Shown one piece after another: positions 1-64,000 of a stretch of DNA of 64,000 bases. The stretch lies in IMG/VR virus record IMGVR_UViG_3300010938_000951, positions 202,900 through 266,899 of that record; one strand, given 5' to 3'. Source of the stretch: a virus. Position 1 is the first letter of the stretch. Each line of letters starts with the position of its first letter. The translations under genes and the position numbers were made by a program. Below the pieces are notes generated by a model, which did not search any database, was not told the origin of the DNA, and was given only the letters and a program-made list of their open reading frames with translations.

Positions 1-2
1 GT

Positions 3-320
3 TGTGATTTTGTAGCTGAAATGGAACAGTGTACAAAAGTACAAGCAGCACAGAAAATACTACAACTGTATGAATCAGATGTAGATGAGGATAATGTGTA
101 TAACGCTCAAGATTTTGAGGCGCGCCTCAAAATAATGATGGATTTTTCTGACACCGTGCGTGATTTTTATCAGACTTATTCGACCGAAGAATCCAGGGTA
201 TATGTTGAGCAAGCGTGCAAAAAATTCGACACGCTGAACCATAAAAAGAAGCTTAATAATGAAGCGCTGAGTCGCATTGTTGAGCAACTTAAAGAATACA
301 TAAACCTATATAAACCATGA
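3..320 (+). CDS. Hypothetical protein, probably 5'-truncated by the window edge
   Basis: The reading frame is open from the first bases of the window (codons TGT GAT TTT GTA GCT GAA precede the first ATG at 21). No Shine-Dalgarno sequence lies before that ATG, so the gene probably starts upstream of the window. The visible part, about 100 residues, is charged and helical with no recognisable domain. It ends in an ATGA overlap with the SbcD-like gene, which suggests co-translation with the recombination operon. The function is unknown. If the ATG at 21 is real, the protein is 99 residues. Confidence 0.6.
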   Translation, partial: CDFVAEMEQCTKVQAAQKILQLYESDVDEDNVYNAQDFEARLKIMMDFSDTVRDFYQTYSTEESRVYVEQACKKFDTLNHKKKLNNEALSRIVEQLKEYINLYKP

Positions 321-1510
321 CTAATGCCATAATTCTTGGCGATGTGCATCTGGGTAAAGGAACAAACATTGGCAAAGGCGGTGTTGGTTCTACTCTTAAT
401 AGCCGCATCGTTGATCAACTAAATTTATTAGACTGGACGTTAGATCGTGCAGTAGAGCATCATGCCGATCACATCATCATCACCGGAGACGTGTTTGAAG
501 AGCCTAGACCACATCCAGGTCTGATTACATTATTTATCGCATGGCTAAAGAAATGTCAAGTCCATGATGTTAGCGTTCACATCATTGTTGGAAATCACGA
601 TATTTTACGCAATGGGCTTGTATCAAATTCCCCGCTCGATATCGTTAGCGAAGTCGAACTAGAAGGGATTAGTGTCTATAAAGACATTAACACCATCATA
701 CTTGGCACAACAGCATTTACACTGGTGCCATTTCGTGATAGAAAATCATTTAGTGTCAATTCTAATGCGGAAGCAATTTCGCTTGTACGCGATAGCCTTG
801 TCTATGAACTAGCTAGTATCCCAACTACCTATCGAAAAGTGTTAGTGGGACATTTGGCTATTGAGGGATCAATTCCTATCGGCGATGAAATTGATGATTT
901 GACCAATGAGTTGTTTTGTCCTTTGGATATGTTTCAAGGATATGACTATGTTTGGATGGGCCATGTTCATAAGCCGCAAGTAATGAAAAAGAAAAATCCT
1001 TACATCGCCCATATTGGAAGTATGGATATTTCTAACTTTGGCGAAACTGATCATGCAAAGCATATTGTCATCTTCAATTGCGAAGAGGATAATTGGACAA
1101 GGGAATTTTTGCCCACTAGGCCCTTGCAAAAGATTGCCATCAGTGTTCCAAAAGATACAGAAGATACAACCTCCTATGTTTTAGATGAAATTAAGAAAGC
1201 GGGCGTTCAAGATAAAGCGATCGTTAAGGTCGAAGTGTCTCTAACTTCTCCAGACTTGAAATCAATCAATAAAGCCGCTATCGAGAAATATTTGACAGGT
1301 CATGGTGCCTTTAATGTAAATGCCATTTACGAATCTAAAAAAGTTAATCTTATTAAAAAGGATAATACCAATACAATCGATTCAAAAATGGATGTGGCCG
1401 CTGCTATTAAGACCTATGCACAAACATATATAGAAGATGCTCTGCGTCCAGGTTTTATTGAATTGGCTATGGAAATTCATAATACCTATAAATCCGAGGG
1501 CAAAGAATGA
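317..1510 (+). CDS. sbcD: SbcD/Mre11-type recombination nuclease subunit (T4 gp47-like)
   Basis: This is a metallophosphoesterase nuclease of 397 residues that would pair with the SbcC/Rad50 ATPase encoded next, processing DNA ends and hairpins in phage recombination. The motifs are in canonical order: GDVH (D9, H11), GDVFEE (D58), GNHD (92-95), then GH and GHVH histidine motifs in the middle of the protein (coding bases around 850 and 960). The C-terminal part is the capping/Rad50-binding region. It starts in an ATGA overlap with the upstream gene and overlaps sbcC by four bases, as expected for stoichiometric partners. The family assignment is secure; the substrate in this phage is inferred. 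Confidence 0.93.
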   Translation: MTNAIILGDVHLGKGTNIGKGGVGSTLNSRIVDQLNLLDWTLDRAVEHHADHIIITGDVFEEPRPHPGLITLFIAWLKKCQVHDVSVHIIVGNHDILRNGLVSNSPLDIVSEVELEGISVYKDINTIILGTTAFTLVPFRDRKSFSVNSNAEAISLVRDSLVYELASIPTTYRKVLVGHLAIEGSIPIGDEIDDLTNELFCPLDMFQGYDYVWMGHVHKPQVMKKKNPYIAHIGSMDISNFGETDHAKHIVIFNCEEDNWTREFLPTRPLQKIAISVPKDTEDTTSYVLDEIKKAGVQDKAIVKVEVSLTSPDLKSINKAAIEKYLTGHGAFNVNAIYESKKVNLIKKDNTNTIDSKMDVAAAIKTYAQTYIEDALRPGFIELAMEIHNTYKSEGKE

Positions 1511-3732
1511 GACCATCTAGATTATATGTAAAAGATTTTATGTGCTATGATGACGCGTATATTGATTTCTCACAATTCAATTCGGCTCTTATCATAGGCA
1601 AATCAGATAATCCAGATGTTTCCAATGGTGTTGGCAAGACTACGCTTTTTAGAGCAATTGAATATGTTCTTTTTAATTACTCGGATGTTAATCTGGAAGA
1701 TATTATTCGTGATGATGCTGATAAGTGCAGTGTAACTCTTGATTTTATTGTAGGTAACGAGGAATACAGAGTCACGCGCACACGCACGCGCAAGGGTACA
1801 ACCGATCTTACTCTTTACAAACGTACTGCGTTGGATGGCGAAGAAACAGAAGTATTGCATTCTATTAATGGAGATCGTTACATTCCCTTATTAGATGATG
1901 TAGAAAAATACTGGAAAGACATATCTGGACGTCGTGCCGCTGACACTGACAAAGAGTTAGCAAAACTAGTTAAGGTGAATTTGAAATCCTTTAGGATATT
2001 TATTCACTTCTTACAACGTGATTTTGGTGGGTTAACAACAGCTACACCTGAAACGCGTAAAAAGATTTTGAAAGATGCTTTGAATTTAATTGTGTATTCA
2101 AAATTAGAAAAGCTTGCTAAAGAGAAATCGTCCGCCCTTCAAAAAGAGTCGGACAAATTTCGCACACTCATCAACAGCTTAGGGGATCCTGATGCTACTA
2201 TGGCAGAAATCTCTAGCAAATTAATAGATGTGGAAAAAGAAATTTCTAGTCGTTCACTTAAAGTTGGAGATTTAGAAGTTCAGATAAACGCAGCTAATGA
2301 AAATGTCAATAGGCTTGTTAATGAGCACTCTAATTTAGAAAGTAAATTCTCTAATTTGGTCGAGAAAGAACAATCTCTTAACGTAGAGAAAACCAAAATA
2401 GAAACATCTATTAAAGAATATACTACTAAAAAATCTAATGTTATTAAGGTTGCCCATGAGGCCGTAGCTGAGCTTAAACAATTGGAAGAAACTCAAATCA
2501 AACTAGTTGATTTAGATTATAATCAAATAGATGTTCTTTCCGAAAAGATTGTTTCAAATAAAGAAAAAATAGCCCAACTAAGCCTTACTATTCAAAATGA
2601 TTTGGCAAGAGTCGATAAGTTAAGAAAACCTATTCCTGAAGATGGCGAATGTGAAGAATGTCGCCAACCAATTACGGCAGAACATAGAAAAATTTGCCAA
2701 CAGAAACTTGATCAGGAGTTGCGTGAGAAGCAGGTTAATATTCAGTCTTGTAAGAAGGATATTGCTGCATTGAATGCTGAAAATGCCGTTCATCAGCAAA
2801 CCATTAATACATTAACGCTTTCTAAACAGCACCTAGAAAGTATTAACAACAAAATCTCTGCCAAGAAAAAAGAAGTTACTGATAAGCGTGCCATTCATGA
2901 TGAGTATAAGGTATTATTGGATAAGTTTACCTCTGAATTAGAAGATAAAATTAAAGAGATGGATGCTATTACTGAGCAGCTTCAAAACTCTTCTGCGATT
3001 AAAGAGGCAAAAATTCTTGAAAAACAAATTCAAGAAGAGAGGCAAAAAGCAAAATCTATTGAATCACAGATTCTTATCAATAATAAAGAACTGAATCATT
3101 TTAATAGCACCAAAGCTGTTTTACAACATGATTTAAATCAAAGAATAGATGAAAAGCGCAAGAAAATAGAATATACAAAGTTGCTAAAAGAAATTGAAGA
3201 CAAGTTAGGTATGTACCCAGCAGTTGTTCAAGCTTTTTCTAGTACTGGTATTCCTAATTTGATTATACAAAATGTTCTTGATGATTTACAAATTGAGGCC
3301 AATACATTGCTAGCTCAATTAAAACCGGGTCTACAATTATCTTTCTCAGTTGAGAAAACCGTAGAAAAGACAGGCGATCAAGCAGATACATTAGATATTC
3401 ATTATACCGTTAATGGTAAGAAACGATATTATGAAAATATTTCTGGGGCCATGCAATTAGCAGTTAACTTTAGTTTAAAGTTAGGTCTATCTTTCTTGTT
3501 GCAAAAATTAAGTGGCGTAGATGTTCGCTTCTTGTTGTTAGATGAGATTGATCAATCTTTAGATAAAGCTAGTGTAGATTTCTTTGCTGATATAGTGAAG
3601 CTCTTTTCTAAAGACTATACTATATTGGTCATTACTCATAATGATCGTTTGAAAGATAAATTCTCACATGCAGTGTTAGTGGAACAAGATATAAATATGG
3701 TATCACGTGCGAAGGTTGTATCTTCGTGGTGA
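1507..3732 (+). CDS. sbcC: SbcC/Rad50-type recombination ATPase (T4 gp46-like)
   Basis: This 741-residue SMC-like ATPase is the partner of the nuclease just upstream. The N-terminal P-loop (SNGVGKTT, residues 39-46) sits in an enlarged loop. It is followed by a long coiled coil broken by a CxxC zinc hook (C382, C385), a second coiled-coil arm, an ABC-type signature (SGAMQ near 646), Walker B with catalytic acid (LLLDEID, D679-E680) and an H-loop (ITHND). The length is closer to short phage gp46 proteins than to cellular SbcC of about 1000 residues. The four-base overlap with sbcD indicates translational coupling. Together they form the end-processing complex feeding the RecA-like recombinase at 17006. 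Confidence 0.94.
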   Translation: MRPSRLYVKDFMCYDDAYIDFSQFNSALIIGKSDNPDVSNGVGKTTLFRAIEYVLFNYSDVNLEDIIRDDADKCSVTLDFIVGNEEYRVTRTRTRKGTTDLTLYKRTALDGEETEVLHSINGDRYIPLLDDVEKYWKDISGRRAADTDKELAKLVKVNLKSFRIFIHFLQRDFGGLTTATPETRKKILKDALNLIVYSKLEKLAKEKSSALQKESDKFRTLINSLGDPDATMAEISSKLIDVEKEISSRSLKVGDLEVQINAANENVNRLVNEHSNLESKFSNLVEKEQSLNVEKTKIETSIKEYTTKKSNVIKVAHEAVAELKQLEETQIKLVDLDYNQIDVLSEKIVSNKEKIAQLSLTIQNDLARVDKLRKPIPEDGECEECRQPITAEHRKICQQKLDQELREKQVNIQSCKKDIAALNAENAVHQQTINTLTLSKQHLESINNKISAKKKEVTDKRAIHDEYKVLLDKFTSELEDKIKEMDAITEQLQNSSAIKEAKILEKQIQEERQKAKSIESQILINNKELNHFNSTKAVLQHDLNQRIDEKRKKIEYTKLLKEIEDKLGMYPAVVQAFSSTGIPNLIIQNVLDDLQIEANTLLAQLKPGLQLSFSVEKTVEKTGDQADTLDIHYTVNGKKRYYENISGAMQLAVNFSLKLGLSFLLQKLSGVDVRFLLLDEIDQSLDKASVDFFADIVKLFSKDYTILVITHNDRLKDKFSHAVLVEQDINMVSRAKVVSSW

Positions 3733-3741
3733 GGAGGTTGG

Positions 3742-4368
3742 ATGTATAGAATTGCGATTTGCGGTAAAGCTAACACTGGCAAGAATACATTAGCTAACCT
3801 ACTTTATCAAGAAGCCTACGAAAAAGATAATGCGACATTGATATCCAATGGGGGACTAGGCTTGCAAGCTTATTCTGGGAAGTTTATGGCGTTTGCTGAT
3901 CCAATCAAAGAAATTGTGATGACTATGTTTCCTAGAGCTAACAAGGAATGTTTATATGGCCCATCTCATTTGCGCGCAGAAATTATTCCTGGCGCTTTTA
4001 AAGATGGTAAACCGTTAACATATAGACAGGCTTTAATTGATATTGGTACAGAAGTAGGACGCAAATATAGTGATAGAATTTGGTTAGATAATTTTGATCA
4101 TCGTTTTGAAGAAATATCTAAAAAGAAATTGAACATTGTTGTAGTGACTGACGTTCGTTTTCGCAATGAATTTGACCACCTTAAGGAAAAGGGGTTTTTC
4201 CAAATCCGATTGTATCGAGATACAGGCGCTCCTGAGATCCAACATATTAGTGAAACTGGTCAAAGCTCTATTAAGGACGAAGAGTTTGACTATGTATTAA
4301 TCAACAATAAATCTCTGGAAGAATTAAAAGAGGAGGTTCGTTGTCAGATCATACCCAGAATTTCTTAA
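3742..4368 (+). CDS. Deoxynucleoside monophosphate kinase-like protein
   Basis: The protein has 208 residues with an N-terminal P-loop (GKANTGKNT, from residue 8) of the GK(D/N)T type seen in phage deoxynucleotide monophosphate kinases such as T4 gp1. A central VTDVRFRNEFD segment matches the arginine-bearing LID/base region of that family. It would phosphorylate dNMPs to dNDPs for the phage polymerase encoded downstream. A strong ribosome-binding site (GAGGAGG) lies just before the ATG. The 3' end overlaps the next gene by 28 bases. A generic P-loop kinase remains possible, but length and motif order favour the dNMP kinase family. Confidence 0.8.
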   Translation: MYRIAICGKANTGKNTLANLLYQEAYEKDNATLISNGGLGLQAYSGKFMAFADPIKEIVMTMFPRANKECLYGPSHLRAEIIPGAFKDGKPLTYRQALIDIGTEVGRKYSDRIWLDNFDHRFEEISKKKLNIVVVTDVRFRNEFDHLKEKGFFQIRLYRDTGAPEIQHISETGQSSIKDEEFDYVLINNKSLEELKEEVRCQIIPRIS

Positions 4369-4718
4369 TAGAAAAGGCTATTAATACTTTCGTATATGCT
4401 CAAATGAGCGTTGAAGCCCTGAAAAAGAATTTCGTACCTAAATACCTGGCGACAGGAGAGCAAAAATTCTATCGCTTTCTAATCCTCTACGCTCTAAATA
4501 AACTAATATATATTGAAAAAGGCTCCTTCAAGGGTAAATCACCCGAGTTGGAGTTTTTAGATTATTATGACCAATTCATAATTTTGTATAGAAGAGAAGG
4601 TGAGGATGTTTATCTTGAGCTAGCCCGAGTATTTAGAAAGGCAGCGCATAAAGTTTATCGAGTTATGTTAAAAAAGAATATGACCGAGAGAAACGCAAAA
4701 TTCCTCAATTTGGTATAA
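4341..4718 (+). CDS. Hypothetical protein with TTG start
   Basis: This 125-residue protein of unknown function is mainly helical and rich in Lys, Tyr and Phe. The start is TTG at 4341, chosen because a full AGGAGG ribosome-binding site (4331-4336) lies four bases upstream and no ATG with a comparable site exists. It therefore begins inside the kinase gene, overlapping it by 28 bases, so translation of the two is probably linked. It ends two bases before the next ATG. No motif was recognised. Confidence 0.7.
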   Translation: MSDHTQNFLIEKAINTFVYAQMSVEALKKNFVPKYLATGEQKFYRFLILYALNKLIYIEKGSFKGKSPELEFLDYYDQFIILYRREGEDVYLELARVFRKAAHKVYRVMLKKNMTERNAKFLNLV

Positions 4719-4719
4719 T

Positions 4720-5754
4720 ATGGCAGTTATCAGCGTTACAATTACACAATCATCAGAACAAATAGTCGCCGGAATTCCTAAAACAGTTTCTATAACTACT
4801 AACATTCCAGCTACTATTGTTTATACATTGGATGGAACTGATCCGACCTTGTTTTCTACTATTTATACTGGTCCAATCTTTTTACCATTTGATGAATTAT
4901 TAGTAACTCTCAAAGTACTAGCCACTAATGGTGTCGATTCTTCTCCAATAGTTGTTGAGCAGTATATGACTGATATAGTTAATAGTAATGCTCGTTTGCC
5001 ACATGCTAGTACTACCGCTCAAGCTGGAAGTGTAATTCCTGATGCATATCCTTTTGGTACTCCGCCTTTTCAACCTCGGCAAGGTTATTTGAATCCGGCT
5101 GATGCTGGACCATATGGCGGGGCGGTTTATAATCCGGCTTTACCGGCCACCCCTACAGGTTTTGATGGCCAGGGTAACCCAACAGGCTATACTAACCAAC
5201 CATACAATATTACAAATTATCAGGTTACATATACAAATAGAGACGCCTCAGGTAATCAGGGCGGTAATATTGGGAACATACCCGGTAAAACTACGTTACC
5301 ATATCCAAGCGATGTGCAGCCAGATAGGGGACAAACTTCTGGACAGGGACCAGAAGAAAGCAGTCAGTTTACATCATTGTTTGATCCTAGGGCAATGGTT
5401 ATTTTTCAAGATTTTAGCAAAGAAGACCCTAACGATCCGCCACAAATTAATAGACAGTTTTTTACACTGGAAAACCCAGAAAGAGCAAGAGACGGCACAT
5501 TTTATTTTAATACAGGACAAGATGCCTCTGCTCCAATTAGTGGTTCATTTGTAAGGGCACATTATAATCCACGCACAAATACTATTACGCACTATTATAG
5601 AGACTCTTGGTCGAATAAATGGATTATTTCAACGGCCCCATATCAACCTACGGGTACATTTGATGGGAACATGGCTCAAATGGCCATGGGAACCAAGAGT
5701 GGCGCTGGCGTTGTTTTTGAATGGCTTCCATTTGCAAGACGTGTTCTATTCTAA
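4720..5754 (+). CDS. Chitobiase-C-terminal-like (immunoglobulin-fold) domain protein
   Basis: The protein has 344 residues. The first 90 contain a pattern typical of the chitobiase/beta-hexosaminidase C-terminal domain family: TLDGTDPT followed by STIYTGPI and a beta-rich stretch. This is a beta-sandwich often found on surface or fibre proteins. The middle (about residues 100-220) is Gly/Pro/Asn/Gln-rich and looks disordered. The C-terminal 120 residues are aromatic-rich and beta-like. It looks like a virion or adhesion component, yet it sits among replication genes. No strong ribosome-binding site precedes the ATG, which follows the preceding stop almost directly. The domain call is moderate; the biological role is unknown. 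Confidence 0.72.
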   Translation: MAVISVTITQSSEQIVAGIPKTVSITTNIPATIVYTLDGTDPTLFSTIYTGPIFLPFDELLVTLKVLATNGVDSSPIVVEQYMTDIVNSNARLPHASTTAQAGSVIPDAYPFGTPPFQPRQGYLNPADAGPYGGAVYNPALPATPTGFDGQGNPTGYTNQPYNITNYQVTYTNRDASGNQGGNIGNIPGKTTLPYPSDVQPDRGQTSGQGPEESSQFTSLFDPRAMVIFQDFSKEDPNDPPQINRQFFTLENPERARDGTFYFNTGQDASAPISGSFVRAHYNPRTNTITHYYRDSWSNKWIISTAPYQPTGTFDGNMAQMAMGTKSGAGVVFEWLPFARRVLF

Positions 5755-5795
5755 ATCGATATATAGATTATTATACATTAAACGAAAGAATATTA

Positions 5796-6581
5796 ATGAC
5801 AGAAGATTTACGTTTGTCGGTTAGCAAGACCAAGACCTTCTTGGATTGTAAAGCTAAGTATAAATTTTGCTACATTGAAAAGTTACCACGAAAAGATTGG
5901 GATTTTCATATTTTTGGTAAGTTTTGCCATAGTGTTTTAGAGTATTTTCATAAACAATATATTGAGGGGTGCTTGTTACCATATAATGTTACTATGAATG
6001 ATGCTTTTAAGCATGCACTTTCTGAATTTAAAGATAAGATGACTCCTGAAATGAAAAAGGAATGTTGGCAAATTATTGACCAATATCTGCGTTTAATTAC
6101 AAAAGATAAACAAAGTGGTATGCCAGCCAACGTAATTGCTGTGGAAAAAAGATTTGATTTTGCCATCGCAGAAAATCTTGTTTTAAACGGAGCAATTGAC
6201 AGGATTCAATTAGATGACGATAATGTTATCCACGTGGCGGACTACAAGACCACCAAACATAAAAAATATTTGAAAAATGATTTCTTCCAACTTTTAACGT
6301 ATGCTTATGTTATAGTGTCCCAAGACCCAACTATAGAAAAAGTTAGAGCATCGTATATTTTACTCAGACACAATTTTGAATATGTAACAACTGAGTTTAA
6401 CAAGGAAGAAATTTTGGCAGTAAAAGATAAATATGAAGAATACGCAAAACAGATGCTTGCAGAAAAGGAGTTCCCTCCTAATCCAACCAACCTCTGTAAT
6501 TACTGCGATTATTTACAAGAATGTCCTGCCGGCAAGAGTAAAGCTTTTGATCAACAAGTTTACGGTGAAGTTAACTGGTAA
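5796..6581 (+). CDS. PD-(D/E)XK nuclease with Fe-S cluster motif (Cas4/RecB-like)
   Basis: This 261-residue RecB-family nuclease has the expected motifs in order: GKFCHSVLE (H45), an acidic residue in GAIDR (D135), the DYK catalytic motif (D149, K151) and the Q..Y motif (Q165, Y169). One Cys near the N-terminus (C18 or C25) and three at the C-terminus (C234, C237, C243, spaced CxxCx5C) match the 4Fe-4S staple of Cas4/AddB-type enzymes. It would degrade or trim DNA ends, cooperating with SbcCD. I chose ATG 5796, because an in-frame ATG at 5721 would overlap the upstream gene and has no ribosome-binding site. There are no CRISPR genes nearby, so a Cas4 adaptation role is unlikely. Confidence 0.88.
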   Translation: MTEDLRLSVSKTKTFLDCKAKYKFCYIEKLPRKDWDFHIFGKFCHSVLEYFHKQYIEGCLLPYNVTMNDAFKHALSEFKDKMTPEMKKECWQIIDQYLRLITKDKQSGMPANVIAVEKRFDFAIAENLVLNGAIDRIQLDDDNVIHVADYKTTKHKKYLKNDFFQLLTYAYVIVSQDPTIEKVRASYILLRHNFEYVTTEFNKEEILAVKDKYEEYAKQMLAEKEFPPNPTNLCNYCDYLQECPAGKSKAFDQQVYGEVNW

Positions 6582-6590
6582 GAGGAAACA

Positions 6591-7838
6591 ATGCAAATTG
6601 AAGTAACTGAATTAGAACCATGCAGACTGTCTGTTCACTATGAGGCTAACTTCCTGGAAATCTCTGATAAGAGAGCAGAAGTTGAAAGTGCTTTTAAGAA
6701 AGCTCCTGTACCAGGATTTAGACCAGGTAAAGTACCACCTGAAGCTATTAGAGTTCATTATCGTCAACAGATTGACGACTCTCTAAAGCGCGCGCTTGCA
6801 GAAGATGCATTTCACAATACTCTTTTCGAAAAGAAAATTAGACCACATGGTGCCCCACGTTTTAATAGTTTACTATTAGACGGCGGTAAGTTTACTTGTG
6901 ACTTTGAAATTCTAACCAAGCCCGATTTTGAAGTGCCTGCTTGGAAAGATATGGAAGTCGCAAAGCCACACGGGGAAATGGAAGCGTCTGTTCTAGCCGA
7001 GAAAATGATGCAAGAGTTGCGTGTTCGTTTAGGTGAAGTATCTCCTTATACCGATACTGATTTCGTTCAATCTGGAGACAATGTCATCATTGATTATAAA
7101 GGCACCGTAGATGGTCAAGTTGTTGATAGTCTAGTGGCTGAAGGAGAGATGATTACTATTGGTAATAGCCCATTAGCCGCTTTTGATAACAACTTATTAG
7201 GTATGTCCTTAGATGAAGTCCGTGAATTTGATTTCGTGGCACCTCCACAAGGATTACCATCTTTAGCTGGTAAAACTGTTCACTTTACAGTCACATTGAA
7301 GATGGGCTCTAAGACCGTTCCATGTGCCCTAGATGATGAAATGGCAAAAAAGATGGGTAAAAATACGTTTGAAGAATTACAGGAAACTGTATCTCAAGCA
7401 GCTTTTGCTCGTGCAGCTAATATGAATAAGATGGCAGTTCAAGAAGCAGTAGCTAGAAAACTTATTACTAGTGTTGATATTAAAGTTCCAAATTGGATGT
7501 CTTTATCTGAAGCGCAATATCTAAGCCACCAATCCCAACTAGATTGGAATGCTATGCAAGATTCAGACAGAGAGAAAATGATTGAAATGGCCGAGCAAAA
7601 TGTTAAGTTATCTTTGATTCTAGATAAGATTAGAGAATCTGAGCCGGAAGCACAGCTAACTGACCAGGAAGTGTTTGAAATTATCAAACAAAATTTGGCC
7701 AATACCAAAGTGACGCAAAGTTTAGATGAGGTCATTCAGCAAATGAATAAGACAGGTTATCTACAAATTTTGTTCCAGCGCATTAAAGATGAAAATACTA
7801 TGGATTACATAGTAAAGTCAGTAAAGTTGATTGATTAA
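6591..7838 (+). CDS. tig: Trigger factor homologue (ribosome-associated chaperone/PPIase)
   Basis: The protein has 415 residues, close to the 430 or so of cellular trigger factor, with the same architecture. The N-terminal ribosome-binding domain carries the signature loop GFRPGKVP (residues 42-49). An FKBP-type peptidyl-prolyl isomerase domain follows (about 150-235, with a VIIDYKG start), then a helical C-terminal chaperone cradle. A GAGGAAA site precedes the ATG. It would dock at the ribosomal exit tunnel and hold nascent phage proteins. Trigger factor is normally a host housekeeping gene and is rare in phages. Here it sits between a nuclease gene and small unknown genes, with the same codon use as its neighbours. 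Confidence 0.92.
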   Translation: MQIEVTELEPCRLSVHYEANFLEISDKRAEVESAFKKAPVPGFRPGKVPPEAIRVHYRQQIDDSLKRALAEDAFHNTLFEKKIRPHGAPRFNSLLLDGGKFTCDFEILTKPDFEVPAWKDMEVAKPHGEMEASVLAEKMMQELRVRLGEVSPYTDTDFVQSGDNVIIDYKGTVDGQVVDSLVAEGEMITIGNSPLAAFDNNLLGMSLDEVREFDFVAPPQGLPSLAGKTVHFTVTLKMGSKTVPCALDDEMAKKMGKNTFEELQETVSQAAFARAANMNKMAVQEAVARKLITSVDIKVPNWMSLSEAQYLSHQSQLDWNAMQDSDREKMIEMAEQNVKLSLILDKIRESEPEAQLTDQEVFEIIKQNLANTKVTQSLDEVIQQMNKTGYLQILFQRIKDENTMDYIVKSVKLID

Positions 7839-7854
7839 TATAGGAGAAAGTATA

Positions 7855-8175
7855 ATGGGAAAGAAAGATAATGGTCCGCTAACTTCATTACCAAAGAAGT
7901 GGGATGATCTCATTAAAAAGATGCCAGAGTTCAAAGACACCGCTGATGCTGCTAGTGTCGAAGAGCTAAAGAAAATTATTGTTGACTGTGAAGGAAATAT
8001 TTACACAGTTAGTAGAGAAGAAGAAGCTGATGATAAACTCACTGCTGCCAGAGAAATGGCCAAAGAATTATCAGCACCTTATCGCGATGCAAAGAAAGTA
8101 CAACAAGCAAAAATTCAATATGCTCTACTTTGCTTGGAGAGTAAGGGAGTAGACTTAGATAATAAAGGCGACTAA
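7855..8175 (+). CDS. Hypothetical protein
   Basis: The protein has 106 residues and is acidic and helical. The start at 7855 was chosen because TAGGAGA lies eight bases upstream; an earlier in-frame ATG at 7831 would overlap the trigger factor gene and lacks a site. The C-terminal half has an Ala/Lys/Glu-rich helix that resembles short phage proteins of unknown function. It ends in a TAATG junction with the next gene. No function can be assigned. Confidence 0.72.
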   Translation: MGKKDNGPLTSLPKKWDDLIKKMPEFKDTADAASVEELKKIIVDCEGNIYTVSREEEADDKLTAAREMAKELSAPYRDAKKVQQAKIQYALLCLESKGVDLDNKGD

Positions 8176-8453
8176 TGAAGGTCGAAAGGTTCCTAATTCA
8201 AGCATGCTGTAATAAAAAGCAGATTGTCTTTAAATTAGACAAAACTGTTGATCAAAGTTTGCTTGAAGTTCTGAAAAGTAATGGGTTCACAGAAGCTGCC
8301 CACTTTACTAAAGCAGGAATGCTATATGCCGATAATCTGGACTTAATAGTGACGGGTCCATTTGGTGGCGATAAGCTCAATGCTAAGTGTAAAAAAGCAG
8401 ATTGTGACCAAATCCTCAATGATTTTGAGGCTTTACTTGTCAGAACGGGGTGA
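8175..8453 (+). CDS. Small Cys-containing hypothetical protein
   Basis: This small 92-residue protein overlaps the stop of the preceding gene by one base (TAATG), so it is probably coupled to it. It has a beta-alpha character, with two Cys near the N-terminus (CC) and two near the C-terminus (CKKADC). Those could bind metal, but no family is recognised. The following peptidase gene starts at its stop codon. Confidence 0.68.
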   Translation: MKVERFLIQACCNKKQIVFKLDKTVDQSLLEVLKSNGFTEAAHFTKAGMLYADNLDLIVTGPFGGDKLNAKCKKADCDQILNDFEALLVRTG

Positions 8454-8455
8454 TA

Positions 8456-9121
8456 ATGGCAAAGGGTAAAGGTTCTATCGCTGAAATCAGAAAGAAAGTT
8501 ACCAAAACCCACGAATTCATTTCGACTTCTTATCATGAGGCTGGACACACGGTTTTTGCGTTGTTGCACCTTATGAAAGTCAGCTCTGTGTCTGTTTTTG
8601 AAAATAAACATTTTAAAAGAGTTCATGGAATTTGTTATTATGATTATCCTAGTGATTTTGATGAAATTCAAGATCCTGATTTGTTAAATACTTTACTTAA
8701 AGCCGAAATTGGTGTTAGTTATGCTGGTTTAATTGCAGAAACTTCTTTGTTTAGAAGTATTTCTGGTTCTAAGCAGACGCCAACTTTTATCAGTTACGGT
8801 TCGGCCGATGATAATAAATCAGCCCGAGAGGTGATTAAAAAATATAATCTAGCACCTCCTGGGCCTAAAAGAACAGCTTATAAAAGAAAAATTATGAATG
8901 AAGTTCAATCTGAGCTTCATTCTCACTGGGACGCGGTAATGGTTATAGCTCATGCGCTATTTCGCCATCGCCGTTTGTCCTTTGTTGATCTTCAAGACTT
9001 GCTTACTAAAAAAACACATAATAAAAAGTTTTGGAAAGATCAATTCAAAAAGATTAGTTATTTTTACGATAATAGCCAAAACCTTGACGAAAAAGATTTA
9101 AAATCTATATTGTCAAGGTAA
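8456..9121 (+). CDS. FtsH-type (M41-like) HEAGH metallopeptidase domain protein
   Basis: This 221-residue protein contains the zinc protease motif HEAGH (27-31). Further on, a YGSADD segment (D118/D119) resembles the GA(S/N)DD region that supplies the third zinc ligand in FtsH, with an intervening AEIGVSYAGLIAE helix matching the FtsH GGRVAEE region. The AAA+ ATPase and transmembrane parts of FtsH are absent, so this is a stand-alone peptidase domain. It could act on phage or host proteins, perhaps with a host unfoldase; that is inference. A GGGG site precedes ATG 8456; the GTG at 8450 is the alternative start. About 120 bases without a gene follow, holding a promoter. Confidence 0.82.
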   Translation: MAKGKGSIAEIRKKVTKTHEFISTSYHEAGHTVFALLHLMKVSSVSVFENKHFKRVHGICYYDYPSDFDEIQDPDLLNTLLKAEIGVSYAGLIAETSLFRSISGSKQTPTFISYGSADDNKSAREVIKKYNLAPPGPKRTAYKRKIMNEVQSELHSHWDAVMVIAHALFRHRRLSFVDLQDLLTKKTHNKKFWKDQFKKISYFYDNSQNLDEKDLKSILSR

Positions 9122-9191
9122 TGTAAGACCCACACCGTATTCCCTGGCACAGTACACGCAGTCTATCCTTAGATTGAAAATTCCCCTGAGA

Positions 9192-9220
9192 TTGGGTAAG
9201 ATGTACACACGTGTTACAAT
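9192..9220 (+). promoter_or_regulatory. Sigma70-like promoter for dnaE
   Basis: A TTGGGT -35 element (9192-9197) lies 17 bases before a TACAAT -10 element (9215-9220) in the gap upstream of dnaE. Transcription would start near 9227, giving a short leader that contains the AGGAGGT ribosome-binding site (9234-9240). This supports the ATG at 9244 rather than the in-frame GTG at 9211, which lies inside the promoter. Confidence 0.5.
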
Positions 9221-9243
9221 ACACAACCATATCAGGAGGTCAT

Positions 9244-12200
9244 ATGACCGACTTTGTTTCTCTGCATAATCAGACGCAGTTTTCTATTCTTGATTCAATT
9301 ATTACACCAAAGGCCCTTTTCAAACGAGCAAAAGAGTTAGGACAAACAGCGATTGCAGTTACTGATCATGGCTCTTTAGCTGGAGCCTGGGATGCCTGGA
9401 AAGCTTCAAAAGAAACTGGTGTCAAACTTATTATTGGATGCGAGTGTTATTTTCAAGATGATGCATCTAATGTTAATGAAAAGTTCCGCCATATTGTATT
9501 GTTGGCGAAGAATGCCGTTGGATATCGTAATCTTTTGACGTTAAATAAGAAAGGTTTCGATCAGAGTTCTTTTGTAGGTAAGCGCGTTTATTCTGTACTT
9601 GATTGGAAGTTGCTGGAGCAGCATGCTGAGGGTTTAATTTGTTTAACAGCATGTGGTAATGGTATCATCAGCCAACCTATTATGAAGGGTAAAATGGATG
9701 AAGCAGAGAAAACTCTATTGCGACTTAAAGATTTGTTCGGTGATAATTTAGGTATTGAAATTCAGCCTAACAATATGAAGCGCGGTTCAAATATTTTTAA
9801 TGATGAAATCGATCAAGATTTTTTGAACAGACAATTAGTGAAGCTTGGCAAGAAACACAATGTTCGTGTTGTGGCTGCCTGTAATGCTCATTATCTAACT
9901 AAAGAAGATGCGGATGTACATGATGCATTCCTTGCTATTGGTGCGCATCAACCAAAGCATTCTGGTTTTCGTTTAAAGTATCCTGTACCAGAATTTTATC
10001 TCAAAACTGGCGATGAAGTTAAAGAGTTTTTTGCCAGAGTGTATCGCGATGACGCACAAACATTCGTTGACAATTCTGTATATTTTGCTAATCTGTGTGA
10101 AAAGCCTGAGTGGATTGATCCAAAGTTTTCCAATCCATCTGGCAAAGAGCTTCCTGTATTTCCTGTTAAAGATGAACCAGATTATCTGGAATTCCGTGAC
10201 TGGGTTATTCAGCAATCAGAAAGCATTCAAAAATTAGAGGAAGACAAGCTTTTCTTACGTTATCGTTGTATTAAACGTTTTGATTCTCGTGTAAAGAACC
10301 TTACTCCAGAGCAGCGTGAACAATATAATAAACGCATAGAAGAAGAGTTAGATGTTTTAGAGTACCACGGATTCTCCAGCTATATGCTCATTGTAGCAGA
10401 TTTTATAGAATGGGCTAGAAAAAATGAAATTGCTGTTGGTGAAGGCCGCGGCTCTGTTGGTGGTTCACTAGTAGCGTATTTGCTAGGAATCCATCAAGCA
10501 GATCCGATTAAATATAATTTGATTTTTGCTAGATTCCACAACAAAGAGAAGTCCAGCTTCCCTGATATTGATACCGACTTTGCACCGTCTGGTCGTGAAA
10601 AAGTACAAAACTATCTACGCCAGAAATATGGTGAAGATCATGTGGCGCACGTTAGTAACGTAAATACTATTACACCAAAAGTGTATGTTAAAGACATTGC
10701 TCGTATTTTTGAATTTGGCGGCTCTAAAGAGGAGGCGTTTAAGATTGGTAATGAAATCGCTAATTGTATTCCGGCGGAAATTCATTCTATTGAGGATGCA
10801 TTGGCAAAAGTTCCGCTATTTGCGGAATACGCCAAGAAATATCCAGAGTTCGAAAGATACAAGGATATCTGTGGAAAGTACCGTGCTTGGTCCACTCACG
10901 CCGGTGGTATTATCATCTCCGCTCGTCCCCTGACTGGACTTGTTCCACTCAGAAAGGATAAGGATGGAGCACTAGCTATTGAGTATGATAAGGATAAGGC
11001 CGAAGAAAATGGTCTAGTCAAAATGGATACCTTGGGCCTTTCAACTTTAGATATTATTGGCCAAGCTATGAAGCTGATCAAAGAGTCTGGAAAGACTCTT
11101 CCGGAAGATATTAATTATGACGAGTACGATCAAAGTGCTTACGATGTAATTTCAAATGGCGACACTTTCTGTGTCTTTCAGCTTGGAACATCTGGTGGAA
11201 CTATTGATTTGTGCAAACAAATCAAGCCAAGGTCTATCAATGATATTAGTTATATTAACTCACTTGCTCGCCCATCTGCTCGCGATATGAGAAAAGATTT
11301 TATCTTAACCAAAGATGGCAAGAAACCATTCGCACTACTACATCCTACTTTGGGTCGAGCATTTAATAATACATTTGGATTTGGTCTCTACGAAGAGTCT
11401 CTAATGTATTTAGCTCAAGATGTAGCTGGTTGGAGTTTGCACTCTGCTGACCGTTTGCGAAAACTTACGAAGGAAAAAGGTAAGAATCCCAAGAAAGCTC
11501 AAGAATGGCGCGCGGAATTTATTAAAGATGCCATTGCCAACAATGTTAATGAAAATATTGCTAAACGCATTTGGGATGAGGTCGTAGATAAATTCCAGGG
11601 TTATGGTTTTAATATGTCTCACTCTATCTTGTATTCTATGACAAGTTACAAGACAGCATACTTAAAAGCACACTACCCAATTGAATTTTTAATGGCCAAC
11701 TTAATGGCTGAAGTTAAGTCTAATGCACCAGATGCAAAAGGCAATATTGAGAAAATCAAAAAGGAAATTCGTAAACGTAGAGTTAAAATTGTTCCGCCTG
11801 ATATCAATAAATCACAACTCGCTTATACTATCGAAGATGGTAACAAACTAATTACTGGGCTAGATGCTATTAAATTTGTTGGTATTGATGCCATTAAGGA
11901 TATTATTGAGAAACGACCATTTACTAGCTTCTTTGATTTTATGTCTAGAGTTAGTTCGAAAACAGTACGTGCGAATAGTATTCAGGCTTTGGCGGCATGT
12001 GGCGCGCTTGATTCCTTCGGAATTTCTCGTAAGCTAATGTATCTGTATTGTTCAGATTACCGCAAGAAACTACAAGTGTGGCTTAAAAAGCACGATCCAA
12101 CTAAAGAAGAGTTTATTTATCCTTGGCCAGCAGAACCCAATTGGTCTATGCCGGAAATATATGCTTTAGAGCATTATTACCTTGGTGAATCATTTACTTG

Positions 12201-12756
12201 TAAACCTGCGTTAGCGTATGGTAAATTTTTTGATGGTGATGCTGTGACTGTTCAAGAAATTAAACGCATGAAAGATAAGGCCAATGTATCATCAGTGAAA
12301 GGTATTATTCGCGATTTCTTTGAATTCCGTGTTAAAAAAGAGGGCAAGTATTATGGTCAAGCCATGATCAAGGCTGTCATTGAAGACAAGAATGGCGATC
12401 AATGTACTTTAACTATTTTCCCGGATCGTTGGAAAATCGTACAAGAACGAATTCAAGAACTTAACAAAAAAGCCGAATTCGATATAGGTATAGCATTGTT
12501 CTTCTCTGGTAACACGAATTCTTATGAAGACGACATGGGAATCATATTGGATCAATTATACCACATTGCATTACCGCCCTCTCTTCCGGCCGATCTAAAA
12601 GCTAAGAAAATAAACCTTAAAGAGGCAAAAGCTAAGCTTTTCGGAGAAGTACCCGAGGAAAAACCTAAGAGTCCTCAAGAGATACTTGATCAAATAGAGG
12701 ATACTTTATATGATGAGGGTCTTATCGACTTGGATGACGAATCTGAGGATGACTGA
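9244..12756 (+). CDS. dnaE: DNA polymerase III alpha subunit (C-family replicative polymerase)
   Basis: The protein has 1170 residues, about the length of bacterial DnaE. The N-terminal PHP domain (about 1-280) retains TDHG and later NAHY and HDAFL motifs, but the usual HxH at the start reads H-N-Q. The polymerase core has the PDIDTDF acidic motif (440-446), the GRGSVGGSLVAYLL segment just before it and a third Asp (KMDTLGL, D595). A helix-hairpin-helix/OB-fold C-terminal part and an acidic tail follow. It is the phage replicase. No separate proofreading exonuclease or clamp gene is visible in the window. AGGAGGT lies before ATG 9244, with a promoter just upstream. Confidence 0.95.
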   Translation: MTDFVSLHNQTQFSILDSIITPKALFKRAKELGQTAIAVTDHGSLAGAWDAWKASKETGVKLIIGCECYFQDDASNVNEKFRHIVLLAKNAVGYRNLLTLNKKGFDQSSFVGKRVYSVLDWKLLEQHAEGLICLTACGNGIISQPIMKGKMDEAEKTLLRLKDLFGDNLGIEIQPNNMKRGSNIFNDEIDQDFLNRQLVKLGKKHNVRVVAACNAHYLTKEDADVHDAFLAIGAHQPKHSGFRLKYPVPEFYLKTGDEVKEFFARVYRDDAQTFVDNSVYFANLCEKPEWIDPKFSNPSGKELPVFPVKDEPDYLEFRDWVIQQSESIQKLEEDKLFLRYRCIKRFDSRVKNLTPEQREQYNKRIEEELDVLEYHGFSSYMLIVADFIEWARKNEIAVGEGRGSVGGSLVAYLLGIHQADPIKYNLIFARFHNKEKSSFPDIDTDFAPSGREKVQNYLRQKYGEDHVAHVSNVNTITPKVYVKDIARIFEFGGSKEEAFKIGNEIANCIPAEIHSIEDALAKVPLFAEYAKKYPEFERYKDICGKYRAWSTHAGGIIISARPLTGLVPLRKDKDGALAIEYDKDKAEENGLVKMDTLGLSTLDIIGQAMKLIKESGKTLPEDINYDEYDQSAYDVISNGDTFCVFQLGTSGGTIDLCKQIKPRSINDISYINSLARPSARDMRKDFILTKDGKKPFALLHPTLGRAFNNTFGFGLYEESLMYLAQDVAGWSLHSADRLRKLTKEKGKNPKKAQEWRAEFIKDAIANNVNENIAKRIWDEVVDKFQGYGFNMSHSILYSMTSYKTAYLKAHYPIEFLMANLMAEVKSNAPDAKGNIEKIKKEIRKRRVKIVPPDINKSQLAYTIEDGNKLITGLDAIKFVGIDAIKDIIEKRPFTSFFDFMSRVSSKTVRANSIQALAACGALDSFGISRKLMYLYCSDYRKKLQVWLKKHDPTKEEFIYPWPAEPNWSMPEIYALEHYYLGESFTCKPALAYGKFFDGDAVTVQEIKRMKDKANVSSVKGIIRDFFEFRVKKEGKYYGQAMIKAVIEDKNGDQCTLTIFPDRWKIVQERIQELNKKAEFDIGIALFFSGNTNSYEDDMGIILDQLYHIALPPSLPADLKAKKINLKEAKAKLFGEVPEEKPKSPQEILDQIEDTLYDEGLIDLDDESEDD

Positions 12757-12785
12757 TATATAAGACATTAGTTGATAATAAAATG

Positions 12786-12844
12786 CCCGACAAATCGGGA
12801 AAATGATATAGATGATATCATTTGTATACAAAATCTATGCATAG
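12786..12844. promoter_or_regulatory. Cluster of four inverted repeats (operator- or origin-like)
   Basis: The 102-base gap between dnaE and the helix-turn-helix gene contains CCCGA-CAAA-TCGGG (12786-12799), AAATGATAT-AGATG-ATATCATTT (12801-12823), the perfect palindrome TTTGTATACAAA (12821-12832) and the perfect palindrome CTATGCATAG (12835-12844). The packing leaves almost no unpaired sequence. No U-run follows, so a simple terminator is unlikely. It could be an operator for the downstream DNA-binding protein, or a replication-initiation site next to the polymerase gene. Confidence 0.5.
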
Positions 12845-12858
12845 TAAGGAATGAAGTT

Positions 12859-13803
12859 ATGCCAAAGATAAAGCTAAAGGAATGGGCCGATAGACACAAT
12901 CTGTCTTACATTACCGCAAATAGACATTTCCACGCAGGATTAATTCCTGGGGCTAGTCAGCTTGACTCTGGCACAATTCTTGTAGAGGATGACTCACCGG
13001 AGCAAACTATGGCTGGAACTGCTAGCACAAATGATGCAATGTCTCTCTTTTTAAAGAAAACGGTTGAATTTAGTAAGAATAATTCTTCTGTAGAGGATTT
13101 TGCAGCTTATGTTATCTCGAATTTTAGACTACAATTGAATAATACCACTGAACATTCTCCTAGATATTCAAAAAATAGACCGAAATCAGAAGATGTACAA
13201 AAGCATTTCCAGCAATTTTTGCCAGATAAAGAGTCTCAAGAAAGATTAAAGGAAGTTAAAAACCTTATCAAGGAGGGCAAGCCTGCTGGTGAAGTTATCC
13301 CAGCCGGCCTGTCTCAACAGGCATCTGAACTATCTCAAGTATTAGGAAACGCTCCTCCATTTGAAAGAATTCATCCTGATCCAGATGGTTTAGGAGATGA
13401 ATTTAGACTTATGCTTTCTGAAGCAGCCGCAGGGATGGCTTCAGATGGAAGAACGCCTACTGAAGGTTTGGTATCACGAAGTGTTGATTTTAACACAACT
13501 CCACAACAAATCAACTATACCGGCTCTACAAGCCAAACCTTCAGTAGCACCTCTTCTATAATTGGTGGCATGTCTGTTAATGCTAGTCATTTAGCTGGGG
13601 GCGCCCCATTTGGAGAGGTTAGCACGAATGGAATATTTTTAGCAGCAACGCCAGCATCAGTTTCTGTTCCAGTTACTTTCCAGCCAACTCAAAAAGAATT
13701 ACTATCAGCCACTCAAGTTATAGAAACTGCCGAAGCTGATGATCTTAGTGAAACCAACGAATTCCCACGTAAGCGTGGCAGAAAACCATCCAAGAAGAGA
13801 TAA
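12859..13803 (+). CDS. Protein with MerR/excisionase-like N-terminal HTH and AT-hook-like tail
   Basis: The protein has 314 residues. The first 45 (KLKEWADRHNLSYITANRH, then AGLIPGA and a TILV strand) match the winged helix of excisionase/MerR-type domains, as found at the N-terminus of IS607-type resolvases and many phage regulators. The middle is Ser/Thr/Pro-rich and probably disordered. The last dozen residues (PRKRGRKPSKKR) resemble an AT-hook. Start 12859 was chosen for AAGGA eight bases upstream. It follows directly after a cluster of inverted repeats that may be its binding site. The recombinase catalytic domain is absent. The role (regulator, replication or virion DNA-binding) is unknown. 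Confidence 0.7.
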   Translation: MPKIKLKEWADRHNLSYITANRHFHAGLIPGASQLDSGTILVEDDSPEQTMAGTASTNDAMSLFLKKTVEFSKNNSSVEDFAAYVISNFRLQLNNTTEHSPRYSKNRPKSEDVQKHFQQFLPDKESQERLKEVKNLIKEGKPAGEVIPAGLSQQASELSQVLGNAPPFERIHPDPDGLGDEFRLMLSEAAAGMASDGRTPTEGLVSRSVDFNTTPQQINYTGSTSQTFSSTSSIIGGMSVNASHLAGGAPFGEVSTNGIFLAATPASVSVPVTFQPTQKELLSATQVIETAEADDLSETNEFPRKRGRKPSKKR

Positions 13804-13805
13804 GA

Positions 13806-14825
13806 ATGCAATTACCTAATCGTTTATCTCAGTTGTTACAGAAACAAACTGATAGATTATTAAAAGACCTATTGTCTGAGAATCCTGATGTTCTTAAGAG
13901 TTATGTTAATGGTGGTCTTGCTGCCGTCGGTGCAGTATTAGCGCCAATTAATGTGTTTATGAGGCATTTATTAACAGTTCAGGGACTAGATCCTGATGCT
14001 GTGCCAGGAGAGAAACAAAGGGCATTGATACGGGCAGCTTTCAATAGTACATTTGAAAATAATCACGAAAAAGATTATGATGATGATTATGATGTTTCTT
14101 GGGTTCATAAAAAGTATAATTCTATAAAAGACAAATTCAATGTCACAGAAGATAAGTTTATGGCCCTAACTGATTTGTCAAAATTAGATAATGCCCCTCC
14201 AGTTTTGACAAAAGTAAAATTTGATGAGCTGGTTCAAGATATTAATCCAGTAGCTCCCGAGTCTGAGAAGCGCGAATTGCCTTTAGTTAAAACATATATG
14301 CAAGATGAAATTCAGGCGCTTAAAGAATTTGTGGAGACTATGGATAAACACAGCCAAAAGGCTGGAATTAAAACATCTACTAAAAAAGCCAATAAGGGTA
14401 AGAGGCCAGGCGCTAGAGTTCGTAGGGTAACCAGCTCTACAACCATCAAAGATGAACCAACAACATTAGAAGTGAAGTCTGATCGTGTTGTGCGACCATC
14501 ATCTAAGAAATTGCCAGCTCGTAATTTGAAAGATTTAACCGCACAAAAGAAAGAGAAAGTTAAAGCTATTAAAGAAGCAACCCCTGAATTTCAAGCAGAA
14601 TTAAAAGCAAAATTAGCAAAAGCAACAGAACTAACTAGTCTTATGATAGAAAAGGGACTTTGCAGAGCAGATGATCAATCTCGTAAAGATCAAATTGAAT
14701 CAATGTTGTCTTGGACAGATAATAATTTTGATGCACTAGAAAGAGTAATTAACAAATATTCTCCTACTAAAGATGCAGTGGCTGAGAATAAATTCAAGGG
14801 CTCTTTTAGAAGAGTTCAGAAATAA
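13806..14825 (+). CDS. Hypothetical protein sharing a C-terminal domain with the scaffold polyprotein
   Basis: This 339-residue protein has a hydrophobic stretch near residues 33-50, an acidic middle and a basic Lys/Arg-rich linker (about 190-260). The C-terminal 60 residues, including ELTSLMIEKGLCRAD and a following helix, match the end of the 1231-residue protease-scaffold protein at 42252 (ELTYDMVDRGLCRHD), so the two share a domain. It ends in SFRRVQK, similar to the tail of the next gene. It starts two bases after the preceding stop. The shared domain suggests a virion or assembly function despite its position among replication genes. Confidence 0.7.
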   Translation: MQLPNRLSQLLQKQTDRLLKDLLSENPDVLKSYVNGGLAAVGAVLAPINVFMRHLLTVQGLDPDAVPGEKQRALIRAAFNSTFENNHEKDYDDDYDVSWVHKKYNSIKDKFNVTEDKFMALTDLSKLDNAPPVLTKVKFDELVQDINPVAPESEKRELPLVKTYMQDEIQALKEFVETMDKHSQKAGIKTSTKKANKGKRPGARVRRVTSSTTIKDEPTTLEVKSDRVVRPSSKKLPARNLKDLTAQKKEKVKAIKEATPEFQAELKAKLAKATELTSLMIEKGLCRADDQSRKDQIESMLSWTDNNFDALERVINKYSPTKDAVAENKFKGSFRRVQK

Positions 14826-14832
14826 GGTACAA

Positions 14833-15288
14833 ATGCCAATTAGACGTGTTCAACAACAATCAGACAGAGGAAGTATTCGTGATTTGCAAAATGGAGATGA
14901 CGAAAAGTATCCTCCAACTGACTACGAATTACGCGTAAAAGAATTGTATGAACACGCTTTGGTTACTAAAAATCAAGCCTTAGTTGACTCCCTGGGCTTG
15001 ATTCCAATTAATGGTTCTGCTAATGATCCAGTTTCTATTTTTAGACACCGTGAATATATAAAGTCTCTTAGTTCAGAACTGGCGGATAAAATACAACAGA
15101 CAGCTAAAGAGATTGAAGGTTGTTTACATGTGGATGAAACGTCTTTGCCACAAGAAGTTAAGTGGTCTAGATATAAACAGGCTCATTCTTTGGCGGCTAT
15201 TTGTGAGGATATTGATATAGTTAAAGTGGCAAGTGCTGATGGTGGTACTTATACTAGAGCGAAAAGAAGTTTTAGAAGGGTAATCTAA
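14833..15288 (+). CDS. Hypothetical protein with SFRRV tail
   Basis: The protein has 151 residues and an unknown function. The start at 14833 follows AAGGT at a good distance; an in-frame ATG at 14773 would overlap the previous gene without a site. The body is helical and charged. The C-terminus reads RSFRRVI, nearly the same as the tail of the preceding gene (SFRRVQK), which hints at a common binding or processing signal. The stop overlaps the next ATG by one base. Confidence 0.7.
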   Translation: MPIRRVQQQSDRGSIRDLQNGDDEKYPPTDYELRVKELYEHALVTKNQALVDSLGLIPINGSANDPVSIFRHREYIKSLSSELADKIQQTAKEIEGCLHVDETSLPQEVKWSRYKQAHSLAAICEDIDIVKVASADGGTYTRAKRSFRRVI

Positions 15289-16121
15289 TGAAGTGTGTAT
15301 CCTGCGAAACAGAAATTAATCCAAAATGGAAGCATGCGATAGACATAAATGTGTGTCCATTCTGTGGTAAACATATCATGGAAGAGCATCTTAAAAATTG
15401 TCTAACTACTTTGGCTGCTGCCATGGATGCTATGTTAAAATATCCTGAGCAGTTAGATGATTGGCTATTGTCAAATCATAATTATATCAAAACGGATTCT
15501 CCTAATCTGAAACAGTTTCTTCCCAAAGAGGCTTTTAAAGAAATTCGTAAAGAGCTTGATGAGCAAGAGTTTCAGGAAAAGAAAAAATCTATCGTCAAAA
15601 TTAAAGTACCTACTGACGACGGTGATATTGTGGAACAAGAAGTGGTTGTCGAGAAGATGGTTACTGATGACAGGACTCAAACATTCCATGATCGCGCAAA
15701 CAATATGTTGAAGCAAGAGAAAGCCGTGGATGGTGACCCTAAAAGTGTCGCCGCAAAAACTAGGGATCTTAAAGCGATGGCAGAAAAAATCAAGCGAGAA
15801 GTTGCCGCGCAAGCGGAAGGTGGTATGGCACCTATGATCAGCAAAGAGATGATGGCCGAAGCAGATCCAGAAGCTGTACGAGAATTTCAGTCCATGATTG
15901 CTTCTGGTGATATAGTGTCTTCAAGTTTGCCTGCTGCCGCTGATGGTGATGATGACGATATTCCAGATGTTGTATTGGCTATGGCTAATATGAAAAAATC
16001 TGGATCTAAAGATGGTGGGGCTAACGAAAAAGATTTACATGCATTAGCAAAAATGCAAGCTAAAGCGCAGGGAGCTTCTAAACGATTGGGTTCTGGTAAA
16101 GGAAGTTTTTCAAGGGGATAA
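15288..16121 (+). CDS. Zinc-ribbon hypothetical protein
   Basis: This 277-residue protein starts with a clear zinc ribbon: CVSC (C3, C6) and CPFC (C23, C26). Downstream is a charged helical region with a central VKIKVPTDDGDIVEQEVVVEK strand pair, and an Ala/Asp-rich disordered C-terminal third ending GKGSFSRG. It may bind nucleic acid or another protein through the ribbon. AGAAGGG lies before the ATG. It belongs to a run of four unassigned genes between the polymerase and recombinase modules. Confidence 0.72.
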   Translation: MKCVSCETEINPKWKHAIDINVCPFCGKHIMEEHLKNCLTTLAAAMDAMLKYPEQLDDWLLSNHNYIKTDSPNLKQFLPKEAFKEIRKELDEQEFQEKKKSIVKIKVPTDDGDIVEQEVVVEKMVTDDRTQTFHDRANNMLKQEKAVDGDPKSVAAKTRDLKAMAEKIKREVAAQAEGGMAPMISKEMMAEADPEAVREFQSMIASGDIVSSSLPAAADGDDDDIPDVVLAMANMKKSGSKDGGANEKDLHALAKMQAKAQGASKRLGSGKGSFSRG

Positions 16122-16124
16122 ACC

Positions 16125-16430
16125 ATGGCAGTCAGAGTCGTTGACAATAAGAAACTGGAAATGACAGATGATGAATGGGATATGTACCAAAAAATCTGCA
16201 AATCATATACAGATATGACGGGTAAGGGCGAAGACCTTTTCATGGATCTTTTTGAGACTAACGATGATGGAATTATTGTTTTTCTAAAGCCGCCCTCTAA
16301 AAGAAGAACGAGCTTAGAAGTATTTTTATTTTTGATGTCATTAATGCAACACCAACATTTACGATTAATGCACCAACAAATTGATGAAGCAGTGGCCGAA
16401 ATAAAGAAAAACAATAAGGCCACTAAATAA
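16125..16430 (+). CDS. Hypothetical protein
   Basis: The protein has 101 residues, starting four bases after the upstream stop. It is acidic in the first half, with a hydrophobic helix (FLFLMSLMQ) and a basic C-terminal helix. No family is recognised. The hydrophobic segment is short (about 10 residues) and interrupted by His/Gln, so a membrane span is unlikely. Confidence 0.65.
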   Translation: MAVRVVDNKKLEMTDDEWDMYQKICKSYTDMTGKGEDLFMDLFETNDDGIIVFLKPPSKRRTSLEVFLFLMSLMQHQHLRLMHQQIDEAVAEIKKNNKATK

Positions 16431-16484
16431 TTATTTGTCGAGAAAAAGTTCGCATAATTCAATTTAACAGGGAGAAAGACAAAC

Positions 16485-16994
16485 ATGAGCCAACCAGTAA
16501 GACTAGGCGATGTTTTAGGTTCTAACCTTGAGGAAGATTTCAAGAATTTCGACCTCACGGAAATTCAAAAAGTATTAGAACAGCTAAGGGATGCAGATGC
16601 TATTGATTTGGCACATGCAGAGCTTTTACAACAACAAGCATTAAGGGGAGCAGATATCTTAGCAGATTATCTAGCTAAGATGGTAAAGACAGTAGCGTAT
16701 CTAGAATCGAAAGTGAATAGTACGAAGAATAAAGTGTCCTTAGATTATGTTGCGCCAGATGGCTCAAGAACGACAGTGGACATGAAGAAATGGGCAGGAG
16801 AATCATCGCCCGAAGTCGAAGCAGTACAAATAAAATTAGCAGAAGCCAAGGGCGGTAAGATGGCCCTGGACCGAAAATACGAGATTTTAATCAAAGCTCA
16901 CCACCATTTTAAAGATATTGCGGGCGGGCTTCGAAAGACGATCCTCGGTTATAGTTCAGGGGCTGGCAACGCACCTGGCGAAGGCTACGAATAA
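16485..16994 (+). CDS. Hypothetical protein directly upstream of the RecA-like recombinase
   Basis: This 169-residue, mainly helical protein (Leu/Ala/Glu/Gln-rich, coiled-coil tendency in residues 20-75) is followed by a small beta pair (VSLDYVAPDGSRTTVDM) and a helical end. The AGGGAGAAAG ribosome-binding site is strong. It lies 11 bases before the recombinase gene, in the position where T4-like phages often place recombination mediators, but there is no sequence support for that role. It is called hypothetical. Confidence 0.68.
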   Translation: MSQPVRLGDVLGSNLEEDFKNFDLTEIQKVLEQLRDADAIDLAHAELLQQQALRGADILADYLAKMVKTVAYLESKVNSTKNKVSLDYVAPDGSRTTVDMKKWAGESSPEVEAVQIKLAEAKGGKMALDRKYEILIKAHHHFKDIAGGLRKTILGYSSGAGNAPGEGYE

Positions 16995-17005
16995 GAGGAG
17001 AAAAA

Positions 17006-18205
17006 ATGTCAGATGATAAGAAAAAGAAAGCCGATAAGCTAACCGCATTTTTCCGAAGTTTCGCAGATGCAGACGCTCAGCTAGACGTTAGACTTGCCCA
17101 TGAAACCGTGGGAGAAAAGTTGCCAGTCATTTCGACGGGCTCATTAGCTCTTGATGATGCACTTTCATCCGGTGGATTGCCAAAAGGTAGATTAATTCAA
17201 TATTATGGCGCTCCTGGTAGCGGTAAAACTTTGATGACCATGTTGGCAATCAAAGAAGCACAACTTCAAGATCCAACATCTCAACAAATGTTTATTGATG
17301 CTGAAGGTACTTTTGATGCCAAATGGGCAGAGACTTTAGGGTTAGATTCATCTAGAATTATTGTTGTTGACGGTGAAACGGCTGTTATTGGTCGTAACTG
17401 TTTTGAGATGATTCTTGGCGTTCCAAAAGAAGACAAAAAGACTCATGAGCTAGTCGGCAAATCGAAACAAGGCTTGCTCGATATGATTATGGCAGGAGAG
17501 TTTAATATCAATATGGTTGTATTAGACTCACTTGGTGCCATTATTCCACCAGGCGAAGATGTTTCGGTTGTTGGAAAGATGAATATGGCCTTATTGGCAA
17601 GGTTCTTAACTACTACTTTCCGTAAGCTTTCTCTTGATGCAAATAGAGCGCAAGTGCCATTTATTTTCATCAATCACAAGAAAGCTAATATGGATCCTTA
17701 TGGTGTGGACCATTCGTTCTCTGGCGGAAATACTTATGCTCACTTCTTGAGCGCTAACGTTTACTTTGAAGCGGTAGCACGTGCAGATGCACAAATCTTG
17801 GATGAAAAAGAGCAAAAGGTCGGACATACGATGCGTGCAACCATTGAAAAATCGAAGTTTGGCCCTTACCCACGTAAGTGCGAATTCAAAGTTAACTTCG
17901 GAATCGGCGTTATAGATAAGCACGAAGAAATCGCACAATTAGCTGTTGATTACAATGTAATTGTAAAGACCTCTACTGTAACCCATGAATATGGCGATCA
18001 GAAATGGGTCGGATTCAACAAAGTGTGTGAAGCTATTAAAGACAATCCTGCATTAGCTGAGGAGTTGGTTGTTAAAATTGGCCAAGCTCGTGAAGCAAAG
18101 TGGGATGCAGCCCGCAAGGAACAAGAGGCAAAAAAAGCCAGTGTAACTGCCAGTGATGATGCTGGTCTTGAAGTAGAATCAAAAAAGAGTAAGAAAGGTA
18201 AGTAA
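17006..18205 (+). CDS. RecA/UvsX-type strand-exchange recombinase
   Basis: This 399-residue RecA-family ATPase has Walker A GAPGSGKT (68-75), the catalytic glutamate in IDAEGTF (E100) and Walker B VVLDSLG (D174). A loop region with NHKKAN and FSGGNTYAHF corresponds to the DNA-binding L2 area. The Lys-rich C-terminal tail is probably disordered. It would coat single-stranded DNA and drive recombination-dependent replication with SbcCD, SSB and the RuvC-like nuclease. AGAGGAG lies before the ATG. The sequence looks closer to cellular RecA around the E100 motif than to T4 UvsX, but both share this fold. Confidence 0.93.
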   Translation: MSDDKKKKADKLTAFFRSFADADAQLDVRLAHETVGEKLPVISTGSLALDDALSSGGLPKGRLIQYYGAPGSGKTLMTMLAIKEAQLQDPTSQQMFIDAEGTFDAKWAETLGLDSSRIIVVDGETAVIGRNCFEMILGVPKEDKKTHELVGKSKQGLLDMIMAGEFNINMVVLDSLGAIIPPGEDVSVVGKMNMALLARFLTTTFRKLSLDANRAQVPFIFINHKKANMDPYGVDHSFSGGNTYAHFLSANVYFEAVARADAQILDEKEQKVGHTMRATIEKSKFGPYPRKCEFKVNFGIGVIDKHEEIAQLAVDYNVIVKTSTVTHEYGDQKWVGFNKVCEAIKDNPALAEELVVKIGQAREAKWDAARKEQEAKKASVTASDDAGLEVESKKSKKGK

Positions 18206-18207
18206 TT

Positions 18208-18558
18208 ATGCCAATTGATTTGGGCCCTAATAGTCTTTTAGGTGCACAAGCACCTTCGCTCAAGAAACCTCCATTTCTAATTACATTAGAAGATGGTGTT
18301 TCAGGGAAGACTCGTAATTTTCAGAGATTTATTTCTTTGGATAAGCCTGAATCTGTAAACGGCTTTGTCCAAGTCAAAGGAATTTTCTGTGATAAAGACG
18401 AAGACGAAATAATCAAAAGCTTTGCGGACATCTTGACAAATACTTCTAAAGAATTAATTTTGGAGATGATGTTTCCGCTACACAGAATTCATAGCATTAG
18501 AAGTTTAGTATTTAATGCAGTGAAATCTGTAACAACCCCCAATAAAGAATCTAAGTAA
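18208..18558 (+). CDS. Hypothetical protein
   Basis: This 116-residue protein of unknown function starts two bases after the recombinase stop, so it is probably translated from the same message. It contains alternating strands and helices and one Cys. No motif is recognised. Its position between recombinase and SSB suggests a DNA-metabolism role, but that rests on context alone. Confidence 0.66.
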   Translation: MPIDLGPNSLLGAQAPSLKKPPFLITLEDGVSGKTRNFQRFISLDKPESVNGFVQVKGIFCDKDEDEIIKSFADILTNTSKELILEMMFPLHRIHSIRSLVFNAVKSVTTPNKESK

Positions 18559-18587
18559 GATATTATGGTTATGAAAGCGAGTAATAG

Positions 18588-18908
18588 ATGAAAAGGAATG
18601 TTCGTAAAGTTTATCTAGGTACTGTTTGGCCAGACCCAGCAGACATAGATGAGTTGGTCTTTACAAAGATCAATACGGTATTAAGTGGCCAATCTGGTAG
18701 CAACTGGACTGGAACAATGTCAAAACTGATGACTGCTATTAACAGAGTTTCTAGCAGGCGTCAGAGAGATCAATTGCCCGGTTCCCCTGGTGCTCTCAGA
18801 GTGGTAATCAATAGAATAGCCAATAGGCTACGTAACAGAGGTATTGGAGTAAGATTTGGCCGTACCACTGACCACGCCCGCACTCGTTACGTAAGATTTA
18901 CACAATAA
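18588..18908 (+). CDS. Small basic hypothetical protein
   Basis: The protein has 106 residues and is strongly basic (many Arg, especially after residue 45), which suggests nucleic-acid binding. The ribosome-binding site is weak (GCGAG). The gene lies alone between two short gaps, just upstream of the SSB gene. The following gap (18909-18993) holds a GTACT-AGAAA-AGTAC hairpin (18951-18965) but no clear promoter. Confidence 0.6.
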   Translation: MKRNVRKVYLGTVWPDPADIDELVFTKINTVLSGQSGSNWTGTMSKLMTAINRVSSRRQRDQLPGSPGALRVVINRIANRLRNRGIGVRFGRTTDHARTRYVRFTQ

Positions 18909-18993
18909 TGTGATAGAGCTACGATCGATTGTTTTGTTAAGTAGATAAACGTACTAGAAAAGTACAAAGAAGAAATAACATTTGGAGATCAAA

Positions 18994-19713
18994 ATGAGTA
19001 CATTCGGTGAAGTATCTTGGAATGATGATGTGTTCCCAGGCGATAACAAGAAGCAAACAAACAGCAAAGACCTCTTTCTTCGTTTAGATGAGGGTCCGAA
19101 CGAAATCCGTATTCTGACCCAGCCACACCAGTACTTGGTACACAAGTACAAGAAAGAAGGTGACAACGGTTTCGGACAGAAAGTTCAGTGCTCCGCAATC
19201 CACGGAAGCTGCCCTCTCTGTGCGGATGGCGATAAGGCCAAGCCACGTTGGTTGTTAGGTGTCATTAGTCGTAAGACTAACACCTACAAGATTTTGGATA
19301 TCTCTTTCGCTGTGTTTTCACAGATTAGAAAGTATAACAAGAATCCAAGATTTGGTGATCCAACCAAATATGACATCAACATTGAAGTTGATAAGAACGG
19401 TGGTGCCACTGGATATTACAGTGTTCAAGCCTTACCAAAGGAACCACTATCAGCCGCTGACCAAGTAATTAAGGACAGCATTGATTTTGATGACCTGAAG
19501 CGCAGAGTCACTCCTCCTACCCCTGAAAAAGTTCAGGCTAGATTGGACAAGATCAATGGTGTAACGACCAACGGTGCACCAGCTCCTTCCGCATCGGCCC
19601 CAGCCGCTGCTAAGAAAAGCACCAAGGCTGCCGCTCCAGCCGTCAGCATGACTGATGATGAGGAACTAGATAAGTCCTTTCCTAACTATGAAGGTGACGA
19701 AGCTCAGTCCTAA
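18994..19713 (+). CDS. Single-stranded DNA-binding protein (T4 gp32-like)
   Basis: The protein has 239 residues. The C66-x3-H70-x2-C73-x2-C76 cluster closely resembles the Cys-His-Cys-Cys zinc site of T4 gp32. It is surrounded by an aromatic-rich OB-fold region and followed by an Ala/Pro linker and an acidic tail (DDEELDKSFPNYEGDE) of the kind SSBs use to recruit partners. The start is ATG 18994 with GGAG upstream; TTG 18982 is an unlikely alternative. Codons ending in C are frequent compared with neighbours, consistent with high expression. A strong terminator follows, as expected for an abundantly made protein. Confidence 0.85.
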   Translation: MSTFGEVSWNDDVFPGDNKKQTNSKDLFLRLDEGPNEIRILTQPHQYLVHKYKKEGDNGFGQKVQCSAIHGSCPLCADGDKAKPRWLLGVISRKTNTYKILDISFAVFSQIRKYNKNPRFGDPTKYDINIEVDKNGGATGYYSVQALPKEPLSAADQVIKDSIDFDDLKRRVTPPTPEKVQARLDKINGVTTNGAPAPSASAPAAAKKSTKAAAPAVSMTDDEELDKSFPNYEGDEAQS

Positions 19714-19736
19714 ATCTATCACTCCCTAGATAGTCA

Positions 19737-19778
19737 AAAGGCCCATAACCTATTTGGTTATGGGCCTTTCTGTTTTAT
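19737..19778 (+). terminator. Rho-independent terminator after the SSB gene
   Basis: A perfect 14-base-pair stem AAAGGCCCATAACC (19737-19750), loop TATTT and complement GGTTATGGGCCTTT (19756-19769) is followed by a T-rich stretch (CTGTTTTATTT). It ends the transcript carrying recombinase and SSB genes. Confidence 0.88.
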
Positions 19779-19795
19779 TTGATATATTACCAGGT

Positions 19796-20368
19796 ATGGT
19801 TAAAACGGTCTTAGGATTCGACGCATCGAGTACGACTATTGGTTATTCTATATTAAGTTGGGACGAAACAACAAATAATATAGCCTTTGTCAAAGCCGGC
19901 TACATTAAACCAAAGAAGACAGGATCTATTATTGAAAGAATAGTAGATACTAGAAATCAGGTTCAAAAAGTTATTGTTGATGCTAAACCTGATTATATTT
20001 CAATTGAAGAGATTATTCAATTTATGAAAGGCAAAAGCACAGCAAAAACTATTATTATGTTGACTACATTTAATAGGATGATTTGTTTAACGGCTTATGA
20101 TTATCTTGGTAAAGAACCTACTCTTTATAGTGTTATGACTATTCGTCATGGATTAAAGACCACCAAAGATTTACCAAAAAAAGAAGATATGCCGGCCCTT
20201 GTCGCCCAACATTTAGGAATTACGTTTCCCTACGAGTATAATAAGAAGGGCGGCATTAAAATCGAAAGCTATGACAAAGCTGACGGTGTTGCAGTGGCCC
20301 TTTATCACGCATTGGCCTTATCGGGCAAGGTGAAATCTAAAGGAAAGTCTAAAGGCAAGAAGAAATGA
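19796..20368 (+). CDS. RuvC-like Holliday junction resolvase
   Basis: This 190-residue protein has the RNase H-like acidic set of RuvC enzymes: D9 in LGFDASSTTIGYS, E71 in ISIEE, and D160/D163 in YDKADGVAVAL. It would cut branched DNA formed by recombination before packaging. The C-terminus is Lys-rich (KSKGKSKGKKK). The start at 19796 gives the canonical N-terminus. An in-frame ATG at 19754 sits inside the terminator hairpin, so it is rejected. The ribosome-binding site is weak (CAGG very close to the ATG). It overlaps dnaJ by four bases. Confidence 0.87.
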   Translation: MVKTVLGFDASSTTIGYSILSWDETTNNIAFVKAGYIKPKKTGSIIERIVDTRNQVQKVIVDAKPDYISIEEIIQFMKGKSTAKTIIMLTTFNRMICLTAYDYLGKEPTLYSVMTIRHGLKTTKDLPKKEDMPALVAQHLGITFPYEYNKKGGIKIESYDKADGVAVALYHALALSGKVKSKGKSKGKKK

Positions 20369-21294
20369 ATTTAAAGGAAGCCTACGCAATTTTAGAATTG
20401 TCTCCCGGTGCCACGCCAGAGGAAGTCAAGAAGAAGTACCGAGAACTTACTAAAAAATATCACCCTGACATAAATAAAGAGCCGGGAGCAGAAGAGAAGT
20501 TCAAGAAAATTAATGAAGCTCATGAAGTTGTCAAGACTGGTAAAAGTACTGATTTACAGGATCGTATGCCAAGACAGGGAGGGTTTCATCGTCAACAGCA
20601 ATTCATTCAATTAGAAAATGTTGAAATGTTTACAACTATTTCTTTCAAGGAATCTGTTTTAGGTTGTAAGAAAGAGATTAAATATGATCGTCAAACCAAA
20701 TGCCAAAATTGTAATGGTCAAGGTGAAATAAGACTCCATAATGGCTGCAAAAAATGTGGTGGGCGAGGGCAGATTACTACTCGGCAAGGAAATATGATAG
20801 TTATGACCACTTGTGATGAGTGTTATGGTCGTTCTAATGTATCAACCTGTGATGTATGTAGTGGTAATGGTACCGTCCAGGCGCACGCATCTGTGCACGT
20901 GTCTATACCTGCGGGTATTGTAAATGGCAATACATTGCGATTGCAGGGTATGGGAAATTTTGCCGGCTCTTTTATGGGTCTAGCTGATCAATATACAGAT
21001 GCATTTTTGCATGTAGCAGTTACTCCAGAGCCTGGATTATCTTTAGATGGGCAAAATGTAATAAGTACGCTTACTATTTCGTTATTAGATGCATTGCGTG
21101 GCTGTAAACGTATGGTGAAAACCATTCATGGTGAAAAAGAAATTCAAATTAAACCGCAATCCAGAAATCATGATGAGGTAATTATTCCTCATCATGGGGT
21201 AAATAATATGGGTAATCAAAAGGTTATTTTGGATGTAGAATACCCTAAGAATACTGATAAATTGATTAGTGTTCTATTAGATGAGGTAGTATAA
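20365..21294 (+). CDS. dnaJ: DnaJ (Hsp40) co-chaperone
   Basis: The protein has 309 residues. The N-terminal J domain carries HPD (33-35). The usual Gly/Phe-rich linker is reduced to a short stretch. The zinc domain then has four Cys repeats: CQNCNGQG, CKKCGGRG, CDECYGRS and CDVCSGNG, the third with a degenerate second half. The C-terminal substrate-binding domains are present but shorter than in the roughly 376-residue cellular protein. It would stimulate the host DnaK and deliver phage substrates. The start overlaps the RuvC-like gene (ATGA). Full type-I DnaJ is uncommon in phages; with trigger factor at 6591 it forms a phage-owned folding set. Confidence 0.93.
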   Translation: MNLKEAYAILELSPGATPEEVKKKYRELTKKYHPDINKEPGAEEKFKKINEAHEVVKTGKSTDLQDRMPRQGGFHRQQQFIQLENVEMFTTISFKESVLGCKKEIKYDRQTKCQNCNGQGEIRLHNGCKKCGGRGQITTRQGNMIVMTTCDECYGRSNVSTCDVCSGNGTVQAHASVHVSIPAGIVNGNTLRLQGMGNFAGSFMGLADQYTDAFLHVAVTPEPGLSLDGQNVISTLTISLLDALRGCKRMVKTIHGEKEIQIKPQSRNHDEVIIPHHGVNNMGNQKVILDVEYPKNTDKLISVLLDEVV

Positions 21295-21656
21295 TGCCAC
21301 TTGCATTACATTGTACGAATACGCACATAGATAAATTTGGAAAAAAGAAAACTTGCGGTCAAGTTGAGCCATATATGGATCCAAAGACTGAACAGGTATT
21401 TTGTCCGTTATGCGATAATGAAATGCCGAATGTGACGCATTTTACAAAAGTTACCTTAAAAAATCTTAAACAATTTCGTACTAAACCACAAATTCCATTT
21501 GGCGTTAAGTGCCAAAATTGCGGGAAAGAAGCACAACCACAAATTGTAGGCGACGATATAGTGTGTCCTGGGTGTGCAAAACCTCATTCTCATTTAAGCG
21601 AGCCTTTCAAGCTTATGTTGAAAGATAAGCTACGAACCGTAAATAAAGACGTATAA
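21294..21656 (+). CDS. Double zinc-ribbon protein, possible primase partner
   Basis: The protein has 120 residues with two zinc ribbons: one using C7, C21, C37 and C40, the other CQNC (C73, C76) and CPGC (C90, C93). It overlaps the upstream dnaJ and downstream primase genes by one base each. Because the primase encoded next lacks the zinc-binding domain normally at the DnaG N-terminus, this protein could supply template recognition in trans. That is inference from context only. Alternatives are a transcription or DnaJ-associated factor. Confidence 0.72.
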   Translation: MPLALHCTNTHIDKFGKKKTCGQVEPYMDPKTEQVFCPLCDNEMPNVTHFTKVTLKNLKQFRTKPQIPFGVKCQNCGKEAQPQIVGDDIVCPGCAKPHSHLSEPFKLMLKDKLRTVNKDV

Positions 21657-22420
21657 TGCTGGAAAAGATAGTTGAATCTTGCCGATTTTTGCTAAATAGC
21701 TATCCGGACGCGCGGCCTAGCAAGTCCTATCTTGATTCGCGCCTTAGTGATAAAAGCCAAGAGCTTTTTCAGTTTGGCTATTTTCCTGGCGTACAAAATA
21801 TGTCGGTGTTAACAGATTTAGTAGGTGAAGAGGCCCTTGCCAAAGAAAAGCTTCTATTTTCTAAGGAAATAGAAGATTCGTTATTTCCACGTAAAGTGCA
21901 GTATTGTTATTTTGAGGATTATCCCTTGGTAATGCCTTTTAAAGATCCTTATGGTAAGGTTGTTGGCCTAGTAGGTAGGACACTTTTGCCCGATAAGGAA
22001 CAAAAGGAAAAGGGAATTTCTAAATACAAAAATACTAAATTTGAAAAGGGTAATTTTCTTTTTGGTCTTTATGAAAACAAACAGTCTATTTTAGACCGGG
22101 GATTTGTTTATATTGTAGAGGGTCAAATAGATGTAATTAAGGCTTCAGAAGTAGGATTAAGAAATATTGTAGCTTTAGGAAATTCTAATATGACTTCCTA
22201 TCAATTTTCAGTCATTAGCAGATACTCTAATAACATATTTTTGCTATTAGATAATGACGAAGCGGGTCAAAAAGGGAGGAAACGGATCGTTAATAAGTTT
22301 GGGCAATTTGCCAATATTCGTAATTTTTACTTACCTGACGACTACAAAGATATAGATGAATACATCACTAAACGAGGAATTAGTGATCAGGGAGAGCTAT
22401 CTTTTGGTGTCAAAGATTGA
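21656..22420 (+). CDS. dnaG: DnaG-type primase catalytic (TOPRIM) protein
   Basis: This 254-residue protein matches the RNA-polymerase core of DnaG: an N-terminal YLDSRL...FQFGYFPG region (as in the bacterial RGL...F.LGYAP motif), then VMPFKD..GKVVGLVGR, then TOPRIM motifs VEGQIDVI (E155) and LLLDNDEAGQKG (D199, D201). It lacks both the N-terminal CHC2 zinc domain and the C-terminal helicase-binding domain, making it less than half the usual length. It would make RNA primers for DnaE. The zinc-ribbon gene immediately upstream may complement the missing domain. Confidence 0.88.
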   Translation: MLEKIVESCRFLLNSYPDARPSKSYLDSRLSDKSQELFQFGYFPGVQNMSVLTDLVGEEALAKEKLLFSKEIEDSLFPRKVQYCYFEDYPLVMPFKDPYGKVVGLVGRTLLPDKEQKEKGISKYKNTKFEKGNFLFGLYENKQSILDRGFVYIVEGQIDVIKASEVGLRNIVALGNSNMTSYQFSVISRYSNNIFLLLDNDEAGQKGRKRIVNKFGQFANIRNFYLPDDYKDIDEYITKRGISDQGELSFGVKD

Positions 22421-22436
22421 AATTTCTTAGAAATTT
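22420..22436 (+). other. Hairpin after primase gene
   Basis: AAATTTC-TTA-GAAATTT (22420-22436) forms a seven-pair AT-rich stem followed by TCATCTTTCC. It is a weak terminator candidate between the primase gene and the sigma-like gene; the rest of this 74-base gap shows only an AT-rich sequence and an AGGGG ribosome-binding site. Confidence 0.3.
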
Positions 22437-22494
22437 TCATCTTTCCTCTATTGATATATTGTGATTGTATCTTTTCTTTATCTAGGGGTCAAAG

Positions 22495-22935
22495 ATGGAA
22501 CGTAGAAAAAATCGCAGTGACAAATACCAGTGGGTTTTGCTTGAAACAGTTTGTTCAAATGATATGATGGAGGCGTTTTGCAATGAGGATAGTATCTCAG
22601 CAAGACTTAATCCGTTTGAATACAATGAGGACTTAATTGAATTAGAAGAGCAGCTCAAAAAAGAGTTTTGGAGGGTGGTTGATACTTTATTGACTCCAAG
22701 ACAAAGAGAAGTAATTAGACTTTATGCTGATGGCTATACCCAGATGGAGATAGCTAAAATGCTGAATGTAAATCAAAGCAGCATTACAAAAAGCCTTAAC
22801 GGAAACGTAGATTATAAGAATGGAAAGAAAATCTATGGCGGGGCTAGAAAGAAAATCCGTAAGATAATTGAAAATGATGAGAAAATCAAGGATATTCTCA
22901 GCAAAATGGCAGAGTGTCGTGATGAAAAGTGGTAA
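22495..22935 (+). CDS. Sigma-region-4-like transcription factor
   Basis: This 146-residue protein has residues 66-100 (LTPRQREVIRLYADGYTQME, then IAKMLNVNQSSITKSL) that match sigma-70 region 4 / LuxR-type helix-turn-helix, which binds the -35 element and the RNA polymerase flap. No region 2 is present, so it cannot melt DNA alone; it may work as an adaptor or a split sigma. It is preceded by a gap of its own and followed by the start of the virion block, whose genes carry a shared AT-rich upstream element. A role in middle or late transcription is therefore plausible but unproven. Confidence 0.78.
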   Translation: MERRKNRSDKYQWVLLETVCSNDMMEAFCNEDSISARLNPFEYNEDLIELEEQLKKEFWRVVDTLLTPRQREVIRLYADGYTQMEIAKMLNVNQSSITKSLNGNVDYKNGKKIYGGARKKIRKIIENDEKIKDILSKMAECRDEKW

Positions 22936-22988
22936 TATTCTGAAATCTACGTAGTAGGTATATTGCCAATAAAGTACAGAATTAGTAT

Positions 22989-22997
22989 CAATATTAC
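22989..22997 (+). promoter_or_regulatory. Putative phage promoter element (CAATATTAC)
   Basis: CAATATTAC lies 42 bases upstream of the gene at 23039, at the start of the virion-protein block. The same nine bases recur at 42048, and close variants occur before the genes at 30964, 37126, 48840 and 58539. The recurring position suggests a phage-specific promoter core; no sigma70 -35 box accompanies it. Confidence 0.35.
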
Positions 22998-23038
22998 TCT
23001 ATTTAAGATAGGGTACGTTCTGTTCAACGGGAGACATA

Positions 23039-23503
23039 ATGCCAAAATTTAATATAGATTACTCAGGTTTGGCCAATCAGATTACAAAGAGGGCTTATCG
23101 TCTTTCTGATGTAAAAGATCAGTTAGAAACTGTGGCTTTTGATGTGGTTAGATTTAAGGATGGCGACAAGGGTGCTGAACTTTGGCAAGTTCAAAGCGCA
23201 GATGATGGAGATTACATCGTTGCCTTATATGATGAAGAAGAGGTTGAAAAAACTGCTTCTGCTAATCCTTGGGGCGTTTACGTTTCTAAGAATGGACATG
23301 ATTTACAAGTTTCTTACAAGGGAGATCCTCTTGTAAGATTTGCTGCTTCCAAGCTTGGAATTCCAAGTTCAGAGCTACATAAGGCTGAACAGTACCTACC
23401 AGAAAAGCTTGCCACAAATAAGAAGCTCGTCAAAGCACTTTTGAGTGAGCTAAGTGAAACAGCTAGACTAGAGGTATCCAAGAGATACCCGGAACTGGTA
23501 TAA
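23039..23503 (+). CDS. Hypothetical protein, likely virion-associated
   Basis: This 154-residue protein has a strong GGGAG site and starts the block that leads into the head genes. The N-terminal half is beta-rich (VVRFKDGDKGAELWQVQ), the C-terminal half helical and charged. No family is recognised. Its assignment to the virion or its assembly rests only on position. Confidence 0.68.
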   Translation: MPKFNIDYSGLANQITKRAYRLSDVKDQLETVAFDVVRFKDGDKGAELWQVQSADDGDYIVALYDEEEVEKTASANPWGVYVSKNGHDLQVSYKGDPLVRFAASKLGIPSSELHKAEQYLPEKLATNKKLVKALLSELSETARLEVSKRYPELV

Positions 23504-23518
23504 TAGAATAGGTGTTCA

Positions 23519-25117
23519 ATGAGCCTTGATAAAATACATCAACTAGTAGGTACCTTAGCTAAAGCAGTAGATGACAATCAGAAGATTGCCACTCCAATTT
23601 TAGCTGCCAAATTAGCAAGATATGTTGAAGCCTATCCTCAAGATAAAACCATCGGCGCAATGTCTCGTGTTATCGACAAGATGGCTAGCAACAATACAAA
23701 CTTTATTCGTAAAGCAGAACTAAAGTCCCTTTACGCAAAACTGTATCAGCATGGCACAAAATTTGCTGAGTTATTTACAGATGAGCTAGGCGAAACAGCC
23801 GAGCCAGAAATTACTACTTATCAACGTGATGAGGCTGTCAAAGCTGTTGATTACCGTGCAGGCGATCAGGTTTTGGCTAATGCATTGGAAAGCGTATTTG
23901 ATAAACATGCTCCGCTTAAGATGTATTCACAGCCGGTAGCTGAAAAAGCTATGAGATCCGTAGGTACTACCTTGGACGCTTGGAACTTGAAACCATCTCA
24001 TTTAACTGTTAGTGATGGTAATGACAAATTTATTGTTATTAAAGCTGATTATGAAACTCCAAAAGGAGTTACATCTTTCTACGTCCCAGTAGAAGTAAAT
24101 AAAAATGATGTGGTTGAACCTCAGGTTTTTATGGGCAATACTGGTCCAGAAGATTTGAATCATACAACTATTAAGGCTTATCTAAGACAACAAGCAGGCA
24201 CCAAAACTAAGATTGGAGCTACTGATATTCTAACTGCATTGACACATGCAACTAGCAGTAAGCGTGAAATTTCTGCGGCTGAATTAGCTGTTACCAGAAT
24301 GAATGCAGAGCGTGCTGGTCAATCAGAATTTTTCCAAGGACAAGTTGTTGGGTTGAAAGTAGAAGCCGCTCCAAAGAGCGATGTTTCTCTTCCTAAGTCT
24401 GATGAATTTGTGTCTTTTGAAGATAAGTTTACTACTCCACAAGGGCTTGCTTCTTGGAGATTTGGTGCTGAAAAAGTAGGTACTGCTAAGGCGCATATCT
24501 CTCGTGAACTACAATCCATGGGATTTGCAAATCACCAAGTAGTTATCACTGGCAATGATGAAAATACCATTTTCTGTGGCGTTTCTCTAGATACTGGTAA
24601 AGTTGCTTTTACTGTTCCAGTAAAAGTTGCTAATAACAAGCTACAAAAACCAACTATTATGTTATGTAATGGTTCTATTGCTACATTTGATAGAAAAGGT
24701 ATTAATAGCTTAGTTTCTGAAAATAAAACAGATGTTAAAGTTGCTGCTGTAGCTTCTAATATGGCATCTCTCAAGCCAAGCGAAGTTGTTAATAATTTAC
24801 GTCAGGCTTTGGCAGAAGAAAATTATGCAAAGGCAGAAGATGCTCTCAATGTATTAGCTAATGCTGGTGATGAGAAGGCATATGCACTTGCGTTCCAGTT
24901 ATATATGACAGGGTTAGCTGGTGTCAAAACTGCTGAAACTAAGTGCTCTAAGATGATTAAGAGCGCTAATAGTGAATATCCGATCTGTTCGCATACGGGG
25001 CTACCTGTCAACAAGGTATACCAAGATAAGAATGGATATTGTCGCCCATTATATCGTAAAGGTATGGACGAGACTTACGAGGGAGCTTCCTTTATTAACG
25101 CCAAGATTTTCGGGTGA
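23519..25117 (+). CDS. Large hypothetical protein with internal duplication
   Basis: This 532-residue protein has an alpha-helical N-terminus (1-95) followed by two related alpha/beta modules. Residues about 155-222 and 334-399 align: LTVSDGNDKFIVI with VVITGNDENTIFC, VTSFYVPVEV with KVAFTVPVKV, and PQVFMGN with PTIMLCN. A helical, tetratricopeptide-like part and a Cys-containing end (CSHTG, then YCRPLY) follow. The duplication and length suggest a structural or assembly protein. GGTG upstream gives a weak site. The function is unknown. Confidence 0.72.
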   Translation: MSLDKIHQLVGTLAKAVDDNQKIATPILAAKLARYVEAYPQDKTIGAMSRVIDKMASNNTNFIRKAELKSLYAKLYQHGTKFAELFTDELGETAEPEITTYQRDEAVKAVDYRAGDQVLANALESVFDKHAPLKMYSQPVAEKAMRSVGTTLDAWNLKPSHLTVSDGNDKFIVIKADYETPKGVTSFYVPVEVNKNDVVEPQVFMGNTGPEDLNHTTIKAYLRQQAGTKTKIGATDILTALTHATSSKREISAAELAVTRMNAERAGQSEFFQGQVVGLKVEAAPKSDVSLPKSDEFVSFEDKFTTPQGLASWRFGAEKVGTAKAHISRELQSMGFANHQVVITGNDENTIFCGVSLDTGKVAFTVPVKVANNKLQKPTIMLCNGSIATFDRKGINSLVSENKTDVKVAAVASNMASLKPSEVVNNLRQALAEENYAKAEDALNVLANAGDEKAYALAFQLYMTGLAGVKTAETKCSKMIKSANSEYPICSHTGLPVNKVYQDKNGYCRPLYRKGMDETYEGASFINAKIFG

Positions 25118-25120
25118 CCC

Positions 25121-25948
25121 ATGAGTGTAATTAGGTTGGCAGACCTCTTAGCGCATAAATATGAGCTGGCGTCTGAGGGAGCCGCCTCATTGCAGAGCGT
25201 CATGCGTGATGTTGAGACTAAGATAAAAGACGCTTACAGAAATTATATTGACCTTAAGACTATTACGTCTAAAGCGTACAATGCTATTCCTATTATGGCT
25301 CATCAGGGCGAGCCACATAGTCAAAAAATAGTAGGTCATATGCAGATTATTACTGCAAATATTAATGACCTTATCAAGCATCCCGCACGTTTATTTAAAG
25401 CTATTAATAAAGTTTTAGCTCTAATTTCTTCTTTAGACGAAGCCATTAAGAATACTAAAAAGAAGTCACCAGAGCATTTACCAACTCAACAAGTTCTTAA
25501 CGCTACATTAAGTGATTTAAGTAGACTAGAAAATTCATTAAAAAGGTTCTCTTCATTAATGGTAGGCGCTGCTAAATTACTTAAGCCATTTGTTCCGCCT
25601 GACGAAGAAGGTAAAGGCGCAGAACTTGAAGGTGATGTAGTTGTACCAGAAGCTTTACCATTAACTAAGAATGAAAGAAGACAATTCTTTTTAATGTATC
25701 CAAATGAAGCTGCAGCTTATGGATTTACTGGACCATCTTTGATCGACAATCTAGATATTGTTCTTCAGATTTTGGAAGAGCCCGGAATGTCTAAAGAATT
25801 TGATAAATTTGTTAGAGCAATCAAGCAACAAGAGATACCTAGAAATGGTGCTTTAATTAAGGGATTAGCTGATAAAATTAGACAATTAATAGAGCGCAGA
25901 CAGACTAATGTTTCTGCATTAGAGAACAAACCAACTTTTGAGGAATAA
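25121..25948 (+). CDS. Hypothetical helical protein
   Basis: This 275-residue protein is almost entirely helical with Lys/Leu-rich amphipathic segments and a likely coiled coil around residues 25-160. It starts four bases after the previous stop. The C-terminal part contains a PNEAAAYGF segment and charged helices. No domain is recognised. It belongs to a series of co-directional genes of probable virion or packaging function. Confidence 0.66.
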   Translation: MSVIRLADLLAHKYELASEGAASLQSVMRDVETKIKDAYRNYIDLKTITSKAYNAIPIMAHQGEPHSQKIVGHMQIITANINDLIKHPARLFKAINKVLALISSLDEAIKNTKKKSPEHLPTQQVLNATLSDLSRLENSLKRFSSLMVGAAKLLKPFVPPDEEGKGAELEGDVVVPEALPLTKNERRQFFLMYPNEAAAYGFTGPSLIDNLDIVLQILEEPGMSKEFDKFVRAIKQQEIPRNGALIKGLADKIRQLIERRQTNVSALENKPTFEE

Positions 25949-25959
25949 GAGGCTACACT

Positions 25960-26673
25960 ATGAGAATTTCTGAACTATTGAATGCAATGGCTTCTTGGCT
26001 AGAAAGCCCAAACAACGAAGCTCTGTTGCTTGCTGAAGCTGATGAAAAGTGCATGCAAGTAGTAGCAGAATCTTGTGTTCTAGCTGCTGCTCTGTTAAAG
26101 AAGGCGGCTGATGAAGTGGATGTTCTTGAGCCACCAAGCGCTTCTGCAATTACTCCAGAGTCAGTAGAAGAGACTGCTGCTTTAGCGCAAGCTTTAGATG
26201 AGTCCGGTGATCCACAACTTAAGAGAGTTGCGTCTGTATTAGATGAGCTTCTTTTAACTATTGCTGCCCCACCAAATGCTTACGCTGAGCGTAAAGATTT
26301 AGTCGATTCAAGAGCAGAAGAAATTAGAAAAAAGTATGAAGGGCCTCGCAAAGATTTGCACAAATATAACCAAATTGAGAAATCAGAAAAGGCCATTGAG
26401 AACAGTGGTTTTACCAAAGAATATAAAATTCTAGAAGCCCCTCTCAGTTCACGTTACTGCCCAGACCATCCAGGTGCGCAAATTGCACGTGTAGGCGAGC
26501 ACGTATGGCAATGTGAGCTTGATAAAAAAACTTACAATTTTGAAACTGGTTTTGAATTAGCTAATGGCTCAAAGGTTCCTGGTGGAGATGTATCACAACA
26601 AACTAATGGCTTAGATACTCCATTCCATGCAATCTTTGATACACGTGAGGGAAGACTGGGCTATAACAAGTGA
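25960..26673 (+). CDS. Hypothetical protein with possible metal-binding C-terminus
   Basis: This 237-residue protein has an Ala/Leu/Glu-rich helical N-terminal half (residues 1-100) and a C-terminal module with YCPDHPG and WQCELDKKTY. These could form a small zinc site or a rubredoxin-like knuckle. The end (TPFHAIFDTREGRLGY) is a compact strand-turn motif. The stop overlaps a small GTG-start gene (GTGA). The function is unknown. Confidence 0.67.
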   Translation: MRISELLNAMASWLESPNNEALLLAEADEKCMQVVAESCVLAAALLKKAADEVDVLEPPSASAITPESVEETAALAQALDESGDPQLKRVASVLDELLLTIAAPPNAYAERKDLVDSRAEEIRKKYEGPRKDLHKYNQIEKSEKAIENSGFTKEYKILEAPLSSRYCPDHPGAQIARVGEHVWQCELDKKTYNFETGFELANGSKVPGGDVSQQTNGLDTPFHAIFDTREGRLGYNK

Positions 26674-26822
26674 TTGACCAAGAAATTGAAAACTTCACAA
26701 AGGTCATAAGAGAGGTTTTGTTACAGTTAGATCCGGAGGCGGCTCGGCTTTTCTTAGACCGTTTCACGGAGAAATTGAATGAACAAAAACGCACTCAAAA
26801 AAATTCTGGAACATCCAGATAA
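26670..26822 (+). CDS. Small protein duplicating the C-terminal domain of the next gene
   Basis: This 50-residue frame begins with GTG in a GTGA overlap with the upstream stop and ends 44 bases into the next gene. It has no ribosome-binding site of its own, so expression would depend on translational coupling. The first 40 residues align without gaps to residues 182-221 of the protein encoded at 26779, with 18 identities by eye, including DQxIxxFxxVIRxVLxQLDxE. This conservation shows that the frame is, or recently was, protein-coding. The function is unknown; it may compete with or help assemble its larger relative. Confidence 0.6.
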   Translation: MIDQEIENFTKVIREVLLQLDPEAARLFLDRFTEKLNEQKRTQKNSGTSR

Positions 26823-27537
26823 AGATGAGATTATTGCTAAATTAGTTTTGGATTATCCTCCAAAAGATATTCATGAATGGCTTGCTGGCAAATATACAAA
26901 TGTCAGTGAAGCTAAATTTGTTGTTGCTGAAAAATCAATTAAAGTATTCAAAGATAACTATCTAGACGTCTATTCCATGATCCGAGAAGACATGATGAAG
27001 ACGAAACAAGCTGTGGCTACCAGCACAGAAGAACAGCTTGAATTAGCTGTTAAAAACAACTCTACTTATAAGAGTAAGATGTTAGAATTAGCTGGTAAAG
27101 AAATAGATGTACGTCAAATGGTTGCCCATTTGTGCATTGCTATCGAAACGCGCTTAGGTCAAGTATTTGATGAAATTCAAGAGGACCCACGCAATATCAA
27201 TACAAAGATTGATCGTGTTTTGATTGAGTATGGTGAGTTATTAGGGGGCCTTTTGGAAAAATACTATAAATTCACAGAGAACCCGGCAGATATGGTTATC
27301 CAGCACAACGTGACTTTGCAGGCTGTGGATCAGCATATTTCGGTATTTCATGATGTAATCCGAGATGTTTTGTCTCAATTAGATTTGGAAAGCTCTATGT
27401 TATTTATGGAACTTTTTCAAGCTAAAATGGCTAAGCTAAAGGCTCCAACTCAGGAAAAACCTCTAAATACGGACATGAAATTAGCCGAAGCCAAGCTACT
27501 TAATGAAACAATTAACCAAAAGTTAAACAATCAATAA
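26779..27537 (+). CDS. Hypothetical helical protein (possible packaging or head component)
   Basis: This 252-residue, all-helical, charged protein has an N-terminal PPKDIHEWLAGKYTNVSEAKF segment that has the look of a small DNA-binding helix-turn-helix as in small terminases. That is only an impression. The C-terminal helix pair (182-221) is duplicated in the small gene just upstream. It ends in a TAATG junction with the next gene. It lies a few kilobases before the terminase large subunit, so a small terminase subunit is one candidate; another is a head-assembly factor. Confidence 0.65.
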   Translation: MNKNALKKILEHPDKDEIIAKLVLDYPPKDIHEWLAGKYTNVSEAKFVVAEKSIKVFKDNYLDVYSMIREDMMKTKQAVATSTEEQLELAVKNNSTYKSKMLELAGKEIDVRQMVAHLCIAIETRLGQVFDEIQEDPRNINTKIDRVLIEYGELLGGLLEKYYKFTENPADMVIQHNVTLQAVDQHISVFHDVIRDVLSQLDLESSMLFMELFQAKMAKLKAPTQEKPLNTDMKLAEAKLLNETINQKLNNQ

Positions 27538-29375
27538 TGCCAGAAAATAAACCTTCTAAAACTCCAATTATCGATATGCCTTCCAAAAAGCAATTGGCAA
27601 AGGTTATTGGACCTTATTCTGATAAAGAATTAGAGCTTACTCCAGAAATGGAAGAGAAGATGAAGAAGCTTATGGAGTTTTTTGATTTCTATGGAATAGA
27701 TTATAGTAAATTCAAACCAGAGTTTCTGTCATTTATAACAGATAAGAAGGCTTATCCTAATTATGATCAGTATCAATATATTGCCGGCCAACATGATTTA
27801 AAAAAATGGATGTATGCTCTGAAAGATATCCACTACAAACAAAAAGCGGGATTCCCATATCGTGAGGCTATTAAACGAGCAACTCAAGGTTGGGCGAAGA
27901 TGGAAATTTATGATTTCCTAAATTGGCTAAGGTTTTACGAAGAAGGGGCTCACATGAAATATAAGTTTGCACAAGTCTGGTATGAAAATGGTCAGCCAGG
28001 TTACTTCTTACATATAAAGCCAGATGCTCCTAAGGAGCCAGCACCTCATTACGATGCTAATGCTGTCAATGACGCTCGTGAAGAGGCAGAGCGCAGAGAA
28101 GAAAAAAGACAGCTTATTGAAAAACAACGTTCTAAGATTATAGGACGTTTGGATTCTGCGGAAAAACTTTTGCGCTCTCAAGAGGGTCAAGAGTTTGCTG
28201 GTAAAGAGTTAGAAAATTTGATGGAAGCTATTTACACTCTTAAAAAGAAAGTGCAGCTTGTTAATAAACTTAGCGTCTCTACTCGTTTGTATGAAGACAT
28301 GATCGTTCGTGAAGGAAATGTTCTTAAGCGTAATGGTTTTACCAAAGCTGCTGAAGTTTTATATTCTTTGGCTCAAACTCCTGGTGCGTCTGGAGAATCT
28401 GCTCAAGGCACACCAGAGGCTGGTGCTGTTCCACCACCATCCCCACCAGCAGATCCATCAGGAGCAGGTAATCCTGGTGCTCCCGGAGGATTACCAATGC
28501 CACCTCCGCCAGGCGCCCCAAATATACAGACCCCTGTGGGTGGTGACCAAAATGATCCCCCTCAACCAAAAGGCATTAAAGAATTCATTGATAATATGAA
28601 TGAGGGCAATAAGACAGATGCTTCAGAATCTGATGATGAATTAGAAGTAGAAGATTCTGAAGATACATTAATGGTAACAGAAGCTCAAGCTGTTGCGCCT
28701 GTAACTCCACCGCCTCCCCCGGCCGCATTGGAAGATGTTCCAATGACAGACGCCCCTCCACCAGATAGAAATCCTCCCGCATTCGTCCCAGAGGCTACCC
28801 CTAAAGAACCAACCAAAACAGAAGAAGAGCCATTAGAAGTAACTGAAGAAGATTTGCCACCACCAGGCGGAGATACTCCTTCTGGCGGCGCTGGTGCCAG
28901 CATAGATAGTAAAATCGATAGTGCATTTCAAAATGTAACAATGGAAGAAATTGTATCTGAATTGGAAGATATCTCTACATATTTTAAAGTGCGTGAGATA
29001 CCAAGACGTTTAGCACGTTTAGATATGATGTTTGATGCTAAGGGAATTTCAGCTTATTTCCCAAGTTTAGCTGAAGCTCAAAACAGAGCTTTGGATGCTA
29101 ACAACTATATTGCTACTCGTATTGATGATATTCTAGCCAAAGTACGTGGAGCTATGGCTACATCTGATATCGCCACCAAATTAAAAACAGATCAAGAAAA
29201 AGAAAAACAGCGCAAACAGATGAGAAAAGAGCAAGAAAATGCTGAACTTGAGGGAGCAACTCCAACAGAAAAAGAAACGCCAACAGTAGAATTAGGTGAG
29301 CTAGGAACTCCTCCGGCTCCTCCAGCAGCCCCAGCAGCTCCTCCAGCGGCCCCACCAAGACCACCAGCAGTCTAA
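27537..29375 (+). CDS. Large protein with Pro-rich linkers, likely virion
   Basis: The protein has 612 residues. The N-terminal 270 are folded (Trp/Tyr-rich helical part with a conserved-looking KWMYALKDIHY segment, then a coiled coil). A long Pro/Gly/Glu-rich disordered region (about 280-455) follows, then a helical domain (460-560) and a Pro/Ala-rich tail. Similar Pro-rich tracts occur in the portal and its neighbours. No family is recognised. Position and composition favour a head or injection protein. Confidence 0.7.
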   Translation: MPENKPSKTPIIDMPSKKQLAKVIGPYSDKELELTPEMEEKMKKLMEFFDFYGIDYSKFKPEFLSFITDKKAYPNYDQYQYIAGQHDLKKWMYALKDIHYKQKAGFPYREAIKRATQGWAKMEIYDFLNWLRFYEEGAHMKYKFAQVWYENGQPGYFLHIKPDAPKEPAPHYDANAVNDAREEAERREEKRQLIEKQRSKIIGRLDSAEKLLRSQEGQEFAGKELENLMEAIYTLKKKVQLVNKLSVSTRLYEDMIVREGNVLKRNGFTKAAEVLYSLAQTPGASGESAQGTPEAGAVPPPSPPADPSGAGNPGAPGGLPMPPPPGAPNIQTPVGGDQNDPPQPKGIKEFIDNMNEGNKTDASESDDELEVEDSEDTLMVTEAQAVAPVTPPPPPAALEDVPMTDAPPPDRNPPAFVPEATPKEPTKTEEEPLEVTEEDLPPPGGDTPSGGAGASIDSKIDSAFQNVTMEEIVSELEDISTYFKVREIPRRLARLDMMFDAKGISAYFPSLAEAQNRALDANNYIATRIDDILAKVRGAMATSDIATKLKTDQEKEKQRKQMRKEQENAELEGATPTEKETPTVELGELGTPPAPPAAPAAPPAAPPRPPAV

Positions 29376-29383
29376 GGAGATAA

Positions 29384-30154
29384 ATGAAACTCCGTGAACT
29401 GCTTCAAGAAATGAAGAGAGTCCAGGTAAATATAGGCGCATCTACGCCGTATATTTGCGGAGGTACGCCCAGAGATAAATACATGGGCAAATTAGAAAAT
29501 ATTGCAGACATAGATATGACTACTGGAGATAAAACTGTAGACTATCTATCTCAAGAATTTTATTTAACATTACGTAAAAGGTATAACGTTACTAGAAAAA
29601 CTATGGATGATGGACATAGTACGATTTTCATTGGCAGTTTGAAAATTGATTTCTCTTCAAATTTTATTGTACCAAATATTGATCAAGAGCTGGCAAAATT
29701 AGGAATTACTAAACCAACAGATATGCAACGCGAAATGTTTAGTCGTGATTTTACTTGCAACTCATTATTGCTTACTACAGATTTAAAACAAGTTTTAGAC
29801 CCAACCAAAAGAGGATTCAAAGATATTAAAGATAAGAAAATACGTACTTGTTTATCACCAGAAATTACATTAACATCTAATAGAAATAGGGTGGTAAGGG
29901 CTATTTATTTAGCTTGTAAATTGGATTTCGATATAGACGATTCAATTATAGATTTTGTGCGCCAACATCCAGATTCTGTAAAAATCTCAACTGAGAAATC
30001 TATGAATGATAAGTTGAATGAAGCGTTCTCTAGAAATCCAGAGAAGGCTGCAGCACTTATTACACAAATGAATCTCTGGAGCTATATTCCAATTACAGAA
30101 AAAGTTTATCCATATTATATAAAACAAATTAAAGGTAAAACTAATGTCGGTTAA
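29384..30154 (+). CDS. Nucleotidyltransferase of the CCA/poly(A) polymerase class II family, head domain only
   Basis: This 256-residue protein carries the NTP-transferase signature: GGTPRD (26-31), an AD-I-D metal-binding pair (D42, D44), then SRDFTCNSLL and LDPT-G-KDIKDKKIRTC, matching the RDFTINAL and DP-G-DL-...-IRT motifs of poly(A) polymerase/CCA enzymes. Only the catalytic head and a short neck are present; the tRNA-binding body and tail are missing. It would add nucleotides to an RNA or act on another substrate. A second, full-length member is encoded on the other strand at 57208-58443. AAGGAGAT lies before the ATG. Confidence 0.82.
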   Translation: MKLRELLQEMKRVQVNIGASTPYICGGTPRDKYMGKLENIADIDMTTGDKTVDYLSQEFYLTLRKRYNVTRKTMDDGHSTIFIGSLKIDFSSNFIVPNIDQELAKLGITKPTDMQREMFSRDFTCNSLLLTTDLKQVLDPTKRGFKDIKDKKIRTCLSPEITLTSNRNRVVRAIYLACKLDFDIDDSIIDFVRQHPDSVKISTEKSMNDKLNEAFSRNPEKAAALITQMNLWSYIPITEKVYPYYIKQIKGKTNVG

Positions 30155-30896
30155 TAAGCAAGCCTATTTTCAGGGTGGTGGCGGTGTAAATGAGCCAAAA
30201 CCAAAGAAGAAGAAATATAAATCTGATCCTGCTATTGTAGTTCAGCCAAGGTTCAAAGAGCCGTTTTATCGCAATTACGATTTATACAATGTTCCGGGCG
30301 AGCACGGCCCAGGCGCCGGTTGGCACGACATGAAAAAGTATAAATCGGTTTCAGAATTTCTAAAAGCCAAAAGAAAGAAGCTGAAGGACAAGTACAAAGC
30401 CGACGACTCTTGGATTTTGGATGATAATTCAAAAACGAAGAAAAATCCAAATATTGAAGCTCGTGCCGCCGTTTTTGAGGAAATTATTAAAAACGCTATC
30501 GATTTTCCAATTGATGATCAGATTGATGAGGGGTTGGGCGGACCATTTGAGACAGATACTGTTAATGATAATCCAGTAGGATATGCTAATTTAACAGGCG
30601 GAAAATTAGATGAATATTTGCCAAAAAATGATTTTGAAGGTAAATTACCAACTAATTTAGATTTTGGTAGGGACTATGTTGAGAGGCAAGAGCCTGGTCG
30701 TGGGCTATTAGATGATATTATTGAAAAACTTTTCAATAAGTATTTACCAGCATCGGAAACAGATTTATTTGGATTACCAGATGGTATTGAACCAAATTCT
30801 GATTTAGATGCAGAACAGACAATGGATGTAGAAGAGCCATTTACTGGAACATCCGATATTGGCACTGATATGTATAAGGATAATTGGATCGTCTAA
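30144..30896 (+). CDS. Virion-associated protein with KQAYFQGGGGVNEP N-terminus
   Basis: This 250-residue protein overlaps the upstream gene by 11 bases. Its N-terminus (NKQAYFQGGGGVNEP after MSV) is nearly identical to two internal segments of the protease-scaffold protein at 42252, one of which follows a probable internal start. A basic linker and an acidic Asp/Glu/Gly-rich C-terminal half follow, which looks flexible. The shared leader indicates a common destination, most likely the prohead interior or scaffold; this is inference. No enzyme motif was seen. Confidence 0.72.
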   Translation: MSVNKQAYFQGGGGVNEPKPKKKKYKSDPAIVVQPRFKEPFYRNYDLYNVPGEHGPGAGWHDMKKYKSVSEFLKAKRKKLKDKYKADDSWILDDNSKTKKNPNIEARAAVFEEIIKNAIDFPIDDQIDEGLGGPFETDTVNDNPVGYANLTGGKLDEYLPKNDFEGKLPTNLDFGRDYVERQEPGRGLLDDIIEKLFNKYLPASETDLFGLPDGIEPNSDLDAEQTMDVEEPFTGTSDIGTDMYKDNWIV

Positions 30897-30923
30897 AACC
30901 AATCATTATCATTGCATACAACC

Positions 30924-30933
30924 GCATATTATC
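30924..30933 (+). promoter_or_regulatory. Putative phage promoter element (GCATATTATC)
   Basis: GCATATTATC, followed by ATATAAAG, lies about 31 bases upstream of the ATG at 30964. It resembles the ATATTAC elements upstream of other gene blocks, and an AGAGG ribosome-binding site follows. Confidence 0.3.
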
Positions 30934-30963
30934 ATATAAAGAAAGCACTCTAGAGGTACCTAA

Positions 30964-32040
30964 ATGACTTTACAATCGACAGCACAACAGCTATACGTCA
31001 TAGACCCGGTTTCCCCAGCGTCACAACTACCAGCTCATGACGAACATTCAGTTATAGCTATACCTCCACACCTACACCATGGTGGCGAGGAAGAGCTTAT
31101 GAGTGGGCCTATTGAAGTGTCCGAGCCGGGGGAAATTGAAATTCTTATAGAAGACATTCCAGGCGCTCCTCCAGGAACTAAGGATCCAGAAATTGAAGTT
31201 GTTGATGAATCATTGCAAGTTGAAGATAACAATGAAGCAAAAAAGGAAACCGAAAAAGACGAAAAGGGTAGTAAATGGAATTGGTCAAAGCACGGTCCAC
31301 ATGGCTTTGTAGCTTGGGTCAAGGAAAGACTTGATTCTGTTCCAAAACACTCAGGATACGATTCTGCCGGACTAGAGCGCGCCATGGCTTACATGGAAAA
31401 ATTAGACAATGAAATTTCTAAGGCCATGAGAATGGATCTTGATTCTGAATTAGACGCCAATCAGGTCGAGAAGATTCGCTCTCAATTAGATGAAGGTTTA
31501 GCTCGTTTGCGTGATCGTCTTGATAAGGTTAAAGAATCCAAAAAGTCTTCTCGTAAAAAGAAGAAGACCGCTGCCGATTTGAAGTCTCAAATTGACAAAG
31601 TGCTTGAAAAATATGCAGATGAAGATTTACAAGCATGGGTAGAGGATACTGGTGTTCCAGGCGAAGAATGGAGCGCAGAAAAAGTAATTGTACAACTCGC
31701 TAATGAAGGCTTTGAACCTGGTTTTGAAGGCACTAACATCGTTAAAGAGGCTCAAAAAATTACTGGTGTGCAAGGTGTTTATGTAACCGTTCCTCTTTTA
31801 ATCTCTAGGGTGGCTCGTGTTTGCATTAATGGTACTGTATCTGCGGGACATGATATTGAAGATTTATACAGACGCCAAGTAGCTAAGTATAAATTAGATG
31901 ATCGTGAGCAGGCTGAAGTAAGACAATTACTATGGGATATGGGCTATCCACTTCGTGAAGACCGTGGATTCTTCCCAGAAGATGACCTAGAAGTATACGA
32001 TACTGATAACATGGATTGGGCAGCTAACTACAGGGCATAA
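30964..32040 (+). CDS. Hypothetical protein, acidic N-terminus
   Basis: The protein has 358 residues. An acidic Pro-rich segment (1-100) leads into a SKHGPHGFVAWVKERLDSV motif and a long coiled coil (about 130-200) ending in a Lys-rich patch. The C-terminal 150 residues form a compact helical domain with DDREQAEVRQLLWDMGYPL. No family is recognised. It starts a new transcription block after a 67-base gap and is followed closely by the next gene. A head or connector role is possible on position only. Confidence 0.68.
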   Translation: MTLQSTAQQLYVIDPVSPASQLPAHDEHSVIAIPPHLHHGGEEELMSGPIEVSEPGEIEILIEDIPGAPPGTKDPEIEVVDESLQVEDNNEAKKETEKDEKGSKWNWSKHGPHGFVAWVKERLDSVPKHSGYDSAGLERAMAYMEKLDNEISKAMRMDLDSELDANQVEKIRSQLDEGLARLRDRLDKVKESKKSSRKKKKTAADLKSQIDKVLEKYADEDLQAWVEDTGVPGEEWSAEKVIVQLANEGFEPGFEGTNIVKEAQKITGVQGVYVTVPLLISRVARVCINGTVSAGHDIEDLYRRQVAKYKLDDREQAEVRQLLWDMGYPLREDRGFFPEDDLEVYDTDNMDWAANYRA

Positions 32041-32041
32041 T

Positions 32042-32674
32042 ATGGTTAAAAATTCTAGACACCAAGGTGTCATTAGTAGACAATCTGATGAATCTTATAG
32101 CGAAGATCATTGGTTGAAGGAGTTTGAAAACAAACTTCAAAAAACCAGCGTACAGCCTCGTGGTCATAGCCTATTTGATCAGATTAGCTCCATCATGAAT
32201 ACTAAATCCAAATATCCATCAGTACAAGCTGCAGTTGATGATATGATGCAGCGCAGTGGATTAACAGCTTATTTGGATAATGTTAAAACATCTACAGAAG
32301 AAACTTCAGGCAAACCAAAGAAAACCGCTCAATTAAAAGAAGACTCTAAAATTCCTGATGTAATTAAAGCTAAACCAAGCATCAAACACACTCTAGAGAA
32401 TATTATCAGGGAAACAAGAGGAAATATTCCAGTTCCAGCTATAATTAGTCGTTTGCGAGCCCTTCATGCGGCTGATATTAGTGATGAAAGTGCTTGGGAA
32501 GATGAGAAACTCATTCGTTTAGTTAGCAGTTGTAATCTACAAGCCAAGAAGGACAATCCTGGAAACTATGATCATTTTGATGATCTAGGTAGAGGAGACC
32601 ATTCTACTGCTGATTCTGATATTGATGCGTCCAATACTGATGCATTTAACGCTTTAATGCCTGCAAAAATTTAA
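32042..32674 (+). CDS. Hypothetical protein upstream of the HNH insertion
   Basis: This 210-residue protein starts directly after the previous stop. It is charged and mostly helical, with an acidic C-terminus (DHFDDLGRGDHSTADSDIDA). The gene is followed by an AAGTGC-TTT-GCACTT hairpin (32673-32687) and then the antisense HNH gene. In the ancestral arrangement it probably ran straight into the terminase gene. No function is assigned. Confidence 0.66.
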   Translation: MVKNSRHQGVISRQSDESYSEDHWLKEFENKLQKTSVQPRGHSLFDQISSIMNTKSKYPSVQAAVDDMMQRSGLTAYLDNVKTSTEETSGKPKKTAQLKEDSKIPDVIKAKPSIKHTLENIIRETRGNIPVPAIISRLRALHAADISDESAWEDEKLIRLVSSCNLQAKKDNPGNYDHFDDLGRGDHSTADSDIDASNTDAFNALMPAKI

Positions 32675-32687
32675 GTGCTTTGCACTT
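32673..32687. other. Hairpin between convergent genes
   Basis: AAGTGC-TTT-GCACTT (six-pair stem) spans the stop of the gene at 32042 and the 3' end of the antisense HNH gene. No long T-run follows immediately (TTTTT appears 11 bases later on the + strand), so it is at best a weak terminator. Confidence 0.3.
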
Positions 32688-33192
32688 ACCCAGCCTGTTT
32701 TTGAGTATTTCTAGTGGGCCTAATTACTATTTCAGGCTTATCATGTGGACAATATCCAAAAAATCCTTTAGCACAGTTGCAATTATAGCATAATAATTGA
32801 TATTCTTCTTTAGGAAAGTTATTTTTAATTAGCCAACGGTATAATTTACCACCAGATTTCTTACCATTTTGTCGTCGATCTTCTGCACCATCATTATTTA
32901 TGTGATCAATAGTTAGAAATTCTAAGGTAGTTTCCCCACAACAAGTGCATTTGCCACCATAGGCTTCTATAATTTTTTGTTTAACACTAAGATCATAAAC
33001 TCTTTGTTGTTCTCTTATTATTTCTTTTCTATTTGTATATCTTCTTTTGCTATATTCTTTACAACAAAAGATACACATATATTTAGCCTGTTTAATATCG
33101 GAAGGTCTAGTATTATCTTTAGTTAGGCTTTTGAAGCATACAGTGCAGCTTTTGCCTTCAAAACTATATTGTCGTTTTTTCTTATCTGTCAT
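32686..33192 (-). CDS. Free-standing HNH homing endonuclease
   Basis: The protein has 168 residues. N-terminal CTVC and CIFC pairs form a zinc-ribbon-like module. They are followed by the HNH core with CTCC, FLTIDHINNDG (catalytic His) and LLCYNCNCAKG (second Cys pair and Asn). Such enzymes are typical mobile genes in phage genomes that spread by cutting cognate sites lacking them. It lies antisense, exactly between the gene at 32042 and the terminase, its start codon overlapping the upstream ATG of the terminase frame. It is probably a later insertion that altered the terminase leader. Confidence 0.9.
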   Translation of the reverse strand: MTDKKKRQYSFEGKSCTVCFKSLTKDNTRPSDIKQAKYMCIFCCKEYSKRRYTNRKEIIREQQRVYDLSVKQKIIEAYGGKCTCCGETTLEFLTIDHINNDGAEDRRQNGKKSGGKLYRWLIKNNFPKEEYQLLCYNCNCAKGFFGYCPHDKPEIVIRPTRNTQKQAG

Positions 33193-33214
33193 GGGTATAT
33201 TTCAGAATATATCC

Positions 33215-35092
33215 ATGAACAATGATACTTATAAAGAAATGTTTTATAGGTTTAAGGATAAGCTAGCTAATCTTGATCCGGTAGAATTTTGCCAGAAACA
33301 TTTAACACTTGAAGGAGAGCCATTTTCTCTCGTAGGCAACGGGTATAAACCTTTCAGCGATATCTATAGATACATTGGAATTAAGGCATTAGAAAAAGAT
33401 TCTAAACCAGTTATTCTAGTAAAGGGACGTCAGGTAGGTGCTACTACCATGGCAAGCGCCCTTGAAATGTATTTCATGGGCTCTGGTTTATTTGGAGATG
33501 GATTCCGTCCACCAATTCGTGTTATTCATGCTTTTCCTCAATTAGAATTAGCGGCAGCTTATTCAAAAACTAAACTCAATCAAATGATTTCTCAGGCTAA
33601 AATCCCTGAGGGAGCCGTAGAAAATAAAGCATCTCGTCCAAAGTCTTTCATGCAGCAATTGCTTGATACTACGACTGCTACTAATGACTCTTTACATTTT
33701 AAACAATTCTTGGGCGGAAATCACTTGTGGATTGAATCTACTGGTGTAGATGCCGACAGAATCATGGGTCGTACCGCTGATATCATATTTTTTGACGAGG
33801 TACAGAAAACTACCAGTGTAGCTATTGGAAACGCGCTTAAAATTTTAACCAACGCCAAATATGGTAAGCCAACTAAAGGCGTACAAGTATTTTTTGGAAC
33901 GCCACGTCGTAAGGGATCTGATTATCATAAGATGTGGCAATCATCATCTCAGCAGTATTATTATCTTGGATGCGAAAAATGCGAAAAGCATTTTCCTCTT
34001 TATACTCCAGGTTCTGATGATTGGGAAAAAGTTTGGATTCACGGTATGATTGTTAAATGTACCCATTGTGGTCATGAACAAGATAAACTACAAGCACAAG
34101 AACGTGGTAAGTGGGTTCCGCTAAAAGATCCAAACGATCCAGATTGCGCAATGGTTGGGTTTCATATTAACCAACTTTACATGCCAAAATTTACACGAGA
34201 AGATATTGAAAAAGAAAAGCCTGGTAAACATCCGATCAACACAGAGCGCGTTTTTCAAAATGAGGTTCTTGGAGAGTTTTATCAAGGTGATGCTACCCCA
34301 ATGTCTCCAGAAGACATTCGTGTAAATTGTGCCGATTTCGAAAGAAAATTTAGCCCTCGTATTTTGCCAGCTAAAGGTGTAACGCAACAATTAACTGTAC
34401 TTGGAATCGACTACGGTGCACGTTCAGATTTGGAACAACTAGCAGACCCAGAAAGAGTAAGACCAGCAGGACAATCTTATAGTACAGCAGTTGTATTACA
34501 AACAAAAGGCCCAAGTATACTATCAATTGAGTTTGCTACCAAATTTAAACGAAATGACATAGAAAGCAAAAAAGGTATAATTGATCAGTTGATGAGACAG
34601 TACAGTATACAATTGGCTATTGGAGACATTGGTTATTCTAATGACTTCTCATCTCTATTGCATAATACATACGGAGATAGATACTTAGTGTCTCGTGCTC
34701 ATAATAAAGTTAATGAGCATGTTAAGTTCAATCATGAAGCTTTTCCAAAAGAAATTGTTTTTGAAAGAGATTTTTATATTAGTGAACTTTACGATCAAAT
34801 GAAAAAAGGATTAGTTAGGTTTCCATATGGCGATTATGAGAAAATCGCATGGCTTATTGATCATTGTTGTAGTATGGAATTAAAACCATCTATTTCTAAA
34901 TATGGAGATCATACAGTACATTATGTTAAAGGCGGCACTCCAAACGATGGATTTATGGCATTATTAAATGCTTATTTGGCCTATAAATTCCTGGTAAGTC
35001 GAGGGTTTACAAATAATAATCCAACATTACACAATACTAAAAACTTGACGAAACCTATGGTAATTACTGGCTATGTACCTAGGAAGTTCTAA
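33215..35092 (+). CDS. terL: Terminase large subunit
   Basis: The protein has 625 residues. The ATPase has a Walker A-like motif GRQVGATT (71-78) and Walker B IIFFDEVQ (D194, E195). A zinc ribbon (CEKC and CTHC) is inserted after the ATPase, as in lambda GpA-type terminases. The C-terminal nuclease has GIDYG (D399) and IGDIGYSND (D471). It pumps DNA into the prohead through the portal encoded next. No convincing ribosome-binding site precedes any candidate ATG (33191, 33215 or 33239), apparently because the HNH gene abuts the start. I chose 33215 because it follows the HNH region and fits the protein's beginning. Confidence 0.9.
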   Translation: MNNDTYKEMFYRFKDKLANLDPVEFCQKHLTLEGEPFSLVGNGYKPFSDIYRYIGIKALEKDSKPVILVKGRQVGATTMASALEMYFMGSGLFGDGFRPPIRVIHAFPQLELAAAYSKTKLNQMISQAKIPEGAVENKASRPKSFMQQLLDTTTATNDSLHFKQFLGGNHLWIESTGVDADRIMGRTADIIFFDEVQKTTSVAIGNALKILTNAKYGKPTKGVQVFFGTPRRKGSDYHKMWQSSSQQYYYLGCEKCEKHFPLYTPGSDDWEKVWIHGMIVKCTHCGHEQDKLQAQERGKWVPLKDPNDPDCAMVGFHINQLYMPKFTREDIEKEKPGKHPINTERVFQNEVLGEFYQGDATPMSPEDIRVNCADFERKFSPRILPAKGVTQQLTVLGIDYGARSDLEQLADPERVRPAGQSYSTAVVLQTKGPSILSIEFATKFKRNDIESKKGIIDQLMRQYSIQLAIGDIGYSNDFSSLLHNTYGDRYLVSRAHNKVNEHVKFNHEAFPKEIVFERDFYISELYDQMKKGLVRFPYGDYEKIAWLIDHCCSMELKPSISKYGDHTVHYVKGGTPNDGFMALLNAYLAYKFLVSRGFTNNNPTLHNTKNLTKPMVITGYVPRKF

Positions 35093-35169
35093 AGCGCCTA
35101 AATACTGAGCTTTACTGATATATCATATTTTGTGTATTCTAGTAGAGGGTATAGTGGAACAGAGGTTAC

Positions 35170-37044
35170 ATGGCTGGTATTAAAAAATCGGGATTAGGAG
35201 ATCATCCGTCCTTTTCAGCAAAGTTCTTACAGGGCAGATCCACCACCCCTCAAGTAAGTGCTATTATGGCTCAGGGTGTTTCTGGAGAAAGAAGAGTTAT
35301 TCTTTCAGACGAAGTAGACCAAGGATATTTTAGAGACGGTTCTGGGCCAAGTTTAAATAAAATGGCACTAAATTCTCCCACAAGTGCTTCAAATGTAGTC
35401 TCTTCAGTGGGTTTCAAGAAAAATGCTCAAGTAGTTTCTTCAGTTGGAGGAATGTTTCGTGGTATTCATGGAGATTCCGTTAAGCAAACTCCTGAAGTAT
35501 ATTCCCCTCTTTGGCTTAATAGTAATCTAAACCTTCCCAGGGACCGTGCAACAATCAATGCATGGTGTCGTAGCTTTTTTGCTTTAAATCCATTTGTACA
35601 CAATGCTATTAGTTTACATAGCACTTATCCTATTAGCAAGCTTTCTATTAAATGTCCAAACAAAGATATTGAAAAATTCTTTGATGATATGATTGAAGAA
35701 ATTGATTTAATGAATATTTGCGTACAAATTGCCCAAGAATATTGGCTTTTAGGAGAAGCATTTGTTTATGCAGAATTAGATGAAGGTAAAGGCAAGTGGA
35801 GTCGCCTACACATTCAGAATCCAGATTTTATGCTTGTCAAACGTACGGTTGTAGCAAGCGAACCAATCATCATGCTTCGTCCTGATGAAAACCTCAAAAA
35901 AATTATTTTCTCAAATCGTCCAACTGATATTGAACAACGTAAACAATTAAATCAACACATCATTGATTCTGTTAGACGTGGTGAAAATATTCCACTAGAC
36001 AATTTCCACGTATCACATTTGGCTCGTCGTATTAGTCCATACGAAATCAGAGGCACAGGATTACCTGTTTGTATTTTCCGTCAGTTAATGTTATTCGACA
36101 AATTGCGTGAATCTAAATATGCACAGTCTGATAATATGATCAATCCATTGACTTTGGTTAAGATTGGTTCGGCTGATTATAAGCCAACTTTTGCTGACCT
36201 AGAAGCTTGGAGAAGTGTATTTGAAGAAGCGCAGTACGATAAAGACTTTAAGATATTTACCCATGAAGGAGTAGCGGTTGAAAGAGTAGGTTGGGGACAG
36301 GGAATCTATGATATCTCTGGAGATATTACTCAGCTACTTAAAGAAATTTTTATTGGGTTATTCGTACCACCTGTTATGATGGATGGTGGCGATACTACCA
36401 CTTATGCTAATGCTGGTGTAGCTTTGGACGTTCTTCGTCAGAGGTACATGCAGTTCCGTAACATGATGTCCATTTGGTTAAAGAATAAGATTTTTGCTCC
36501 AATCTCCAAAATTCAAGGGTTTTATGACTACTCTGGTGGAGAGAAACAACTTATTGTTCCTGAAATTGATTGGAATCACATGTCATTATTTGATGCTGGA
36601 GATTATATCAATAGTTTAATGACATTATCTCAAGGACAAGCGGATCAAAAGAGAGTATCTATTCATACTCTTTATCGTTCATTGGGTCTTGAGTACGAAG
36701 ATGAAGTACGTAAAATGCGTAAAGAAAATATTCAAAATGCAATTGCTAAGAAAGAAATTGCCGCGTTAGATCAAATGGATCTAAATGCTCTTCGTGCTTT
36801 GGATGATGAGGATGAAATTCCAGAACCAAAACAACCGGGTGCTGGACAAGAACAACCAGTACCAGGAGAGATGCCAGGAGGAGCACCGGGTGGATTACCA
36901 GATTTGGGTCTACCAGGCGGTGGCCCTCCACCACCTCCACCACCAGGTGGCGGTGGACCTCCACCACCACCTCCTCCGCCACCAGAAGGCGGTCCACCAG
37001 GCGGTGGACCTCCAGCAGGCGGAGCACCTCCACCAGCTCCATAA
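35170..37044 (+). CDS. Portal protein with Pro/Gly-rich tail
   Basis: This 624-residue protein has a portal-like central region (about 110-520): FFALNPFVHNAISLHSTY near the start, GEAFVYAELD, ISPYEIRGTGLPVCIFRQLM, and the Q-rich EIFIGLFVPPVMMDGGDTTTYANAGVAL segment characteristic of phage portals. It forms the dodecameric gate for terminase. The last 70 residues are almost only Pro and Gly, an unusual low-complexity tail also seen in neighbours. It follows the terminase as expected. The upstream gap (35093-35169) holds an AT-rich CATATTTTG element and an AGAGGT site. Confidence 0.9.
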   Translation: MAGIKKSGLGDHPSFSAKFLQGRSTTPQVSAIMAQGVSGERRVILSDEVDQGYFRDGSGPSLNKMALNSPTSASNVVSSVGFKKNAQVVSSVGGMFRGIHGDSVKQTPEVYSPLWLNSNLNLPRDRATINAWCRSFFALNPFVHNAISLHSTYPISKLSIKCPNKDIEKFFDDMIEEIDLMNICVQIAQEYWLLGEAFVYAELDEGKGKWSRLHIQNPDFMLVKRTVVASEPIIMLRPDENLKKIIFSNRPTDIEQRKQLNQHIIDSVRRGENIPLDNFHVSHLARRISPYEIRGTGLPVCIFRQLMLFDKLRESKYAQSDNMINPLTLVKIGSADYKPTFADLEAWRSVFEEAQYDKDFKIFTHEGVAVERVGWGQGIYDISGDITQLLKEIFIGLFVPPVMMDGGDTTTYANAGVALDVLRQRYMQFRNMMSIWLKNKIFAPISKIQGFYDYSGGEKQLIVPEIDWNHMSLFDAGDYINSLMTLSQGQADQKRVSIHTLYRSLGLEYEDEVRKMRKENIQNAIAKKEIAALDQMDLNALRALDDEDEIPEPKQPGAGQEQPVPGEMPGGAPGGLPDLGLPGGGPPPPPPPGGGGPPPPPPPPPEGGPPGGGPPAGGAPPPAP

Positions 37045-37063
37045 TCTTTTAATTCAATTGAAT

Positions 37064-37121
37064 AACCCTCTCTTGTGAATAATCCAGCATTGTTTTAGCT
37101 ATTACGCACAAGTAGAGGGTT
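37064..37121 (+). promoter_or_regulatory. Long-range hairpin hiding the ribosome-binding site of the gene at 37126
   Basis: AACCCTCT-CTTGTG (37064-37077) is complementary to CACAAG-T-AGAGGGTT (37107-37121), with one bulged base and a 29-base loop. The 3' arm contains AGAGGG (37114-37119), the ribosome-binding site of the ATG at 37126. The loop contains GCTATTAC (37098-37105), similar to the putative promoter core. Messages reading through from the portal gene would fold and be silent; messages started inside the loop would be open. Confidence 0.55.
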
Positions 37122-37125
37122 TTCC

Positions 37126-38382
37126 ATGGATAAATTAGCTCAAAGTAAAAGACAAACGGGTCGTGGCTTTTTCAATAAATTGAGAGAGCAAGTTAATAGA
37201 CCAGGTGCCATTTTAGAAGGTATTTTCAAACCAGAGCTAGATAGAGTTATGAAATCTCTAGGCGAGCTAGATGACCGTGTTCGTTCTGAAATTACTGGTA
37301 CTAAAATTGGTAATGCTGAAGAGCCAGCTATTAAAATGTCTGGCAAAGACCTATTAAAGGAAGCTCGTAAAGCTTTTAATCGTCGAGAATATATGAGTGG
37401 AGTTTCTGATTTGGCTATGTTCCACAAGAAACTTCAAAATATGGCAAATGATATCGACAAGTTTTTTGTTGATGTTAATAAAATCCATCATAAATTTTTA
37501 TTCCAAGGAGTTGACGAAGAAAAGTTAAAGAGACTTCGTGAACATATGGAGCCAAAAGCGGCTTCTGTAATTGCAGACCAATTACTTAAAGAAGCTGGCC
37601 TTATTGATGAGATCGTTAATATTGTTTCTAGACGTGGTCGTGGTTTAGCTGCTTGGGAAAAGAAGTATCCAAAGGAAACTAAAGCATTACGTGAAGGTGG
37701 TTCTCGTTTGATTGATCAGGCAGAAGCTACTTTAGAGAGTGTTATTTCTGCTTTGAAAGAAATGGCTACAGCTCGCGCCATTCGCAGACCAGATGATTAT
37801 ATGGATGCAGCCGCTAAAATTAAAGCAGCTTTTAATAAGTTTGATTCCGGCGATAAAGGATTTAGATCGTTTTATCAAAATGCAGTAATGCCTTGGATGA
37901 AAATTAAAGATGAAATTGAAAAGCAACAACAAGCTCAACAGCCAACCGTACCAACTACCACCGGGCCAAAACCAGGACAAGTAGAATTGGGTGGGCAACC
38001 TCCAACACCACCAATGCCACCGCCTCCTCCAACCACTCCAGGCGGAACACCTGCTCCTGTGCCGGCACAATCTCCTCCAGCAACACCTCCATCCAAGCCA
38101 GTTTTACAATTAATGCCAGAAGAGGATGAAGCCGCTCCAGATACTGAAAAGACGCCACCACCTCCACCAGAACCTCCTGTTAAAGTTCGTGTTGCGCCTT
38201 CAGTTAATCCTCCAAAGGTTAGAGTTGCTCATTCTAGTTTTTATAAATCATTAGAGGCAATGAGTAATGAAGATCCTCGTATTGTCTGCGCATATGTTAC
38301 CAAGTATGCTAAATCTATTCAAGGAGATGATCCAGAAACAGCTATTAAATTGTTTTCTATTGTTAAGCAAATAAAGGGCTAA
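37126..38382 (+). CDS. Head-associated helical protein with Pro-rich linker
   Basis: The protein has 418 residues: helical, charged N-terminal 260, a Pro/Gln/Thr-rich linker (about 265-365) and a helical C-terminal 50 residues (SSFYKSLEAMSNEDPRIVCA). No family is recognised. It follows the portal gene and is controlled by the hairpin just upstream, implying timing-dependent expression. A role inside the head or as a connector partner is plausible on position. Confidence 0.68.
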   Translation: MDKLAQSKRQTGRGFFNKLREQVNRPGAILEGIFKPELDRVMKSLGELDDRVRSEITGTKIGNAEEPAIKMSGKDLLKEARKAFNRREYMSGVSDLAMFHKKLQNMANDIDKFFVDVNKIHHKFLFQGVDEEKLKRLREHMEPKAASVIADQLLKEAGLIDEIVNIVSRRGRGLAAWEKKYPKETKALREGGSRLIDQAEATLESVISALKEMATARAIRRPDDYMDAAAKIKAAFNKFDSGDKGFRSFYQNAVMPWMKIKDEIEKQQQAQQPTVPTTTGPKPGQVELGGQPPTPPMPPPPPTTPGGTPAPVPAQSPPATPPSKPVLQLMPEEDEAAPDTEKTPPPPPEPPVKVRVAPSVNPPKVRVAHSSFYKSLEAMSNEDPRIVCAYVTKYAKSIQGDDPETAIKLFSIVKQIKG

Positions 38383-38386
38383 AAAT

Positions 38387-39406
38387 ATGGGAAAACAGGT
38401 GCCAAAGACAAATACACCAGTCTCAGACGCACAAATGGCACAGGCAATTGTAAATGTCTGGCAGCGTTTGTTTGGCACAGCTCCGTCTAAAGAGCAGGTG
38501 TATATGATTATGGCACAAAACGCTATTGAAACTGGTCGTGATAGAAAATCTATGCACAATTATAATGTTGGCAATATTATAGTTGGAACTACCGATCATG
38601 ATTATTTTCTTGGCGGAGATTGGATGTATGCCGACAAAGCGCAAACCGTAAAAAAACCAATCACTCAAAAATTTCGCGCCTACAATACCCTAGAGGAAGG
38701 TGTATCTGATTATCTTAATTTGTTAAGTAAAAGTAGAAGATATGCAACAGCTTGGCAGCATATTTTACATCCAGATATTCGTGCTTATTCTAAAGCACTT
38801 CATGATGCTGGATATTATGGAGCCAAGGAAGAAGATTACACAAAAGGACTGCTCGGACAATTTAAAAGTTTCGATAAAGGTAATTCTTACTCGGTTGCTA
38901 TGTCTGGTAGCCGTAATCAACCATCTACAATGGTTGCTAAACAGGAAACGCAAGATATGGGCGAGTTAAATCAAGTTATACAAAATCTAATGAATGAGTT
39001 TAGATTATCTGCCACCAATTATAATTTGAAAAAATTATATAAAGCAGCTTTACCTACTCATAATATACTGATTACAATCAAAGCTAGCGATCGTGTTAGT
39101 GCAATTGAATTCTCTCAAGTTCTTTGTGCCGCTTTGGATGAAGATTTACTTTCTACTTCATATCCTCATACTGATGGCAATGAAGTAGAAGTAGAATGTT
39201 CCATTTCTGGCCCTGAGCAAGAATGTTTTGCGGCCGTTAAACAAATGACAGAAGCTGTTGCTGAAACATTTAAAGATGCTACAACGAAAATTGGTGGAAT
39301 TACTGTTAAAACACAGTTAATTATGAATAAAAAATCATCTTATCAACCCATCAGTCCTAGAAGCGCTGATACTAACCACAGGAATTTCCTGCTTAAATTC
39401 ATTTGA
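38387..39406 (+). CDS. FlgJ-like muramidase/glucosaminidase domain protein
   Basis: The protein has 339 residues. The N-terminal 165 match the peptidoglycan N-acetylglucosaminidase/FlgJ fold: catalytic-type glutamate in AIETG (E48), NYNVGNI, FRAYNTLEEGVSDYLNLL, RYATAW and AGYYGAKEEDYTKGL. The C-terminal 140 residues form a separate alpha/beta domain with no clear relative. There is no signal peptide, so it is probably a virion-borne wall-degrading enzyme used at injection, not a lysis enzyme. It starts five bases after the preceding stop. Confidence 0.83.
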   Translation: MGKQVPKTNTPVSDAQMAQAIVNVWQRLFGTAPSKEQVYMIMAQNAIETGRDRKSMHNYNVGNIIVGTTDHDYFLGGDWMYADKAQTVKKPITQKFRAYNTLEEGVSDYLNLLSKSRRYATAWQHILHPDIRAYSKALHDAGYYGAKEEDYTKGLLGQFKSFDKGNSYSVAMSGSRNQPSTMVAKQETQDMGELNQVIQNLMNEFRLSATNYNLKKLYKAALPTHNILITIKASDRVSAIEFSQVLCAALDEDLLSTSYPHTDGNEVEVECSISGPEQECFAAVKQMTEAVAETFKDATTKIGGITVKTQLIMNKKSSYQPISPRSADTNHRNFLLKFI

Positions 39407-39415
39407 GGAAACACA

Positions 39416-39811
39416 ATGCCAACTGAACAACAAATTTTGGATGCGGTGCAGAATCATCAAGGTTCAGGAAAGACTTTTGCTGAATTTCTAGCTGAAGTAT
39501 TCAAGGACAAGTTCATTGAGATTTACGTTGGTGACTCTTATGAAGACGTCAGTACAGAACAAATTTCTACTACTTATCCTGCCGTATTTTGTGGAAAAGT
39601 AATAGCTGCTTATCGAGAGTGTTTAATTATTAATTGCGCTTTTGTGACTAGGAATAAAACTCTAGCTCTTGGAAATATAATGTTTATTAATGAAAGAGCA
39701 ATAAGAGCACTTAATGAAATTGATGGTAATGGCACATTAGAAGAAATGATGCTTAGAAGTAAAGAGTCTTTAGAGATTAGAGAAAGATTTATACTTAACA
39801 AAACGAAGTGA
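39416..39811 (+). CDS. Hypothetical protein
   Basis: This 131-residue mixed alpha/beta protein has a GAGGAAA site. Residues 50-105 are beta-rich with a Cys pair (FCGK, then YREC). No family is recognised. It sits between the muramidase and another unassigned gene in the head cluster and is probably a virion or assembly factor. Confidence 0.66.
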   Translation: MPTEQQILDAVQNHQGSGKTFAEFLAEVFKDKFIEIYVGDSYEDVSTEQISTTYPAVFCGKVIAAYRECLIINCAFVTRNKTLALGNIMFINERAIRALNEIDGNGTLEEMMLRSKESLEIRERFILNKTK

Positions 39812-39814
39812 GCA

Positions 39815-40567
39815 ATGAGAAACCTAGATGATATTTTACAGCTTGCTAGCACTTATGAAGAACAGTGCATACAAGATTTGGTAAAAGTGGCGAAGATTCG
39901 TCAATTACCAGATGGTAAGTATCGTGTGCTTTCTCAAAAGGGCAAAGATTTAGGTACATATAAATCTAGAAAAGCTGCCGAAAAGCGTCTTCGTCAGGTA
40001 GAGTTTTTTAAACACTTAGACAAGTCTAAAGCTGATGATCAGGGCAATGCAATTGCTCCAATTGATTTAACTAGTGCTGATGAATTTAGTTACTCTGCTC
40101 TTATGAGAAAACTACGTCAAGAAGCCTCTCCAGAACAAGTTAGAGTATTTCTTACTATTTTTAAATCACAATTTGATAAAGCTGTCAAAAGTAAAGTTCA
40201 TAAACCAGAGAGAATAGCTTTACAAAATGCTATTATCAAGTTTCATAAGATACATCCAGTAAAACTTGATAAAAAGATGGTTAAATGTGCTGCTGTGGCT
40301 GAATTAGGAGATCCTGACAGTGTTGGTAGATATTTAGCTGATATTGTTAAATTCATGTTAGCTAGATTGCCACCTCAAAAGCGCCCAAGAGCAGCACAAG
40401 TATTGAAACAAAAATTCACTGTAATGAGCGAGAATGCAATTGCAGGTAAAAACATGCCGCCAGCCGCTGTGTATGGTCAGGCAATTACTTTCGTTAAACA
40501 CGTTCTTTTCAACCAAGATGCCACATACATTAGAAATGTGTTGAATAGTTTGTCGAGGAACCTATGA
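39815..40567 (+). CDS. Hypothetical protein with KYRVLS...YKSRKAAEKRLRQVE motif
   Basis: The protein has 250 residues. Near the N-terminus (about 28-65) it has a compact beta-beta-alpha unit, KYRVLSQKGKDLGTYKS followed by an Arg/Lys-rich helix. This short motif is familiar from many phage structural proteins. A helical domain follows. It overlaps the next gene (ATGA). The function is unknown, though a virion location is likely. Confidence 0.68.
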   Translation: MRNLDDILQLASTYEEQCIQDLVKVAKIRQLPDGKYRVLSQKGKDLGTYKSRKAAEKRLRQVEFFKHLDKSKADDQGNAIAPIDLTSADEFSYSALMRKLRQEASPEQVRVFLTIFKSQFDKAVKSKVHKPERIALQNAIIKFHKIHPVKLDKKMVKCAAVAELGDPDSVGRYLADIVKFMLARLPPQKRPRAAQVLKQKFTVMSENAIAGKNMPPAAVYGQAITFVKHVLFNQDATYIRNVLNSLSRNL

Positions 40568-41334
40568 TCAAAAGATTTCGCCCAGTAATTCCTGGGGTTT
40601 TGTATCGTGGGTCAGCTCCAACTCCACAAGATGTGTTAGAGTTAAAAGATAAACTAGGAATCAAAAAAATTGTCAGTTTAGATAAAAAAGCTGGTGAAGC
40701 TATTTCTCGTGCTTGTAAAATGTTGGGTATTGATCAGGTAAAATTATATATTGAACATGATAGAAAAACACTTTACGATTTCCTGTCTCAAAATATGAGA
40801 AAATTATTTTTAGAAGACGGTCCTACATTTGTACATTGTCAAGAAGGAAAAGATCGAACAGGATTAGCTTGCGCAATGGTAAAGTGCAAATTTTTAGGAA
40901 TGAATCCAGAAAAAGCAATACAAGAAGCAAAATCACTAGGGTTTGGTATAGGTTTACCTCTTAATATAACGAATACTTACGAAAAGATAATACGTCATTG
41001 TAAGCCAGAGAAAGACACAAATAGTGCTGATATAGTGTCAAATGAAAGAGAATATAAGGGTGATAATCGCGACTCTTTTCTAGACGAAGCACATCAAGGA
41101 TCTTTTGCTCCTCACCTAGATCATACGCGCCAAAACCCAATGGACGCCGTCTACACTTATATAAATGATCAGTCGCCTACTCGTCAAAATTATCCAGATA
41201 CATCATTATTTCGGTATGATCCTGAGAAGGGTGATGTAATTCCTAATGTTGGCGAATTTGATAATGATGCTGGACAAAGGGGATTCGGTCCAACAGAAAA
41301 CTACAATGGTTTCTTTTCAGAGGTAGGGCACTGA
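40564..41334 (+). CDS. Dual-specificity/tyrosine phosphatase-like protein
   Basis: The protein has 256 residues. The catalytic P-loop HCQEGKDRTG (H91, C92, R98, T99) fits the HCxxGxxR(S/T) signature of protein tyrosine and dual-specificity phosphatases. The upstream RPVIPGVLYRGSAPT start is typical of the bacterial/plant-type DSP fold. Residues 155-256 are a hydrophilic, probably disordered extension with no known domain. Substrates could be phosphoproteins, phosphoinositides or RNA 5' ends; none can be chosen from sequence. It is embedded between head genes with ATGA overlaps, so it may be packaged or act during assembly. Confidence 0.85.
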   Translation: MIKRFRPVIPGVLYRGSAPTPQDVLELKDKLGIKKIVSLDKKAGEAISRACKMLGIDQVKLYIEHDRKTLYDFLSQNMRKLFLEDGPTFVHCQEGKDRTGLACAMVKCKFLGMNPEKAIQEAKSLGFGIGLPLNITNTYEKIIRHCKPEKDTNSADIVSNEREYKGDNRDSFLDEAHQGSFAPHLDHTRQNPMDAVYTYINDQSPTRQNYPDTSLFRYDPEKGDVIPNVGEFDNDAGQRGFGPTENYNGFFSEVGH

Positions 41335-41997
41335 ATGATTAAAAAGTCTTATTCTGTACAAATGAGCTATGACGTGACTGATAGTGAAAGACATCAGGCA
41401 GAGAGAGCGCTTGTGTATTTTAAGGCCGCTGAAAAGTATTTGACACAAGCATCTGATCATTTGAACATTATGAAGACCCCTTTTAAAGATAATCCTGATA
41501 TGACACCAGATGATGTAATGAAAGCTCGTGCTGTTATTAGGCGTTTTCGTGATAAAGCCATTGAAAATTTTGATAGATTTAAGAAGGTCGCATTTGATTG
41601 TGTAAATTTAATGCAAACATTTTCTAGTGATACACAAACACTCAAATTGATGAAATCATTCATTTCATCAGTTGATGATTTAGAAGTTAGTGTTAATCAA
41701 TTTGCTGATTTATTTAATGATTTACAATCAAAGGATTTTGTCAAAGATGTAGTTTCTGCTATTGAATCTATTCAAAAACAGTGTGATGAGATTGATGAAA
41801 TCATTGATGAAAGAATAAAATCTCATATTCAAACAAATATCTTAGCTACTAGTTGGGTAGATTCAATTAGTAATGACTTGCAAATGAAAATAGAGAAGAA
41901 AACCCCATTAATTGTGGATCTTTATAATCAAAGGCAAGAACAATTAAATGAAGCGGTGGAGGAAAGAAGCACAGGTTCAAGCCAAGAAAAATGGTAA
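41335..41997 (+). CDS. Coiled-coil hypothetical protein
   Basis: This 220-residue protein is almost entirely helical with heptad-like spacing (residues 20-160), and begins right after the phosphatase stop. It is acidic, with no Gly/Pro-rich tract. Unknown function. The gap after it (41998-42090) holds a CGGTT-TTA-AACCG hairpin, a CAATATTAC element and a small hairpin over the next ribosome-binding site. Confidence 0.66.
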   Translation: MIKKSYSVQMSYDVTDSERHQAERALVYFKAAEKYLTQASDHLNIMKTPFKDNPDMTPDDVMKARAVIRRFRDKAIENFDRFKKVAFDCVNLMQTFSSDTQTLKLMKSFISSVDDLEVSVNQFADLFNDLQSKDFVKDVVSAIESIQKQCDEIDEIIDERIKSHIQTNILATSWVDSISNDLQMKIEKKTPLIVDLYNQRQEQLNEAVEERSTGSSQEKW

Positions 41998-42047
41998 TAT
42001 CTCTGTATAATAGATAAAGTTTTCGGTTTTAAACCGGAAATTTGTAG

Positions 42048-42056
42048 CAATATTAC
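42048..42056 (+). promoter_or_regulatory. Putative phage promoter element (CAATATTAC)
   Basis: Identical nine bases to the element at 22989, here 35 bases before the small gene at 42091 that leads into the protease-scaffold gene. A second feature of the same gap is TCTCC-CATTT-GGAGA (42072-42086), a small hairpin that would cover the GGAG ribosome-binding site. Confidence 0.38.
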
Positions 42057-42090
42057 ATTATACCTGTGTGGTCTCCCATTTGGAGAGTTT

Positions 42091-42246
42091 ATGTTTATTA
42101 AACACGGTGATGGAAAAATACTAAACGTTGTTGATAGCGAAGAATTAACTGAAGAACAAAAGAACGCTGTCAAGAAGGTTTCTAAAGAGTTCGTCAAGCA
42201 ATCTGACGAGTCAACTGATTCTTCTAAAAAGAAGTCAGGGAGCTAA
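42091..42246 (+). CDS. Small hypothetical protein upstream of the protease-scaffold gene
   Basis: This 51-residue frame has a good TTGGAGAG ribosome-binding site, ending six bases before the next ATG. The protein is highly charged (Lys, Glu, Ser), with a C-terminus rich in Ser/Lys (DSSKKKSGS). The AGGGAG ribosome-binding site of the protease-scaffold gene lies within its last codons, so the two are probably coupled. Small proteins in this position in other phages include head-core parts, but no homology is claimed. Confidence 0.62.
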   Translation: MFIKHGDGKILNVVDSEELTEEQKNAVKKVSKEFVKQSDESTDSSKKKSGS

Positions 42247-42251
42247 TATAC

Positions 42252-45200
42252 ATGACCATTATTAAATTAGGCGAAGCTCACGAGATTAAATTGGAAAGCA
42301 TGGAATCATGTCTTCCAGAATTGAGTGCTGATGTCTTAGAGAACTTTAGGAAATTTGCTGCTAATCTAAAGAAGATTGCACCTAAAGCAGAAGACTTTCT
42401 TTATTTTTCTGCTGTCATGATGCATGCCGCAGAAGCATCTGCATTAAACGAAGATGGTACACCAAAATTAACACTTAAAGGTGAGCCAGTACAAGTTGGA
42501 TGGGATACTAGCGGAGGCACATGGAAGTGGATTAGCAATGATCCAAGTATTCGACCATATAAAAATTCTAATGGCGATATATTTCCAGAAGCCGAATTAA
42601 CCAAAGCTTATAAAAAATGGAAGCACAAGCCTCTTTGCGTGGATCATAAATCAAGTTCAGTAGACCACGTTAGAGGCTTTATTGTTGATACTTATTATGA
42701 TCGCAATCTCAAGAGAGTAATTGCATTATGTGCCTTAGATAAGGCCGGATTCCCTCAATTAGCCAGACAAGTAGCTACTGGCGTTTCAACTTGCGTATCA
42801 ATGGGTACAGCAGTTGGTAGGGCAATTTGCTACGATTGTGGTAGAGTCGCTCGTGCAGAGCAGGACTTCTGCAATCATATGAAAAACAAGACTTGCTACG
42901 GCGAAATCAACGTAGACCTTAATCCAATTGAGTTGTCTATCGTTGTAAATGGTGCTGATCCTAGAGCCAACATCAAAAACATCATCGCCGCAGCTAACAC
43001 CATGAATACGTACCTTGAAAATCGTGCTAAGGAACTAGAAAAACTTGCCGATCTCAAGTTTCATGCTACTATTGGTGTAGATGACCCACAAGGTCATGAG
43101 GGTGGCGGTTCTGCAACTTTCAATGTTCAAGCAAATGACATTGACAAGTTCAAAACTGATTTAGATGAAGCATTTAGGAAAGTTCAAGAGTTTAAAAACG
43201 TAAAAATTTCTGAACTAGATACTAATTCTTCAGCATCTAATCAATCGTCGGGTTCGATTGCCATGGATGAAGGCGCACCCACGGATTCTGGATTGGCTCT
43301 CCAAACTCCGCAAACTAACAGGTTTGCATCCGCAGATGTAGAGGCGGAATCATTGGCTGAGCTTCAGCAAGTTACTGCATCAATTGAAGCAACGTTAAGT
43401 CAAATGAAAAAGAGCTTGGATAAGTTAGCTAAAACTACTTCTACAAAAACACAAGAGGAAAATATGTCTGGATCAAAAGAAATTAATAAGCAAGCTTATT
43501 TCCAGGGCGGCGGTGGCGTAAATGAGCCAACTCCAGGTCAAGTTAAGTATCCAAAAGACGGACTCAATGAGCAGCTTCGTGAGAACGAGGATAAGCACAT
43601 GGTGGGTCAGCCTCCTTTCCCTGAGGTAGGTCCAGTCGATGGTATGCACCCTTCACCAGCTTCGGCTGATCCTTCTGGGGAGTTAGAGCGTAAGAAGATG
43701 CTCGCTCGTGCAGAAGCAGAAGAGCGTGCTCTTAAGCGTAATGCCATTGTAAATATGGTTAAGGATACACTAAAGAACAAAGAAGCCTACTGGCAAGGTG
43801 GTGGCGGTGTTAACGAGCCAACTCCAGGTAAGGCAAAGTATCCAAAGGATAAACTAAACGAAGAACTTCGTGATTACGAAGATAAGCAGATGGTTGGTCA
43901 ACCACCATTCCCTGGCGTTGGTCCAGTTGATGGTTTGCATCCATCTCCATCTTCAGCAGATCCAAAAGACGAATTAAAGCGCAAGCAAATGCTCGCACGC
44001 GCACAACTACGTGCAAGATTCGTTAAGGCTGCAAATAATGATGGAACTCAAAACAAAGCAAAGAGCGCTTGGGAAGTATTCCTAGGTGATAAGCTATTGT
44101 TAACTGCTTCTGTTGATGAACTATCCGGAGGCAATACTGCAGTTCTATATGATTCAATTGCAACCAAAGAATTTGGTACTAAGTTAATTGAAAAAGTTAA
44201 GGTACAAGGCGCTGATGCTGTATCTAAACTAATCAAGAAGGCACAAGGCGCTCCTCCAGCTCCTCCTCCAGGTGACCCATCTAGCGCAGCTCCTCCAGCC
44301 GATCCAGGCGCAGGCGCTCCAGATGCTGGTCCTCCAGCAGAAGATACGGGTGGTTCTGGCGATCCAAAGCAAACTGCCGTCGAACTTTCTGAAAAAGTAA
44401 GAGACCTAAGCTCTGATCTAGTCGAAGCTGTTCGTGCTTTAACTGGCGAACAAGCTGAGATGGGTGGTCCAGAAGCTGGTGGTGTTGGTGGTCCTGCTGG
44501 TGGTCCAATGGCCGCTGATGACCAAGATGCTCGTAAGAAGAAGGATGACAAAGAATCTACCGCTTCTGATAGCTTCAGTGCTAATACTCTTAACACTTTA
44601 AGAAAAGAACTTAATGGCGCACTAACTCATGCCATGAAAGAATCTATTGCGGAACTTGCTGAGCACAAGCAAGAACTAGATATGATTGCTGGTATGTATG
44701 ACAAGGGTGCTGTAACTCCATCTAACCAGGAGTTTGTGGGTACTATCGTAGAAGATGCATTAAATGAAGCTAAAACTGCCGTAGCAGATGGTTTCAAACT
44801 AATGACAGCTTTTGTTAAGTATGCTCGTGGTACTAAGGCCATTGTCAAGCGTGCTGAAATTGAATCAGAATTGCAAGCACTAGCCGAAGGAGATACCGAA
44901 ATGAGCGACAAAGAAGATAGTCACTCCGCAGACGGCGGTGACTTGATGGGACTAATTAACGACACCAATGCAGATTTGGATGCCGTTCAAGAGATGATGG
45001 GTGATGACCAAAGCCACGAAGGCAGTTTAGATGAACTTCTAGACGAACCAGTAGGCGAAGAATCACTAGGAGGTCTTGAAGGAGAGGATCTACTAACAGG
45101 TTTGGCTGACGATAACGACCTTACTTTCGAACAAGGTGAGAAAGTTCCACCAGAGTTGGCCGGAAAGAAGTTAACTATGGCATCTTATGATGATAGAGCT

Positions 45201-45947
45201 GGTCGTGCAGCCCTCAGAGCCAAGTTGGCCGCTGATGCTCTCGGCAAGGAAGAGGATGGAGAAGTCCAAGATATGTCTAAACAAAAGTTTAGTGATATGT
45301 TAGACGCTTCTCAGAAGCACACTGATGGTCAAACTGAGTTGGATGTTAAACCATCTGATAGTCTTGGATTAGTTGAAACTGTTCAAGAAGTAAACAAGGC
45401 CATGATGGATGTTGCTAAGGCTCCACCAAAGGTTCGTAAAGAAGCAGAAGTTATTCAGAGACTTGTTTCTGAAGGTAAGCTTGATCCAAAGGACGTAGAT
45501 GCTCTAGCATCCTACGGATTAGATGGCGAAGCAGTTGCTTACTGGAAGAAGTATTATGGTGAAGTTGATGGCGGAAGTGAATTTGCTAGTGAATTGGTAA
45601 AGGAACACGTCAAGTCAGCAATGGAAGAAGAGCTTAACAAGTTCCGCGTCAAGTTAGCTCGCGCATACGAACTTACCTATGACATGGTTGATCGTGGACT
45701 ATGCCGTCATGACAGAGCAACTATCTCTGATCAAGTTGACCAAATTATGAAGTTTAATGATGATGCATTCGAATCTCTAAAGAAGGTTGTTGCCCGTCAT
45801 GAACCAGGTGCCCTCCGCAAGGCAGCAGGTACCATTCCACAAGTTGGTCTTAGAGTTGATGGAGAATTCTCTCCAGCTCAAGCAGTAGAGGATGACTCTT
45901 ACGCCCAGTTGTCAGCCCTCTTTGGTAACAAAAAGGGTGTGTTCTAA
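42252..45947 (+). CDS. Prohead protease-scaffold fusion protein
   Basis: The protein has 1231 residues. Residues 110-240 look like a phage prohead protease: histidines in VDHKSSSVDH (H132, H139), GFIVDTYYD, then an ARQVATGVSTCVSMG segment with serines S179 and S183 as candidate nucleophiles, followed by a Cys cluster (C193, C196, C207, C215) that may bind zinc. From about 400 on it is scaffold-like: two 80-residue repeats (413-493, 510-590), Gly/Pro/Ala and acidic linkers, and long helices. The last 70 residues share a GLCR domain with the protein at 13806. It resembles the lambda C/Nu3 plan, where a protease and a nested scaffold share one frame. Confidence 0.75.
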   Translation: MTIIKLGEAHEIKLESMESCLPELSADVLENFRKFAANLKKIAPKAEDFLYFSAVMMHAAEASALNEDGTPKLTLKGEPVQVGWDTSGGTWKWISNDPSIRPYKNSNGDIFPEAELTKAYKKWKHKPLCVDHKSSSVDHVRGFIVDTYYDRNLKRVIALCALDKAGFPQLARQVATGVSTCVSMGTAVGRAICYDCGRVARAEQDFCNHMKNKTCYGEINVDLNPIELSIVVNGADPRANIKNIIAAANTMNTYLENRAKELEKLADLKFHATIGVDDPQGHEGGGSATFNVQANDIDKFKTDLDEAFRKVQEFKNVKISELDTNSSASNQSSGSIAMDEGAPTDSGLALQTPQTNRFASADVEAESLAELQQVTASIEATLSQMKKSLDKLAKTTSTKTQEENMSGSKEINKQAYFQGGGGVNEPTPGQVKYPKDGLNEQLRENEDKHMVGQPPFPEVGPVDGMHPSPASADPSGELERKKMLARAEAEERALKRNAIVNMVKDTLKNKEAYWQGGGGVNEPTPGKAKYPKDKLNEELRDYEDKQMVGQPPFPGVGPVDGLHPSPSSADPKDELKRKQMLARAQLRARFVKAANNDGTQNKAKSAWEVFLGDKLLLTASVDELSGGNTAVLYDSIATKEFGTKLIEKVKVQGADAVSKLIKKAQGAPPAPPPGDPSSAAPPADPGAGAPDAGPPAEDTGGSGDPKQTAVELSEKVRDLSSDLVEAVRALTGEQAEMGGPEAGGVGGPAGGPMAADDQDARKKKDDKESTASDSFSANTLNTLRKELNGALTHAMKESIAELAEHKQELDMIAGMYDKGAVTPSNQEFVGTIVEDALNEAKTAVADGFKLMTAFVKYARGTKAIVKRAEIESELQALAEGDTEMSDKEDSHSADGGDLMGLINDTNADLDAVQEMMGDDQSHEGSLDELLDEPVGEESLGGLEGEDLLTGLADDNDLTFEQGEKVPPELAGKKLTMASYDDRAGRAALRAKLAADALGKEEDGEVQDMSKQKFSDMLDASQKHTDGQTELDVKPSDSLGLVETVQEVNKAMMDVAKAPPKVRKEAEVIQRLVSEGKLDPKDVDALASYGLDGEAVAYWKKYYGEVDGGSEFASELVKEHVKSAMEEELNKFRVKLARAYELTYDMVDRGLCRHDRATISDQVDQIMKFNDDAFESLKKVVARHEPGALRKAAGTIPQVGLRVDGEFSPAQAVEDDSYAQLSALFGNKKGVF
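43464..45947 (+). CDS. Nested in-frame scaffold protein (internal start)
   Basis: Inside the protease-scaffold gene, AGAGGAAAAT precedes an in-frame ATG at 43464, giving a product of 827 residues beginning MSGSKEINKQAYFQGGGG. The same leader, MSVNKQAYFQGGGG, forms the true N-terminus of the separate gene at 30144, which strongly supports this as a real start. The product would be the scaffold alone, made in excess over the protease fusion, as with lambda Nu3. It is seen from sequence; expression is not shown. Confidence 0.55.
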   Translation: MSGSKEINKQAYFQGGGGVNEPTPGQVKYPKDGLNEQLRENEDKHMVGQPPFPEVGPVDGMHPSPASADPSGELERKKMLARAEAEERALKRNAIVNMVKDTLKNKEAYWQGGGGVNEPTPGKAKYPKDKLNEELRDYEDKQMVGQPPFPGVGPVDGLHPSPSSADPKDELKRKQMLARAQLRARFVKAANNDGTQNKAKSAWEVFLGDKLLLTASVDELSGGNTAVLYDSIATKEFGTKLIEKVKVQGADAVSKLIKKAQGAPPAPPPGDPSSAAPPADPGAGAPDAGPPAEDTGGSGDPKQTAVELSEKVRDLSSDLVEAVRALTGEQAEMGGPEAGGVGGPAGGPMAADDQDARKKKDDKESTASDSFSANTLNTLRKELNGALTHAMKESIAELAEHKQELDMIAGMYDKGAVTPSNQEFVGTIVEDALNEAKTAVADGFKLMTAFVKYARGTKAIVKRAEIESELQALAEGDTEMSDKEDSHSADGGDLMGLINDTNADLDAVQEMMGDDQSHEGSLDELLDEPVGEESLGGLEGEDLLTGLADDNDLTFEQGEKVPPELAGKKLTMASYDDRAGRAALRAKLAADALGKEEDGEVQDMSKQKFSDMLDASQKHTDGQTELDVKPSDSLGLVETVQEVNKAMMDVAKAPPKVRKEAEVIQRLVSEGKLDPKDVDALASYGLDGEAVAYWKKYYGEVDGGSEFASELVKEHVKSAMEEELNKFRVKLARAYELTYDMVDRGLCRHDRATISDQVDQIMKFNDDAFESLKKVVARHEPGALRKAAGTIPQVGLRVDGEFSPAQAVEDDSYAQLSALFGNKKGVF
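43488..44028 (+). repeat. Two 80-residue coding repeats with KxAY(F/W)QGGGGVNEP leader
   Basis: Residues 413-493 and 510-590 of the protease-scaffold protein align almost continuously: QGGGGVNEPTPG, KYPKD, LNE-LR, EDK-MVGQPPFP, VGPVDG-HPSP, SADP and RK-MLARA. DNA copies differ mostly at third positions, so the repeat is old and under protein-level selection. Confidence 0.85.
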
Positions 45948-45973
45948 AGCTTAAACCTAGAACGAGGATACAA

Positions 45974-46660
45974 ATGAAAAACCAAAGCGTATCAGATTTT
46001 GTAGCTGCAACAATGAATGCAGTTCTAAACAGCAAAGAACACAAATCGCTGTTTGATGTCCAGTACAAGTATGCTCAAGACATGAATGATGCAAAGCATA
46101 AGAAAGATTCTATGTGCGCCGAGCACGGTAAGATGGATTCATGTGAGGCAGATGATAACGATGCTCGCAAGGCAAAGAAGGATTCTGACGAAGACGAATC
46201 TTCTGCATGGGATGATAATGATGCTCGCAAGAAGAAGGATCCTGATGATGACGATTCTTGCATGGCCGATGATGATAATGATGCACGCAAGAAGAAGGAT
46301 TCTGACGAAGACGACTCTTCTGCCGATGATGGTCTAGAGACTTCTGCCGCATTTGATGTTGCTATTGATAGTCTTCTAACTGCATCTGCCGCCCTTGATT
46401 CTGTTGGTCTTGGACGTGGTTCTGCTCTTACTTTGAAGATTGCCTCTCTAGTTGTTGAAGCTAAGAAGAAGGACAAGGATTCTAAGAAGAAGGATTCTAA
46501 GAAAGATTCTAAGAAGGACTCACAGTCTGCTAAAGACAAGAAGTCTGACAAGAAGGACTCCAAGAAGGATTCTAAGAAAGACTCACAGTCTGCCAAGGAT
46601 AAGAAGTCTTCTGATAAGAAAGACTCTAAGAAGGACGACAAGAAGTCTTCTAAGAAATAA
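45974..46660 (+). CDS. Highly charged low-complexity protein with Asp-rich and KKDS repeats
   Basis: The protein has 228 residues. After a short helical N-terminus come three units built around DDNDARKKKD with a 60-base period (starts at 46151, 46211, 46271). A hydrophobic helical stretch (about 118-158) follows, then a Lys/Asp/Ser tail repeating KKDSKKDSKKDSQSAKDKK twice. DDQDARKKKDDKES in the protease-scaffold protein is the same element. Such polyampholyte tails suit DNA- or scaffold-binding in the head. The ribosome-binding site is weak (GAGGATACAA). Confidence 0.7.
   Translation: MKNQSVSDFVAATMNAVLNSKEHKSLFDVQYKYAQDMNDAKHKKDSMCAEHGKMDSCEADDNDARKAKKDSDEDESSAWDDNDARKKKDPDDDDSCMADDDNDARKKKDSDEDDSSADDGLETSAAFDVAIDSLLTASAALDSVGLGRGSALTLKIASLVVEAKKKDKDSKKKDSKKDSKKDSQSAKDKKSDKKDSKKDSKKDSQSAKDKKSSDKKDSKKDDKKSSKK
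46151..46657 (+). repeat. Coding tandem repeats (60-bp DDNDARKKK units and KKDS units)
   Basis: Three near-identical 60-base units at 46151, 46211 and 46271, and two roughly 60-70-base Lys/Asp/Ser units between 46466 and 46657. Both stay in frame, and the encoded residues are more conserved than the bases. Confidence 0.8.
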
Positions 46661-46674
46661 TTATCAGAGGAATA

Positions 46675-47160
46675 ATGTTCAAACAAGGCAGCTTTGAGGA
46701 CGAACTCTATCGTTCGATGGAGAAGACTTTAGTCAAAAACCAAACCGAAAATAGACACGGATTCAATAAGCTAGCCAAAGCTACTGATCTTTTGAATACT
46801 GCGGCCGATATTTTCGACCGTGCAGGCATGCGCAAAGAATCAGAAGAAGTTACAAAAGTCTTGCGATCAGTTGCTATTGATCAATTGATCAGCGAGGCTT
46901 TTTCTTTGTCTGATTTAATGAGTAAAATCGATGTTTTAGGCATCAATGAGCATGATTTGCATAATATGTTAGAAATGTCTACGCCAGCTCAATTGATTAC
47001 TTTGGCAAAGAAAATTGCTAGTGTTCTTAAAGGAGATAGCTCTCTATCCGAAGAGGCAGAGAAGTTAGCTAAAGAACATGATATTACTGATCCAGAAGTT
47101 AAAGATAAGTTGGTTGATAGAATCATGACCGCACTAAAGGTCGCTAAGTTTTTTGTATAA
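46675..47160 (+). CDS. Helical head-region protein, paralogue of the next gene
   Basis: This 161-residue protein has CAGAGG before the ATG. Its N-terminal 65 residues (SFEDELYRSMEKTL, then a KLAKATDLLNTAADIFDRAGM helix pair) align with those of the next gene (LFEDELIAGMEKQL and KAAECLHAALEIFEEQGM), so the two arose by duplication. The rest is helical and charged. Unknown function; probably a virion core protein. Confidence 0.7.
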   Translation: MFKQGSFEDELYRSMEKTLVKNQTENRHGFNKLAKATDLLNTAADIFDRAGMRKESEEVTKVLRSVAIDQLISEAFSLSDLMSKIDVLGINEHDLHNMLEMSTPAQLITLAKKIASVLKGDSSLSEEAEKLAKEHDITDPEVKDKLVDRIMTALKVAKFFV

Positions 47161-47167
47161 GGACACA

Positions 47168-48004
47168 ATGGCTAAATCTCTTTTTGAAGATGAACTAATT
47201 GCAGGAATGGAAAAGCAATTGCGCAAGCAAGCTTCGGCCGAGAGACCAAGCCTTGTTAAGGCCGCAGAGTGCCTTCACGCTGCTCTAGAAATTTTTGAAG
47301 AGCAAGGGATGACCGCTAGGGCCGATCAAGTTTTACAACTTCTACAAAAGCTTGGACAAAGCAATGAATCTCGTGATGTTCAACAAATGCCATCATTGCA
47401 TAAACTAATGGAAGCGGGCTTGACCCAACGTGATATGCATGAATTTGCAAAGGGTAATCCAATGGCTAAAGCTAAATTCAATTTAGTTTTACGTAGTTTG
47501 GGTTATTCAGATCATCAGATTGGAAATTTTATTGGTAAAACTAATGTAATGTCTGAAGAAGATGCTAAAGCAGTATTGGATCCAAATCGTTCTTTTAGTA
47601 AAATTTATGATTGGTTAAGCGATCCATCTAAACCAGTAGATCCAAAAAATCCACAACCTGGTGAATCTCTTTCTTTCAAGAGTATGGCTCAAAAGAAGCC
47701 AGGCAGACCAGACAGAATTAGCGATCGTCACACTAAAGGTTTATCTGCTGAAAAAATGGTTAAAAACCTAGAAGACCATGGTCACCCTATGAATTTAGCT
47801 GATGATGGTATTTTGGATGTTCCGCCACCTTTAGATATGAATAATTTAAAGGAATCTGATTTTGAGTCGGGATTTGGTGAATTTGCTAATTTATTATCTG
47901 ATATTGGAGATTCAGATAATTTATTAGAAGTGGATATTAATGACACTCTAGAAGTATCAGAAAATGATATTCCAATGGATGATTTCGAGGACGAAAGAGA
48001 TTAA
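47168..48004 (+). CDS. Helical head-region protein, paralogue of the preceding gene
   Basis: The protein has 278 residues. Start 47168 was chosen for AAGGAC upstream; ATG 47153 overlaps the previous gene. The N-terminal domain is shared with the preceding gene. The middle contains a helix-rich region and a PKNPQPGESLSFKSM linker. The C-terminal 60 residues are acidic, ending in DDFEDERD. The gap that follows has two TATAGGT.TAGA copies (near 48016 and 48032) of unknown meaning. Confidence 0.68.
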   Translation: MAKSLFEDELIAGMEKQLRKQASAERPSLVKAAECLHAALEIFEEQGMTARADQVLQLLQKLGQSNESRDVQQMPSLHKLMEAGLTQRDMHEFAKGNPMAKAKFNLVLRSLGYSDHQIGNFIGKTNVMSEEDAKAVLDPNRSFSKIYDWLSDPSKPVDPKNPQPGESLSFKSMAQKKPGRPDRISDRHTKGLSAEKMVKNLEDHGHPMNLADDGILDVPPPLDMNNLKESDFESGFGEFANLLSDIGDSDNLLEVDINDTLEVSENDIPMDDFEDERD

Positions 48005-48054
48005 TCCGAGGGTTATATAGGTACTAGAGCGGTATAGGTGATAGAAGGACACTC

Positions 48055-48744
48055 ATGCTAAGACTAGTACAGGTTGGCAATACTTTGCCAGTAAGTTTCA
48101 TTGTTGATCCGTCTGCTGAATTTCAGCCAGGACAAATTGCCGAATTAACTGTTATCGGCAATCAAGTAATGGCTACAGTCAGCAATGGAACTGCACCTAT
48201 TGGTGTTATCGATGACATCAAAACCAAGGCATTTACTAATGTTTCTTGGAATGAAACTGTTATCGTTCCCGCTGTTGGTGTTCCTGGCCCTAATGGGACT
48301 TTGGTTACTCCAGTTGATATTAAAGCAGAATTAAGAAAACCAAACATAGTTCCATCCAGTTTTAATTCTACAGTTAATGTAGTTTTAAATCCTGTGAATG
48401 GAATTATTACTTTTGTAGCTGGTACGCCTTTGAATTTAGATTTAGCTGGTACTGGCCAGCCAAATGCTATTAAAGCAATTGTTAATTATACTTATCAAGT
48501 AGCCAATATTCCTGGAGATGATAGCACTGCTGGTTCTGGTAGAATGACTGTATGGTTTGAAAGAATGTTTTTTCAAACTGACCAATATGAAACTAATCAG
48601 CAATATCCTGTCCGAGCGAATTTATATGTTAGCGAAACTGGTTTCTTGACTACTCGCAGGCCAAGCCCAATTCATCCTGCTGTAGGTATGGTTACAGCCC
48701 CTCCTACACCGATGAACCCAATGATTGAAGTTCTTTGGTTCTGA
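48055..48744 (+). CDS. Beta-rich virion structural protein
   Basis: This 229-residue protein is almost entirely beta-strand, with alternating Val/Ile/Thr, many Asn/Pro/Gly turns and few charges. That pattern is typical of a tail, decoration or adaptor protein of the virion. GAAGGACAC lies before the ATG. No family is recognised. It sits alone between two longer gaps, which suggests its own regulation. Confidence 0.7.
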   Translation: MLRLVQVGNTLPVSFIVDPSAEFQPGQIAELTVIGNQVMATVSNGTAPIGVIDDIKTKAFTNVSWNETVIVPAVGVPGPNGTLVTPVDIKAELRKPNIVPSSFNSTVNVVLNPVNGIITFVAGTPLNLDLAGTGQPNAIKAIVNYTYQVANIPGDDSTAGSGRMTVWFERMFFQTDQYETNQQYPVRANLYVSETGFLTTRRPSPIHPAVGMVTAPPTPMNPMIEVLWF

Positions 48745-48750
48745 GCTAAA

Positions 48751-48834
48751 GCCTCTGAAATAGCTGCATATTCTTTTATTTAGTATGAGCTTTCTATATT
48801 ACAGCATAATATAGACAATCTATTCATTTGAGGC
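48751..48834 (+). promoter_or_regulatory. Long-range pairing over the ribosome-binding site of the gene at 48840, with enclosed promoter element
   Basis: GCCTC-TG-AAAT (48751-48761) can pair with ATTT-GAGGC (48826-48834), nine pairs with a two-base bulge. The 3' arm covers TGAGG, the ribosome-binding site for ATG 48840. The loop contains CTATATTAC (48794-48802), a putative promoter core. It is a weaker copy of the arrangement at 37064-37121. Confidence 0.35.
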
Positions 48835-48839
48835 CACCA

Positions 48840-49982
48840 ATGACTTTTAAACACACGAAATTTGAGGATTCTCCAACTATGCGAGCCTTAGAAAAAGTTG
48901 CCAAGGACAAGGGTTTAGTTAAACCGGAAACTCTTCAAAAGAAGGCTTCTGTTGCTAAAAAGGCTAATTATGCTCCTACTGATAATCTCATGGAGAATAT
49001 TCTTAAGCTTTGTGCTGGTTTGAGAGACGCTGGTCTTGTAAAAGAAGCTGCTGAAATTGAAACTAACTATCTTAATTATAAGCGCGCCCAAACTCTATAT
49101 GAAACTTCTAAAGAGAAGGGTGAAGATTTAGTACAATCCGCTCATCCAAAAGGAAGCCATAAATTGGAAGGCGTTGATGGTGAAGAGGCAACATTTGAAG
49201 ATATTATTGATCAACATCTTAAAATAATGAAGGCCATAGAAAAGAAGCCAACTGGAAAATTATCAGAAGCTAAAGCTAAAGACATTATTAAAGCAGTCAA
49301 AATGGCCTTGGCACAAGCTGCCACTATTGATGACGTTAAAAATATTACACGCCAAATCAAAGAAAAAGTTAATCAGATTAATGAACTAGCAAGCCCAGAA
49401 CTTACAATTGGTATGGGAATGTTTGTTAACAGCATAAATTCCAAAATGGATAATCCAACCGTTTACAATCTAACCGAGGCAAAGGGTGTATTGGCTCGTT
49501 TGTATAAGAGATTGGATCCAAGTTTTATTAGTGGCGCTACTTGGGGAGCTGGTGGCTTATCCGATTATACTTGGGGTAGAGTTAAGCCATTATTTTCTCT
49601 AATCAACAATTTACTATCTCAAGCCATAGATAAGCGTAGAAGCTTTGATGAATCTGAGCAAAGTAAATTAGAAGGTAGACCAGATCCAAATGCCCCTCCT
49701 CCACCACCAAAAGCAGATCCGGCCGCAGATATGGTAAGAAAAATTAATGGCCTTGCAGCGCAATTTGATGCTGTAGCAAATCAGATTGCATCGGATGATC
49801 CAAAAGATACAGAAGCTCTTGAAGGCACAAAGAAGTGGCTAAGAGACAAAGCCGGTGCTCTCAGAGGGCTCGCTAGTCAATTCCAAAACGAAACTGATAA
49901 GGAAGCAGTTACGAACGTATATCAAGCCACATTAAATAAGTATCAAGCTGCTCTTGCAAAAACTCAACAGGATTGGGCATAA
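48840..49982 (+). CDS. Hypothetical helical virion protein
   Basis: The protein has 380 residues. The start at 48840 has TGAGG seven bases upstream; the in-frame TTG at 48828 would itself be the ribosome-binding site region. It begins with KFEDSPTMRALEKVAK, similar in style to the FEDEL proteins at 46675 and 47168, followed by a helix pair (NLMENILKLCAGLRDAGLVK). A helical domain and a Pro-rich linker (about 285-298) precede a helical end. The stop overlaps the next ATG (TAATG). Unknown function. Confidence 0.7.
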   Translation: MTFKHTKFEDSPTMRALEKVAKDKGLVKPETLQKKASVAKKANYAPTDNLMENILKLCAGLRDAGLVKEAAEIETNYLNYKRAQTLYETSKEKGEDLVQSAHPKGSHKLEGVDGEEATFEDIIDQHLKIMKAIEKKPTGKLSEAKAKDIIKAVKMALAQAATIDDVKNITRQIKEKVNQINELASPELTIGMGMFVNSINSKMDNPTVYNLTEAKGVLARLYKRLDPSFISGATWGAGGLSDYTWGRVKPLFSLINNLLSQAIDKRRSFDESEQSKLEGRPDPNAPPPPPKADPAADMVRKINGLAAQFDAVANQIASDDPKDTEALEGTKKWLRDKAGALRGLASQFQNETDKEAVTNVYQATLNKYQAALAKTQQDWA

Positions 49983-51208
49983 TGTCAAAATACTTAAAGT
50001 ATTTTAAATCAGAATTTGAGAAGTATGCGCAAGATATTGGCGCACCTCCTCCTAGACCATCAAGAGGTGGTGGAGCTGCCGCTAAGCCAACTGCTGCCAA
50101 ACCGACCACCACTACTACTGGTCGTGGTGGTATTGGTGGACCACCAGCGCGTCCAAGTGCTGCCCCAGCACGTTCTGGTGGCGGTGGTTATGTTGATATT
50201 AAGCCAATTAGAAATATGCAACTTGCTATTCAAAATTTGGCAAAAACAATATCTGCAACGATTAATTATGATGCGCTTTTAAAATCTATGCAAACTCCAC
50301 CTGGTGCGCCTACTGATCAAGATAAAAGTTCTTTTCAAGCAGGTTACGGTAAAGATATGTTTAGTAACTTTATGATTAATAACTATCTACATCGTGGTGA
50401 CGTAAAAGGCGTTGAGTACGATACCGATCCGAAACGAACAAAAATGTTAGATAAGAAACCTTCTGATCTTAAAAGCATGTTTGTTATTTTAGATTCTTTA
50501 CAAAGAATTGGCCGTGAAAAATCAGAAGCATTTGCTGATGGTAATTGGGGTCCGCGTACCAATAATGCGCTAAAGAATGTTTCTGCCATTGCTACTGCCA
50601 TTAGTAGACTTGGCAGTGAATTAGGCATGCAATCTGAAACCTTTGATGTTAGCAAGATTGCTGAATTAGGATCTCTAATTCCAGCAAATGAAACAGATAT
50701 TTCTTTGCAAGAAAAAATTCAAACAGCCCCAAAAATTACCCAAATTTTGACTGGTGTTCGTGATTTATTTCTAGATTTTAAACAGCAAGTGTTTATGAAT
50801 CCTACATATCGTAATTTCATTGAAGGTAAAGCTCCAATGATGACATTTGGCCCACAAAAAGAAAAAGGCGTAGGTGAAACGGCTGGTGAGAAACCAATTT
50901 TAGCAGACCTACAAAAAAGTGGCCCACAAAGTAGATATGTTCAACACCCATCAGCAACTATGTCAGTTACTATAGATAAAAAACTAATTCCTGTACAATG
51001 GCAAAATATGGATGTTAGACCATTCTCTATTACCGCTGCAGATTTGTTAAGCCCACAAGCTTTTGATAATTGGGTTGCAAAAAGCAATATACTAATGACT
51101 CTTAAACAACAAAATCCAGAAAGTTGGAATAATGTGTTAAGATCCATTTTAACACAAGTAAAAGCACAAGTTGATCAAAAATTAGGATCAGCACAGCAAG
51201 GAGCATAA
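49982..51208 (+). CDS. Virion-type protein with possible peptidoglycan-binding motif
   Basis: This 408-residue protein starts in a TAATG overlap; the in-frame TTG at 49973 has no site. Residues 20-65 are Gly/Pro/Ala/Arg-rich and probably disordered. A segment ADGNWGPRTNNALKNV (about residue 185) resembles the DGxxGxxT core of peptidoglycan-binding domains, though the rest of that fold is not obvious. The C-terminal 120 residues are helical. It could be part of an injection or tail-tip device; this is a weak inference. Confidence 0.66.
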   Translation: MSKYLKYFKSEFEKYAQDIGAPPPRPSRGGGAAAKPTAAKPTTTTTGRGGIGGPPARPSAAPARSGGGGYVDIKPIRNMQLAIQNLAKTISATINYDALLKSMQTPPGAPTDQDKSSFQAGYGKDMFSNFMINNYLHRGDVKGVEYDTDPKRTKMLDKKPSDLKSMFVILDSLQRIGREKSEAFADGNWGPRTNNALKNVSAIATAISRLGSELGMQSETFDVSKIAELGSLIPANETDISLQEKIQTAPKITQILTGVRDLFLDFKQQVFMNPTYRNFIEGKAPMMTFGPQKEKGVGETAGEKPILADLQKSGPQSRYVQHPSATMSVTIDKKLIPVQWQNMDVRPFSITAADLLSPQAFDNWVAKSNILMTLKQQNPESWNNVLRSILTQVKAQVDQKLGSAQQGA

Positions 51209-51209
51209 T

Positions 51210-52703
51210 ATGAGTTTCATTTATGATAAAAACTTACTGGCTGAGCTAATTAAAAGCGCTATAGATCATGAAGTAAAATTTAACAAACATGGTCAACTAG
51301 CAGCCGATCCAAATGTAAATTTAGAGTTTCGTAATTATCTAACTTTAACAAAAAAGTTGGCAGATCAGTTAGAGCAAAAATATTTTCCTTCTGGCCCAGG
51401 TGAAACTGTTGTAACTACTGGAACTGGTAAAGAAGCGCAATTAGGAGTTCCTGATTTATCCAGTTTGGGTAATTTTTTTGACTTTATGGTAAATAATCAA
51501 ATCATGGTTGACAATAAAAGAATTGTCTACAGTGCCAATGAGCAGCCACCAGATCCAAGATTATGGAAGCCAGTCACAGCTCAACAAATTAAGTTCATGA
51601 TGGAAACGCAAAATGAACAAAATGAGCGTACACAGTTTCAAGCTGACTATTATGTCAATCGTGATTTATTAGTTAAGTACGTAAATTCTATTTTACGAGA
51701 CTCCTCTAAAGAAGATGATGAAACTCAAAAATTTATAAAGACAATGCTTGGCGCTCGTCTTCAGGATATTAATCGTATCTTTAGAACCAAATTAACTACC
51801 GAATATAAAGAGCCAGAAAAAGTTCTACCAGATAATACAGTACTTGATAACACGCCAAAAGATATGGACCCACAAACATGGTTTAATCGTGGTAATATTC
51901 CATTAACCATTGGCGATCTTAAAGGCGGAACTGCATTTAATGCTTGGTTAAGCGGTAATAGTATTTCTATTAAGGTTGATAATCGTCAAATGATGATTAA
52001 TCATCCAGAATTTGATCGTTGTGCAATAATGAGAATTCTAAATTCTAGAGCAAAATACAATCTAGATAGAGCTACATCTGCACAAGCTCAACAAGTTGCT
52101 ACTATTTATGCGCAGAGAATACAAGCTCTTGCTGGTGAACTAAAGTGTGATTTGAGTGATAAATCAAGTCAACAGCAGCAACAACAGCAACAGGGTCAAG
52201 GACAAGGTTTGTCTGGTGCTTCTCCACAAATCTTGCAACAACTTTCCAGCTTGCGTCCATTTAATGCTCAATATATTAGCTTTCCAGAAATCAAGAAGTT
52301 TATTGAATTATATACTAAATATGCAAATGACGCAGATGTTACCAAGACCGCTGCAGATTTAAATGGATATATGGAAGCTTTCAAATCATATCTTGGAATG
52401 CGTGGAGACACTTTCCAGCTTACCAATATAGATAATAATAGATTTAAGAGTATGCTTAAGAATCCATCTGCTGCTCGCCAAGCTGCTGATCTTTTGTATG
52501 ATATCGTTGTATATGCTGGCCAGTTATATCAACGTCTAGTTGTTTCATTACAAACTGTTGCACAAGACGCCGAAAGAGCAAAGTATATTGATTATCGTGG
52601 TATGCAGCAACAGGTAACTCCTGGCGGCCCACAACAAACCAATGTTACTGATTTAAATGATTTGAGACAAAGTTTATCTAGAGAATGGATGGCTAGAAGA
52701 TGA
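51210..52703 (+). CDS. Large hypothetical virion protein with poly-Gln tract
   Basis: This 497-residue protein starts one base after the preceding stop. It is mainly helical, with an internal poly-Gln/Gly linker (residues about 315-330) separating two helical domains. It shares the general build of its neighbours: a first domain of charged helices, a low-complexity linker and a second domain. No family is recognised. It overlaps the next gene (ATGA). Confidence 0.68.
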   Translation: MSFIYDKNLLAELIKSAIDHEVKFNKHGQLAADPNVNLEFRNYLTLTKKLADQLEQKYFPSGPGETVVTTGTGKEAQLGVPDLSSLGNFFDFMVNNQIMVDNKRIVYSANEQPPDPRLWKPVTAQQIKFMMETQNEQNERTQFQADYYVNRDLLVKYVNSILRDSSKEDDETQKFIKTMLGARLQDINRIFRTKLTTEYKEPEKVLPDNTVLDNTPKDMDPQTWFNRGNIPLTIGDLKGGTAFNAWLSGNSISIKVDNRQMMINHPEFDRCAIMRILNSRAKYNLDRATSAQAQQVATIYAQRIQALAGELKCDLSDKSSQQQQQQQQGQGQGLSGASPQILQQLSSLRPFNAQYISFPEIKKFIELYTKYANDADVTKTAADLNGYMEAFKSYLGMRGDTFQLTNIDNNRFKSMLKNPSAARQAADLLYDIVVYAGQLYQRLVVSLQTVAQDAERAKYIDYRGMQQQVTPGGPQQTNVTDLNDLRQSLSREWMARR

Positions 52704-53800
52704 TATCTAATAGTGAAGTCAGTTTTTGTGTAGATACACTGCTTGTAGAGACAATTTTGGGAGATCCAAAACTTTACAAGAAGGCTGGCTTCGTCCAAGA
52801 TTTGCTTGGTAAAGTTAAAGAGTATTTTAGTCACCAAATTGATCCACAAAATCCAGTTAAAAGCGTAATAGATATTTTAGCCCCAGGTGCTTTGTGGTTA
52901 TTATTTCAATCTATTGGTATTGGTAAATGGGGTTTTCTATTAGGTTTATTAATGGATGTATTCCACGTTGATGTGAGTGGTATGCTTACTTCTCTATGGA
53001 ATAAAGTTAAAGAGATGGTAGGTAGTGGTAAAAAAACTTCTTCATCTGAGATTGATGCCGCAACACAATCTACTGTTCAAGAGTTTAATAAGCCGCCAAC
53101 ACCCGAAGAGGAACAAAGAGGGCTTGAAGCTCTTAAACAAAAACAGCAAGAGCAACAAACACAAAAGGCTGATGATCAAAAAGTTTATAGTTCACTTGAA
53201 CTATTAGAAGATGCCAGATTGTTTAGATTGGCTCTTATTGATTATGAAACTCAGGCACTTAGACTTACTAAAGAAGGGTTTAATAAAACGGCTGGATTTT
53301 TTGGCGATACTAAAGCTAAAGGCACCAGTTTATTAGGCAAAATTTTTGGTTGGATTATTAAGCTAGCATTAGCTTCTGCTGGTTTGATGGTTGCAGGCGA
53401 TGTTGCTAATGAAATGTTAGGTAGACCAAGTGCTTTGAGTGGAACTTATCAACGTGGCCAAGAGTCCTCTGAATCACAAGCTCCTGCTCCACCACAAGCC
53501 AAACAAACCAAGTTCCCACCAAAGGGAGATGGCCCATTACCAGCATCTATACCAATAGTTAATAATCCTCAGAATATTGAAAACTTCTTAGTTCAAATTA
53601 CTAAAGATGTATATTCTGGATTAGATAATAAAGAAAATCTTATCAGAAACTCACCAGCTTTTCAGGCTGTTAAAGATAATATTGTTTGGTACAATACTCA
53701 TAATGAGGGCTCGTCTGTTACATTTATTCCGGGCTTATTTAAAACGAAAAAGCAACTGGTAGACTACTATATTGATGATGTAGCTAAAAGTGCTCCATAA
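52700..53800 (+). CDS. Protein with two hydrophobic segments, possible injection protein
   Basis: This 366-residue protein has hydrophobic stretches at about 62-91 (APGALWLLFQSIGIGKWGFLLGLLMD) in two parts and 213-235 (KIFGWIIKLALASAGLMVAG). Those could insert in a membrane. A Gln/Lys-rich coiled coil sits between them, and a Pro-rich linker precedes a compact C-terminal domain. Virion proteins with such segments are often ejected into the host envelope with the DNA. That function is inferred. Confidence 0.67.
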   Translation: MISNSEVSFCVDTLLVETILGDPKLYKKAGFVQDLLGKVKEYFSHQIDPQNPVKSVIDILAPGALWLLFQSIGIGKWGFLLGLLMDVFHVDVSGMLTSLWNKVKEMVGSGKKTSSSEIDAATQSTVQEFNKPPTPEEEQRGLEALKQKQQEQQTQKADDQKVYSSLELLEDARLFRLALIDYETQALRLTKEGFNKTAGFFGDTKAKGTSLLGKIFGWIIKLALASAGLMVAGDVANEMLGRPSALSGTYQRGQESSESQAPAPPQAKQTKFPPKGDGPLPASIPIVNNPQNIENFLVQITKDVYSGLDNKENLIRNSPAFQAVKDNIVWYNTHNEGSSVTFIPGLFKTKKQLVDYYIDDVAKSAP

Positions 53801-53851
53801 AATCGGGCATAACAGAACATATCATTATAATTTCTTTTTAGGTGAAACCAC

Positions 53852-55099
53852 ATGAGAAAAAGCGAGATATTTGAAAGTTTTGTCAAGATTGCCCAAGAGA
53901 GGGGACTTGTGTCTCAAGCCGATCATGCTGAGCACACTGAGACATCTTTCTCTGAGACTAATCCAAGATTTGATTCGTTAACTATTGAGCAAATCAGCAA
54001 ACTTTACAATACCAAACCACAGCAACCAAAAGATATGGAATACAAGCGCAATATTATCGAAGATGCGCATCCAGAGTCGGTTGTTGTTTCACCTTCTTAT
54101 GATAAATTAAATGGTCTCGTTGAAAACGAAAATGAAGGCCAAGCTATTCGCGCCCGCATTGTTATGAAGGATCCGGATGGCCATTTGATCAATCGTAAAT
54201 ATGCCAAGAAGAACTTATTGCTTTCTTTGGTGCGCGTTGCTAATGAGCTAGACGCTCGCAACAACGATGAACTTCGTAAATTGGCTGATGTTTGTTTAGC
54301 GCAATCCAGCGGTCAAATGGAAAAGAAAGCTTATGCTATTGCTATTGTGGCAGCCGTTGCTGTAGTATTAGGTGCCATTTATGCAAAACAACATTTACGT
54401 TTTCATAGCGATGGTTGGGCAAGAGATTATGAAAAGACTATGTCTGAAATTGATGATTTGTTAAATTCTAACACAAATTGGGGTGTTGGTTATGCGTACA
54501 CCCCACAATTCATTCAAATTGTGAATAATCTTAAAGCAGAATTAGGAAAACTAAACGCTGTAGTTATGAAGGCAATTCCAATCTTAGAAAAGATGGAAAC
54601 ACCCCGCAATGCTGAAGAATTAAAGGCAATGATTGATAAGCCAGAAACTCAAGAAGCCGCTAAGGTATTACAAGAATTCCAAGATCAAATGAAGAGTTCT
54701 TATCCATTCATTAATACTGTTATTACTAATTTTGGCAATGAAGGATTTAAACAGCGCGCAATTGCTCAAAAAGGTTTTCTATCATCTCTTGTTGACTCCT
54801 CCGAAATTTTGCATGGCGGCAAGGGATTAGTAGCTGATGATTTTGATGATGTTAAACATGCTCTTCAGACTTTAAAAGTAGATTTGACTAATTTAGCCAA
54901 GACTTTGCAAGGCGCTGAAAGTGTTAAACAAAAAGCTCAACAGGATTTGTCTTCTGGCCAGGCAGAGGTTGCTTCTACATTTACGCAACCTGCGCAACAA
55001 TCTGGTGGTACACAAGCCCCAGGTGGAAAACCAAGTGAGCCAGGCAAAGATATCGAAGAAGAAGCAAAAGGCATATTAGGAGGTCTTTTCGGAGGATAA
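53852..55099 (+). CDS. Single-membrane-segment virion protein
   Basis: This 415-residue protein has a 19-residue hydrophobic stretch near residue 155-175 (AYAIAIVAAVAVVLGAIYA) that looks like one transmembrane helix, flanked by charged helices. The C-terminal 150 residues are helical and end in a Gly/Pro tail (GGLFGG). It has its own gap with an ACATATCATTATAAT stretch and an AGGTG site. Like the previous gene it may be an ejected or internal head protein. Confidence 0.67.
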   Translation: MRKSEIFESFVKIAQERGLVSQADHAEHTETSFSETNPRFDSLTIEQISKLYNTKPQQPKDMEYKRNIIEDAHPESVVVSPSYDKLNGLVENENEGQAIRARIVMKDPDGHLINRKYAKKNLLLSLVRVANELDARNNDELRKLADVCLAQSSGQMEKKAYAIAIVAAVAVVLGAIYAKQHLRFHSDGWARDYEKTMSEIDDLLNSNTNWGVGYAYTPQFIQIVNNLKAELGKLNAVVMKAIPILEKMETPRNAEELKAMIDKPETQEAAKVLQEFQDQMKSSYPFINTVITNFGNEGFKQRAIAQKGFLSSLVDSSEILHGGKGLVADDFDDVKHALQTLKVDLTNLAKTLQGAESVKQKAQQDLSSGQAEVASTFTQPAQQSGGTQAPGGKPSEPGKDIEEEAKGILGGLFGG

Positions 55100-55101
55100 T
55101 A

Positions 55102-55114
55102 TGGGCATAGCCCA
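55102..55114 (+). terminator. Weak terminator-like hairpin
   Basis: TGGGC-ATA-GCCCA (55102-55114), extended by ATAT on both sides with one bulge, is followed by ATATCTTTTGTG. It probably ends the preceding block before the strongly expressed genes at 55248 and 56132. Confidence 0.4.
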
Positions 55115-55145
55115 ATATCTTTTGTGACTCTTAAATATTTTTTTA

Positions 55146-55174
55146 TTGAAAACATATCAATAAAGAAGTATCTT
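55146..55174 (+). promoter_or_regulatory. Sigma70-like promoter upstream of the gene at 55248
   Basis: TTGAAA (55146-55151) and TATCTT (55169-55174) are separated by 17 bases. The start would lie near 55181, about 65 bases before the ATG. The leader also holds a small ATGCC-N6-GGCAT hairpin (55208-55223). It is plausible given the high expression implied by codon use. Confidence 0.4.
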
Positions 55175-55247
55175 CGTAGATTTTGTAAGTAATAGGTGTA
55201 AGTAACCATGCCCCTTGAGGCATTTGAAGATTAAATAGGAAAATACA

Positions 55248-56000
55248 ATGGCTCTAAAACTTTTACAACCAGGCATTCAGCCACTAGGTCAGTTTGATGG
55301 TCTTGATGCAGATGTTCTACAAACCAAGGGTGGCGAAGTTGTTACTTTCACATACGTAACCACTTCTGGTCAACCAGGTGTTTTCACCGCAGGTCAAGAC
55401 CAAGCCGCTTATGACCAGTTTGACGGTTATGTCAACGCATCTGGTACTTTTAAGCGCCCAGCAGTAACCAAGACCCATGCCGGTCTTAACTTTGCCGCTC
55501 GTCCATTGATGCTATCTGACGATGGTATTCAGGGATACGGAACTCTCTTCGGAGCAGTTGTTGGTGGCGCTGTTGGTCAACAAGTAAACGGTCCAAACAG
55601 CTACACTGGTGCTGTACTTGGCCCTCACACTGCAACCGGCTCTGGTAAGACCACTTGCTGGGATAAGCCAGGTCTCTATGCAGTATCCTTGGACGCAACT
55701 CACTCCAGCTTGCAGCCAACCAACACCACCCTAACTGGCGGTGATGCTCTAGGCTTTACAACTGGCGGTCTTTTGACTCAGGCAACTAACGCTGCTTCTG
55801 TATCCTCCAACGGTTCTGCCGTAGGCTCTGGTGGTGTCGCTGTTGTTGTTGGTCGTCTAGTAGAGTTCAACACCAACCAGTCTTTGGTAACCACTCCAAA
55901 CTACTTGGTTGCTGCTTTGAACAGCCCATCTGGTAACGTCTCTTCTGTACAACCACGTGCATTTACATTCGCTACCATCTACTTTGCTCCACCAGCATAA
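55248..56000 (+). CDS. Abundant virion protein, beta-rich (decoration or head protein)
   Basis: This 250-residue protein is rich in Gly, Thr, Val and Ala with beta-strand character and few charges. Codons strongly favour C-ending forms (ACC, AAC, TTC), unlike most of the window and like the major capsid gene that follows. This is the mark of a very highly expressed protein. It lies directly upstream of the capsid gene, where head decoration or stabilising proteins are commonly encoded. No motif gives a firmer name. Confidence 0.72.
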   Translation: MALKLLQPGIQPLGQFDGLDADVLQTKGGEVVTFTYVTTSGQPGVFTAGQDQAAYDQFDGYVNASGTFKRPAVTKTHAGLNFAARPLMLSDDGIQGYGTLFGAVVGGAVGQQVNGPNSYTGAVLGPHTATGSGKTTCWDKPGLYAVSLDATHSSLQPTNTTLTGGDALGFTTGGLLTQATNAASVSSNGSAVGSGGVAVVVGRLVEFNTNQSLVTTPNYLVAALNSPSGNVSSVQPRAFTFATIYFAPPA

Positions 56001-56016
56001 GTAACTGAATAAACTT

Positions 56017-56087
56017 CTCTAGCCGAGAGGCTGGGGGAGACGTAAGTCTCAAAGTCCTTAACTGGGCACCTCTCACCCTTTTAACTG
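56017..56087 (+). promoter_or_regulatory. Structured RNA leader of the major capsid gene
   Basis: In the 131-base gap, GAGAC-GTAA-GTCTC (56037-56050) forms a hairpin with a GNRA tetraloop. GAGAGG (56025-56030) can pair with CCTCTC (56069-56074) around it. An alternative, CTCT (56017-56020) with AGAG (56026-56029), would compete with that outer stem. ACCCTTTT follows. It may be a conditional terminator or a message-stabilising leader for capsid protein. Confidence 0.4.
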
Positions 56088-56131
56088 TAAGATAAAGCTG
56101 GTAAGACTGGCAAATTTTTCTAGGAGAACCT

Positions 56132-57145
56132 ATGAATATGTTTAGTGGTAAAGGCGAAATTAACGCCTCATCTTTCAAAGATGCATTGCAGGCATTGGTA
56201 AAGTATGCAGCCATTCTCGAAGAGAATGTTCCTGCCAACCAAGGTCTCGCCGGCCAACCAGCATTGAGCGATGAGAAGCGCGATGAGTTGATCACTCGTG
56301 CTATCATGACTCAGGACGGAAAGATTGCTCTTGCTCAGGCAATGGCAAACCCAATCCGTAGAAACTTAGATTACCACGGCATTGCCCGTCGTGCTCTAGT
56401 AGTTGATCCACTACCACAGGGAGCAATCCCAACCTACGACCGTGATATTGACGTAGCTGCTGTTGTTATTTCTAGCAACGGTACTGGTCCAGAATCCCGT
56501 GTCTTCGGTGACCGTGTAGTAGTTCCTGAGTTTGAAATCTACGCCAACCCAACGGTTCGTATCGCTGAGGTAAAGCGTCGTAGATTCAACGTCATTGACA
56601 GAGCAGTTCAGAAGGCTCGCCAAGAAATCATGGCCCAGGAAGATGCAAACATCTTCGCAGCTCTTGATGCGGCAGCCTCCGTTGAGAACACTCTCACTGA
56701 CATCGCCGATGCAGGTTTGCTAAAGCGTGACTTAGTTGAAATTAAGCAACAGATTGACCGTTGGGACTTGGTAACCACCAAGTACTTTATGAACATCAAC
56801 GAGTTCACTGACATCCTCAAGTGGGGATCTGGTGGTGGACAAGGTGTTGGCGGAGGAGACTTCGATCCAGTAACCATGCGTGAAGTTCTACAAACTGGTC
56901 TATACGCCCACATCTGGGGCACTGACATTATGGTCAGCAAGATTGTTCCACCTGGAACCATCTACGGTGTAGCCGATCCTGAGTTCGTTGGTGTAATGCC
57001 AATCCGTCAGGACATCGAAGTTCTACCAGCAGACGAGCCAAAGCAATTGAAGCTCGGATGGGTAGTCTCTGAGATTATCGGTATCGCCATTGTAAATCCT
57101 CGCGGATGCGCAGCAGGCAGAAAGAGCGTTGTTATCGGAGCCTAA
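56132..57145 (+). CDS. Major capsid protein (HK97-fold)
   Basis: The protein has 337 residues. The pattern is that of phage capsid proteins: a helical N-terminal arm, a PIRRNLDYHGIARRALVV segment, RVFGDRVVVPEFEIYANPTVRIAEVKRRRF (a typical E-loop to spine-helix run), a helix with KARQEIMAQEDANIFAALDAA, and a C-terminal beta P-domain end (GVMPIRQDIEVLPADEPKQL and IGIAIVNPRG). Codon use is strongly optimised. AGGAGA precedes the ATG. No long cleavable delta domain is obvious, in line with a separate scaffold. A terminator follows. Confidence 0.88.
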   Translation: MNMFSGKGEINASSFKDALQALVKYAAILEENVPANQGLAGQPALSDEKRDELITRAIMTQDGKIALAQAMANPIRRNLDYHGIARRALVVDPLPQGAIPTYDRDIDVAAVVISSNGTGPESRVFGDRVVVPEFEIYANPTVRIAEVKRRRFNVIDRAVQKARQEIMAQEDANIFAALDAAASVENTLTDIADAGLLKRDLVEIKQQIDRWDLVTTKYFMNINEFTDILKWGSGGGQGVGGGDFDPVTMREVLQTGLYAHIWGTDIMVSKIVPPGTIYGVADPEFVGVMPIRQDIEVLPADEPKQLKLGWVVSEIIGIAIVNPRGCAAGRKSVVIGA

Positions 57146-57171
57146 TTAAGCTACTGATTAGCTAAAAGCGT

Positions 57172-57205
57172 AAAGCCTCCTAGAGAAATCTAGGAGGCTT
57201 TTTTA
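57172..57205 (+). terminator. Rho-independent terminator after the capsid gene
   Basis: Perfect 13-pair stem AAAGCCTCCTAGA (57172-57184), GAAA tetraloop, TCTAGGAGGCTTT (57189-57201), then TTTT. It sits between the convergent capsid and nucleotidyltransferase genes. On the - strand only three Ts follow the stem, so it is mainly a + strand terminator. Confidence 0.9.
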
Positions 57206-57207
57206 TT

Positions 57208-58443
57208 TCAGTATTGTCTAGCATGCTCTAACAAACGATACTTAGTGTTATTCTGCGGGTTACGAAGAATTTCCAAATAACATTCATCCAATGCTTTTTT
57301 GATTCGAGGGCCAGCGGGCATTCCGGCAGCTATCAAATCATCTCCATTGATTGCCATTTCCTTGCGGGTTAAGACAACTAATCCTTTGTATTCCTCTAAC
57401 AATGCTCCAGCAGCCAAGCCCATAGGCTCAGCCAAATGTAGAAATTGTTTGAGGGTCACTTCCCAAGGGTCAGGGCTATGATTCTTTACCACCGCCATAA
57501 AGCTTTTATAGGCAGATTCAGAATGCTTTTCTTCAAATATAAAAAACTTTTCCAAAAGCTGTAATAAGAAAATAACTCTTTTGATTTCTTTGTTGGAGAA
57601 TTTCAAGTTGATTAATTCCTGTTGAACTTGTTCTATTGGAAGTTTATTATATAGAAAAGCCAATCTGGTTTCTAAAGTACCAAGACATTGATCTTGATGC
57701 GGAAGTAGGGGTAATTGTCTACCAGCCAAAAGTGGACAAGCAATATCGAGAGCGCCTGAATCTCTTAGAATTTGTAATCCATAAGATGGATGTGCAGACA
57801 TTAAGGTTTTAGATAATTCATCGCTAATACGTTCTTTTGACACTTTTTTCAAAGTATCAAGGCTTTCTTTCATACCTTGGAAAGTATTTTCATCAACTGC
57901 ATATCCAAAACGAGCAGCAAAACGAGCAACTCTCATAATGCGTAATCCGTCTTCTTGAAAGCGAACTAAGGGGTTTCCAACAGCTTTAATTAACCTTCTC
58001 TTTAAATCTGTAGCTCCATCAAATGGATCTGCAAAACGATGGCTAATGGGATCATATGCGATTGCATTAATAGTTAAATCTCGTCGAGCCAAGTCTTGGT
58101 TGACATCCATGACGAAGAAGACTTCATCAGGTCTACGGCCGTCAGAATATTCTCCTTCTATACGGAAAGTAGTAACTTCGAAGTGGTTTTCAACACCTTC
58201 TCCCATACAAACTGTGACTGTACCATGTTGCAGGCCAGTTGGAATGGTTTTGGAGAAAAGTTCCATTACTTTTTTAGGACTAGCATCCGTAGTGATATCC
58301 CAATCCTTGGGCTTCTGCCCCAGGAGAAGGTCACGTACACAACCACCTACTATAAAAGCCTGATAATTATGCTCATAAAGTATTTTGCAAATCTCAATTG
58401 CTTGGGGATGGATTAGATGTGTAGAAATAGGTCGATGTTCCAT
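57208..58443 (-). CDS. CCA-adding/poly(A) polymerase class II nucleotidyltransferase
   Basis: This 411-residue, near full-length enzyme has GGCVRD (residues 33-38 from the chosen start), a DWD metal pair, TIPTGLQHGTVTV, RRDLTINAIAYD, DPFDGATDLKRRLIKAVG and an EDGLRIMRVARFAARFG neck, in the order of bacterial CCA/PcnB proteins. It would add CCA to tRNA or A-tails to RNA. It is transcribed against all surrounding virion genes, from a TTGACA promoter that places the transcript start at or next to ATG 58443, with no ribosome-binding site. GTG 58452 is the alternative start. It looks like an independently expressed moron. Confidence 0.88.
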   Translation of the reverse strand: MEHRPISTHLIHPQAIEICKILYEHNYQAFIVGGCVRDLLLGQKPKDWDITTDASPKKVMELFSKTIPTGLQHGTVTVCMGEGVENHFEVTTFRIEGEYSDGRRPDEVFFVMDVNQDLARRDLTINAIAYDPISHRFADPFDGATDLKRRLIKAVGNPLVRFQEDGLRIMRVARFAARFGYAVDENTFQGMKESLDTLKKVSKERISDELSKTLMSAHPSYGLQILRDSGALDIACPLLAGRQLPLLPHQDQCLGTLETRLAFLYNKLPIEQVQQELINLKFSNKEIKRVIFLLQLLEKFFIFEEKHSESAYKSFMAVVKNHSPDPWEVTLKQFLHLAEPMGLAAGALLEEYKGLVVLTRKEMAINGDDLIAAGMPAGPRIKKALDECYLEILRNPQNNTKYRLLEHARQY

Positions 58444-58450
58444 GGCGAGC

Positions 58451-58478
58451 ACTTTAAAACTTAAAAATTACGTGTCAA
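58451..58478 (-). promoter_or_regulatory. Sigma70-like promoter for the antisense nucleotidyltransferase
   Basis: Read on the - strand, a consensus TTGACA (58478-58473) is followed after 16 bases by TAAAGT (58456-58451). The start site would fall near 58444, so the message would begin at about the ATG (leaderless), consistent with the absence of a ribosome-binding site. Confidence 0.45.
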
Positions 58479-58501
58479 GCGGTCGTGTGTGTAATAAGTA
58501 G

Positions 58502-58510
58502 GCATATTAC
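58502..58510 (+). promoter_or_regulatory. Putative phage promoter element (GCATATTAC)
   Basis: GCATATTAC lies 29 bases before ATG 58539 in the divergent gap. It matches the ATATTAC elements at 22989, 42048 and 48794 and would restart + strand transcription after the capsid terminator. Confidence 0.38.
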
Positions 58511-58538
58511 TAGAGTTCTATCAAAAAGACAGAGGAAA

Positions 58539-59249
58539 ATGAGTTTGTTAGAGGTTACCGACTTTTACAATTTGATTTCCAGGGGTTCCCAGGATGTGGG
58601 GTCTAGGAAACAATCCAGAATGCTACGTAAAGTAGCATTGGAATCAGTAACGTCTGGTCAAGGGTTTACTAAATTAGCCTTTGATACTCGTCGTATTGAT
58701 CAAGAAACTGAATACAATCCTCGTAGGGGACTTCAAAATTATCAACGTAGTGAACAATTTATTTCTGAAGGCATTGCTCAGCGAGTAAAGAATTTTGCTA
58801 AACTTCGTAAAGTTCTTAATGGAATAAAAGAAGTATATGGAAAAGAATATGAATGGCAAGATAGTAATGCCCGTATTCTATTAACCGCTGTTGATAAAGG
58901 ATTGCGCACTGGTATTGATGATGGAGATTTTGGGGCTCAAAATCAGCCAGGCGTAGGCAGCTTTGACTATTTAGAAGAACTTATGAATGTTAGATATCGT
59001 TTAACTTATGACGATCTAACTAGAATGGGTGAAGCAGAACTAAAGAATGTTATATTAGCAAAGGATGAAGAGCTTGTTCGCAAGGATGTAAAACAAGCTT
59101 TAGAAATCACCAAAACCGATGTTGCTACTAAGGGTTATGACTCACTAATTGAAAAGCTTTTAGAAGGATGCAAAGCAAGTGCTGAGAATCCAGATGTTGA
59201 AAGAACTATCACCATAACCATTAGAGACAAATTTCATAAAGAGGGCTAA
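58539..59249 (+). CDS. Hypothetical connector/tail-region protein
   Basis: The protein has 236 residues. Start 58539 has AGAGGAAA upstream; an earlier in-frame start at 58485 would overlap the promoter. Mainly helical and charged, with a DFYNLISRGSQDVGSRKQSR beginning and an LEELMNVRYRLTYDDLTRMGEAEL middle. It is the first gene of the post-capsid block. By position it could be a head-completion or neck protein; no sequence family was recognised. Confidence 0.68.
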   Translation: MSLLEVTDFYNLISRGSQDVGSRKQSRMLRKVALESVTSGQGFTKLAFDTRRIDQETEYNPRRGLQNYQRSEQFISEGIAQRVKNFAKLRKVLNGIKEVYGKEYEWQDSNARILLTAVDKGLRTGIDDGDFGAQNQPGVGSFDYLEELMNVRYRLTYDDLTRMGEAELKNVILAKDEELVRKDVKQALEITKTDVATKGYDSLIEKLLEGCKASAENPDVERTITITIRDKFHKEG

Positions 59250-59252
59250 GTC

Positions 59253-59942
59253 ATGGGAATGAATGTTTTCGCCCCCAATCAGCCTCAATGTGGACAATTT
59301 GTAGTAAGAAATGTCTCGCCACAACGTAAGACAATTTTTATTTTCAATTATCCAATCAATCTAAACGAAACTAGAGATTTACTAAAAATACCAGGAATCT
59401 TTGAGGCTGAAATTAAATCATCTTTAATGAAAGGAACTTTAAGAAGAAAGTTCTTAAATAAAGATATTGAACTAGTAATTAGTAATATTGATTTATTACA
59501 ATTCACCGATTGTGGAATCCAGTATCTAGAAGGTTATGGATTTACTACTGGTGTTAGAGTGGGATTTGATCAATTAGATGGTTATGTACAAAACTTAATT
59601 ACAAGTGGTGGCGGTGGCGGTCTTACTCCTCAGCAACATCAAACATTAAGACATTTAATTCATTTTATTGATCAAGGTCCAGGTGATGGTTTTGCATCAG
59701 GAGCATTCAAAGAAATCCTACCAAATAATAGTGCATTTCCAACATCTGTTACTTGGTATTTAGATGTAGCAAAAACAAAAAAGCTAGTTGAAAAATTTAT
59801 CACTTACACTAACAATACTTTCCCAACCACCATTCATTGGAATATGTATGACACAGATGGTGTAACTATTATCCATACGGTTATCGATACTATCACATAT
59901 AATTCTGCCTTTGAAGCCACCAGAACAAGGACGATAATCTAA
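59253..59942 (+). CDS. Hypothetical virion protein, beta-rich
   Basis: This 229-residue protein has a first half with a compact alpha/beta domain (PINLNETRDLLKIPGIFEAEIK) that recalls small baseplate or tail-attachment proteins. A Gly run (GGGGG near residue 125) and a second beta domain follow. It overlaps the next fibre-like gene by one base, so it is probably the attachment partner of the fibres. GAGGGC lies upstream; ATG 59259 is an alternative start. Confidence 0.68.
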   Translation: MGMNVFAPNQPQCGQFVVRNVSPQRKTIFIFNYPINLNETRDLLKIPGIFEAEIKSSLMKGTLRRKFLNKDIELVISNIDLLQFTDCGIQYLEGYGFTTGVRVGFDQLDGYVQNLITSGGGGGLTPQQHQTLRHLIHFIDQGPGDGFASGAFKEILPNNSAFPTSVTWYLDVAKTKKLVEKFITYTNNTFPTTIHWNMYDTDGVTIIHTVIDTITYNSAFEATRTRTII

Positions 59943-60442
59943 TGTCTACCGAGTCACCAGCAGCGATTCTGTTTAATGAGCTTGGGTTTCCAATTGGAGT
60001 CCTGTATGATGGCTACGTCTATCGTTTACAAACACAGACAACAATTGATGACTCTGCTGGCCATGGACCAGTTACAGTTAAGCCGGGTGGTCAAGCGGCC
60101 GTCTCGTCCGACCGCGCCCTGGTTGTTGCCATCTCTCCAAACAATTCTTTTACAGTTAGTCCTACAAAACCAGCTACTAGCACTACATCTAGTGTGGCTG
60201 CATCTTTAAGCAATACTGTATTGCTGCCATCTAATAGTGTTAGAATAGGGGCAACTATTTATAATGACTCTTCATCATCATTATTATATGTAAAATTAGG
60301 TTCCACTGCTAGTAATACCGATTTTACAGTTAAAATTTTTCCATTAGGATATTATGAAGTTCCTTATGGATATACTGGTGAAATAGATGCAATTTGGTCT
60401 GTAGCCAGTGGTTTTGCTAGGATAGATGAATTAACACCATAA
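59942..60442 (+). CDS. Short fibre-family protein
   Basis: The protein has 166 residues. Its N-terminus (AAILFNELGFPIGVLYDGYVY) and its C-terminal 65 residues (RIGATIYNDSSSSLLYVKLG, a PLGYYEVPYGYTGEIDA run, ending ELTP) have direct counterparts in the gene at 60504 (VLFSSDGYELAV; RLGAFIFNNTGKTLYIKLG, ADYTGIIDVF, ending EITP). It is a minimal member of the local fibre family, missing the repetitive middle. Confidence 0.72.
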   Translation: MSTESPAAILFNELGFPIGVLYDGYVYRLQTQTTIDDSAGHGPVTVKPGGQAAVSSDRALVVAISPNNSFTVSPTKPATSTTSSVAASLSNTVLLPSNSVRIGATIYNDSSSSLLYVKLGSTASNTDFTVKIFPLGYYEVPYGYTGEIDAIWSVASGFARIDELTP

Positions 60443-60468
60443 ACTACGAATAAACTAATATAATATAA

Positions 60469-60492
60469 GTAAGTAAACCAATTTTAACTTAC
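60469..60492 (+). other. Hairpin just upstream of the fibre gene ribosome-binding site
   Basis: GTAAGTAAA (60469-60477) can pair with TTTAACTTAC (60483-60492) with one bulge. It ends next to GTGAGG, the ribosome-binding site for ATG 60504. The AATATAATATAAG sequence just before it may be a promoter -10-like region. Confidence 0.35.
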
Positions 60493-60503
60493 GTGAGGCT
60501 TAA

Positions 60504-61535
60504 ATGTCAGGAGTATCTCCATCTTCAGTTTTGTTCAGCTCTGACGGCTATGAATTAGCCGTAACTTCGGGTGCTGCGTTCATCCCAGGTACACGTAGTA
60601 TTCTGTTTGCAGGTAATGATGGCACAGATACTCGTACCGTTTTAGTTGACTCGCTTGGTCGTCCAATAATTGTTGGCGCTGGCACAGCCGGTTCACCTGC
60701 TGGCGGAGTTGTATCTGTTCAGGGTGTAGTAGGCGGTACCGCTCTACCAATTTCTGGTACAGTCGCAGTAAGCTCTGTTTCTGGTACAGTAGCTGTTACC
60801 CAATCAACTTCTCCATGGGTTGTAAGCGGTACAGTTACTTCTAATCAAGGTACGCCTAACTCTCTAGCAAATGCTTGGCCAATTACCATCACTGACGGTT
60901 ATGGTCAAATTCAAGGTTCTGCTGTAAACCCTATTTATGTAACAGGATCTATTACAGCAACTAACCCATCTGTAGGAACAGATGATGGTCCGGCACTTGG
61001 TTTCGATACACAAGTTGGTGGTATTGTAAGCACTGCTGCTCCAACTTACACTAACGGCGATCTAAAAGCATTATCTCTAACTACTCTTGGTGGTCTAAGA
61101 ATTGATGGCGTATATGCAACTGGTACAGCTAATGCTACTGCTGCTGATGCCATAGTTTCCGGTGGTTATGTAACTACTGCTGCTCCAACTTATACGACTG
61201 GCCAGCTAAATGCTCTATCACTTGATACGGCTGGTAGTTTGCGTGTAGTAACCAAGAAAGCATCCGCCTCTACTGTTACCGCTGTTGCCGCTGTAGCTAA
61301 CTCAAGCTATACTGCTCTAGCAGCTAACACTAGCAGACTTGGTGCATTTATCTTTAACAACACTGGTAAAACTTTGTACATCAAGCTTGGTGCAACTGCT
61401 AGCACAACTAGCTTTACAACTGTACTCTTTAACCAAGCTTACTGGGAAGCACCAGCAGATTACACCGGTATCATTGATGTATTCTCACCAACTGGTACCG
61501 CTGGAACAGTACTTGTAACTGAAATCACTCCATAA
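60504..61535 (+). CDS. Modular head/tail fibre protein
   Basis: The protein has 343 residues. The N-terminal module (about 1-85) has LFAGNDGTDTRTVLVDSLGR, AGTAGSPAGG and VSVQGVVGGTALPISGTV, matching the next gene. Two repeats follow around AAPTYTNGDLKALSLTTLGGLR and AAPTYTTGQLNALSLDTAGSLR. The C-terminal cap is shared with the gene at 59942. Gly/Thr/Val-rich beta-helix-like composition and few charges indicate a fibre or spike. GTGAGG lies upstream. A terminator follows. Confidence 0.76.
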   Translation: MSGVSPSSVLFSSDGYELAVTSGAAFIPGTRSILFAGNDGTDTRTVLVDSLGRPIIVGAGTAGSPAGGVVSVQGVVGGTALPISGTVAVSSVSGTVAVTQSTSPWVVSGTVTSNQGTPNSLANAWPITITDGYGQIQGSAVNPIYVTGSITATNPSVGTDDGPALGFDTQVGGIVSTAAPTYTNGDLKALSLTTLGGLRIDGVYATGTANATAADAIVSGGYVTTAAPTYTTGQLNALSLDTAGSLRVVTKKASASTVTAVAAVANSSYTALAANTSRLGAFIFNNTGKTLYIKLGATASTTSFTTVLFNQAYWEAPADYTGIIDVFSPTGTAGTVLVTEITP

Positions 61536-61563
61536 TCTAATTGAATAAGTTAGTATGAATGTC

Positions 61564-61600
61564 AAAAAGCCCACTAGAATATAGTGGGCTTTTTATTTTG
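61564..61600 (+). terminator. Rho-independent terminator between fibre genes
   Basis: Perfect 13-pair stem AAAAAGCCCACTA (61564-61576), loop GAATA, TAGTGGGCTTTTT (61582-61594), then ATTTTG. A CATAATAC element at 61603, 25 bases before the next gene's ribosome-binding region, may restart transcription. Confidence 0.9.
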
Positions 61601-61634
61601 TTCATAATACAGCATTAAACTAGGAAGAGGAAAC

Positions 61635-63734
61635 ATGTCATCAGGCTCAGAAGCAGTATTATATGATATTTATGGCGATCCTATGGCCGTTGAAGTGGAC
61701 ACTGCCATACCAGCGGGAACAGCTACTCTGGTCATTGGTGGCTCTGATGGTACTAATGCTAGGTTTATTAGAGTAGATTCTGATGGCTATCAAATGGTAA
61801 TGGGCTCAGGAACGGCAGGTTTTCCTAGTTCTGGAGTTATTACTATTCAAGGAGTTGTTGGTGGCATAAATGTACCAATATCTGGAACTGTTACAGCTAA
61901 TGCGGGATCTGGAAATTTTGCGGTTGTTCAAGCTACTGCCTCTAATCTATTAGCTAGTGTTGGCGGTTTAGGAGCAGCGGGAGCTGCTCCAGTTGGCAAT
62001 CCAGTTTTAATTGGAGGCTCTGATGGTACAAATACTAGAACAATTAGAACTGCAACTGATGGAACTGTTAGAGTCGATCCAACAGGCACAACCACACAAC
62101 CAATTTCAGGAACTGTTACAGCAAATGCTGGATCTGGCACTTTCACTGTGGCTGGAACTGTTACAGCAAATATTGGAACTCCTGGTGCATTAGCTTTAGA
62201 TGCTACATTAGCCAAATTAACTATTGCGCCAAATACTGCTATTGGCTCAAATACTTTGGCTATGGTTGGTGGCCATGTTACTACAGTATCTCCTACGTAT
62301 ACTAATGGAAATATTAATCCGTTGTCACTTACCACAGCCGGGGCTTTAAGGGTTGATGGATCTAATGTAGTACAGCCAGTTTCAATAAATGCTGGCAATA
62401 ATAATATTGGAGATGTAGATGTAGCTACAATAGCCGGAGTAGCAGATTCAGGAAATTCTAGTACATCAACTTTAGGATCAGGAGCCACTTTTACCGGAAC
62501 TGCTTTTGATACGTTAAATTTTCCGACTGCTGTAGTTATTGTTAAATCAGATGTGGCTTCAGCTACTAACGGATTAAAATTTCAATGGTCAGGAGATGGA
62601 ACTAATTGGGATGTTGAGTCAGGATCTGAAGTTTTAGCAAATGGCGGTAGAGGTTTTCATGTATCTCATCGTGGAAGATATTTTAGAATTCAATATGTAA
62701 ATGGCGGTTCTGCTCAAACATTTTTCCGATTGAATGTTATTCATAGACCATCAACAGTAGGAATTATTACTAGACCGTTAGATGATAATATTGACGACAA
62801 AAATTTTGCCCAGATTACCAGATCGGTGTTAACGGCTAAAACTCCTGGCGGCTCTTATGTTAATATCAATGCTAACAATGGTGGTAATCTAAAAACCACA
62901 AATGATTCCGCTTATAATGAAGATACTGTTCATAATACTGGTGATATGGGAACATTTGTACTCGGTGTACGAAACGACTCAGCATCTTCATTAACCAATG
63001 CAAATGGAGATTATTCTCCATTTGCAACCGATTCGGCTGGGCGCTTGGGAGTATCAGACTTGGGCGGCTCTATTACTGTTGATGGAACCGTTATTACAGT
63101 AGGCGCCGCTGCTGATGGTGCTCCTCCATCTGGTAATCCTGTACTTATAGCAGGACAAGATGGCACAAATGTTCAAACGCTAAAAACTGATACTGTTGGT
63201 CGTATTGAAGTGGCAGTCACAGGCACCCAACCAAGTTTTTATGCTGTATTTGATCGCATTACATTAGCTACGAACAAATATCTTGCAACTTTATTTAACA
63301 CAAGTTCCACTAGAAAAGTAGTTATTCAGAGAATTTGGGTTTATAATTGGCAATCAGGCGCTGTTGTTGGCGCTAATGGAGACTCTGTATTATGGAGAAT
63401 TACTGCTCGTACAGCAGGAACTACAGTTACACCACGCGCAGAAGATTCTAATGATACATTGTCTGCAGGCATTTCAGCAGATACAAATAGTACAGTAGTT
63501 ACTCAAGATCATTTAATTATGAGAATAATTCATAGCGGTGATGAGACTAATTTAGCAAATGCTAACTGGGTAAACGCTCCTGTTTTTGCTAATCATGCTT
63601 TACGTTATGAAAGAAAAAGTGGAAATAGAGGAATTACTTTGCGACAAAATCAAGGTATTTCATTACAGTGGATAACTGGAGATGCCGATGGTACTTGGTC
63701 TATTGTTTATGAATTTACAGATGAGGCATCATGA
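61635..63734 (+). CDS. Large modular fibre protein
   Basis: The protein has 699 residues. It uses the same N-terminal module as the gene at 60504 (VIGGSDGTNARFIRVDSDGY, GSGTAGFPSSG, ITIQGVVGGINVPISGTV), then several ISGTVTANAGSG units and a second VLIGGSDGTNTRTIRTATDG unit (and a third VLIAGQDGTNVQTLKTDTVG near residue 500). A folded middle domain (about 280-380, FQWSGDGTNWDVESG) and a beta-rich C-terminal domain with several Trp follow. Receptor binding is the likely role. AGAGGAAAC lies upstream. It overlaps the next gene by four bases (ATGA). Confidence 0.76.
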   Translation: MSSGSEAVLYDIYGDPMAVEVDTAIPAGTATLVIGGSDGTNARFIRVDSDGYQMVMGSGTAGFPSSGVITIQGVVGGINVPISGTVTANAGSGNFAVVQATASNLLASVGGLGAAGAAPVGNPVLIGGSDGTNTRTIRTATDGTVRVDPTGTTTQPISGTVTANAGSGTFTVAGTVTANIGTPGALALDATLAKLTIAPNTAIGSNTLAMVGGHVTTVSPTYTNGNINPLSLTTAGALRVDGSNVVQPVSINAGNNNIGDVDVATIAGVADSGNSSTSTLGSGATFTGTAFDTLNFPTAVVIVKSDVASATNGLKFQWSGDGTNWDVESGSEVLANGGRGFHVSHRGRYFRIQYVNGGSAQTFFRLNVIHRPSTVGIITRPLDDNIDDKNFAQITRSVLTAKTPGGSYVNINANNGGNLKTTNDSAYNEDTVHNTGDMGTFVLGVRNDSASSLTNANGDYSPFATDSAGRLGVSDLGGSITVDGTVITVGAAADGAPPSGNPVLIAGQDGTNVQTLKTDTVGRIEVAVTGTQPSFYAVFDRITLATNKYLATLFNTSSTRKVVIQRIWVYNWQSGAVVGANGDSVLWRITARTAGTTVTPRAEDSNDTLSAGISADTNSTVVTQDHLIMRIIHSGDETNLANANWVNAPVFANHALRYERKSGNRGITLRQNQGISLQWITGDADGTWSIVYEFTDEAS

Positions 63735-64000
63735 GTATAACTTTAGGTTCAGGGCTGATACAAATAAATCGTGATTGGGCCGGATTCAAATCTGTTGTTG
63801 CATCTAAATCATTATCTATGCAATATGAAGATACAGGCAGCCAGTATGAAATATTTGCCATTGATAGTATGATAGTATATACTACTATTATATATACTGG
63901 CACTGTTCCTACTGGTGCAGGAATAACACAAGTAGATAATGACAATAATAAATCTGATTTTGAAACAAATTTCAAGCCATTTGCTAACCAACCATTAACC
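63731..64000 (+). CDS. Hypothetical protein, 3'-truncated by the window edge
   Basis: The reading frame starts with ATG in an ATGA overlap with the fibre gene and stays open to the end of the window (90 codons). The visible part is beta-rich with Ser/Thr/Tyr (ITLGSGLIQINRDWAGFKSV), resembling a further fibre or tail accessory protein. The product cannot be identified from this part. Confidence 0.6.
   Translation, partial: MSITLGSGLIQINRDWAGFKSVVASKSLSMQYEDTGSQYEIFAIDSMIVYTTIIYTGTVPTGAGITQVDNDNNKSDFETNFKPFANQPLT

Follow-up and report, generated by a model that had tools for sequence, protein, structure and literature searches.

We propose that a 1231-codon protease-scaffold gene of an uncultured giant phage very probably yields a set of 3'-coterminal, in-frame products from independent translation starts on one message. 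It is also likely that these comprise two nested starts and three products (1231, 827, and 348 amino acids) preceded by Shine-Dalgarno (SD) sites of graded strength, and that the arrangement is widespread in uncultured giant phages. In the proposed mechanism, a ribosome starting at position 42252 would make the full protease-scaffold fusion; loading at AGAGGA and the ATG at 43464 would give an 827-aa protein without the protease; and, here as in the majority of close relatives, a third ribosome at GAAGGAGA and the ATG at 44901 would give a 348-aa protein carrying only an acidic stretch and the C-terminal domain. If the gene behaves like lambda C/Nu3 and herpesvirus UL26/UL26.5, most of the prohead scaffold would consist of the short proteins, and the C-terminal part common to all products would bring protease, as a minor component, into the prohead, later to clear the scaffold ahead of DNA packaging. 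Actual translation, product ratios, scaffold function, incorporation, and cleavage are inferred. One nested start is of a known kind, whereas two in one phage gene, as predicted here, would be new. In a literature search restricted to open-access papers, no phage protease-scaffold gene was reported to have two nested starts, and a second such start is not known to us from any phage.

The protease-scaffold gene and its predicted products

The window analyzed here, 64,000 nucleotides long, closes a virus record of 266,899 bases; the giant phage it comes from is a relative of Bacillus phage G. The protease-scaffold gene (42252..45947, + strand) was identified by its open reading frame, phrog_18299, and phage G gp19, and its own start is served by the SD GGGAG (-7.4 kcal/mol). 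It sits between the portal gene (35170..37044, +), a homologue of phage G gp14 (2e-76; PHROG portal), and the gene for the major capsid protein, or MCP (56132..57145, +), a homologue of phage G gp27 (7e-100; PHROG major head protein); approximately ten genes separate it from the latter. The MCP N-terminus (56132-56260) has approximately 45 residues more than gp27, possibly a cleaved propeptide. At their N-termini, genes at 46675, 47153, and 48828, 3' of the protease gene, have in common an F(E/D)D(E/S)...MEK-like sequence, which may serve as a head-targeting or cleaved leader.

The protease domain (approximately residues 27-254; 42330..43013, +) was delimited by alignment, an AlphaFold2 model (pLDDT 89), and fold matches in the PDB. 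This N-terminal part matches phrog_18299, a head maturation protease (1e-11), and phage G gp19 (3e-27, over the protease part only). His132 and Ser183 (VSMG motif) are invariant in the protease alignment and are candidate catalytic residues. When the AlphaFold2 model was compared blind with the PDB, the top matches were T4 gp21 and the herpesvirus assemblins, with a match probability of 0.94-0.96, TM scores of approximately 0.28-0.47, and E-values of approximately 7e-3, above 1e-3; a sequence search of the PDB with the protease profile returned no relevant match. Together, the PHROG assignment, gp19 homology, and borderline fold matches support the identification of this region as a head-maturation protease. 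Intein-like insertions, classed as Hint domains, occur inside the protease domain of two relatives at the same point (KNSN/C ... HN/CDIFPEE); they span residues ~121-497 in L150, which also has a LAGLIDADG domain, and ORF residues ~124-277 in L130 and L079.

A hypervariable linker (43014..43453, +), largely unalignable across the clade, leads from the protease to the first nested start. In a sliding-window scan of synonymous conservation, the top windows were linker residues 329-364 (~43236-43343), where codon conservation is unusually high among close relatives; this signal may be a bias, since only close relatives align there, or may mark another element.

The nested parts had no match in PHROG or Pfam, including lambda Nu3 or other named scaffolds. 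Their C-terminal domain is shared with phage G gp21 over only ~60 residues (2e-6). The nested product is predicted to consist mostly of long helices and disordered linkers, and an AlphaFold model of the 827-aa product was of low confidence (58.6) and was not used for a fold search. Copies of the C-terminal domain recur in a separate 339-aa gene within the window (13806-14825; HMM 1e-16) and, weakly, at G000:C1:81523-81708. A scaffold role is suggested by gene position, gp21 homology, fusion to the protease, the helical and disordered prediction, and precedent. Alternatively, the nested proteins may be made but serve the head in another way than as assembly scaffold, either in its internal core or as ejected proteins. 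We regard this as unlikely, though as a reading to be taken seriously: giant phages such as SPN3US have many internal head proteins (PMC5694885), and the C-terminal domain recurs in the 13806-14825 gene, as does the N-terminal leader of the nested product at 30144, yet the location between portal and MCP and the fusion to a protease fit known protease-scaffold genes, and so does a predicted build that is helical and partly disordered.

Conservation of the predicted nested start at Met405

A first-pass annotation of this DNA drew attention to AGAGG ahead of an in-frame ATG inside the 1231-codon gene. The site is indeed present: AGAGGA (SD site 1; 43454..43459, +) is followed, after a 4-nt gap, by the ATG at 43464 (Met405), which opens the predicted first nested gene (43464..45947, +). 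Its 827-aa product, the presumed scaffold, starts MSGSKEINKQAYFQGGGG and is in part homologous to gp21. From the window sequence alone the evidence is weak, the SD of Met405 ranking fifth among the gene's 52 internal ATG/GTG/TTG codons; the comparative evidence is very strong. SDs are frequent on the phage's own genes, and they were scored here with a generic anti-SD, which may differ from the host's own. Ribosomal protein bS21 acts at the SD/anti-SD helix. The phage encodes a bS21 upstream of the window (G000:C1:196475-196633), and carriage of this protein by phages has been described (PMC9723584).

Relatives were gathered with three queries: the whole protein, the DNA pattern for AYFQGGG, and just the protease domain, the last giving a set that is unbiased as to the site. 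All distinct relatives reaching site 1 have an in-frame ATG with an SD match there (98/98; 97 by an automatic rule and L150 by hand). Within the first sets, SD and ATG were found in 56/56 distinct fused genes, with a weakest SD of -5.4 and a mean of -6.6 kcal/mol, and in the set gathered by the protease domain alone, site 1 occurs in every sequence long enough to include it. Several genes seemingly without the site because of a diverged first cassette (L053, L070, L076, L083, L097, L137, and L148) proved by hand to have it, and the same holds for L212, L213, L218, L168, and L172. Throughout the relatives, the site-1 ATG stands just 5' of the first leader cassette. The first-pass annotation had named loss of the SD and ATG among relatives as the outcome that would count against a nested start; the comparison gave the opposite, with both retained and their synonymous codons constrained.

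An SD as good as that of site 1 accompanies just 9% of the 1445 other in-frame ATGs inside these genes. The Glu-Glu pair at the SD is encoded GAG-GAA in 75/75 sequences, compared with 104/885 (12%) of Glu-Glu pairs elsewhere in the genes; among 251 columns with an invariant amino acid, six are also codon-invariant, and two of these six are the adjacent Glu pair of the SD. The linker immediately 5' cannot be aligned clade-wide, and 34 different tetrapeptides precede the Met. Divergent clades have other SD forms (AAGGA, GGAGG) encoded in different amino acids, and site 1 persists in relatives whose protease domains are down to 35% identical. The mRNA at Met405 is also predicted to be open, with a folding energy of -0.8 compared with a gene mean of -7.2 kcal/mol, leaving the start region near-unstructured.

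Taken one sequence at a time, synonymous resampling at site 1 did not reach significance on its own (median p 0.25), acidic residues being prone to yield SD-like DNA; codon invariance across relatives was therefore used in its place. A scan of the gene for sigma-70-like internal promoters found fewer sites than in shuffled sequences, with none that stands out. What carries the case for site 1 is its conservation in numerous genomes, although these share ancestry and are not independent; on this comparative footing, a nested start at Met405 is well supported.

A probable second nested start and the leader cassette

While the first-pass annotation was borne out on Met405, it overlooked a stronger candidate start further downstream at Met884. 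SD site 2, GAAGGAGA (44886..44893, +), has the strongest score in the gene (-8.8 kcal/mol), exceeding that of site 1, and precedes the ATG of the predicted second nested gene (44901..45947, +). The predicted 348-aa product would begin SDKEDSHSADGG and comprise an acidic stretch and the conserved C-terminal domain. In the alignment, the columns of codons 884 and 405 stand apart from every other Met column. Site 2, defined as an ATG preceded by an SD scoring -6.3 or better, was found in 50/55 relatives with >=75% protease identity and in 3.3% of control windows. It is missing from L142, L202, L203, L220, and most relatives with protease identity below 75%; it probably arose later than site 1, given its absence from a few near and most distant relatives.

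It is improbable that only Met405 is used and that the SD-like sequence before Met884 reflects a constraint on the protein. The clade restriction of site 2 and its absences would agree with such a constraint, but the Gly codon within the SD is GGA in 36/36 sequences, compared with 22% of Gly codons overall, and 0/46 other conserved Gly columns reach 95% codon invariance. L148 and L204, moreover, keep the SD in a different codon frame, where it encodes other residues, Thr-Glu-Thr. Selection at the codon level and conservation are well supported for both predicted internal starts. A third internal candidate, Met1008 (45273..45947, +), was rejected: the Gly codon of its SD is GGA in only 18/28 sequences, and the Met is replaced by Ala in several relatives.

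The translation and a motif scan place two tandem AYxQGGGGVNEPTPG...ELxRKxMLARA cassettes near the beginning of the first nested product (43485..44030, +), starting at ~43485 and ~43776, and the second copy has no ATG. A separate gene (30144..30896, +) carries the AYFQGGGGVNEP leader as its N-terminus; it begins MSVNKQAYFQGGGGVNEP, as the first-pass annotation had stated, and the pattern MSxNKQAYFQGGGG is common to this gene and the nested product. Within the window (29384-30896), the leader gene lies apart from a tRNA nucleotidyltransferase-like gene (PHROG), and in other phages the two are fused in-frame. These configurations provide a negative control. Separate leader genes have an SD in 12/13 cases, whereas leaders fused to the nucleotidyltransferase-like gene have one at -5.4 or better in 0/14, five of them also being without the ATG; therefore, the coding sequence of the leader does not itself create an SD. 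As a guess, the AYFQGGGGVNEPTP cassette, repeated here and also present in the 30144 protein, may be a head-targeting or cleavage signal.

Another conceivable source of the short forms is cleavage of the full-length protein close to the AYFQGGGG cassette, in which case the SD-like sequence would be a pause site or a coincidence. Prohead proteases do cut their own scaffold, and a repeated cassette might act as a signal for cleavage or targeting. Proteolysis, however, needs no Met, no SD at initiation spacing, no invariant synonymous codons, and no open mRNA, and we consider it very unlikely as the source of the short forms, although subsequent cleavage could still happen as well. Hardly credible is the idea that the internal SD-ATGs are disused relics of fused, once separate genes, as the still separate protease and scaffold-like protein of phage G and the leader at the N-terminus of the 30144 gene might suggest, since relics should decay but SD and ATG last across 35%-identical protease domains and unalignable linkers, and the fused genes of the 29384/30144 type have no SD.

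Comparison with known protease-scaffold systems

The doses of scaffold and protease decide prohead building, and head assembly in giant phages is poorly understood. If independent starts do produce the coterminal set, a large uncultured lineage of giant phages would use one gene to set how much protease it makes relative to long and short scaffold, and standard annotation would overlook one or two proteins per such genome.

Several long actinophage proteases (Alice gp90, Myrna gp97, Finch gp17, and RedWattleHog gp13) have a homologous N-terminal protease. The proteins are 989-1511 aa in length, with the major capsid gene lying two genes downstream, and their C-terminal parts differ in showing no detectable relation to the 42252 gene. 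Four actinophage genomes (L032, L033, L035, and L036) have a Met with an SD-like sequence a short way 5' of a common SRNDQ motif; this Met may be another nested start.

Lambda and P2 are described as having a single-gene protease-scaffold arrangement (PMC8508860), and in the Mu-like phage PaMx73 the SD ACGAGGA lies ahead of codon 177 (PMC4378225). The gene described here resembles lambda C/Nu3, P2 O, and those of Mu and Mu-like phages in its N-terminal protease, presumed C-terminal scaffold, and predicted internal in-frame start with an SD; it differs in that family libraries show no similarity to their scaffold sequences and in its repeated AYFQGGGG leader and predicted second nested start. 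Nu3 is also far shorter than the 827-aa nested product. The lambda-like strategy put forward in the first-pass annotation is supported for the predicted nested start after the protease (98/98; PHROG, gp19, gp21), whose product is a presumed scaffold; the 42252 gene would work like C/Nu3 by virtue of that start, with no homology to Nu3 found.

Phage G has a homologous portal (gp14), protease (gp19), and MCP (gp27), and the C-terminal domain is found in its gp21. There, however, gp19 is a separate 300-aa gene and the scaffold-like gp21 lies two genes on, whereas the two are fused and nested here. Phage G, as a relative in which the two genes are split, would make it possible to trace how protease and scaffold genes fused and separated.

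Finally, herpesvirus UL26/UL26.5 and cytomegalovirus UL80 encode a protease-linker-scaffold fusion and coterminal scaffold-only products (PMC12474303, PMC9732275); for cytomegalovirus, the title of Welch 1991, as cited in PMC9732275, refers to four 3'-coterminal in-frame products. The phage gene shares the order of protease, linker, and presumed scaffold, and its predicted protease fold has borderline matches to the assemblins. Herpesviruses achieve this through separate transcripts, whereas the phage gene has predicted internal SDs and no outstanding internal promoter. If both nested starts are used, giant phages would parallel the herpesvirus solution with a translational counterpart of the four-product UL80 family.
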